From a virus, in the IMG/VR virus record IMGVR_UViG_3300044846_000239, positions 1 to 29,757 of that record: a DNA stretch of 29,757 nucleotides. The stretch is one strand, 5' to 3'. The notes under the pieces were generated by a model. The model had not been told where the DNA came from. It saw only the letters and a program-made list of their open reading frames with translations, and ran no database searches. Below are positions 1 through 29,757 of the stretch, in pieces (the stretch's first letter is position 1; the number at the start of each line of letters is the position of its first letter). The translations under genes and the position numbers were made by a program.

Positions 1-103
1 TTGACAATGATGACTGGTGGGTGCTACCCCCTACGCATCCTTTGCTTGGGATTTACTCGGAGCAGATGAGAGAGCGCATCGTGCGATCTATGAAAGCTGC
101 TGA
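1..103 (+). repeat. Terminal direct repeat, left copy
   Basis: Bases 1-103 are identical to 29655-29757. An exact repeat at the two ends that keeps a gene in frame across the join indicates a circular or circularly permuted genome of 29,654 bp. Confidence 0.95.
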
Positions 104-701
104 TGAGGTATGGGTGACAAACAAGCACCTTGCCTCAAAGGTCAAGAAGTATAATGCCAACATCCGAATCATACCAAACGCCATCAGCGTACCAACGTGG
201 CAGGTAGAACGTAAACCAAGTGATGAAGTACGATTCGGGTATATCGGAGGCAACCATCACGCATTAGATGTAAAAGAATCTACAATCAACCTTGAAGGCT
301 ATCAAGGATATGTGGCGGAGGTAGATGGTTACCCAGACATTATGAAGGCAAGCCATAGGCTGCCCACTATGCCACCAACACACTACCACAAGCTCTACGA
401 GTTCTTTGATGTAAGCCTCGTACCGCTAACAACATCCGAGTTTGCCAAGTGCAAGTCCCACCTAAAGATGCTTGAGGCAGGATTTAGCAAGTGCGCTCTG
501 ATAGTGAGCAACACACAACCCTATTCACCCTATATCACGAAGGACAACTGCATTGCTATCAAGCACCCAAGCGAATGGGCAGGAGCAATCAAGAGGCTAA
601 AAGAAAACCCTAACCAAGTCGCTGACCTAACGGAATCGTTATACGAGTATGTGCAAGACTTCACAATGGATAAGATAAACGACCTGCGATGCTTTACATA
701 G
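1..701 (+). CDS. Glycosyltransferase, GT4-like (3' part; gene crosses the circular junction)
   Basis: This is the 3' part of a glycosyltransferase whose start lies at 29417 near the other end of the window. Joined across the 103-base terminal repeat, the gene is 939 nt and encodes 312 aa. The reading frame is open from base 3. Features of the GT-B fold, GT4-like class are visible: VWVTNKH near the domain hinge, then IRIIPNAI, and a C-terminal stretch SEFAKCKSHLKMLEAG followed by ALIVSNTQPYSPY, the usual acceptor/nucleotide-sugar loop with its conserved Glu. It probably moves a sugar from an NDP-sugar to a virion or host-surface acceptor; the substrate is unknown. It is followed with a 13-nt overlap by a second glycosyltransferase. 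An internal GTG at 21 is not the real start, because the frame continues upstream through the junction. Confidence 0.85.
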   Translation, partial: DNDDWWVLPPTHPLLGIYSEQMRERIVRSMKAADEVWVTNKHLASKVKKYNANIRIIPNAISVPTWQVERKPSDEVRFGYIGGNHHALDVKESTINLEGYQGYVAEVDGYPDIMKASHRLPTMPPTHYHKLYEFFDVSLVPLTTSEFAKCKSHLKMLEAGFSKCALIVSNTQPYSPYITKDNCIAIKHPSEWAGAIKRLKENPNQVADLTESLYEYVQDFTMDKINDLRCFT

Positions 702-1216
702 TCACCCCCTGCTCACGCCCAGAGAATCTAAGGAGGGTCAAGAGAAACATTCCTGCCTACGCAACGTGGGTGGTGATGATGGATGCTGCTACCAACTACA
801 AGGGAGCGACAAGCGCATCAATCACACACTACTCCACACGCACGGGGGATATGGGTAACCCCCTACGCAATGAGTTCCTTGACTTGTATGCTGATTCATT
901 TACCAAAGAGGATTGGGTGTACTTCTTAGATGATGACAATACCCTGCACCCAAAGTTCCTCACGGAATGGAACAACTTAAACTCCCTTGACTGCTCCATC
1001 GTAACGTGGGGTCAAGAGGGAAGGCTTCGCCCTACCGACCAACCAAGAGTCGGCAACATAGACACCGCCTGCTATATGTTCAAACCATACGACCTGCCCA
1101 ACCTACGCTTTGAAATGACGTATGAGGCAGATGGCACCTTTGCGAAAGCAGCATCCGAACAGGGAACACTTATCTGCGTAGAGCAGTATCTTTGCTACTA
1201 CAACGCCTTACGATGA
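689..1216 (+). CDS. Small GT-A/GT2-like glycosyltransferase
   Basis: The 175-aa protein begins MLYIVTPCSRPENL, a typical opening of short GT2-like enzymes in which the first beta strand leads into the nucleotide-binding loop. Around residues 99-103 it carries FLDDDN, the DxD-type metal/NDP-sugar binding motif. It is shorter than a full GT2 domain (usually over 200 aa), and the acceptor region is reduced. The ATG start overlaps the upstream glycosyltransferase by 13 nt, and its stop is inside the ATGA start of the methyltransferase, so the three are probably translated together. It is likely to act with its neighbours in making a glycan. The family call is good; the substrate is unknown. Confidence 0.75.
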   Translation: MLYIVTPCSRPENLRRVKRNIPAYATWVVMMDAATNYKGATSASITHYSTRTGDMGNPLRNEFLDLYADSFTKEDWVYFLDDDNTLHPKFLTEWNNLNSLDCSIVTWGQEGRLRPTDQPRVGNIDTACYMFKPYDLPNLRFEMTYEADGTFAKAASEQGTLICVEQYLCYYNALR

Positions 1217-1740
1217 AAAGCTCAAAAGATATAGACGGGTGGTTCAACCACCAAGCAGCATACGATTACCTCCTTGCCAATATGCCCGAAGACGGCACAT
1301 TCGTAGAGTTGGGGGCGTGGCTCGGTAAGTCATCAGCCTACCTATGCGACAAAGCAACACACCAAAACATCACAATCATAGATTCTTGGAAAGGCTCACC
1401 AAACGAACTCACCACCACCCACAAGCTCGCAACGGAGGTAGACATCTACGACCTGTTCTTACAGAATATGGGTGATCGCAAGTACAATGTTATCAAAGGA
1501 GAATCTAAAGTAGCTGCAAAAATGTTTCTCAAGGAATCACTTGACGTGGTATTTATAGACCTCACCCATACCTATGAGGCGGTAAAGGAGGACATCAAGC
1601 TATGGCTACCCAAAGTAAAGAAGGGAGGCTACATAGCAGGAGATGACTACCATCAACATTGGCAGGGAGTAATCCAAGCGGTAGATGAACTGCTGCCTCG
1701 CGCTACGTTCATAGATGACTGTTGGATTTACCAAAGGTGA
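1213..1740 (+). CDS. Class I SAM-dependent methyltransferase
   Basis: This is a 175-aa Rossmann-fold methyltransferase. Motif I is FVELGAWLGKSSAYL, motif II is NITIIDSWKG, and the later strand is LDVVFIDLTHTYEAVKEDI followed by GGYIAGDDYH, which is the pattern of the Methyltransf_24 type often found beside glycosyltransferases. I choose ATG 1213 because it makes an ATGA overlap with the preceding stop; a longer frame opens at 1192 but would overlap more. The gene probably methylates a sugar or small acceptor made by the two glycosyltransferases before it. The catalytic acceptor cannot be told from sequence. Confidence 0.8.
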   Translation: MKSSKDIDGWFNHQAAYDYLLANMPEDGTFVELGAWLGKSSAYLCDKATHQNITIIDSWKGSPNELTTTHKLATEVDIYDLFLQNMGDRKYNVIKGESKVAAKMFLKESLDVVFIDLTHTYEAVKEDIKLWLPKVKKGGYIAGDDYHQHWQGVIQAVDELLPRATFIDDCWIYQR

Positions 1741-2585
1741 AAACGCTAAACTCATTGTCGGGAGGCAAGACCTCCTCGTACATCGCAGCAAACTATCCTG
1801 CGGATTATGATATCTTCTCTCTTGTAAGAATTGAGGACAAGAACTGTTTATTCCCCGATGCCAAAATACGCAAAGAGGTAGAAGACAGAATCCAAGCTCC
1901 ATTCATCGGAACGGCAGAAGATGATATGATTATCTACACTATGCTTGACCTTGAGCAGCACATCGGCAGACCTATCACTTGGGTGACGGGCAAGACCTTT
2001 GACCAAATCACACAACGAAAGGAGAAGGTTTACTTGCCAAACAAGGTGCAACGATTCTGCACCATACAAATGAAGATTGAACCTATTTTCTATTGGATGG
2101 CAGAGAACATTGGTGAGCCTGTTGAAACTCGCATAGGCTTTCGTGCTAACGAAACCAATAGAGCAAAGAATATGATGGAGCGAGTGAACCAAGATGGCCT
2201 TACTACATTCAAAGCAACATTTGAGAAACACAAAGACGGCAGAAACAAATGGGTAGATGTTCCATATCAGAAGCCTCACTTCCCATTGATAGATGACAAC
2301 ATCTACAAAGACCACATAGAAAAGTATTGGCTTGGCAAGCCTGTACGTTTTGCTTGGATGAACAACTGCGTAGGGTGCTTTCATAAAAGCCCTTTGCTAC
2401 TTCGCAAGATGTTTGACAAGCATCCCAATAAGTTAGAATGGTTTGCCAAGCGAGAACGAGAGAGCATCAACAATGCACATTGGCGTTCAGAGATGACCTA
2501 CGATGACATCAAGAATTGGAACTCGCAGTTTGAATTGTTTGATGATGATTTTAACGAATGCGATACGGGATACTGCGGACTATGA
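1737..2585 (+). CDS. PP-loop ATPase, PAPS-reductase-like
   Basis: The 282-aa protein starts VKTLNSLSGGKTSSYI, where SGGKTS is the PP-loop that binds the phosphates of ATP in the adenine nucleotide alpha-hydrolase/PAPS reductase superfamily. Later it has RFCTIQMKIEP and a Cys cluster, NNCVGCFHKSP, with two more cysteines in the C-terminal ECDTGYCGL. The cysteines could bind an Fe-S cluster or metal, as in thiolation-type members. The GTG at 1737 overlaps the previous stop (GTGA) and is preferred; a TTG at 1722 is possible. Such genes are common in phages, but their role is unsettled: sulfur or nucleotide chemistry, or DNA/tRNA modification, are all possible. Confidence 0.75.
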   Translation: MKTLNSLSGGKTSSYIAANYPADYDIFSLVRIEDKNCLFPDAKIRKEVEDRIQAPFIGTAEDDMIIYTMLDLEQHIGRPITWVTGKTFDQITQRKEKVYLPNKVQRFCTIQMKIEPIFYWMAENIGEPVETRIGFRANETNRAKNMMERVNQDGLTTFKATFEKHKDGRNKWVDVPYQKPHFPLIDDNIYKDHIEKYWLGKPVRFAWMNNCVGCFHKSPLLLRKMFDKHPNKLEWFAKRERESINNAHWRSEMTYDDIKNWNSQFELFDDDFNECDTGYCGL

Positions 2586-2842
2586 AGAACCACACAAAGG
2601 TCTACCTCAAAGGGATGGGCTATGCAACCAGTGACTGGATAGGCTGCGAAGTCTGTGGAGCTACTGCGGTTGACATTCACCACATAGAATCTCGTGGGAT
2701 GGGTGGAAGCAAAATTGCTGATACGATAGAAAACCTAATGGCTCTATGCCGACCTTGCCACGTTGCATACGGGGATATCAAAGAATGGAAGGAGCGACTT
2801 AAAGCAACACACGATCACCACCTCGCAAAAAGGGTTATTTAG
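2582..2842 (+). CDS. HNH endonuclease
   Basis: The 86-aa protein has a complete HNH core: CEVC (Cys22, Cys25), DIHHI (Asp31, His33, His34), NLMALC with Asn51, and CRPCH (Cys56, Cys59, His60). The four cysteines form the expected zinc site and the His pair the metal/catalytic site. ATG 2582 overlaps the previous stop as ATGA. It sits two genes before the large terminase, the position in which HNH proteins of many cos phages assist terminase cleavage, as in the HK97 group. This placement makes a packaging role more likely than a homing role, though that is inference. Confidence 0.85.
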   Translation: MKNHTKVYLKGMGYATSDWIGCEVCGATAVDIHHIESRGMGGSKIADTIENLMALCRPCHVAYGDIKEWKERLKATHDHHLAKRVI

Positions 2843-2873
2843 ATAAAACCGAAAATAACGGAATTGAACGGAT

Positions 2874-3173
2874 ATGAAAGATGACAAAGGCAGGTTCATA
2901 GCAGGCAACACAGGAAGACCCGCAGGAACACCAAACAAGACCACCAATAAAATCAGAGAGGCATTCCAAACCCTCATAGAAGCCAACCTTGAGAATATGA
3001 CCCTATGGCTCACCCAAGTTGCTGCTGATGACCCGAAGGGCGCACTTGACCTGTTGAACAAGATGGCAGAGTACACAACTCCCAAACTCGCAAGGGTGGA
3101 GAACTCACACGAGGTATCGGATGAGCTAACGAAAATCAAAGTAGAGATTGTCCGAGCTAAACATCAAGAGTAG
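2874..3173 (+). CDS. Probable terminase small subunit
   Basis: The 99-aa protein begins MKDDKGRFIAGNTGRPAGTP, a GRF..GN.GRP..TPNK opening shared by many small proteins found directly before terminase large subunits. The remainder is helical (TTNKIREAFQTLIEANLENM ... DPKGALDLLNKMAEYTTPKL). It lacks a classic helix-turn-helix that I can point to, so the call rests on the opening and on position: it overlaps the large terminase start by 26 nt. It should recognise the packaging site and stimulate the large subunit. Confidence 0.7.
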   Translation: MKDDKGRFIAGNTGRPAGTPNKTTNKIREAFQTLIEANLENMTLWLTQVAADDPKGALDLLNKMAEYTTPKLARVENSHEVSDELTKIKVEIVRAKHQE

Positions 3174-4308
3174 CGAACTCTTTGAAAAGAACTACTCTGC
3201 CCCAACTCGGATAGTAGTCAATCAAGGCGGTAGCCGAAGCGGTAAGACCTACTCGCTTTTGCAGATGCTCATCGTGATGGCGATGGAGGATAGAGGCAAG
3301 GTGTACTCAATCGTGCGCAAGTCTCTGCCCTCTCTGAAGATGACGGCCTATCGTGACTTCTTTGAGATTCTAAATGCCAACGGCCTCTATGATGAGGCAC
3401 GGCATAACAAGAGCGACTACACCTACGAGTTGAATGGCAACCTCTTTGAGTTCATAAGCCTTGACCAACCGCAGAAGAAACGGGGAGCAAGACGTGATTA
3501 CCTATTCTGCAACGAGGCAAATGAACTTACTTGGGAGGATTTCTTTCAGCTCTTGATTCGTACCACAGGCAAGATATGGGTTGACTACAACCCCTCAGAT
3601 GCGTTCCATTGGATATACGATAAGCTACTGACAAGGGATGACGTCACCTACATCCAATCCACATACCTTGATAACCCGTTCTTGGATGCCTCAATCGTTG
3701 AGGAGATAGAGAGGCTGCAACATACGGACAATGACTATTGGAGAATCTACGGATTAGGAGAACGTGGTATGAGCAGAGCCACCATCTTCCAATACGGGCA
3801 GGCAGAGATACCAACGGATGCCACGCTCTTATGTCACGGGATGGACTTTGGGTATACCAATGACCCTACCGCACTTGTGGCAGTTTACAAGTCGGGGGAC
3901 AATCTGTATGTGGATGAGTTGATTTACCGCACGGGTATGACCAACCCCGACATCAGCAACGTATTGAAGTCCCTAAACCTTGACAGACGCACGGAGGTAT
4001 ATGCTGACTCTGCGGAGCCTAAAAGTATTGAGGAGCTGCATCGTATGGGATGGAACGTGAAACCCACGCAGAAGGGCGCAGATAGCGTTATAGTGGGTAT
4101 TGACGTGCTGAAGCGTCACAAGCTATTTGTAACCCCACGAAGCAGCAACCTAATTAAAGAATTGCAAAACTACAAATGGGTAGAAGACAAGAACGGCAAC
4201 CTGCTCAATAAGCCCATAGACGCATTCAACCACGCAATCGATGCGCTCAGATATGCAACGTATAACAAACTCAGCCGCCCTAACTTTGGCAGGTATGCCA
4301 TACGCTAA
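3148..4308 (+). CDS. terL: Terminase large subunit
   Basis: This is the packaging motor and nuclease (386 aa, PBSX/phage terminase 3 type). The ATPase domain shows Walker A GSRSGKT at residues 28-34 and Walker B YLFCNEAN at about 118-125. The RNase-H-like nuclease domain shows GMDFGYTNDP with Asp233, VYADSAEP with Asp287, and AFNHAIDALRY with Asp365 as the metal-binding triad. It cuts concatemers and pumps DNA through the portal. The start is a TTG overlapping the small subunit by 26 nt; no better start lies before Walker A. Length fits the family. The portal gene is more than 10 kb away, an unusual separation. Confidence 0.95.
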   Translation: MSELNIKSSELFEKNYSAPTRIVVNQGGSRSGKTYSLLQMLIVMAMEDRGKVYSIVRKSLPSLKMTAYRDFFEILNANGLYDEARHNKSDYTYELNGNLFEFISLDQPQKKRGARRDYLFCNEANELTWEDFFQLLIRTTGKIWVDYNPSDAFHWIYDKLLTRDDVTYIQSTYLDNPFLDASIVEEIERLQHTDNDYWRIYGLGERGMSRATIFQYGQAEIPTDATLLCHGMDFGYTNDPTALVAVYKSGDNLYVDELIYRTGMTNPDISNVLKSLNLDRRTEVYADSAEPKSIEELHRMGWNVKPTQKGADSVIVGIDVLKRHKLFVTPRSSNLIKELQNYKWVEDKNGNLLNKPIDAFNHAIDALRYATYNKLSRPNFGRYAIR

Positions 4309-4329
4309 AAATAAAAGGTTATTTTAATA

Positions 4330-5046
4330 ATGGAACTAAAGGTAACTGTACCAACCTCCCTGTCGGAGATCACCCTTGACCAATACCAACACTTTGCGAG
4401 GTTGGAGGGCGATGATGAGTTCTTGACCCATAAGATGATTGAGATCTTCTGCGGGGTTCCCCTTGCGTCGCTTCCGAACGTACGCATCAAAGACGTGAGC
4501 CACATCAGCAATCACATTACTGCGATGATCAACGAAAAGCCCAAGCTTACGCCAACCTTCACGATGGGTGGCAAGAGGTACGGGTTTATCCCTGAGCTTG
4601 ACAATATCACATACGGGGAGTTCGTTGACCTTGACGGCTACCTTCAAGACGTGCAAGACCTTCACAAGGCGATGGCAGTATTGTACCGCCCCATCACAAA
4701 CGAGGTCGGCAATCGGTATTTGATAGAGCCGTATGAGGGATCGAGTAAATACTCGGAGCAGATGAAGCAAGCCCCGATGGATGTGACGATGGGAGCCACG
4801 CTTTTTTTTTGGCGTTTAGGGAACGAATTGTTACAGGCTATGCTAACCTCTTTGGAGAATCAGAGTCAGAAAACGAATACTCAAGACAATCCCAATTCGC
4901 CAAACAATGGGGTTGGTATGCAACAATCTATCAGCTTGCTAAAGGAGATATTAGGGAGTTTGGAGCAATTACAAGACTTCAGCTCCACGAGTGCTTACAC
5001 TTCCTCACGTTCGAAAAGCAAAAGCAGGAAGTTGAAAACGACCTAA
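4330..5046 (+). CDS. Tail-assembly-chaperone-like protein (zero frame)
   Basis: The 238-aa protein belongs to a family I associate with Bacteroidetes phages: KVTVPTSLSEITLDQYQHF at the N-terminus, YGFIPELDNITYGEFVDLD in the middle, then HKAMAVLYRPI and GATLFFWRLGNELL. Its C-terminal 78 residues after the T9 run are polar and low in complexity (SQKTNTQDNPNSP), followed by NNGVGMQQSISLLKEILGSL. The C-terminal half of the gene overlaps a -1 frame that encodes a different plausible domain (4809-5066), linked by the slippery run at 4802-4810. That arrangement resembles lambda G/G-T tail chaperones, although here the gene lies directly after terL rather than directly before the tape measure. The function is inferred from this architecture. 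Confidence 0.6.
   Translation: MELKVTVPTSLSEITLDQYQHFARLEGDDEFLTHKMIEIFCGVPLASLPNVRIKDVSHISNHITAMINEKPKLTPTFTMGGKRYGFIPELDNITYGEFVDLDGYLQDVQDLHKAMAVLYRPITNEVGNRYLIEPYEGSSKYSEQMKQAPMDVTMGATLFFWRLGNELLQAMLTSLENQSQKTNTQDNPNSPNNGVGMQQSISLLKEILGSLEQLQDFSSTSAYTSSRSKSKSRKLKTT
4802..4810 (+). other. T9 slippery site for -1 ribosomal frameshifting
   Basis: In the frame of the 4330 gene the codons read CTT TTT TTT TGG. The phase contains the ideal heptamer T TTT TTT, so both P-site and A-site tRNA-Phe can re-pair fully after slipping back one base. The -1 frame is open to 5066. A 245-aa fusion would result, against 238 aa without slippage. Confidence 0.6.
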
Positions 5047-5066
5047 TAAAAAAGTCAATAAAATGA
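4809..5066 (+). CDS. -1 frame domain overlapping the chaperone-like gene
   Basis: The 85-residue frame reads MAFRERIVTGYANLFGESE then QFAKQWGWYATIYQLAKGDI, REFGAITRLQLHECLHFLTF and EKQKQEVENDLIKK. It looks like a folded helical domain and resembles a WGWY..IY.LA.GD family that I recall from Bacteroidetes phages next to the upstream family. It may be made as a -1 frameshift fusion from the T9 run (first 160 residues of the 4330 gene plus this domain), or independently from the TTG at 4809. It overlaps the zero frame by about 240 nt, so that DNA codes for two proteins. It ends with an ATGA overlap into the next gene. Confidence 0.6.
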   Translation: MAFRERIVTGYANLFGESESENEYSRQSQFAKQWGWYATIYQLAKGDIREFGAITRLQLHECLHFLTFEKQKQEVENDLIKKSIK

Positions 5067-5530
5067 GGCAATTCTACGACATCACCACCAAGCTGAAAGA
5101 TACTCTTGAGGCGAATAGCCAAGTCAACGTGGTAACGACAGGCGATATATTCGACATCGACCTAAACAAGCAGACCATCTTCCCCCTGTCGCACATCATT
5201 GTGAACCAAGCAACATTCGAAGGACAGATAGTCCGAATGAACGTGAGCATCGTTTGTATGGACTTGGTAGATGAAACCAAAGAGAACCCTCGCTTGCAGG
5301 CAGAGCCGTTCTATGGCGTGAGCAACGAGCAGAATATCTTGAACACGCAGCTCGCAGTAATCAACGATGTCATCACAGAACTGCGCAGGGGTACTTTGTA
5401 CACCGACCTTTACCAGTTGGATGGCACCGCATCTTGCGTTCCCTTCAGCGAGAGGTTCGAGAACCTGCTTGCAGGATGGACTGCTACCTTTGATGTACTG
5501 CTTGCAAACACCGAGATAAGCGTCTGCTAA
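5063..5530 (+). CDS. Probable tail completion/terminator-like protein
   Basis: The 155-aa protein starts MRQFYDITTKLKDTLEANSQ, an amphipathic helix followed by alternating strand-rich segments (SHIIVNQATFEGQIVRMNVS, ATFDVLLANTEI). This alpha-plus-beta layout, the size and its position between the chaperone-like gene and a gp10-like neck protein match tail terminator/tail completion proteins of siphophages. No catalytic motif is seen. ATG 5063 overlaps the preceding stop. The role is inferred from size, fold pattern and position only. Confidence 0.45.
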   Translation: MRQFYDITTKLKDTLEANSQVNVVTTGDIFDIDLNKQTIFPLSHIIVNQATFEGQIVRMNVSIVCMDLVDETKENPRLQAEPFYGVSNEQNILNTQLAVINDVITELRRGTLYTDLYQLDGTASCVPFSERFENLLAGWTATFDVLLANTEISVC

Positions 5531-5531
5531 A

Positions 5532-6050
5532 ATGGCACGGAAGGACTTGATAGAAGCGGTGCTTGCGAAGTTTGCGGGATATGTTATTCAGCAGGCGAGA
5601 ACCAACCTTACCAAAGGTCGGCGCAATTCGAGCAGGAATCTATACAACTCTTTAAGCTACGATTTGCAAACGGGGCCAAGTTCGTTCTCCTTGACGTTCT
5701 CTATGGATGACTATGGCGAGTATCAAGACAAGGGAGTAAAGGGCGCAAAAAGCACCTATACAAGCGCACAGGGGTCTCCTTACAAATACACCAATAAGAT
5801 GCCTCCTGCAAAGGCGTTCAGCCAATGGGCTATTAAGAAGGGATTGGATGGAGTTCGAAATAAGAAAGGTCAGTTTGTAAAGAGGCAGAGCCTTCAGTTC
5901 GCATTAGCCCGTAGCATCTACAATAAGGGCATCCCCGCCACCAAGTTCTTTAGCACACCCTTTGGCTTGGCGTTTAAGAAGCTACCTGCCGAATTAGTAG
6001 AGGCGTTCCAATTAACCGAAGAAGACTTCAAATCATTTACCACAAAATGA
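5532..6050 (+). CDS. HK97 gp10-like neck/head-tail joining protein
   Basis: This is a 172-aa basic protein. It opens with a helix (DLIEAVLAKFAGYVIQQART), then NLYNSLSYDLQTGPSSFSLT and YGEYQDKGVKG, the pattern of HK97 gp10-like proteins in which a helix is followed by L..S..Y.......S.....Y..Y.e.G. The middle holds PPAKAFSQWAIKKGLDGVRN and GIPATKFFSTPFG. Such proteins sit between head and tail. It starts one base after the preceding stop and ends in an ATGA overlap with the next gene. Confidence is moderate because the match is to a loose pattern. Confidence 0.5.
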   Translation: MARKDLIEAVLAKFAGYVIQQARTNLTKGRRNSSRNLYNSLSYDLQTGPSSFSLTFSMDDYGEYQDKGVKGAKSTYTSAQGSPYKYTNKMPPAKAFSQWAIKKGLDGVRNKKGQFVKRQSLQFALARSIYNKGIPATKFFSTPFGLAFKKLPAELVEAFQLTEEDFKSFTTK

Positions 6051-7312
6051 GTACACCAGTATCAGCACTACCTGCCAGCTTAGCGCAAGCTCGTAGCCCT
6101 TTATTTGTAACGATAAAAAACAACGCGCTACCAAACGATGCACTCTACTCTATGGATTTAGCCCTTGCTATCTATACAGGGGCGCAGACGCCAGTAGCAG
6201 GTCAAACAACATACAACCTGTCAAAGTCCTACTCTGTAAATCAAGTGATAAACTTTGAGGTTTCTGATTTGGTGCGGGAGCGCTTCTTGCACCCATTTGG
6301 CAAAACATTTATCACCGCACCAAGCACGTCGGAAACGGGCGAGGGGTTGTGGGTGCGCCGATCTGCTGACTATGAATATAGTAACAATGGCGCTGTGCCA
6401 GAGAGTGGCTCAACGGGAAATAACTACTTCTTTGTTTTGGATGGCTATAAGTCATTAGGGGAGCAGCAGAATACGGGAGTAACGCAGCCCAACCTGTTCA
6501 CCAACCGCCCAATGCAGGTGCTTGCAGGTAACTACCAATCGCTGCCTGTATCATACAACACCACAAGTGGAGTCAACGGATTCAGTATTGAAATCAATGG
6601 ATCAGAATACTGGTTCTCTTTGAATGATGAGCTGGGCTATGCCAACACCACGCTTGTCTCTACGCAGCGTGTTATATACATTCCCTCTGGAGTTGCTAAC
6701 GTAGCAGCATTTTTAGGAATCACACCAACAGACAACTACACCATCAACCTTCTTGTCAATAGCGAAGGAATCGCCTACAACGATAGGGTGAAGACTGATG
6801 GAGGGGTAGTAGAGGGACTTGATTGCCTATGCGAAGCACTTGAGGCATTAGGTGAGGTAGATGACAAGACCGCAGTAGACTTTGAAGTTATATGCGAGCC
6901 GAAGTACGACCCATACCTTGTGCAGTTCGTGAACAAGTTCGGGATGAGCGACTACATTACCTTCTTCAAAAAGTCAACAGAACGAGGGGATTTTACCCAA
7001 GACCAATACCAAAAGAGCATCTATGCGGATGGCTTTACCGATGTGAACTATACCAACGGCAAATATCAGTCCTTCAATATCAACTCACGCAACACCATAA
7101 CTCTAAACACGGGCTTTGTAGATGAGTCGTACGGTGAGATAGTAGAGGAGATTCTAATGAGCGAGAAAGTGGCAGTCTACGAAGACGGCCAATGGGTAGC
7201 GATCGTTCCTAATCGTGGAAGCGTGGACTACCTAAAGTCAATTAACGATAAGAACATAAACTACACGATGGCCTTCACTTACGCCTTTGACCAGCGGATG
7301 CTTGTACGATGA
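6047..7312 (+). CDS. Large structural protein, probable tail tip/baseplate, with DGG cassette
   Basis: This 421-aa protein has no enzyme motif. It begins MSTPVSALPASLAQARSPLF and is rich in beta strands and in Asn/Thr/Ser. The second half carries CEPKYDPYLVQFVNKFGMSD, YITFFKKSTERGDFTQDQYQ and DYLKSINDKNINYTMAFTYA. I recall the family as a hypothetical virion protein of Bacteroidetes phages. Residues 247-260 contain RVKTDGGVVEGLDC, one of four copies of a cassette also found in two other proteins here; it appears to interrupt the smooth passage from NYTINLLVNSEGIA to VDFEVICEPKYDP. The next gene overlaps as ATGA. A tail-tip role is inferred from position just before a similar large protein and the tape measure. 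Confidence 0.55.
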   Translation: MSTPVSALPASLAQARSPLFVTIKNNALPNDALYSMDLALAIYTGAQTPVAGQTTYNLSKSYSVNQVINFEVSDLVRERFLHPFGKTFITAPSTSETGEGLWVRRSADYEYSNNGAVPESGSTGNNYFFVLDGYKSLGEQQNTGVTQPNLFTNRPMQVLAGNYQSLPVSYNTTSGVNGFSIEINGSEYWFSLNDELGYANTTLVSTQRVIYIPSGVANVAAFLGITPTDNYTINLLVNSEGIAYNDRVKTDGGVVEGLDCLCEALEALGEVDDKTAVDFEVICEPKYDPYLVQFVNKFGMSDYITFFKKSTERGDFTQDQYQKSIYADGFTDVNYTNGKYQSFNINSRNTITLNTGFVDESYGEIVEEILMSEKVAVYEDGQWVAIVPNRGSVDYLKSINDKNINYTMAFTYAFDQRMLVR

Positions 7313-9327
7313 ACAAGGTTGATATTTACGTTAACGATGTGCGCTTGGATATATTCCAAGATGAGGAGATTAGCATCAACCTATCTGTGCAGAACGTACA
7401 GGACATCTCAAAGGTGTTTACGGACTTCACGCAAGCCTTTACTGTTCCTGCGAGTGCAACGAACAACGGGGTCTTTAGTTACTACTACCGAAACGATGTG
7501 GTAGGTGGTTTTGATGGCAGGTTAAGAGCATCAGCAAGAATCGAAATAAACTCGCTACCATTCCGCACGGGGGTCGTAGAACTGGAGAACGTGCAGCTCA
7601 AAGGCACGGATCCGTATGCCTACACACTGACGTTCTATGGCGATGTCGTAACACTTACTGACTTGTTTGGCGAGGACTACTTATACGACCTTGACTTCAG
7701 CGACTACGACCACAGGTATGATGATGACGATATCTATGATAGGCTAACGACATCCACATACGCTCCGTTGTTTTACCCTTTGATGAGTCCTGTAAAGAAT
7801 TGGTTTTATCAAAGCGACTCAGGCGGAGGCGCTAATAATGAAGATAACATTGCTTATAAATTAACAGGTGGTGAAGGTCAAGGTTTTAGAGGCATCCATT
7901 ACTATGAGTTTAAGCCTGCGCTAAAGGTTACGGCTATCCTTGATGCGATGGAAGCAAAATACGGCATCAGCTTTACAGGAGCTTTCTTATCTGCCTTACC
8001 GTTTTCGGACTTGTCGTTATGGCTGCACCGCAAGGAAGGCTATATGTATCAAGACCAACCGAACGCAGTAACGTATCAAAAAATAAACTTCCAAACGAGA
8101 ACGGGTACCTACTTCGACCTTGCTAATGATACTTTTGACACAACATCTCTTGGTGTGTACTCCTTTACCTTTTTTGTCAATACTTTAAGTGTAGAGGCGA
8201 ATGTTGGTTTATTCGTAAATGGAGCGTATCGTTCATCAGTCGTAGTGCCAACAAGCGCCATAGGAACTACGATTACTTCTCAATTTTTCCTCGTAGCGGC
8301 GGGTGATAGGATTTCATTAAGGATTAAACCAACTCAAAACTCAACACCTCTCACCTATCAATTTACCTCGTGGGCAATGGAGTTGTTCCCTTCTACTTCA
8401 CTTGGGTCTGCATCAATGTCAGCAACCGACAGCATTACGGCAACAGTACGAGTGTCGGAATTGATGCCCGAAATAAAAGTAAAGGACTTCTTGGCGGGTA
8501 TTATGAAGATGTACAATATGGTAATTGTTCCTACCGCTGCTAATACATTCCTGCTTCAGCCGTTGGATGATTGGTACGCAGCAGGAACCGACAAAGACTT
8601 CCAAGAGTATTTAGATATAACACAATATGTGGTGAACAGACCACCGCTATACAGGGAGATAGAATTTAAGTACCAACCGACAGAGCAGATACTCGGATTC
8701 CAATACCAACAAACAAACAATGTAGGATTTGGGGATTTGAACACAAACTTTGACTTTGATGGCGATGAGCTGCTTATTGACGTGCCGTTTGAATGTCCGC
8801 TATATGAAAGACTTACCGACCTGCATACAGATGCCCTTACCAATGTAATCGTTTACAAAAGCATCACAAGCGAGACAAATGAGGCGGGTATATTCAACCC
8901 ATACTTAGGCGCGCCTATTGTATTTTACGCTACGTATAGAATAAAAATAGATTCAAACCCTGTCGGGTATGTAAACGTAGATGGTACTCACAGAAGGGTT
9001 GACGATGTTTGGTATGCCAATACCTCCAATCGCTACGATAGCATCGGCGCTGCGTATTCTATTTGCTTTGGAGGGGACATAGACCCGTTCCACCTGCAAT
9101 CGGTAAACCGAAGCCTTTACTACACCGAGTGGAGCGACTACATTACCGACCTGTACTCCAAGCAGCGAAGGGTGTACAACGTGGAGGCGGTGTTGCCTAT
9201 CGGCAAGATTATCGCGTTGAACCTTCAAAATGCAATCGTTTGGAACAACACCAAGTATGTGATAAATAACGTGAGCCTGAATATGACCACAGGCAAAGCA
9301 ACATTTGAACTCCTCAACGTAGTATGA
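7309..9327 (+). CDS. Large tail protein, probable tail tip/baseplate
   Basis: This is the largest protein of the phage (672 aa). The N-terminal half reads VDIYVNDVRLDIFQDEEISI, NVQDISKVFTDFTQAFTVPA and GVVELENVQLKGTDPYAYTL, a beta-rich layout reminiscent of distal tail/tail-hub proteins. A central region (about 290-365) looks like a beta-sandwich insertion. The C-terminal part includes VKDFLAGIMKMYNMVIVPTA and TKYVINNVSLNMTTGKATFE. No peptidase or lysozyme motif is evident. The Asp/Tyr-rich DDDDIYDRL segment may bind metal. It overlaps its neighbours on both sides by ATGA and stands two genes before the tape measure, so a tail-tip/hub role is the best guess. Confidence 0.55.
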   Translation: MNKVDIYVNDVRLDIFQDEEISINLSVQNVQDISKVFTDFTQAFTVPASATNNGVFSYYYRNDVVGGFDGRLRASARIEINSLPFRTGVVELENVQLKGTDPYAYTLTFYGDVVTLTDLFGEDYLYDLDFSDYDHRYDDDDIYDRLTTSTYAPLFYPLMSPVKNWFYQSDSGGGANNEDNIAYKLTGGEGQGFRGIHYYEFKPALKVTAILDAMEAKYGISFTGAFLSALPFSDLSLWLHRKEGYMYQDQPNAVTYQKINFQTRTGTYFDLANDTFDTTSLGVYSFTFFVNTLSVEANVGLFVNGAYRSSVVVPTSAIGTTITSQFFLVAAGDRISLRIKPTQNSTPLTYQFTSWAMELFPSTSLGSASMSATDSITATVRVSELMPEIKVKDFLAGIMKMYNMVIVPTAANTFLLQPLDDWYAAGTDKDFQEYLDITQYVVNRPPLYREIEFKYQPTEQILGFQYQQTNNVGFGDLNTNFDFDGDELLIDVPFECPLYERLTDLHTDALTNVIVYKSITSETNEAGIFNPYLGAPIVFYATYRIKIDSNPVGYVNVDGTHRRVDDVWYANTSNRYDSIGAAYSICFGGDIDPFHLQSVNRSLYYTEWSDYITDLYSKQRRVYNVEAVLPIGKIIALNLQNAIVWNNTKYVINNVSLNMTTGKATFELLNVV

Positions 9328-9476
9328 AGGCAAGCTATTTAAGTTATTTAATTGAAATACTAAACTCGGAGGAGTGGTTTGGCGAGGGTGAGTGCATTGA
9401 AATCGCCAAAGGCAAGAACAAACTACCCGAAGGATGGAAAGAATATATTAAGCTACAATGGCGGCAGTTGAAATAA
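9324..9476 (+). CDS. Small conserved-looking protein before the tape measure
   Basis: This is a 50-aa ORF (MKASYLSYLIEILNSEEWFG ... LPEGWKEYIKLQWRQLK). ATG 9324 overlaps the stop of the large tail gene as ATGA, and its end overlaps the tape measure start by 19 nt. The tight double overlap, and the absence of any other coding solution for this 130-nt stretch, support it as real. It is Trp/Lys/Glu-rich and has no membrane segment. I do not recognise it; a small tail-assembly factor is conceivable. Confidence 0.6.
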   Translation: MKASYLSYLIEILNSEEWFGEGECIEIAKGKNKLPEGWKEYIKLQWRQLK

Positions 9477-10996
9477 TTGAGATTAAAGGGGATGCAAGTC
9501 AGGCAATCGCTGCGCTTAAGGCCGTAGGGATAGAGGCTGACAAGACCCAGACCAAAGCCAAAGAGAGTAATGAGGCCATTAGCAATGGTTTATCTGCATT
9601 AGACAAGCAGACGGGTGGCGCGGTCTCCGCGTTCAAAGGATTGCAGGGTGGTATCACAAGCACCATTCGAGCCTTCGGTACGCTTAAGGGTGCAATCATC
9701 GCAACGGGCTTGGGTGCCCTGCTTGTGGCAGTAACATCGCTCGTTGCGTATTTCAAAGAAACCGAACGTGGTGGCGATGCCCTTGCTGAGGTTATGGGTG
9801 GTCTTGGCGCAGCCGTAAAGGTTGTGATTGACCGAGTAATTGGATTAGGCGAGGCTTTATTTAAGTTCTTTGAAGGAGACTTCAAGGGTGCCATTGATGG
9901 CGTTACGGGTGCCTTTAAGGGGTTAGGTGATGAGATTGCAAGAGAGACCAAGATCGGTAGAGAGCTTGCCAAGCAGCTCAACGATGTAGAGGATGCCGAA
10001 CGTGCGCTTATCGCACAACGTGCTATTGCCAACAGGCAGATTGCAGAGGCCCGCCTCATCGCTGATGACGTTACCAAAAGCACCGAAGCTCGCACAGCCG
10101 CTATCCAAAAAGCGGGTGCTATCGAGGAGCGTGTAGCCCGTCAAGAATTAGCCGTTCAACGGCAGCGTTTGAACGTATTGCTAGAGCAAGCTAAGATGGG
10201 TGAGGTCACCGAAGATGGTTTAGTTCGTATTGAGGAGGCTCGTGCGAGAATATCGGAGCTTGAGCAGGCAAACATTATGCGTCGCAAGAGGCTTCAGACC
10301 GAAACCATTTCATTGATCAACGAAGAAATTGCTAAAATCAAAGAACTTGAGAAAGCAACAACCGATGCGTCAAAAGCAAGATTTGATAATAGCGAAAAGA
10401 AGTTCAAGGACTTTGTAGATAAATCCGTAGATGCAAGCAAGCAGGGTGGCGCAGAGATAGCGAGGGTAGGTCAGTTCTTTACTGAATCAATCGCCGACGG
10501 AGCAACAAGCGCAGCAGCCGATTTGGGTGACTACATTAACTTCACCATTGCAAACCTTGACGCGGTAAGTGGAGCCATCAGCGGGTTTGCTGCACTTGCG
10601 GGCGAGAACACTAAAATTAGCAAGGCCCTTGCAATGACTCAGATTGTGATTGACACATATATGGGTGCCACCAAAGCATTGGGTGCATACCCTCCGCCCT
10701 TTGGTGCTATCGCTGCCGCAGGCGTAATTGCAGGTGGTATTGCAAACTTGAGGAAGGTAAGCTCTACGCAGATCCCTACTACGGCCAACGCTTCCGCGCC
10801 TACAACCATAACCGCGCCGACTGCCCCATCACAACCACCGCAGTTTAACATCGTAGGGCAGGGTGGCGTGAACCAACTTGCACAAAGCATAGGTGGTCAG
10901 TTCAACCAACCCGTTCGTGCTTACGTAGTAGGGCAGGATGTAACGACCTCACAACAACTACAACGCCAAAGAGTAAGAACCGCAACATTCGGATGA
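9458..10996 (+). CDS. Tape measure protein
   Basis: This 512-aa protein has the layout of a tape measure: an N-terminal helical, Ala/Lys-rich region (residues 1-60), a hydrophobic Gly/Ala-rich stretch (GAIIATGLGALLVAVTSLVA at about 80-100), long coiled-coil sequence (about 160-320, rich in Ala/Glu/Arg/Lys), and a second hydrophobic Gly/Ala region (about 370-430) before a Pro/Thr-rich tail. It sets tail length. At the usual ~0.15 nm per residue, 512 residues would give a short tail of roughly 75 nm. It follows, rather than precedes, the probable tail-tip genes, which is the reverse of the lambda order. Confidence 0.85.
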   Translation: MAAVEIIEIKGDASQAIAALKAVGIEADKTQTKAKESNEAISNGLSALDKQTGGAVSAFKGLQGGITSTIRAFGTLKGAIIATGLGALLVAVTSLVAYFKETERGGDALAEVMGGLGAAVKVVIDRVIGLGEALFKFFEGDFKGAIDGVTGAFKGLGDEIARETKIGRELAKQLNDVEDAERALIAQRAIANRQIAEARLIADDVTKSTEARTAAIQKAGAIEERVARQELAVQRQRLNVLLEQAKMGEVTEDGLVRIEEARARISELEQANIMRRKRLQTETISLINEEIAKIKELEKATTDASKARFDNSEKKFKDFVDKSVDASKQGGAEIARVGQFFTESIADGATSAAADLGDYINFTIANLDAVSGAISGFAALAGENTKISKALAMTQIVIDTYMGATKALGAYPPPFGAIAAAGVIAGGIANLRKVSSTQIPTTANASAPTTITAPTAPSQPPQFNIVGQGGVNQLAQSIGGQFNQPVRAYVVGQDVTTSQQLQRQRVRTATFG

Positions 10997-12078
10997 TGAA
11001 ACTAATTGAACTTATACTTGATGAAACGATGCTCCTTACGGGCATCGACGCAATATCCCTTGTAGAATACCCTGCTATTGAGGAGGACTTCATTGCGCTG
11101 AACTCACAGCGTGTGGAGTTTGCCACGCAGAGCGATGAGAAGCGCATCCTTATGGGAGCAGCACTCGTACCCAACAAGCCCATCTACCGAGCAGAAGGCC
11201 AAGAGGAGTTCTACGTTTACTTCAGCGAAGCGACCATCCGCAAAGCAAGCGAGATGTTCTTTCAGAAGTCCAAGCAGAACAACGCTACGCTTGAACACGA
11301 GGTAGGCATCAACGGCCTCACGGTTGTAGAGTCTTGGATTATCGAAGATGAGATACACGACAAGAGCAAGAAGTACGGCTTTGATTTGCCCGTAGGCACT
11401 TGGATGGTATCTATGAAAGTCAACAACCCAGAGATTTGGACAAACTTTGTCAAGACGGGCAAGGTCAAAGGATTCTCTATTGAGGGGTACTTCGTTGACA
11501 AGCTAAACCTTGCCAAGCAAGAGATGGCAGAGATAGAAGAACAAGAGGCAGCCTTGATGCTATCGCAGATTGTCGCTATCATAAAAAGGGATGGCCGTAA
11601 GAAGTCAGGAACCCGAACCGAGATGGCCTCGTATTCTGACTACCCCGATGCAGTAAAGAACAACGCCAAGCGTGGCATTGAACTTAACGAAAAGAACGGC
11701 AACAAGTGCGCTACGGCAATCGGTAAGGTAAGAGCGCAGCAGCTCGCACAGGGCAAGCCTGTAAGCGTGGAGACTATTACACGGATGTACTCGTACCTAT
11801 CAAGAGCCGAAGAATACTACGATGAAAGCAATAGCGAAGCCTGCGGAACAATATCGTTCCTACTATGGGGCGGACTTGCAGGTAAGAGGTGGGCAGAGTC
11901 CAAACTAAAGGAACTTGGTAAACTCGAACTCGCAGTAGGAGTACCTCACTACACGGCAGACGGCAAACTATACACAGGCCCCACGCATAAAGATGCTGAT
12001 GGCAGACTTATGACAGGCGCAGAGCATACGGAAGAAAGCGAATACCTATACCACAAAGAAGAACTAAAGAATGAATAG
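10993..12078 (+). CDS. Prohead protease, XkdF-like, with a C-terminal adaptor-like domain
   Basis: This is a 361-aa two-domain protein. Residues about 50-170 match the XkdF-like phage protease: IYRAEGQEEFYVYFSE, TLEHEVGINGLTVVESWI (His102), DLPVGTWMVSMKVNNPEIW and VKGFSIEGYF (Ser162), giving the His and Ser of the putative catalytic site. Residues about 205-315 form a second domain, ASYSDYPDAVKNNAKRGIEL ... ATAIGKVRAQQLAQGKPVS ... TISFLLWGGLAGKRWAESKL, a conserved phage domain often joined to head proteases. The end is polar and Gly/His-rich. It overlaps the tape measure stop and precedes the scaffold-like and capsid genes, the expected place for the maturation protease. Confidence 0.8.
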   Translation: MMKLIELILDETMLLTGIDAISLVEYPAIEEDFIALNSQRVEFATQSDEKRILMGAALVPNKPIYRAEGQEEFYVYFSEATIRKASEMFFQKSKQNNATLEHEVGINGLTVVESWIIEDEIHDKSKKYGFDLPVGTWMVSMKVNNPEIWTNFVKTGKVKGFSIEGYFVDKLNLAKQEMAEIEEQEAALMLSQIVAIIKRDGRKKSGTRTEMASYSDYPDAVKNNAKRGIELNEKNGNKCATAIGKVRAQQLAQGKPVSVETITRMYSYLSRAEEYYDESNSEACGTISFLLWGGLAGKRWAESKLKELGKLELAVGVPHYTADGKLYTGPTHKDADGRLMTGAEHTEESEYLYHKEELKNE

Positions 12079-12232
12079 ACCACAAAAACTCCCAGTTGCC
12101 TCACCACGAGGTGGAAGACGTGGGTGCTTATGCCCCGACAATACCTACAAGTCTAATTGCTGCGATGGATCTATCCAAGCACAAGGAGTAGGCTCACTTG
12201 TTGGGCAAGGCACCGTAGTTATCAATCCATAA
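12071..12232 (+). CDS. Small Cys-rich protein (GCLCPDNTY type)
   Basis: This 53-aa ORF starts 8 nt before the end of the protease gene and fills what would otherwise be a gap. It encodes a basic N-terminus (MNRPQKLPVASPRGGRRGCL) and a compact motif with four cysteines, GCLCPDNTYKSNCCDGSIQA, ending GVGSLVGQGTVVINP. I recall similar CLC.DNTY...CCDGS..AQG peptides in structural regions of Bacteroidetes phages, but cannot verify it here. Four cysteines in about 14 residues suggest metal binding or disulfides. The function is unknown; its place between protease and scaffold suggests a virion component. Confidence 0.65.
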   Translation: MNRPQKLPVASPRGGRRGCLCPDNTYKSNCCDGSIQAQGVGSLVGQGTVVINP

Positions 12233-12271
12233 AAATGTTACAAATAACCAAAACCCTTTTAATTAGTTAGT

Positions 12272-12844
12272 ATGAAAGCAAATTCCATTCTGAACAGAAT
12301 CCTTGCCGAACTTGCCTCCGTAAGGAATGTAAGCTTAGCAACAATGAACCTTGAGAACGGTGCCGTTCTTGAGGCTGAAGCCTTTGAAGCAGGCAATGAA
12401 GTATTCGTCGTAAGCGGCGAAGATCGCGTTGCTGCTCCTGTTGGCGAACACCTTTTAGAAGATGGCCGTATTTTGGTCATCACCGAAGAAGGCGTAATCG
12501 CTGAAATTAAAGAAGCCCCTGCCGCTGCTGAAGTAGCAGTAGAGGTTGAAGTACCTACTGAACTTGCCGATATGGAAGTCGTAGAGGAAGCTCCTGCCGT
12601 AGTTGCAATCATCGAGAAAGTCCTCGAGGAGATTGCAATGATGCGCGAGGAGATGAAAGGAATGCGTGAGGAGATGGGCAGTTATGCCAAGAAGGAGGAG
12701 ATGAAAGCTATGAAAGCTGAACTATCTGCCGCCCCTGCTGCGAAAGCCATCAAGCACAACCCCGAAACAAAGCAAGTCCAAAAGATGAGTTCAAACCGCC
12801 CCGAAAAGACGATTGACCGAGTCCTTGCACGAATGAATAAATAA
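12272..12844 (+). CDS. Putative capsid scaffold protein
   Basis: This is a 190-aa acidic protein immediately upstream of the major capsid gene. Residues 20-90 are strand-like with repeated short phrases (NLENGAVLEAEAFEAGNEVF, LLEDGRILVITEEGVIAEI). Residues 90-120 are Ala/Glu/Val-rich, and residues 118-150 form a Met/Glu/Lys coiled coil (IAMMREEMKGMREEMGSYAK). The basic C-terminal tail (RPEKTIDRVLARMNK) is what a scaffold would use to hold capsid subunits. Composition, size and position fit a scaffold, and the protease two genes upstream could degrade it. There is no sequence-level proof. Confidence 0.55.
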   Translation: MKANSILNRILAELASVRNVSLATMNLENGAVLEAEAFEAGNEVFVVSGEDRVAAPVGEHLLEDGRILVITEEGVIAEIKEAPAAAEVAVEVEVPTELADMEVVEEAPAVVAIIEKVLEEIAMMREEMKGMREEMGSYAKKEEMKAMKAELSAAPAAKAIKHNPETKQVQKMSSNRPEKTIDRVLARMNK

Positions 12845-12854
12845 TAAATAAAAA

Positions 12855-13781
12855 ATGGCTACAACTACTTCAATCACCACTTCGTACGCTGGTCAATTCG
12901 CCAGCAAGTACATCTCTGCTGCTCTTTTGAGTGCAGACACGCTTGACAAAGGTCTTATCGAGATCCTTCCAAACGTAAACTACCGCACCACCCTTCAGAA
13001 GGTTAACACAAACGACATCGTAAAAGATGCCACTTGTGATTTCGATGCAACTTCTACCTTGACTTTGACCGACCGCATCCTTGAGGTTGAGCCATTTCAA
13101 GTGAACTTGCAGCTTTGCAAGAAGGACTACTACGATTCTTGGATCGGTGGTCAAATGGGTTTCTCTGCTTACGATAGCATCCCCGCTTCTTTCGCTGATT
13201 TCTTGATTGCACACGTTGCTTCAAAGACTGCCCAAAAGATTGAGCAGAACATTTGGAACGGAACTGCTGCAAGTGCAGGAGAATTTAGCGGATTCCTTTC
13301 ATTGATGACTGCTGACTCAGACGTTATTGACGTAACCGCTACCACCGTGACTGCTGCAAACGTAATCGCAGAGCTTGGTAAAGTTGTAGACGCTATCCCT
13401 TCTGCCCTTTACGGCAAGGAGGACTTGACTATCTACGTTCCACAAAACGTAGCAAAGGCTTATGTCCGCGCTCTTGGTGGATTCGGAACTTCAGGTCTTG
13501 GAGCAAATGGTGTTGACAATAAAGGTACTACTTGGTACGGCAACGGAGATTTGTTCTTCGATGGTATCCGTGTTGCTATGGCCAACGGTCTTCCTTCTAA
13601 CAAGATGGTTGCTGCTCAGTCTTCAAACCTATTCTTCGGAACAGGTCTTCTGAACGAGCGTAACGAAGTTCGCGTTCTTGATATGGCTGACCTTGACGGA
13701 TCAGACAATATCCGCGTGATCCTCAGGTTTTTCGCAGGGGTCAATTACGGGATCGGTTCGGACGTCGTTCTGTACAGTTAA
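12855..13781 (+). CDS. Major capsid protein
   Basis: This is a 308-aa protein with the features of an HK97-fold capsid subunit of the Bacteroidetes-phage type: N-arm MATTTSITTSYAGQFASKYI, spine and P-domain segments (ASFADFLIAHVASKTAQKIE, EDLTIYVPQNVAKAYVRAL), and C-terminus IRVILRFFAGVNYGIGSDVV. It has strong A-rich leader sequence (aaataaaaa before ATG), codon use enriched in frequent codons compared with neighbours, and a terminator directly after, all signs of high expression. Position after protease and scaffold-like genes confirms the assignment. No crosslinking residues can be assigned. Confidence 0.85.
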   Translation: MATTTSITTSYAGQFASKYISAALLSADTLDKGLIEILPNVNYRTTLQKVNTNDIVKDATCDFDATSTLTLTDRILEVEPFQVNLQLCKKDYYDSWIGGQMGFSAYDSIPASFADFLIAHVASKTAQKIEQNIWNGTAASAGEFSGFLSLMTADSDVIDVTATTVTAANVIAELGKVVDAIPSALYGKEDLTIYVPQNVAKAYVRALGGFGTSGLGANGVDNKGTTWYGNGDLFFDGIRVAMANGLPSNKMVAAQSSNLFFGTGLLNERNEVRVLDMADLDGSDNIRVILRFFAGVNYGIGSDVVLYS

Positions 13782-13801
13782 TCCGAGTTAACGTAAATCA
13801 T

Positions 13802-13836
13802 AGGGGGGCTTGGGCTATGTCCTCGCCCCCTTTTTT
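13802..13836 (+). terminator. Rho-independent terminator after the capsid gene
   Basis: A six-pair stem (AGGGGG with CCCCCT) closes a loop of about 18 nt and is followed directly by a run of T. It would end or reduce transcription after the major capsid gene. Confidence 0.7.
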
Positions 13837-13858
13837 AATCTAATAAAACAAAGAAAAA

Positions 13859-14395
13859 ATGTCGTGTGATTTAACTAAAGGTAGAGAAATTCCCTGTAAA
13901 GACGTAACAGGTGGGCTTTACAAAATTACGTTCATCAATTATGGTGATATGGGTAACATCGCTTTTACAGATGATGAAATTACTGACATTAGCGGAACTT
14001 TTACCGCTTATGTTTACGAAGTAAAAGGCAATAGCTCATTTGAGCAAGCATTCAATTCAAGCCGCGAGAATGGTACTACATTCTTCACGCAGACTTTGAA
14101 TGTCACTTTGCCAAAACTTACTAAAGAAGATAATAAGCAGTTAAAGTTGATGGCCTATGGCCGCCCTCAAGTGGTGATTCAAGACAACAACGGAAACGCA
14201 TTTATGATGGGTCTGAACTACGGAGCTGAAGTAACTGGCGGAACGATTGTAACTGGTGCTGCAATGGGTGACCTTTCTGGCTATACCTTGACTTTAGAGG
14301 CACAGGAGCAACTTCCCGCTAACTTCATTGAGGGAGCTACAAAAGCCAATCCATTTGCAGGTTGTACCGCGACTGTAGTGCTTGACTTTAATTAA
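13859..14395 (+). CDS. Probable major tail tube protein
   Basis: The 178-aa protein begins MSCDLTKGREIPCKDVTGGL and continues with KITFINYGDMGNIAF, then SSFEQAFNSSRENGTTFFTQ, LNVTLPKLTKEDNKQLKLMA and GAEVTGGTIVTGAAMGDLSG. The beta-rich layout with a late YTLTLEAQEQLPANFIEG matches a family I recall as the tail-tube candidate of Bacteroidetes siphophages. The very A-rich leader (aaagaaaaa) and flanking terminators on both sides indicate a highly expressed single-gene unit, as expected for a tube protein made in many copies. It lies in the head module rather than beside the tape measure. Confidence 0.6.
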   Translation: MSCDLTKGREIPCKDVTGGLYKITFINYGDMGNIAFTDDEITDISGTFTAYVYEVKGNSSFEQAFNSSRENGTTFFTQTLNVTLPKLTKEDNKQLKLMAYGRPQVVIQDNNGNAFMMGLNYGAEVTGGTIVTGAAMGDLSGYTLTLEAQEQLPANFIEGATKANPFAGCTATVVLDFN

Positions 14396-14440
14396 ATAAA
14401 TGAGGCGGCATAAGCGCTTTGTATTTACAGGTAAAAGGAG

Positions 14441-14466
14441 AAAGGGGCGCAAGCCCCTTTTCTATT
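14441..14466 (+). terminator. Rho-independent terminator after the tube-like gene
   Basis: A perfect 8-bp stem, AAAGGGGC with GCCCCTTT, closes a GCAA tetraloop of the GNRA class. The 3' arm runs into a T-rich tail. Together with the terminator at 13802 it isolates the tube-like gene. Confidence 0.75.
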
Positions 14467-14503
14467 TTCAAACAAATCGGAATTAAAAGGTTATTTACTT
14501 AAG

Positions 14504-14938
14504 ATGCATATCCTTCAAGTATCAGCTTCACCTCAAACCATTACGGTAATCCCTCGTGAGTTCGTTTACTCATCAGAGGATTTGGACTTGTACTTCGAGC
14601 GTGTGTTGTTTGATGGTGGCACTTTAGAGGCCACAGGATGCGTTCAGAGCGCAGTTAACGACATTGATGGTGTTACGCTATATTTGATTGATGAAAGCAC
14701 CAACACAGAGCAAGAAATCAATCCCACGATAACAGAGGCCAATGGCTTTATGGATCTCACGGCAGTCTATACATTAGTCAACAACCGATTCTACGGCCTT
14801 AAATTAATATACGATGGTGACCTTATCTACCGAGATAGGGTATTCGTAACTTCGCAAACAGATTTCGACAAATTTACCGTGAACCAAAACGTCTACACGG
14901 AAGAAACAAGCTACAATAATGAGTACATCATCATCTAA
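14504..14938 (+). CDS. Small structural protein with inserted DGG cassette
   Basis: This is a 144-aa beta-rich protein. It starts MHILQVSASPQTITVIPREF and ends with a strand-rich part (FYGLKLIYDGDLIYRDRVFV) of a family I recall from Bacteroidetes phages between tube and portal genes. Residues 33-46, RVLFDGGTLEATGC, are one of four copies of a cassette shared with the proteins at 6047 and 17273. The cassette sits between EDLDLY and GVTLYLIDES, as though added between two strands of an otherwise continuous domain. The stop overlaps the portal start by 20 nt. The exact role is unknown. Confidence 0.6.
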   Translation: MHILQVSASPQTITVIPREFVYSSEDLDLYFERVLFDGGTLEATGCVQSAVNDIDGVTLYLIDESTNTEQEINPTITEANGFMDLTAVYTLVNNRFYGLKLIYDGDLIYRDRVFVTSQTDFDKFTVNQNVYTEETSYNNEYIII

Positions 14939-16709
14939 AGTCCACGTTGTGAACTTCAGTTCCTACACCACACCTGTTGTAAAAGAGGTGCAGGGCAAAG
15001 ACTACGTTGAATACGGAGATAACAACGACTACTTCGGCTATCTGATTGACAGATACAACGGCTCACCAACCAACAACGCCATCTTAAACTCTTTGATGGA
15101 TATGACATTTGGTAAGGGCTTAGACGCAACGGACTCTGCCAAGAAGCCGAGCGAGTACGCAGCGATGCGTGGCCTGTTCACGAAAGCCTGCTTGCAGAAG
15201 GTCGTAGCGGATTATGTTATGATGGGGCAATGCTCTTTTCAAGTGGTGTACTCACAAGACCACAATATGATCGTAGAGGTTCAGCACATCCCCGTAGAGA
15301 CATTGAGAGCCGCAAGGTGCAACGAAGACGGTGAGGTTGAGGCTTACTACTACGCAAAGGATTGGAATGCCGTAAGCAGCAGAAAAGAGACTGCGGTTCG
15401 CATCCCTGCATTTGGCACAAGCCGTGAGGGATTGGAAATCCTTTACATCAAGCCATACCGAGCAGGATTCTACTATTACTCCCCAGTAGACTATCAAGGT
15501 GGCCTTCCTTACGCAGAACTTGAGGAGGAGATTGCCAACTACCACATCAACAACATTCAGAACGGTCTTGCACCTTCTATGCTTATCAACTTCAACAACG
15601 GCGTGCCGAGTGAAGAAGAACGCAGGAGCATAGAGCAGCAGATTGCAACGAAGTTTAGCGGTAGTTCAAACTCTGGCAAGTTCATCCTTGCGTTCAACGA
15701 CAATAAAGAACTCGCTGCAACGGTTGACCCAGTGCAACTTTCAGATGCCGCTAATCAGTATCAGTTCTTGAGTTCAGAGGCAACGCAGAAGATATTGGTT
15801 TCGCATCGTATCGTAAGCCCTATGCTTTTGGGTATTAAAGACAATACAGGATTCGGCAATAACGCAGATGAACTGAAGACCGCTTCCACACTTTTGGATA
15901 ACCTTGTAATCCGCCCGAAGCAGGAGATTATCATTGACGGCATAGACCAAATCTTGGCCTACAACGACATCAGCCTAAACTTATACTTCAAGACCCTTCA
16001 GCCTTTAGAGTTTACCAATGACGTGGTGACTCCTATGGATATGGAGACCCGCGAGGAGCAGACGGGGGTTAAGCTATCAAGCCAAGCCCCAGAATTCTCC
16101 CAAGATGATGAGCATAAGTGGATAGATGCTCTGCGGGGAAAGGGTGAGGTCGTTGATTTAGAAGAATGGGAACTCATCAGCGATGAGATAGTCAACGACC
16201 CAGATAACGAGGACACCCACCTCGCTACCCAGTACAACTTTGCCGTAGAGGATTTCAGTAACCCCGAAGAAAAGAGCAGCTTTGATAGCGGGCTTTACAA
16301 AATACGCTACGCATACACCCGTAACATCAGCAGCAACTCCCGCGAGTTCTGCCGTGAGATGGTAGGAGCAGCAAACGGAGGAACAGTATTTCGCAAAGAA
16401 GACATCGATATGATGAGCTTTAGCGGTGTTAATGGTCAGTTCGCTCCCGAAGGCCAGAGCGTGTACTCTATCTGGAAGTGGAAGGGTGGGGCGTTCTGCC
16501 ACCACGCTTGGAGGCGTTTGGTTTACTTCCGCAAGAGGCAGGGTGGTAAGTTCCTACCCAACGAAGGTCTAGACAACGACAAGCTAGTATCAACGGAAGC
16601 TGCAATTAAAGAAGGCGTGCCAACCAGCAAGCTCGTTCCTAACGGATGGGATGCTGCTCAAACACGACCTATTGACACATCATCAAGAGGATCATTAAAA
16701 TACAGATAA
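14919..16709 (+). CDS. Portal protein with C-terminal Cys/His domain
   Basis: The 596-aa protein has a phage portal core over about residues 20-400: YVEYGDNNDYFGYLIDRYNG, then PTNNAILNSLMDMTFGKGL, PVETLRAARCNEDGE, LPYAELEEEIANYHINNIQN, and SSEATQKILVSHRIVSPMLL followed by the stem/wing segments. It forms the dodecameric gate for DNA and docks the terminase. Residues about 455-560 form a second domain, SREFCREMVGAANGGTVFRK followed later by GGAFCHHAWRRLVYFRKRQ, with conserved Cys and His residues that might bind zinc. This domain is usually seen in head morphogenesis proteins, so here it is fused to the portal. Confidence 0.85.
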   Translation: MSTSSSKVHVVNFSSYTTPVVKEVQGKDYVEYGDNNDYFGYLIDRYNGSPTNNAILNSLMDMTFGKGLDATDSAKKPSEYAAMRGLFTKACLQKVVADYVMMGQCSFQVVYSQDHNMIVEVQHIPVETLRAARCNEDGEVEAYYYAKDWNAVSSRKETAVRIPAFGTSREGLEILYIKPYRAGFYYYSPVDYQGGLPYAELEEEIANYHINNIQNGLAPSMLINFNNGVPSEEERRSIEQQIATKFSGSSNSGKFILAFNDNKELAATVDPVQLSDAANQYQFLSSEATQKILVSHRIVSPMLLGIKDNTGFGNNADELKTASTLLDNLVIRPKQEIIIDGIDQILAYNDISLNLYFKTLQPLEFTNDVVTPMDMETREEQTGVKLSSQAPEFSQDDEHKWIDALRGKGEVVDLEEWELISDEIVNDPDNEDTHLATQYNFAVEDFSNPEEKSSFDSGLYKIRYAYTRNISSNSREFCREMVGAANGGTVFRKEDIDMMSFSGVNGQFAPEGQSVYSIWKWKGGAFCHHAWRRLVYFRKRQGGKFLPNEGLDNDKLVSTEAAIKEGVPTSKLVPNGWDAAQTRPIDTSSRGSLKYR

Positions 16710-16712
16710 GAA

Positions 16713-17213
16713 ATGGCAACTGCACTTTGGATTAAACGAGAGGACTTGGTTCGCAACACCGCTATTGGCGGTAATGTGGACACGGACAAATTTATCCAGT
16801 TCATTAAGATAGCACAGGAGATTCACATCCAAAACTACACAGGCACGAAGCTTTACGATAAGATCAGTAATGATATTATTGCCAATACTCTTGCCAACCC
16901 TTACTTGGCTTTGGTAAACGACTACCTTCAGCCTATGGTAATCCATTGGGCAATGGTGGAGTATCTACCTTTTGCTGCTTATACAGTTGGCAACGGTGGG
17001 GTGTTCAAGCACAACTCGGAGAATAGCACTACCGCTGATAAGTTGGAAGTAGACTACCTTGTAGGCAAGGCTCGTGATTTAGCGCAGTACTACACCGACA
17101 GGTTTATCACTTATATGTCTTACAACCAAGCCTCATTCCCTCAATATAATTCCAACAACAATGCAGATGTCTACCCCGACACCGATGCGAACTTCGCGAG
17201 CTGGGTTCTCTAA
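16713..17213 (+). CDS. Head-tail adaptor-like protein
   Basis: The 166-aa, mostly helical protein begins after a 3-nt gap from the portal stop. It has helices FIQFIKIAQEIHIQNYTGTK, LYDKISNDIIANTL and VNDYLQPMVIHWAMVEYLPF, then DKLEVDYLVGKARDLAQYYT, the helix-bundle layout of gp6-like adaptors that ring the portal. Position directly after the portal is the expected one. No motif is diagnostic; the call is from fold pattern and place. Confidence 0.6.
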   Translation: MATALWIKREDLVRNTAIGGNVDTDKFIQFIKIAQEIHIQNYTGTKLYDKISNDIIANTLANPYLALVNDYLQPMVIHWAMVEYLPFAAYTVGNGGVFKHNSENSTTADKLEVDYLVGKARDLAQYYTDRFITYMSYNQASFPQYNSNNNADVYPDTDANFASWVL

Positions 17214-17283
17214 AAAGACCTACGAACCAAAGAAGAGCAATGTCATCAAGTTAAAGAGTTATTTAAAAGACAATGGCAAATAG
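17161..17283 (+). CDS. Small basic ORF overlapping adaptor and following gene
   Basis: This 40-codon ORF lies in another frame: it overlaps the last 53 nt of the adaptor gene and ends 11 nt into the next gene. The product is very basic (MQMSTPTPMRTSRAGFSKKT, then YEPKKSNVIKLKSYLKDNGK). It covers the 59-nt gap between its neighbours, and its C-terminal half reads like a natural peptide. An internal ATG at 17185 could also serve. It is too short to be certain. Confidence 0.45.
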   Translation: MQMSTPTPMRTSRAGFSKKTYEPKKSNVIKLKSYLKDNGK

Positions 17284-17593
17284 TATTTCTTGGGGCATCA
17301 TTTACTGCTCTACTTGGTTTGGCCAAGTGGATGAGACTACTTTGTCTATCCAGAATCAGTCAGCCCCTCCTTGCTTCGCTCCTGCTAATGAGTTTGTAGC
17401 GCAGTTTGAGACTCGTGTGCTGAACGATGGAGGCACGTTTGAGGGCTTTGATTGCTTGACTGCTGCGTTGCAGGACTTGGGTGAGGACACCTACTATGAT
17501 ATTTTTGACACCTACATCCAACGTATGACAGACGATGGAGCAACACTTGAGGGCGAAGAATGCCTAATTGACCAACTATTTATTTTGAATTGA
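17273..17593 (+). CDS. Small protein with two tandem DGG cassettes
   Basis: The 106-aa protein has a hydrophobic, Trp/Cys-rich N-terminus (ISWGIIYCSTWFGQVDETTL) followed by two cassettes: RVLNDGGTFEGFDC at residues 48-61 and RMTDDGATLEGEEC at residues 84-97, each with the R-x12-C spacing and each followed by a short hydrophobic helix (LTAALQDLG; LIDQLFIL). The second copy runs to the C-terminus. There is no enzyme motif. It stands between the adaptor and the fibre-like gene, so it is probably a virion protein or fibre-associated factor. The cassette is shared with proteins at 6047 and 14504. Confidence 0.6.
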   Translation: MANSISWGIIYCSTWFGQVDETTLSIQNQSAPPCFAPANEFVAQFETRVLNDGGTFEGFDCLTAALQDLGEDTYYDIFDTYIQRMTDDGATLEGEECLIDQLFILN

Positions 17594-17594
17594 T

Positions 17595-19274
17595 ATGAGT
17601 TTTTTTGATGACGCAAGTCTGGTAATGATCCCTTCGGGGTACAAGAACCAAAAGGTTTACTCGGTTAAACCAACCGATGGTACTGGTGACCTAACCTTCA
17701 GCCGTGCTTCTGGAGCTACCCGTGTGCAAAGTGACGGCCTAATTGAAAAGGTGCGTGAAAACTTGATTTTGCAAAGCCAAGATTTTACTACTTCTTGGAG
17801 CGCAGCCAGCGCAACCGTTACGGCTAACACTACCGCTAACCCGTTAAATGGAGCTATAAACGCTGACACAATTACGCTTACTGGAGCAACTACGCAGAAG
17901 TTTGTAAATCAAGCCTTTGTATTTAGTGGCACCTACACGACAAGCGTATACTTAAAAGCTGGTACGCATCAGTTTGTGCAACTTATGTTGGGTACTGACC
18001 CAACGCCATTTGCTAATTTTGATTTAGTAAACGGAACTGCAAGTGCAACTGGCAGCACCGCAACTATTGTTGCTGCAGGCGGTGGTTGGTATAGATGTTC
18101 AATGTCATTTACATCAGTGCTTGGCACAACAGTATTTATTACTGCTGCGGATTCTTTGGCAACCTCTCGCTTTCAGCCGACTGCTTCAACGGGCACATAT
18201 ATTGCATTCGGTTACCAGCTCGAAACTGGTGACATAGCAACAGACTACATCCCGACCACCACCGCAGCGGTATCAGTTGGCCCCGTTAGCGGTTTACCCC
18301 GTTTGGATTACCTTAATAGTTCTTGCCCCAAGCTTTTGCTGGAGCCACAACGAACAAACTTGGCTTTGTATTCGGAGCAGTTTGATAATGCTTACTGGGT
18401 TAAATTAAACGCAGCCATAACGGCAAATACCACAATTGCACCCGATGGCACCCAAAGCGCAGATACTGTTGTTATTACTGCGGGCGGTTACATTTATGCG
18501 GAGTTTGTTCCTTATGCAGCCGTAAGCGGTCAGTCAGCTACGATTTCGGTTTTCGCAAAGAGCGCAAGCGGTGAGATTGTTTTCTTTGGTGGTGCAACAA
18601 CCGCAGGAACCGATGTCTATAAAATTGAGAACTACGGGAACGGTTGGTACCGCCACTCACGGGTGCGGACATTTACCGCAACCGCAAGCACTAACCTGCA
18701 GTATATAATTAGTACAAATGGTACTTACATCCTTTGGGGCGCACAGGTGGAAGGCTCTAATTCAGCCTACGCCAGCTCGTACATCCCCACATTAGGAGCG
18801 AGCGTTACAAGGGTTGCGGATGTTGCTTCAAAGACGGGCATTAGTTCGCTTATTGGGCAGACTGAGGGGACTTTGTTTCTTGAAATATCTAATTTAGCAA
18901 ATGATGGTGTTGCTAAAGCAATTAGTTTAAGCGACAACAGTAATGCAAACATTATTGAGTTTGCTTATTTTGGAAATAATCAATATAATTTCATAGTTAG
19001 AAGGGCAAGTGGTGTGACCTACAATTTTGCCGCATCTTTAACTAATGTTACTGCAATGACAAAATTTGCATTCGCTTACAAACAAAATGACTTTGCTTTG
19101 TATATTAACGGGTCGCAAATTAACGTATTTACTTCGGGCAATGTCCCAATTAGCTTGGATACTTTTAAGACTGCGCTTGGCGATAGTTCTCTACCATTCG
19201 ATGGGAAGGTAAGCCAAGTCCTACTATTCAAGACCCGTTTAACTAACGCCCAACTGGCTGAACTAACCGCATAA
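17595..19274 (+). CDS. Tail fibre/adhesin with duplicated carbohydrate-binding-like domain
   Basis: The 559-aa protein opens with DLTFSRASGATRVQSDGLIE, a common phage fibre anchor, then carries two copies of a CBM4/9-like beta-sandwich: first from ENLILQSQDFTTSW to GYQLETGDIATDYIPTT (about 55-220) and again from RTNLALYSEQFDNAYWVKL to WGAQVEGSNSAYASSYIPT (about 253-398), both with a central GGGWYR / GNGWYRHS strand. The C-terminal 130 residues (about 420-559) look like a LamG/concanavalin-like domain (FALYINGSQINVFTSGNVPI, GKVSQVLLFKTRLTNAQLAE). It likely binds host-surface glycans. It starts one base after the preceding stop. Confidence 0.8.
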   Translation: MSFFDDASLVMIPSGYKNQKVYSVKPTDGTGDLTFSRASGATRVQSDGLIEKVRENLILQSQDFTTSWSAASATVTANTTANPLNGAINADTITLTGATTQKFVNQAFVFSGTYTTSVYLKAGTHQFVQLMLGTDPTPFANFDLVNGTASATGSTATIVAAGGGWYRCSMSFTSVLGTTVFITAADSLATSRFQPTASTGTYIAFGYQLETGDIATDYIPTTTAAVSVGPVSGLPRLDYLNSSCPKLLLEPQRTNLALYSEQFDNAYWVKLNAAITANTTIAPDGTQSADTVVITAGGYIYAEFVPYAAVSGQSATISVFAKSASGEIVFFGGATTAGTDVYKIENYGNGWYRHSRVRTFTATASTNLQYIISTNGTYILWGAQVEGSNSAYASSYIPTLGASVTRVADVASKTGISSLIGQTEGTLFLEISNLANDGVAKAISLSDNSNANIIEFAYFGNNQYNFIVRRASGVTYNFAASLTNVTAMTKFAFAYKQNDFALYINGSQINVFTSGNVPISLDTFKTALGDSSLPFDGKVSQVLLFKTRLTNAQLAELTA

Positions 19275-19285
19275 TTCAACACACG

Positions 19286-19678
19286 ATGAAATTCCTAAAA
19301 TACGAGTTCACGCCTACCCAATGGGCAACGGCTAAAGCAAAGATTGAGTTAACGGGTACAGACCCCGAAGGCGAAACCTACACCTATTGGAACTCCGAAC
19401 TGGTTACTGCCGTAGTTGAATTAGGCTACATCTGCCTTGAATACGGGAAGGATGCCGAAGGGATGCCTGTGTGCGTAAAGTCTTCACCAAAGTACGCAGT
19501 TGACATCCTATGGGCTAACGAGCCAATGGTTACGTCTTTTGCTGCTTATGTGGTATGGCCAGAGCCTTGCGGTATTCACATCTTCGCAGGATGGGAATCA
19601 GCATACGAAACAGAGTACTGCGTTGCTAACCCCGATGCACCATACTGCCAGCCTCCAGTACCACCCGTATTTGAGTAA
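19286..19678 (+). CDS. Hypothetical protein after the fibre gene
   Basis: The 130-aa protein has an N-terminal FLKYEFTPTQWATAKAKIEL, a central hydrophobic part (VTAVVELGYICLEY), and an aromatic/Cys-containing C-terminus (VVWPEPCGIHIFAGWESAYE, then CVANPDAPYCQPPVPPVFE). Five cysteines are spread through it. It begins 11 nt after the fibre gene and ends 2 nt before the holin-like gene. I recall similar proteins in the same place in Bacteroidetes phages, without a function. A fibre chaperone or tail accessory is possible. Confidence 0.6.
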   Translation: MKFLKYEFTPTQWATAKAKIELTGTDPEGETYTYWNSELVTAVVELGYICLEYGKDAEGMPVCVKSSPKYAVDILWANEPMVTSFAAYVVWPEPCGIHIFAGWESAYETEYCVANPDAPYCQPPVPPVFE

Positions 19679-19680
19679 CG

Positions 19681-19851
19681 ATGACAAAGGAGTCAGCCGA
19701 TAGCGTTGTAACGTCTTGGTCTTTAACGGGAGCAGGACTTCTCGTAAGCTACGCCCATCAAATGTTGGGTTTAGCCGTACTTGTAACCTCACTTGCGTAC
19801 ACTCTTTGGAAGTGGCGAAGGGACTACAAGAAGGACAAAGGTGCTAATTGA
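19681..19851 (+). CDS. Holin-like small membrane protein 1
   Basis: This 56-aa protein has an N-terminal polar stretch (MTKESADSVVTSWSLT), a hydrophobic segment GAGLLVSYAHQMLGLAVLV running on into TSLAYTLW, and a strongly basic tail (KWRRDYKKDKGAN). One long or two short membrane segments with a charged C-terminus fit a small holin. It lies directly before a second membrane protein and the endolysin. The stop overlaps the start of the next gene (GTG 19841). Confidence 0.6.
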   Translation: MTKESADSVVTSWSLTGAGLLVSYAHQMLGLAVLVTSLAYTLWKWRRDYKKDKGAN

Positions 19852-20044
19852 GCGAATCTTCAAGAACCCTAAGACCACCATCTTGGGGCTTCTTATTATA
19901 GCACTATGCTTCGTACTCGTTTGGGGAGGCCGTGCAACTTTAACGGAGGTATCGACTTTTATGGTCGGGGCTTTCGCACTTATGTTTTTCAAAGACGGTA
20001 AAGAAGATGGCAAAGACACAGGCGGTAAGCCAAAGGATCAGTAA
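19841..20044 (+). CDS. Holin-like small membrane protein 2
   Basis: The 67-aa protein starts at GTG 19841, overlapping the previous gene by 11 nt; an open frame extends further upstream but would duplicate the coding of that gene. It has a basic start (VLIERIFKNPK), membrane segment TTILGLLIIALCFVLVW, a short hydrophilic turn (GGRATLTEVS), second segment TFMVGAFALMFF and a charged tail (KDGKEDGKDTGGKPKDQ). The two-helix hairpin with charged end matches class II holins. It may be the holin or antiholin partner of the gene before it. Confidence 0.6.
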   Translation: MLIERIFKNPKTTILGLLIIALCFVLVWGGRATLTEVSTFMVGAFALMFFKDGKEDGKDTGGKPKDQ

Positions 20045-20135
20045 GAGCAAGAAGCGAGGCAAGCATTCCAAGAGTGCAAGCAGCAACAAAGCGAGTAAGA
20101 ACTACTCCAAGCCCTACAAGTCACAGGGTCGGTAG
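20007..20135 (+). CDS. Small, very basic protein ending YKSQGR
   Basis: This 42-aa ORF overlaps the last 38 nt of the holin-like gene in another frame. The product is MAKTQAVSQRISKSKKRGKH followed by SKSASSNKASKNYSKPYKSQ and GR: about a third Lys/Arg and a quarter Ser. Similar small basic proteins ending in Y.GQGR are a familiar hallmark of Bacteroidetes phage genomes in my recollection, though their role is not known. The basic character suggests nucleic-acid binding or a virion internal protein. Confidence 0.65.
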   Translation: MAKTQAVSQRISKSKKRGKHSKSASSNKASKNYSKPYKSQGR

Positions 20136-20203
20136 TTCTAAAGTTTCCCTTTAGTGCAACATACGACACATTGGCAATATGCAAAAAGCGAATAGTGCTA
20201 ATT

Positions 20204-20248
20204 CAAATGAGCATAAATCACGCAAAGTGTAAAGTCAAATGCGCATAA
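20204..20248 (+). repeat. Direct repeat pair before the endolysin
   Basis: CAAATGAGCATAA (20204-20216) and CAAATGCGCATAA (20236-20248) match at 12 of 13 bases and start 32 bp apart, about three helical turns. They lie in the 146-bp gap before the endolysin. The spacing on one face of the helix suggests binding sites for a regulator. A small hairpin CTAAAG/CTTTAG lies upstream at 20138-20154. Confidence 0.4.
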
Positions 20249-20281
20249 TGTGTAAAACCGACAACTTTTGATATTAAAAAC

Positions 20282-20707
20282 GTGACCAAGAACTTTACCC
20301 TCGCAGAACTGACTGCTACAAAAACAGGGCTTCCCAACGCTTTACCCAAGCACTTGGAACCCAACCTCCGTAGCCTTGCAGAAAACGTCTTACAACCCAC
20401 AAGAGACGCATTAGGTGCGGTGAAAGTAACGAGTGCATACCGCAGCCCTGCGGTGAATAGCAAAGTAGGGGGTGCAAAGACCTCTCAGCACGTGCAGGCT
20501 CAAGCTGCTGACCTCAAGTTTGATGGTGGCAACGATGTCTTGTTCCATTGGATTAAGGACAATTTAGACTTTGACCAACTCATTTGGGAATTTGGCTCTG
20601 ATACTGCGCCAGCTTGGGTTCACGTTAGTTATTCTAATACCAAGAATCGCAAACAAATCCTCAAAGCAGTAAAGCACAATGGCAAAACCAAGTACCTCAC
20701 CTTTTGA
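20282..20707 (+). CDS. M15-type peptidoglycan peptidase (endolysin)
   Basis: The 141-aa protein is a zinc peptidase of the M15 family (DD-carboxypeptidase/L-Ala-D-Glu endopeptidase type). The N-terminal FTLAELTATKTGLPN is the usual opening; the catalytic part shows VTSAYRSPAVNSKVGGAKTS, then QHVQAQAADL with zinc ligands His70 and Asp77, and WVHVSY with His114. It cuts peptide cross-links of the cell wall. It starts at GTG 20282. There is no signal peptide, so it depends on the holin-like proteins upstream. It is followed by the spanin gene, completing a Gram-negative lysis cassette. Confidence 0.9.
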   Translation: MTKNFTLAELTATKTGLPNALPKHLEPNLRSLAENVLQPTRDALGAVKVTSAYRSPAVNSKVGGAKTSQHVQAQAADLKFDGGNDVLFHWIKDNLDFDQLIWEFGSDTAPAWVHVSYSNTKNRKQILKAVKHNGKTKYLTF

Positions 20708-20718
20708 TAACTGGCTCA

Positions 20719-21126
20719 ATGAACTCGAAACTAAACCCCAACCGACTTGCAATGTGGACAATCCTGCTGACTGCGACTCTTGCGGCTCTTAGCAGTTGCG
20801 CTACTGTGAAACCAGTCCTTCAGAGTGTAGTTGTAAGGGACACGGTCATTGTCACCAAGACAAAGTACCTAACCGACACTCTGGAACTCTACAAGGACAC
20901 GACCATTTACCAAGACAAGGTAAGGCTTCAGCTCCAGTACATCGACAGAAAGGTGTACGTTGAGGCAACGTGCTTGCCCGACACGATCAGAGTTACACAA
21001 ACCAAGATCCTCACGAAGGAGAAGAAGCAGAGGGGATGGACTTTGGAAGGTGCAGCGGTTACGCTTGGGCTTATCCTTGTGGTTGCGTACTTCATCAAGA
21101 AGTGGATAGATAAGCTCGTAGAGTAG
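20719..21126 (+). CDS. Unimolecular spanin candidate (lipoprotein plus C-terminal TM)
   Basis: The 135-aa protein has a positively charged start (MNSKLNPNRLAM), a hydrophobic core (WTILLTATLAALSSC) ending in a lipobox with Cys, an extended periplasmic part rich in Thr/Val/Lys (VVVRDTVIVTKTKYLTDTLE, QDKVRLQLQYIDRKVYVE) and a C-terminal membrane segment (GAAVTLGLILVVAYFIKKW). A lipidated N-terminus in the outer membrane and a C-terminal helix in the inner membrane is the plan of u-spanins such as T1 gp11, which fuse the two membranes at the end of lysis. ATG 20719 is preferred to TTG 20704. Confidence 0.65.
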   Translation: MNSKLNPNRLAMWTILLTATLAALSSCATVKPVLQSVVVRDTVIVTKTKYLTDTLELYKDTTIYQDKVRLQLQYIDRKVYVEATCLPDTIRVTQTKILTKEKKQRGWTLEGAAVTLGLILVVAYFIKKWIDKLVE

Positions 21127-21409
21127 GTTTATTTGGCTTCTGATGCACTTAAATACTAAAATGGTATAAGTGTATGCCTTGAGGTATTTGGATGCGTTAG
21201 AACGCAACTTCTTTCTTTTTCTTTGTTAAGTTTCTTTTTCTTTAAGTTGTTTGGTAAAGTTAAGAGTTGACTAACTATCAACTTAAGTTAACTTGTAAGT
21301 TGATTAATTAGTTAAGTTAAGTAAGTTAACTATTCAACTTGTAAAAAAAAAGGAATAAATTTGACATACGCAAGTACTTATGTTAATTTGTAATGATTCT
21401 AAATAATGA
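21127..21409 (+). other. AT-rich repeat-dense intergenic region, candidate origin
   Basis: This 283-bp gap holds no ORF I can support. Its first 100 bp include pyrimidine runs (tttctttttctttg). From about 21250 to 21345 it is packed with variants of AAGTTAAC / CAACTT in both orientations, for example the inverted repeat TCAACTT...AAGTTGA at 21279-21304 and AAGTTAAGTAAGTTAAC at 21313-21330. It separates the lysis genes from the first early gene and ends with a strong promoter. An origin of replication or operator array is plausible. Confidence 0.45.
21360..21390 (+). promoter_or_regulatory. Early promoter, Bacteroidetes type
   Basis: TTTG at 21360-21363, a 19-nt spacer, and TTAATTTG at 21383-21390 match the Bacteroidetes consensus TTTG-N19..21-TAnnTTTG with one mismatch. 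Transcription would start around 21397, leaving a leader of only about a dozen nt before ATG 21410. Confidence 0.65.
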
Positions 21410-21721
21410 ATGACCATATCTACATTTATTGGGATGACGTACCTTTGGCTAATGACACCAAAGTACTACATCGGCAAGACGTTGAAGATAGAGGCGAAGG
21501 ATGTGGTGATGGACTTCCAACCAGATAATTACAATCTGGGAACTGCCCTCACCTACCTAATGCGTGCAGGCAAGAAACCTCACAACCCTATCTGCGATGA
21601 CATCAGAAAGGCTATCGCACACCTACAATTTGAACTTGAACGACAGGATGAGCAGCAAACCATTAGCGCAACAAGCGAAGGAAGCCAAACAACAACAAGC
21701 CGATATGCAGTACTATACTAA
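21410..21721 (+). CDS. DUF3310-like early protein
   Basis: This is the first gene of the early operon (103 aa). Its centre matches the DUF3310 pattern (a MazG-like helical fold): IEAKDVVMDFQPDNYNLGTA then LTYLMRAGKKPHNPICDDI and RKAIAHLQFELER. This family is common in phages and is suspected to act in nucleotide metabolism, but its reaction is not established. The last 25 residues are Gln/Ser/Thr-rich and overlap the next gene by 74 nt. ATG 21410 gives the family-like frame; another ATG at 21406 opens only a short ORF. Confidence 0.65.
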   Translation: MTISTFIGMTYLWLMTPKYYIGKTLKIEAKDVVMDFQPDNYNLGTALTYLMRAGKKPHNPICDDIRKAIAHLQFELERQDEQQTISATSEGSQTTTSRYAVLY

Positions 21722-21905
21722 CCCTGCCAAACGCAGGAAGATAGACTTCATCCTCGAGGAATGCGCTACGCTGATGGCTAACTGCGACTCGGACTACCAA
21801 TCTCGCCAACAGGCGAAATACAAAGAACAAGAGCTACTCGGTGAGATTGCCAAGATAGACCTGCACTTCGCCATCCAATGCGGCTATCTGATTCCCGACA
21901 ACTGA
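21648..21905 (+). CDS. Hypothetical Gln-rich early protein
   Basis: This is an 85-aa, helical protein (MSSKPLAQQAKEAKQQQADM, YYTNPAKRRKIDFILEECAT, LLGEIAKIDLHFAIQCGYL). ATG 21648 is the first reasonable start; the frame is open further upstream but that part overlaps the DUF3310-like gene. It overlaps the RusA gene by 28 nt. It has no motif I can name. The Gln/Lys-rich coiled N-terminus and its place between DUF3310-like and RusA suggest an accessory replication/recombination protein. Confidence 0.5.
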   Translation: MSSKPLAQQAKEAKQQQADMQYYTNPAKRRKIDFILEECATLMANCDSDYQSRQQAKYKEQELLGEIAKIDLHFAIQCGYLIPDN

Positions 21906-22258
21906 TCTACAAGGTCGTAGTAGGCAAGGTTCCAAGCCTTAACGCCTTCTACGCTTCCAAGCATTGGACAGTCCGAGCCAAAGCCAAAGAGAAGCATTGC
22001 GGTGAAGTCTTGTTACAACTGCAACAGTTCGACAAATACGAGCTTGCCCACGTTGAAATCAAATGCAGAGTCCATTACCGCTACGACTTGGACAACAGCG
22101 TGATGGCAATTAAGTTTGCCCTTGATGCGTTCAAGCAATGGGGAGGGGTAAAGGATGACTCACCCAAATACGTTGACAGAATCAAGATGACCTACGACCC
22201 CTCGCTTCCAAAAGACACCGCAGAAATTACATTCACGGGTTGGGTGGTAACAGAATAA
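21878..22258 (+). CDS. RusA-like Holliday junction resolvase
   Basis: The 126-aa protein has the RusA signature: LIYKVVVGKVPSLNAFYASK near the start, the catalytic YRYDLDNSVMAIKFALDAF (Asp70, Asp72, Lys79, Asp83) and GGVKDDSPKYVD (Asp93/Asp94). RusA enzymes cut four-way junctions as homodimers with metal, and phages use them to resolve recombination intermediates or trim concatemers before packaging. Length is normal. It overlaps the preceding gene by 28 nt and is followed by a promoter at 22239-22270. Confidence 0.9.
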   Translation: MRLSDSRQLIYKVVVGKVPSLNAFYASKHWTVRAKAKEKHCGEVLLQLQQFDKYELAHVEIKCRVHYRYDLDNSVMAIKFALDAFKQWGGVKDDSPKYVDRIKMTYDPSLPKDTAEITFTGWVVTE

Positions 22259-22270
22259 GTTGTATATTTG
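22239..22270 (+). promoter_or_regulatory. Bacteroidetes-type promoter before the SSB/ATPase genes
   Basis: GTTG at 22239-22242, a 20-nt spacer and TATATTTG at 22263-22270, an exact TAnnTTTG box. It overlaps the end of rusA. The leader begins close to the AAAACCAATC motif at 22279. Confidence 0.65.
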
Positions 22271-22278
22271 CATAACTT

Positions 22279-22288
22279 AAAACCAATC
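22279..22288 (+). promoter_or_regulatory. AAAACCAATC leader motif, copy 1
   Basis: AAAACCAATC lies 4 nt before ATG 22293. Six further forward copies or close variants precede starts at 22448, 22980, 26422, 26853, 28015 and 29302, and there is one inverted copy at 22884. It takes the place of a Shine-Dalgarno site. Confidence 0.6.
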
Positions 22289-22292
22289 AGTT

Positions 22293-22433
22293 ATGACTTT
22301 ATCATTTTCTCAAGACGTTTACACCGAAATGGTGCAAGTGCAACAAGCACAAATCCAAGCACTTCAAAACAAGATACAAGAGCTTGAAGCTCGTATTGAG
22401 GTTTTGGAGCAGCAAGCAATTTTATTCATCTAA
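22293..22433 (+). CDS. Small coiled-coil protein
   Basis: This is a 46-aa ORF (MTLSFSQDVYTEMVQVQQAQ, IQALQNKIQELEARIEVLEQ, QAILFI). Residues 10-42 show heptad spacing of Leu/Ile/Val typical of a coiled coil. It is the first gene after a strong promoter and has the AAAACCAATC leader. Its stop runs into the leader motif of the next gene. I do not recognise it; it may oligomerise with a neighbour. Confidence 0.6.
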   Translation: MTLSFSQDVYTEMVQVQQAQIQALQNKIQELEARIEVLEQQAILFI

Positions 22434-22441
22434 AACCAATC
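22432..22441 (+). promoter_or_regulatory. AAAACCAATC leader motif, copy 2
   Basis: AAAACCAATC, 6 nt before ATG 22448; it overlaps the stop codon of the small coiled-coil gene. No promoter box lies in between, so this copy is likely to act in translation. Confidence 0.55.
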
Positions 22442-22447
22442 TATACT

Positions 22448-22885
22448 ATGTCAAAAATTATTTCAATCACCCCAACAGGCCAATGGCAGGATCTCTTTAA
22501 GTTAGAGGTTCGCTTCGACAACGGAGACTTCGGTACTGCCTTTGCCAAATCACAGACCCCACCCTATGCCGTAGGCGAAGACGTGGAGTACACCAAGAAC
22601 GAAAAGGGTACGATCAAGATCCAACGCGCCAATGCTTTTGGCGGTGGTGGGTACACCCAGTCCGCACCATCTAGTCCTTCATTCGCTGCTAAGACAGATG
22701 ACCGTTCCGCTTCTATCATTCGCCAAGTGGCGTTGAAGGCTGCGGTAGAGTACGCCTGTGCTGCCCAGCACGATGTGAACACCATCCTCGCCAACGCAGA
22801 GACCTTCAATGCTTGGATGACTGGTGCAAGTTCAGCTCCTGCCTCTCACGTGGAGCATTTCGCAAATCGCAACGACCCTTTCTGA
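22448..22885 (+). CDS. SSB-like protein (OB-fold-like, DPF tail)
   Basis: The 145-aa protein has an N-terminal beta-rich part (KIISITPTGQWQDLFKLEVR, FDNGDFGTAFAKS, AVGEDVEYTKNEKGTIKIQR) of OB-fold character, a Gly/Ser/Pro linker (GGGGYTQSAPSSPSF), a helix (SIIRQVALKAAVEYACA) and the terminus HFANRNDPF. Bacterial SSBs end in an acidic tip with D.PF that docks partner proteins, and this ending fits that design. It probably coats single-stranded DNA during replication or annealing. The gene has the AAAACCAATC leader and is followed by a terminator. Confidence 0.55.
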   Translation: MSKIISITPTGQWQDLFKLEVRFDNGDFGTAFAKSQTPPYAVGEDVEYTKNEKGTIKIQRANAFGGGGYTQSAPSSPSFAAKTDDRSASIIRQVALKAAVEYACAAQHDVNTILANAETFNAWMTGASSAPASHVEHFANRNDPF

Positions 22886-22893
22886 TTGGTTTT
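22884..22893 (-). promoter_or_regulatory. Inverted copy of the AAAACCAATC motif
   Basis: GATTGGTTTT on the + strand is the exact reverse complement of AAAACCAATC. It starts on the SSB-like stop codon and lies 70 bp upstream of a forward variant (22964). As it is on the minus strand, it cannot be a start-site signal for any gene here. Confidence 0.4.
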
Positions 22894-22914
22894 TAATTAG
22901 GTCGTTGTGTGAAG

Positions 22915-22937
22915 CCCCTCTACGGAGGGGTTTTTTT
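22915..22937 (+). terminator. Rho-independent terminator after the SSB-like gene
   Basis: CCCCTC, loop TACG, GAGGGG, then seven T. The c(TACG)g loop is of the very stable UNCG tetraloop class. It separates the SSB-like unit from the ATPase unit. Confidence 0.85.
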
Positions 22938-22953
22938 ATGTCAATTATTTTCC

Positions 22954-22961
22954 TATATTTG
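22954..22961 (+). promoter_or_regulatory. -7 box of a promoter for the ATPase gene
   Basis: TATATTTG is an exact TAnnTTTG box just after the terminator. The -33 position falls in the T run of the terminator (about 22931-22937), a weak TTTG match. The variant motif AAACCAATT follows at 22964-22972. Confidence 0.5.
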
Positions 22962-22979
22962 TCAAACCAATTAGAAACA

Positions 22980-23912
22980 ATGATACATCCCGACTTACTG
23001 AGCAACGAATCTTCGCTGCCATACCTACAACGCGCCCTCAAGGGCAAATACTACGACACTGGCAAGCTCGGTGTTTTTGAAGTAGACCAATACCTGCGAC
23101 TTAAAGACGGTGAGTTCGTGGTTGTGGTCGGCCACGCCAACGTGGGCAAGACCCACACGCTGCTTTATCTGATGCTTCTTCAGTCGTATAACTTTGGCAA
23201 GAAGTGGCTGATATACTCTGCCGAGAACGAAGTGCCAAGCCTAAAGCGCAAGCTTATTGAGTTCCTTGTTTGCAAACCCATACAAGGGATTGATGAGGGG
23301 ATGATGTACCGCAAGCTTGACTTCATCAACGAGTACTTCCAATTCATAGACGGCAACAGACTATTCACCGCATTCGAACTTCTTGAGGTGATGAGCAGCA
23401 TCAAGAACGAATGGAACTACACGGGAGCTTTAATAGACCCTTACAACTCCCTATCAACAGACCAAAAGAAATTAGGCAAGACAGGGATGCACGAATACCA
23501 TTATGAGGTAGCCTCTGCCCTTCGGGTATTCGCACACCAGAACAACGTCACGACAATCGTAAACGCTCACCCAGTAACCGAAGCGATGCGTAAGGTGTTC
23601 TACAAAGGCCACCCATACGAGGGAATGGCGATGCCTCCCAATACTTCGGACATTGAGGGTGGTGGTAAGTGGGGCAACCGTAGCGACTGCGTGATCGTGA
23701 TTCACCGATTTGCTGCTCACGAAACTGATTGGATATACACCCACATCCACGTTCGTAAGGTCAAGGAGATGGAGTCTGGTGGGCGCATAACTCCCCTTGA
23801 GACACCGCTTGTTTTGCAGAGCGTGTTGGGAAATGTCGGTTTTGTGATAAATGGGCGTAACTTGCTGCCAATTAAAATGGATGAAACACCTGCGACTGAT
23901 GTACCCTTCTGA
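22980..23912 (+). CDS. RecA/DnaB-like replicative ATPase
   Basis: The 310-aa protein has one RecA-type ATPase core: Walker A GHANVGKTHT at 51-60, a motif 1a-like IYSAENEVPSLKRKL at 78-92, Walker B GALIDPYNSL at 149-158, and a sensor/motif 4 region DIEGGGKWGNRSDCVIVIHR. This suits a phage helicase core or RepA-like ATPase without an N-terminal primase-binding domain. ATG 22980 is chosen because it follows the promoter and leader motif; the frame runs 156 nt upstream through the terminator, which would be nonsensical. The C-terminus ends TDVPF, resembling the SSB tip. Confidence 0.8.
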   Translation: MIHPDLLSNESSLPYLQRALKGKYYDTGKLGVFEVDQYLRLKDGEFVVVVGHANVGKTHTLLYLMLLQSYNFGKKWLIYSAENEVPSLKRKLIEFLVCKPIQGIDEGMMYRKLDFINEYFQFIDGNRLFTAFELLEVMSSIKNEWNYTGALIDPYNSLSTDQKKLGKTGMHEYHYEVASALRVFAHQNNVTTIVNAHPVTEAMRKVFYKGHPYEGMAMPPNTSDIEGGGKWGNRSDCVIVIHRFAAHETDWIYTHIHVRKVKEMESGGRITPLETPLVLQSVLGNVGFVINGRNLLPIKMDETPATDVPF

Positions 23913-24210
23913 TGACTCCCACGACCTATACATTCGGGAAAAGCAGCTGATGCTTGCAGGTACTGCGATGTGGTTGGCGCAGCAAGCAGCAGACAAGGCA
24001 AAAGGCAGAGAGGTTCAAGATGACATCCTCCACCACGTTATGAGCTGCCATTACGCAGACCTACTCTTGCAGCAGTTCATTGACTACCGACAGTTCACAG
24101 AAGGCAAGATGAACGAGATGTACTTGGCAAACGCCAAGCTGCGGATTGATAGCGAGCAAATGATTTACGAGATTCAAAGGCTTCAGGGCATAATTGAAGA
24201 TCAGCTATGA
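23899..24210 (+). CDS. Hypothetical helical protein after the ATPase
   Basis: The 103-aa protein (start ATG 23899; ATG 23881 would add six residues) overlaps the ATPase end by 14 nt. It is almost entirely helical: REKQLMLAGTAMWLAQQAAD, DILHHVMSCHYADLLLQQFI and a C-terminal coiled coil LRIDSEQMIYEIQRLQGIIE. Nothing indicates an enzyme. Position suggests a partner of the ATPase, such as a loader or regulator, but that is only inference. Confidence 0.6.
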   Translation: MYPSDDSHDLYIREKQLMLAGTAMWLAQQAADKAKGREVQDDILHHVMSCHYADLLLQQFIDYRQFTEGKMNEMYLANAKLRIDSEQMIYEIQRLQGIIEDQL

Positions 24211-24437
24211 AGCAGATCCTTTCACCCTTCCAGAAGTACGAGTGCTTCTCCGTTGACGGACACGACTACCTCGTGACCGATGTAACCATAATCCAAGACA
24301 AGGATGACAATTTAGTGGAGTGGGCAAGTGAGATGAAGTTCAAAAGACTTTCAGACCACAAGCACTTCACTATGCCAATCACCAAGATATTAACCAATCA
24401 CAAAGAGGGCAGGGCTAAACACTGCAAATGCAAATGA
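24207..24437 (+). CDS. Hypothetical small beta-rich protein
   Basis: This is a 76-aa protein (MKQILSPFQKYECFSVDGHD, YLVTDVTIIQDKDDNLVEWA, FKRLSDHKHFTMPITKIL) with an alternating strand pattern and a C-terminal HCKCK that might bind metal. ATG 24207 overlaps the previous stop as ATGA, and its end overlaps the next gene by 10 nt. I do not recognise it. Confidence 0.55.
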   Translation: MKQILSPFQKYECFSVDGHDYLVTDVTIIQDKDDNLVEWASEMKFKRLSDHKHFTMPITKILTNHKEGRAKHCKCK

Positions 24438-24847
24438 GACCATTCGAATTACGTCAATTAAAAGTATCTAAAGAGCAATACTTCGCCCGTCTTGGGTTTC
24501 AAGACAATGGAAGCCGAGCGCATAAAGAAAGCACCGCAAGAGCAGCATTCGTTTCCGCATTCCGAAACCACGCCACGCTCCACGAGTTAGGTGAGGCCAT
24601 AGACAAAGACCATAGCTCGGTAGCCTATGCCGTAAGGATGCACAAAGACCGTCTGATTTACGGGGACTATCAGCACTACTACAAGGTTGCCTGCTGCGTT
24701 CTTGAGGAAAACCCGATGGCTTGCATTGATAAGCCCGACTTTCAATCTTTAGAATTGGAACTAAATAAACTCAATGAAGTCGTTGCGGAGTTATCTAAAT
24801 ACAAGGAATTGTATCTAACTCTTAAACGCACATTTGATGAATTTTAA
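24428..24847 (+). CDS. DnaA domain IV-like DNA-binding protein
   Basis: This 139-aa protein carries, at residues 50-72, TLHELGEAIDKDHSSVAYAV followed by RMH, which has the layout of DnaA domain IV (helix, LG...g.DHSTV.yA), the part that reads DnaA boxes. DnaA's ATPase domain is absent. The preceding part (RAHKESTARAAFVSAF) and the C-terminal leucine-rich coil (SLELELNKLNEVVAELSKYK) may give dimerisation. It may bind the phage origin and recruit the ATPase encoded upstream, or may act as a repressor. It overlaps its neighbours on both sides. Confidence 0.65.
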   Translation: MQMRPFELRQLKVSKEQYFARLGFQDNGSRAHKESTARAAFVSAFRNHATLHELGEAIDKDHSSVAYAVRMHKDRLIYGDYQHYYKVACCVLEENPMACIDKPDFQSLELELNKLNEVVAELSKYKELYLTLKRTFDEF

Positions 24848-24995
24848 CGTAGGACTTTACCCAATTTATGGGCTTATCGTAGGGGCTAACTGGTCAAAGA
24901 CCGACTACCTTGAAGAAGATATTGTGATGCACACGGTGCAATTTGCTCTGTTTGTTGTAATTGTAGAAATCACTTGGGACTCCTCGCAGTATTAG
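24837..24995 (+). CDS. Small hydrophobic protein
   Basis: This 52-aa ORF begins in the end of the DnaA-like gene and ends inside the sigma-like gene. It has two hydrophobic stretches, VGLYPIYGLIVGANW and VQFALFVVIVEITW, separated by an acidic turn (KTDYLEEDIVMH), as in a small membrane hairpin. I recall similar short hydrophobic proteins here in related phages. It accounts for the gap of 126 nt between its neighbours. Confidence 0.6.
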   Translation: MNFNVGLYPIYGLIVGANWSKTDYLEEDIVMHTVQFALFVVIVEITWDSSQY

Positions 24996-25510
24996 CAAAG
25001 CGGCAGACCGATTGGATTCGGATGTGCAAGAGCTTTGGCGCAAGCGATGACCTTGCCCAAGAGCTTGTGCAGGAGATGTACGTCAGATTGTACAAATACG
25101 TTGATGATGCCGAGAAAATAATGTACAACGAAACGGAGGTAAACACCTTCTTTGTGTACGTTACGCTCCGCAATATGTACGCCACCTTGATGCGCCAGCG
25201 AGCAAGATTCGAATTCGTAGACGTGGACATTTTAGAGGAGTATATCTACGAGGAGGCTAACGAAGATGCAGAGGTGCAACTCATACAACTCTACGACAGG
25301 GTGTGGTCAACCCAAACTGACTGGCATTGGTACGACAAAAAGATTTTTGCCCTGTACCACAACACCGATATGAGCATCCGTACTTTAGCGGATGAAACAA
25401 AGATTTCAGCACGATCAATTTTCAACACACTAAAAAATGCAAGAGAGCGAATCCAAGAAGACTGTCAAGACACCTACGAAGCGTACAAAGAAGCCAAGCG
25501 GCTTGGGTGA
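24974..25510 (+). CDS. Sigma-70-like (ECF-type) factor
   Basis: The 178-aa protein has the two-domain plan of an ECF sigma factor. Region 2-like: CKSFGASDDLAQELVQEMYV, RLYKY and later NTFFVYVTLRNMYATLMRQR. Region 4-like: YDKKIFALYHNTDMSIRTLA and DETKISARSIFNTLKNARER, a helix-turn-helix that would contact the -35/-33 element. It could direct RNA polymerase to phage promoters such as those upstream of late genes. The start is TTG 24974, overlapping the small hydrophobic ORF by 22 nt; the sequence from LAKRQTDWIRM onward is the expected family start. Confidence 0.65.
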   Translation: MGLLAVLAKRQTDWIRMCKSFGASDDLAQELVQEMYVRLYKYVDDAEKIMYNETEVNTFFVYVTLRNMYATLMRQRARFEFVDVDILEEYIYEEANEDAEVQLIQLYDRVWSTQTDWHWYDKKIFALYHNTDMSIRTLADETKISARSIFNTLKNARERIQEDCQDTYEAYKEAKRLG

Positions 25511-25835
25511 TACCATTGAGCAAATCACAACTGCTACAGGCATCAAGGCTGCGGTAGATTGGTTTAGCGAAACAACGGGCGTAGACTGCGGCTGCGATGC
25601 CCGTAAGGAGAAACTTAACAAGCTATTTCGGTACAGGAAGCCAGAGTGCTTGACCAAAGAAGAATACGAGTTTGTGGGCAAGATGCGTGGCAGGAACACC
25701 GTGACGGCCATTGAGCAGACGGAAGTCAATAAAATCTACAACCGAGTCTTTAAGGATTCCGTTCAGCCGACAAGCTGCGGCTCTTGCCTTCGTGGTAGGT
25801 TGCAGGAGCTTGAGACATTATACAACGCTTACTGA
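25437..25835 (+). CDS. Hypothetical Cys-motif protein
   Basis: The 132-aa protein overlaps the sigma-like gene by 74 nt. It has a basic start (SKKTVKTPTKRTKKPS), GLGDTIEQITTATGIKAAVD, then cysteines in VDCGCDARKEKLNKLF and, near the end, TSCGSCLRGRLQELETLYNA. A zinc-binding pair CGC...CGSC is possible. I recall the family (GLGDTIE.IT.ATGI) in Bacteroidetes phages, without a function. It is followed by a 1-nt overlap with the nuclease-like gene. Confidence 0.6.
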   Translation: MQESESKKTVKTPTKRTKKPSGLGDTIEQITTATGIKAAVDWFSETTGVDCGCDARKEKLNKLFRYRKPECLTKEEYEFVGKMRGRNTVTAIEQTEVNKIYNRVFKDSVQPTSCGSCLRGRLQELETLYNAY

Positions 25836-26227
25836 TGAGTGAGCAAGAGTTATATACCTTTCTTAAAGAGAATCATATTCCCGATTTGAAAATGAGCGAT
25901 GAGCCGATGTCGCATTGGGATTGTTATTCTGAAAAGTATGGATATGACATTGAGTTAAAATGCAGAAGAACTCACTACGATGATTTGCTTATTGAAAAAA
26001 TGAAGTATGATAATCTAATGAATCGTGCTACAAAGTTTGGCACAACGCCAATCTACATTAATTCAACACCATTGGGCATCTATGTTTTCCATTTGTCTGC
26101 GGTTGAAATAAATTGGGAAACTAAAAAAATGCCAGCAACAACCGACTTCGCAAGAAAAGAAAAGGTAGACAAGGTTGTTGGTTTCTTAAATCTAACAAAA
26201 GCAAAAAAGATATATGCCAATACCTAA
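25835..26227 (+). CDS. PD-(D/E)xK-like nuclease, possibly acquired
   Basis: The 130-aa protein has a short candidate nuclease core: HWDCYSEKYGYDIELKCRRT, where Asp and ExK (Asp38, Glu40, Lys42) could form the metal site of a PD-(D/E)xK fold, then TTPIYINSTPLGIYVFHLSA. The coding sequence is richer in A/T than its neighbours and uses A/T-ending codons, as does the GIY-YIG gene at 28782, which hints at recent acquisition. The target is unknown. The nuclease call is tentative. Confidence 0.5.
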   Translation: MSEQELYTFLKENHIPDLKMSDEPMSHWDCYSEKYGYDIELKCRRTHYDDLLIEKMKYDNLMNRATKFGTTPIYINSTPLGIYVFHLSAVEINWETKKMPATTDFARKEKVDKVVGFLNLTKAKKIYANT

Positions 26228-26351
26228 AGTTAAAAGCGGAGAGAAGCAATCCGAATACATCCAACGCTGCTTGGAGGCCATCGGAAGCGAGTACCCAGAC
26301 AAAGACCAAGCAGTAGCAGTTTGCTACACACAATATAGAGAGGGCAAGTAG
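26214..26351 (+). CDS. Small RC..EYPD..QA.AVCY protein
   Basis: This 45-aa ORF (MPIPKVKSGEKQSEYIQRCL, EAIGSEYPDKDQAVAVCYTQ, YREGK) overlaps the nuclease gene by 14 nt. The P.P..GE....YI.RC.....EYPD..QA.AVCY.Q pattern is one I recall from phages, as a separate peptide or joined to head proteins. Its two cysteines and conserved spacing suggest a small fold. A terminator begins inside its last codons. Confidence 0.7.
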   Translation: MPIPKVKSGEKQSEYIQRCLEAIGSEYPDKDQAVAVCYTQYREGK

Positions 26352-26364
26352 TCCTCTTTTTTTT
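26339..26364 (+). terminator. Rho-independent terminator
   Basis: AGAGG pairs with CCTCT across a 9-nt loop, followed by a run of T. The 5' arm lies in the last codons of the 45-aa gene. Confidence 0.6.
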
Positions 26365-26368
26365 ATTG

Positions 26369-26398
26369 TTGGTAATTAAATTATTTGTTATATATTTG
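26369..26398 (+). promoter_or_regulatory. Bacteroidetes-type promoter
   Basis: TTG at 26369-26371, 19-nt spacer, TATATTTG at 26391-26398 (exact -7 box). It would drive the unit starting at 26422, after the terminator at 26339. Confidence 0.65.
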
Positions 26399-26421
26399 AC
26401 AAACATTTAATACCAATCAGA

Positions 26422-26514
26422 ATGAAACTACTACTTAAAAACACGGCATACTTCTGCGCTCTTGCGCTGACGTTTTGGGCATACCTATGGACTCTTGAGC
26501 TTCTTGGGATATGA
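26422..26514 (+). CDS. Very small membrane protein
   Basis: This is a 30-aa ORF (MKLLLKNTAYFCALALTFWA, YLWTLELLGI) directly after a promoter and the motif ATACCAATC (3 nt before ATG). It is one hydrophobic helix with a two-lysine start, so it is probably a single-span inner-membrane peptide. Its stop overlaps the next start as ATGA. It is short, but promoter, leader motif and overlap all agree. Confidence 0.6.
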   Translation: MKLLLKNTAYFCALALTFWAYLWTLELLGI

Positions 26515-26837
26515 TATTCACATACAACGACCTAAAGTTCTGGCTTGAAGATGCCGATCTACTGCCGCAGTCTTACTGGGATGCCCTTGAGGATTACGAC
26601 CCCGACAACAAGAACTCGGATGAAATCCTTGCCAAGTTTCTCGGCTACGTTCACGTTGCTGACTTCTACAACTATGAGATGGACATCACCTACGTTGAGG
26701 AGACCTACAACGAGGATGGCTACACCAACACCGTAGCTTACCCCACGACATCCATTTATGGAGAAGCACCAAAACTTGCCGATGACATCTACACTAAGTG
26801 GCTTAATTGGGCAACAACCGTAGCATCAGAAGAATAA
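26511..26837 (+). CDS. Acidic protein, possible DNA mimic
   Basis: The 108-aa protein is strikingly acidic: about 23 Asp/Glu against 5 Lys, no Arg and one His. Tyr, Trp and Phe are also common (YNDLKFWLEDADLLPQSYWD, DPDNKNSDEILAKFLGYVHV, YEMDITYVEETYNEDGYT). Such composition and size fit DNA-mimic inhibitors of restriction or nucleoid proteins (T7 Ocr, ArdA-like), but no family motif is seen. It lies two genes before the DNA methyltransferase. I do not recognise it; the mimic role is a hypothesis. Confidence 0.55.
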   Translation: MIFTYNDLKFWLEDADLLPQSYWDALEDYDPDNKNSDEILAKFLGYVHVADFYNYEMDITYVEETYNEDGYTNTVAYPTTSIYGEAPKLADDIYTKWLNWATTVASEE

Positions 26838-26839
26838 TT

Positions 26840-26849
26840 AAAACCAATC
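26840..26849 (+). promoter_or_regulatory. AAAACCAATC leader motif, copy before 26853
   Basis: AAAACCAATC, 3 nt before ATG 26853, in the only gap between two genes of this unit. No promoter box is near. Confidence 0.55.
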
Positions 26850-26852
26850 AAA

Positions 26853-27026
26853 ATGAAATATCAAACTATCTCCCAACTACTCCGACAACTGAAGTCGGCA
26901 GACATATCCGAATCAATCTTAAAAGACATAGAGACCATTGAGCAGCTACACTTGCGCTTTGCCTACCACGATGCCTTAATTCGTGTGCCGTTTGAGGAAT
27001 GGTACGAAGCAACATTTCAAAAATGA
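26853..27026 (+). CDS. Small helical protein before the methyltransferase
   Basis: This is a 57-aa ORF (MKYQTISQLLRQLKSADISE, SILKDIETIEQLHLRFAYHD, ALIRVPFEEWYEATFQK). It has the leader motif and ends in an ATGA overlap with the methyltransferase start. It is helical and mixed-charge, with no motif known to me. Translational coupling suggests an expression link with the methyltransferase. Confidence 0.6.
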   Translation: MKYQTISQLLRQLKSADISESILKDIETIEQLHLRFAYHDALIRVPFEEWYEATFQK

Positions 27027-28000
27027 AGATTAATCACCTTGATTTGTTTAGTGGGATAGGTGGCTTCCATTTAGGCTTTGAGAGAGCAGGATATGAAATA
27101 ACATCCTACTTCTCGGAGATAGACAAACACGCAGTCGCAGTTTATAAACATCAATTCCCAACCTCAACCTATGTCGGATCAGTTACAGATGTTCGAGGAG
27201 CAGACCTTCCAAGAATCAACCTCATCACTTTTGGAAGTCCTTGCCAAGATTTCTCACTGGCAGGAAAGCGAAAGGGGATGGAAGGACAAAGAAGTTCTCT
27301 TGTCCTCCAAGCAATCCGTCTTATTAGCGAATGCCGACCAAGTGTATTTGTCTGGGAAAATGTTAAAGGGACATTCTCCTCAAATGATGGCGCAGACTTT
27401 TGGGCGATTATCCAAGCCTTTACCGACATTGGGGGTTATAGACTTGAATGGCAACTGCTTAATACAAGTTGGTTTCTACCCCAAAACCGAGAGCGGATAT
27501 ACCTTGTCGGATATTCTACAAACCCAAGTGGGGGAGGAGTATTTCCTGTCGGAAAAAACGACCGAGAGGCTTATGAGTTACAGGGACAACACATACAAGC
27601 CAATACAATCCTCGCAAGATATGATAGCGGCTCAAACGGAACGTATATCGGTGAACGTGAACTCGCTTCACAAGTAAAACAAATCGGAACTAAACTTGAT
27701 TCTAATGGTGGCACTCAACCTTATCAGCAAGACCGAGTGTACGATGCTGATGGTATTTTGCCTGCTCTTAATCAAGGCAAGAGTGATTTGATTATTAAAG
27801 AGCAATACCGCATCAGAAGGCTAACGCCTATTGAATGCGAACGCTTACAGGGATTTCCCGACCAACATACGGCATATGGCAACTACGATGGAGAAGTGAA
27901 GCCTATGAACAACTCCCAACGCTACAAGCAATGCGGTAACGCAGTAACAGTTGACGTGGTTGCAGCAGTCGCTAAAAAATGCATACCTTTATTTAATTAA
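27023..28000 (+). CDS. DNA (cytosine-5) methyltransferase
   Basis: The 325-aa enzyme has all main C5-MTase motifs: I DLFSGIGGFHLGFE (7-20), IV GSPCQDFS with nucleophile Cys74, VI ENV (112-114), VIII QNRERIYLVG (154-163), a target-recognition region of about 100 residues, IX RRLTPIECERLQGFP (265-279) and X YKQCGNAVTV (301-310). It methylates cytosine in a short unknown sequence, probably shielding phage DNA from host restriction. I choose ATG 27023, overlapping the previous stop; the frame is open to 26999 but that lies within the upstream gene. Bases 27171-27677 also form a 168-codon ORF in the +1 frame. No cognate restriction enzyme is present. Confidence 0.95.
   Translation: MKINHLDLFSGIGGFHLGFERAGYEITSYFSEIDKHAVAVYKHQFPTSTYVGSVTDVRGADLPRINLITFGSPCQDFSLAGKRKGMEGQRSSLVLQAIRLISECRPSVFVWENVKGTFSSNDGADFWAIIQAFTDIGGYRLEWQLLNTSWFLPQNRERIYLVGYSTNPSGGGVFPVGKNDREAYELQGQHIQANTILARYDSGSNGTYIGERELASQVKQIGTKLDSNGGTQPYQQDRVYDADGILPALNQGKSDLIIKEQYRIRRLTPIECERLQGFPDQHTAYGNYDGEVKPMNNSQRYKQCGNAVTVDVVAAVAKKCIPLFN
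27171..27677 (+). CDS. Overlapping +1-frame ORF inside the methyltransferase gene
   Basis: This is a 168-codon ATG-started frame wholly inside the C5 methyltransferase gene. It reads MSDQLQMFEEQTFQESTSSL, LEVLAKISHWQESERGWKDK, later LSKPLPTLGVIDLNGNCLIQ, and GYTLSDILQTQVGEEYFLSE followed by KTTERLM. The last part resembles the TL.DIL...V.EKYFLS.K segment that I know in-frame from other cytosine methyltransferases or companion proteins, which would be surprising in a chance frame. The start codon is well placed and the composition is protein-like. The counter-argument is that conserved motifs IV and VIII of the real enzyme impose patterns on this frame. Confidence 0.5.
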   Translation: MSDQLQMFEEQTFQESTSSLLEVLAKISHWQESERGWKDKEVLLSSKQSVLLANADQVYLSGKMLKGHSPQMMAQTFGRLSKPLPTLGVIDLNGNCLIQVGFYPKTESGYTLSDILQTQVGEEYFLSEKTTERLMSYRDNTYKPIQSSQDMIAAQTERISVNVNSLHK

Positions 28001-28002
28001 CA

Positions 28003-28012
28003 AAAACCAATC
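28003..28012 (+). promoter_or_regulatory. AAAACCAATC leader motif before the exonuclease
   Basis: AAAACCAATC, 2 nt before ATG 28015, in the 14-nt gap after the methyltransferase stop. Confidence 0.55.
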
Positions 28013-28014
28013 TT

Positions 28015-28785
28015 ATGAAAATTATAGAACTTTTAGACGGCAGCACTTGGGATATGGAGACAGTCCTTGAGAAGATGCACGATGACCAATTTTACTACGG
28101 GGTACTCGGCAAAAACGCCCTATCCTCCAGTGCTTGCAAACTGCTGCTAACATCACCCAAGACCTATCACTACGTCACAAAGTATGGCAGCGAGGAGTCT
28201 GATGCGTTTGCAGTAGGCAGGCTCGTTCACCTTATGGCTCTTGAGCCGCATCGCGTAGCGGACTACGAGGTGATTGAGGTGCAGAGCAAGAATGCGAAGG
28301 CTTGGCAGGATGCAAAGGGCAAGCGCAACCTATGCACCCGTAAAGAGTACAACGAAGCTCAAAGGATATCTGATGCGCTCCTGCGTAACGAGAACGTGCT
28401 TGGGCTGCTAACTGGCTGCGAGTTTGAAGTACCAAAGATTGGTATGATTGGCGGCCTGCCCTTTAGGGCGAAGGCTGACATCTATGCTGAAGGGTTTTTG
28501 GCTGACTTAAAAACAACAACCGACCTACGAGCATTTCCCTACTCGGCAAAGAAGTACGGCTACGATGTGCAGGCGTTTATCTACACCCGATTGTTCGGAG
28601 TGCCGATTGATAAGTTCTTCTTTATCGCTATTGACAAGGCAAGCCTTGACATAGGCATCTACTCTGTAAGCCCCGAGTTCGTGGCAGAGGGAGAACGCAA
28701 GACCCTTGAGGCTATTGAAATGTATAAGCAGTTCTTTATCTTGGGCGAAGATTTAGATTCATACACAGTTGTGGGAACCTTATGA
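28015..28785 (+). CDS. RecE/PDDEXK-type exonuclease
   Basis: The 256-aa protein fits the YqaJ/RecE-like PD-(D/E)xK exonucleases: SSACKLLLTSPKTYHYV near the start, FAVGRLVHLMALEP with the conserved Gly-x-x-x-His, then FRAKADIYAEGFLADLKTTT, in which Asp155, Asp164 and Lys166 form the metal site, and YGYDVQAFIYTRLFG with the conserved Gln186. Such enzymes resect double-stranded ends to make 3' overhangs for annealing-based recombination. A dedicated annealing protein was not found; the SSB-like protein could serve. The gene has the leader motif and overlaps the next as ATGA. Confidence 0.85.
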   Translation: MKIIELLDGSTWDMETVLEKMHDDQFYYGVLGKNALSSSACKLLLTSPKTYHYVTKYGSEESDAFAVGRLVHLMALEPHRVADYEVIEVQSKNAKAWQDAKGKRNLCTRKEYNEAQRISDALLRNENVLGLLTGCEFEVPKIGMIGGLPFRAKADIYAEGFLADLKTTTDLRAFPYSAKKYGYDVQAFIYTRLFGVPIDKFFFIAIDKASLDIGIYSVSPEFVAEGERKTLEAIEMYKQFFILGEDLDSYTVVGTL

Positions 28786-29102
28786 GAGCTTTTGAATTAA
28801 GCATTGCTGAAAGTTATGATGTAAATAAAATGTCAGATGTTGAAGGTCATTTTGTTTACCTTCTACTTGATGGCTATGATGTTGTTTATGTTGGAAAAAC
28901 CAACAACGCAAAATCAAGAGTCAAATTCCATAGAATATCAGGAAAGGCATTTGATTCAATTCAATTCATTGAATGCTCTAAATTAGACCAACGACCATTA
29001 GAAAGAGTTTTGATTTACGGATTAAGTCCAAAGTACAATACACAAGTCACTTGGCCTACGGAATCTGATTATTCAGCATCCAAAAAATATTTAAAGCAAT
29101 GA
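28782..29102 (+). CDS. GIY-YIG endonuclease
   Basis: The 106-aa protein has a GIY-YIG nuclease domain: FVYLLLDG (in place of GIY), VVYVGKTNNAKSRVKFHR (YVG, then Arg46 and His50), LERVLI with metal-binding Glu74, and KYNT with Asn86. There is no added DNA-binding domain, so it may be a solitary homing-type or a recombination nuclease. The gene is richer in A/T than its neighbours, like that at 25835, which suggests later arrival. It is inserted with an ATGA overlap after the exonuclease and overlaps the following small gene by 4 nt. Confidence 0.85.
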   Translation: MRAFELSIAESYDVNKMSDVEGHFVYLLLDGYDVVYVGKTNNAKSRVKFHRISGKAFDSIQFIECSKLDQRPLERVLIYGLSPKYNTQVTWPTESDYSASKKYLKQ

Positions 29103-29251
29103 CCGACATCACTAAATGCAGCGGCACAGACTGCCCCCTGAACACAACCTGCTACCGCTATACTGCCCCGACAGGAATGTATCAATCGTTCTTTGTTGGC
29201 ATACCTGTCAAGCACGGCCAATGCGAATACTATTGGAACACTAAACTTTAA
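29099..29251 (+). CDS. Small Cys-motif protein (KC.G..CP....CYRYTA)
   Basis: This 50-aa ORF (MTDITKCSGTDCPLNTTCYR, YTAPTGMYQSFFVGIPVKHG, QCEYYWNTKL) has CX4CX5C plus a further Cys, likely to be a small zinc or disulfide fold. I recall the KC.G..CP....CYR.TA pattern from small phage proteins of Bacteroidetes. It starts in an ATGA overlap with the GIY-YIG gene and ends before a 50-nt gap. Confidence 0.7.
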   Translation: MTDITKCSGTDCPLNTTCYRYTAPTGMYQSFFVGIPVKHGQCEYYWNTKL

Positions 29252-29254
29252 CAT

Positions 29255-29281
29255 AAAACCAATCGTTGCATTTTTTGCAAC
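29255..29281 (+). promoter_or_regulatory. Leader motif followed by a hairpin
   Basis: AAAACCAATC (29255-29264) is followed directly by GTTGCA, a 5-nt T loop and TGCAAC (29265-29281). This copy lies 37 nt from ATG 29302, not 2-7 nt as elsewhere; folding of the hairpin would bring it nearer. No T run follows, so it is not an ordinary terminator. Confidence 0.5.
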
Positions 29282-29301
29282 ACCTCAAATACCAAAGAAT
29301 A

Positions 29302-29424
29302 ATGCAAGATCAGTTTATGAGGATTGCTATGGCGCAGCTCCGTAGCACCTACCCCTTCAAGCCCCAACGCAGAGCAGTAGCTGCTCGGATGTGGGTGAAG
29401 TTTTTAGAGCGTAAGAATGGATAG
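29302..29424 (+). CDS. Small basic protein before the glycosyltransferase
   Basis: This is a 40-aa ORF (MQDQFMRIAMAQLRSTYPFK, PQRRAVAARMWVKFLERKNG), helical and basic. It overlaps the start of the glycosyltransferase by 8 nt and fills the space after the 29251 stop. It has the leader motif and hairpin upstream. No function is visible. Confidence 0.55.
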   Translation: MQDQFMRIAMAQLRSTYPFKPQRRAVAARMWVKFLERKNG

Positions 29425-29757
29425 ACCATTTGTTCTCGCGTTCCACAAGCAGAACTCGGGTGTTTCACACCACAGGACATTTGCACCCTTGATATGCCAC
29501 AAGGATGTAGATGTTTTTTTCATTGAAAAGATTACGGATATTGATCCAGAGATATGGCCGAAGGTTACTCACATCTTTGCCTCAAGAGTATTTCCTGTCG
29601 AGCCATTTGATGACTTTGTAAAGCTCTGCTGTAAGGAGGGTATCAAGCTAATCGTTGACAATGATGACTGGTGGGTGCTACCCCCTACGCATCCTTTGCT
29701 TGGGATTTACTCGGAGCAGATGAGAGAGCGCATCGTGCGATCTATGAAAGCTGCTGA
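29417..29757 (+). CDS. Glycosyltransferase, GT4-like (5' part; continues at base 1)
   Basis: This is the 5' part of the glycosyltransferase that continues at base 1. It starts MDRPFVLAFHKQNSGVSHHR and goes on FFIEKITDIDPEIWPKVTHI, FASRVFPVEPFDDF and GIKLIVDNDDWWVLPP, the N-terminal Rossmann half of a GT-B enzyme: the VDNDD stretch is common in GT4 members. Bases 29655-29757 repeat bases 1-103 exactly, so the two halves make one ORF of 312 codons plus stop. ATG 29417 lies 8 nt before the end of the preceding gene. Confidence 0.85.
   Translation, partial: MDRPFVLAFHKQNSGVSHHRTFAPLICHKDVDVFFIEKITDIDPEIWPKVTHIFASRVFPVEPFDDFVKLCCKEGIKLIVDNDDWWVLPPTHPLLGIYSEQMRERIVRSMKAA
29655..29757 (+). repeat. 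Terminal direct repeat, right copy
   Basis: This is the right-hand copy of the 103-base repeat. It lies within the glycosyltransferase coding sequence, which is not where a physical packaging terminus is usually found, so an assembly overlap is the simpler reading. Confidence 0.95.

Follow-up and report, generated by a model that had tools for sequence, protein, structure and literature searches.

The locus examined here raises the question of whether a run of nine T residues (T9) within a phage gene serves as a slip site and, if so, whether it selects between two different protein C-termini. It lies in a window of 29,757 nucleotides (the whole of the stretch analysed, positions 1 to 29,757 of the IMG/VR virus record IMGVR_UViG_3300044846_000239). 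The site is conserved, both frames downstream of it are open and the amino acids of both are under selection. We think it probable that the gene at 4330-5066 is of the G/GT type, with a ribosomal -1 slip leading to two selected alternative C-termini. The features concerned are the following:

3148-4308, plus strand: terminase large subunit gene (terL), directly upstream (Pfam Terminase_3, 5e-26; the gene order is the same in phage P12024L).
4330-5046, plus strand: zero-frame gene of 238 amino acids (ORF list), presumed tail-assembly chaperone and major (G-like) product.
4330-4809, plus strand: N-terminal part of 160 amino acids shared by both products (AF2 mean pLDDT about 85 for residues 1-160).
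4802-4810, plus strand: T9 run, the putative slip site (at least nine T's in all 185 distinct relatives).
4803-4809, plus strand: heptamer T_TTT_TTT (read from the sequence).
4810-5043, plus strand: zero-frame tail of 78 codons (dual-frame selection tests and AF2).
4809-5066, plus strand: -1-frame tail with the WGWY domain, 85 codons and a stop (predicted GT-like product of 245 amino acids; AF2).
5063-5066, plus strand: ATGA, shared by the stop of the -1 frame and the start codon of the next gene (sequence; next gene 5063-5530).
9458-10996, plus strand: tape measure protein gene, about 4.4 kb downstream (PHROG 3336, tail length tape measure protein, 2.7e-8).

The original prediction read the codons across the run as CTT TTT TTT TGG, with an embedded T_TTT_TTT heptamer, and this is confirmed (CTT at 4801-4803, TTT at 4804-4806, TTT at 4807-4809 and TGG at 4810-4812). 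The extent of the two open frames was also correct: the zero frame gives 160 + 78 = 238 amino acids and the -1 fusion 160 + 85 = 245. The +1 frame is closed after two codons. The end of the zero-frame protein, given as ...LLKEILGSL, was misplaced. The true end is 31 residues further on, at ...KLKTT. An ATGA overlap between the -1-frame stop and the next ATG, as at 5063-5066 in the window, occurs in 130 of 172 distinct relatives. Since the -1 stop overlaps this ATG, there may be translational coupling between ribosomes reading the -1 frame and the next gene.

In the mechanism we propose, most ribosomes would continue straight through T9 to produce the 238-amino-acid protein with its 78-residue zero-frame tail, and a minority would move back by one base on T_TTT_TTT to produce the 245-amino-acid protein with the helical WGWY domain at its C-terminus. 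If the analogy with lambda gpGT holds, the tail tube protein would be recruited by the -1 domain and the tape measure protein bound by the shared part. The zero-frame tail probably forms an additional helix by which the major form is lengthened or made to oligomerise.

Relatives were pooled from a first scan and from wider scans with alignments and divergent members, giving 185 distinct loci. All 80 viral contigs of the first scan carry T9 in the same phase and, as far as each contig reaches, the -1 domain. The gene family is found in more than 500 viral contigs; a survey of 395 Bacteroidota genomes gave matches in two genomes only. The register of the window (2+6+1) is present in 173 of the 185 loci. 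Three others have T9 in a shifted register (1+6+2), eight share the architecture but have T10, in register 0+9+1 with TTT as the first codon, and one, a Dysgonomonas prophage (L158/L174), has T10 as an in-frame fusion. Comparison of the site in related phages had been suggested as a check: no run of fewer than nine T's occurs at the slip site in any of the 185 (T8 is never seen and T10 is seen in nine). The codon preceding TTT TTT ends in T in every case, across seven amino acids (V, L, F, I, G, S and N). T_TTT_TTT, which has the form expected of a -1 frameshift heptamer, is in phase in all relatives except the in-frame T10 fusion, and is conserved beyond the needs of the protein.

Such runs are rare elsewhere in the DNA of these relatives. 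The 1.34 Mb examined contain 253 T9 compared with 15 T8 and three T10, and nearly all of the T9 are the slip site itself. Three further contigs with 99-100% protein identity to the window (L001-L003) also carry T9, which argues against a local sequencing error. In the cultured phage P12024L, gp40 contains T9, and following the -1 frame from there leads through gp41, which is annotated as a gene in its own right. A tree with a midpoint root only and some long branches places the slip site in the short-tail clade, in the long-tail clade and in the Bacteroidales prophages alike. As in G/GT genes, the site joins an upstream ORF to a downstream frame with a conserved C-terminal domain.

Every complete member has about 80-94 open codons in the -1 frame, and the alignment shows in each of them a stretch resembling LxFRxR at the slip as well as a motif resembling WGWY. 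The AF2 model of the -1 tail is compact and all helical (pLDDT 83), and the domain corresponds to PHROG 38404 (function unknown) in 14 of 58 representatives. Some relatives encode both parts in a single ORF, namely L158 (T10) and the remote members L180 and Polaribacter phage Leef_1 gp2. In addition, BFVD proteins of 234-267 amino acids (A0A516L5A8, A0A516L611, A0A6J5SVK3, A0A6J5N0W0, A0A6J7XA66 and A0A6J7WJY4) match both AF2 models. The original prediction had considered the case of relatives carrying the WGWY domain as a gene with its own start and with no slippery run. None was found among the relatives, and in P12024L the separate ORF follows the same T9 and is read in the -1 frame.

The zero-frame tail covers 51-83 codons in the clade of the window (52 tree rows), 83-86 codons in the Bacteroidales prophages with T9 and 16-26 codons in the Nonlabens P12024 clade and L173. 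The long tail may either have been gained more than once or have been lost in the P12024 clade. In the AF2 model of the zero-frame product, one long helix spans the junction and is followed by a weaker second helix and then by disorder; the end of the tail is Ser/Lys-rich and predicted to be disordered. The tail is not an independent known domain but a selected helical extension with a disordered end. Both C-termini had been taken for real families. This stands for WGWY, a real conserved domain, and both frames are selected, but it does not hold for the zero-frame tail as a domain in its own right. Similarly, the proposal that slippage acts as a domain switch applies to the long-tail lineages, which are the majority, but not to all lineages, since the tail of the P12024 clade has only 16-26 codons. 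We would read it as a switch between C-terminal tails.

Selection was assessed in several ways. For the openness of the zero frame, synonymous codons were reassigned in each -1 protein according to its own codon usage and the result compared with that observed. P values lie between <0.0005 and about 0.1 in most long-tail lineages (0.1-0.4 in a few) and between 0.1 and 0.65 in the short-tail clade. A synonymous test was restricted to four-fold codons with an unchanged -1 residue, the N-terminal part being compared at matched distance. In the group with zero-frame tails of 51-66 codons, four-fold divergence is 0.64 in the N-terminal part, 0.37 in the overlap and 0.62 after the zero-frame stop; for disjoint representative pairs the means are 0.63, 0.35 and 0.57, respectively. 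Divergence in the overlap is about half the N-terminal level while both frames are open and recovers past the zero-frame stop, where the sites are few (about 13-16 per matching), so that the strong contrast is that between overlap and N-terminal part. No such suppression is seen in the short-tail clade. With Ala, Pro, Thr and Gly codons, in which a third-base change cannot create a zero-frame stop, the suppression stays (0.37 versus 0.65, median p 7e-8; in a second figure, 0.27 versus 0.60, median p 1.2e-5), these p values being indicative because the pairs share ancestry.

Codon choice in individual columns of the -1 frame was also considered. Pro12 is CCT in 36 of 37 cases and Ala44 is GCT in 50 of 51, each of which keeps a zero-frame Leu. 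Gly16 is GGA in 40 of 42 (zero-frame Glu), Val48 is GTT in 42 of 47 (zero-frame mostly Leu) and Leu43 is CTC or CTT in 47 of 56, even though A represents half of the third-base background. At Leu57, 63 and 66, around or after the zero-frame stops, TTA is again the commonest codon. The protected zero-frame pattern is approximately LGNELL..TL.YLE...NGDGI..S[MI]..LKEML.DL, and overlaps the AF2 helix, which has moderate confidence. Part of this pattern is imposed by the -1 frame (for example, NGDGI over KWGWY), and the codon tests separate the two. These comparisons support the view that both downstream frames are protein-coding with their amino acids under selection. A single slip site choosing between two real C-termini is supported by strong comparative evidence.

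Concerning the slip itself, a downstream stimulatory structure had been suggested as something to look for. None was found: no RNA structure is conserved downstream, and the mean folding z is +0.2 over 59 representatives. An SD-like upstream stimulator has no match in 45 of these 59. A stimulator is not required for all programmed -1 frameshifts. U_UUU_UUU alone is a modest frameshift site in E. coli, and the gpG:gpGT ratio in lambda is 30:1 (PMC5009743). By analogy, a modest site of this type may be sufficient if the -1 form is a minor product, as is gpGT in lambda. A search for literature on frameshifting in these phages found none, but -1 frameshifts in tail-chaperone genes have precedent (PMC5009743, PMC3711429, PMC3091744). 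We infer that slippage occurs and favour the ribosome as its agent, because the in-phase heptamer is conserved and because of this tail-chaperone precedent.

Several other explanations must be considered. If the run were a homopolymer sequencing error, with a true length of T10, the gene would be one in-frame fusion, just as the Dysgonomonas prophage reads (T10, with both parts in the same frame). T9 is, however, found in independent assemblies from many samples (173 of 185, with the cultured P12024L among them), which refutes such an error for the family as a whole; the zero frame would then not be selected, yet selection is seen. We regard this explanation as negligible. The T10 itself lies at 6453-6462 of Dysgonomonas sp. 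520 scaffold15 (L158/L174), where the shared part and WGWY are in one frame; this may reflect a genuine change to an in-frame fusion or else a fault of assembly. The genome contains another copy (L159), which has T9 and two frames. It is also very improbable that WGWY is a separate gene with an internal start and that T9 is incidental, as might be suggested by the ATG-started ORF of 55 amino acids annotated in P12024L and by similar short viral proteins in BFVD. Conservation of the -1 frame starts at the slip (LxFRER), well upstream of that ATG, the heptamer is fully conserved and single-ORF homologues (L158, L180, Leef_1 gp2 and the BFVD proteins) span both parts. An ordinary lambda-like G/GT gene, in which the WGWY fusion alone matters and the zero-frame tail is a chance or tolerated read-through, would be in keeping with the variable (51-83 codons) and predicted disordered end of that tail and with the P12024 clade, which copes with a zero-frame tail of 16-26 codons. 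Chance openness is, however, improbable lineage by lineage, the synonymous suppression is limited to the overlap and affects sites unable to make stops, and individual zero-frame residues are protected. We therefore consider it unlikely by a wide measure.

The remaining alternative retains the two selected tails but attributes the choice between them to transcription: the host RNA polymerase would slip on T9 to give a mixture of messages. The WGWY form would be made from U10 and the zero-frame form from U9, and reading of U8 would stop after two codons. Bacterial RNA polymerase is known to slip in vivo on runs of nine A's or T's, and Thermus dnaX makes use of such a run (PMC5009743). Here, T9 or T10 is present in all 185 loci, in agreement with a run length of about nine or more (PMC5009743), although the heptamer itself needs only seven. 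Moreover, two lineages whose first codon lacks T in its second position have gained a 3' T, making the run nine again, and no ribosomal stimulator is seen. On the other hand, the T10 members indicate that run length is not strictly fixed, and conserved hydrophobic residues flanking FF can account for the extra T's; both points weaken 'exactly nine T' as proof of transcriptional slippage. In addition, the X_XXY_YYZ phase is kept everywhere except in the in-frame T10 fusion, and the tail-chaperone recoding known so far is ribosomal. We consider transcriptional slippage possible, if doubtful. As between the two types of slippage, we roughly, and with moderate confidence, prefer the ribosomal one. 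It is unlikely that this is a phage structural gene in which slippage of RNA polymerase on T9 sets a C-terminal switch between selected overlapping tails, as opposed to adding a domain. We know of no earlier case of tail-chaperone recoding by transcription, and this would be the first.

Returning to the preferred reading of a G/GT-type gene, the N-terminal domain corresponds to PHROG 32199 (function unknown) in 58 of 58 representatives and in the gene of the window. The gene follows terL directly, an arrangement also seen in P12024L. It does not immediately precede the tape measure gene, which begins about 4.4 kb further downstream, and no search identified a tail tube gene. Pfam, NCBIfam and PDB sequence searches with both products gave no convincing match, PDB fold searches gave common helical arrangements only and hhalign gave no similarity to lambda G or HK97 gp13. 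Foldseek returned two proteins annotated as tail assembly chaperones, as weak matches only. The product is most likely a tail-assembly chaperone of the G/GT type, an assignment that relies on architecture and context rather than on homology because similarity to proven tail chaperones is not significant. In proven cases the zero frame ends soon after the slip and the shifted product is clearly longer. The zero frame continues here for 78 codons, and we treat an early end as usual among the proven cases, not as a strict requirement.

Flavobacterium phage 6H gp10 was considered as a cultured example and rejected: the match comes from Foldseek alone (TM about 0.3), the -1 frame closes immediately behind a T6 and a clear slip site could not be seen. 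In the same phage, an unannotated stretch on the minus strand after gp10 (10048-10351) has another frame open for about 100 codons. This could be the C-terminal part of a recoded tail gene that has not been described. Elsewhere in the window, an ORF at 24974-25510 resembles an ECF-type sigma-70 factor (TIGR02937, 8e-9, below the cut-off); P12024L has a sigma-70 region 2 gene before terL. An A9 run is present at 21343-21351, between ORFs ending at 21126 and starting at 21410. The gene order at 12855-16709 is unusual, with the portal gene (14919-16709) far downstream of terL and the tape measure gene. To our knowledge, this is to be expected in few other tailed phages.

In the proven G/GT systems compared here, the major product simply ends just beyond the slip, and the purpose of slipping lies entirely in the fusion domain. 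At this locus, the major product would have its own selected tail, overprinted on the DNA of most of the fusion domain. Comparative analysis shows two selected alternative tails, which would go beyond the textbook lambda G/GT frameshift. The family provides a comparative series (zero-frame tails of 16-26, 51-66 and 70-83 codons, together with in-frame fusions) useful for studying the origin of overprinted tails and the role of the G form beyond the lack of T. It is also a large gene family of Bacteroidota phages that lacks annotation (PHROG 32199 and 38404), in which one site allows a clean test of ribosomal versus transcriptional slippage.

Among known systems, lambda G/GT (-1 on G_GGA_AAG) resembles this gene in having a single start and a single slip site, with two products that have their N-terminal part in common and a C-terminal domain encoded in the -1 frame. 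It differs in its heptamer, in the absence of homology detectable by hhalign and in its zero frame, which ends five codons past the heptamer whereas that of the window continues for 78 codons under selection. The contrast drawn in the original prediction holds: the shifted product of lambda gains a domain and is clearly longer, while the two products here are nearly equal in length and differ in their last third. P2 E/E+E' (T_TTT_TTG), with a T-rich heptamer and a -1 shift, has the slip type closest to that of the window, and no downstream hairpin has been reported for it (PMC3091744); its zero frame ends six codons after the site and its run is T6 rather than T9. HK97 gp13/gp13-14 is likewise a tail gene with a -1 extension, but its zero frame ends about five codons after a likely G_GGA_AAA site and there is no profile similarity. 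The Nonlabens phages P12024L and P12024S (gp40/gp41) belong to the same family, with the same place after terL, T9, a homologous N-terminal part and a -1 WGWY tail. They differ in that their zero-frame tail has 25 codons and their two parts are annotated as separate hypothetical proteins. Finally, Thermus thermophilus dnaX also has a run of nine and two C-termini from one gene (PMC5009743), but the gene is unrelated and it is the non-shifted product that is the long one.
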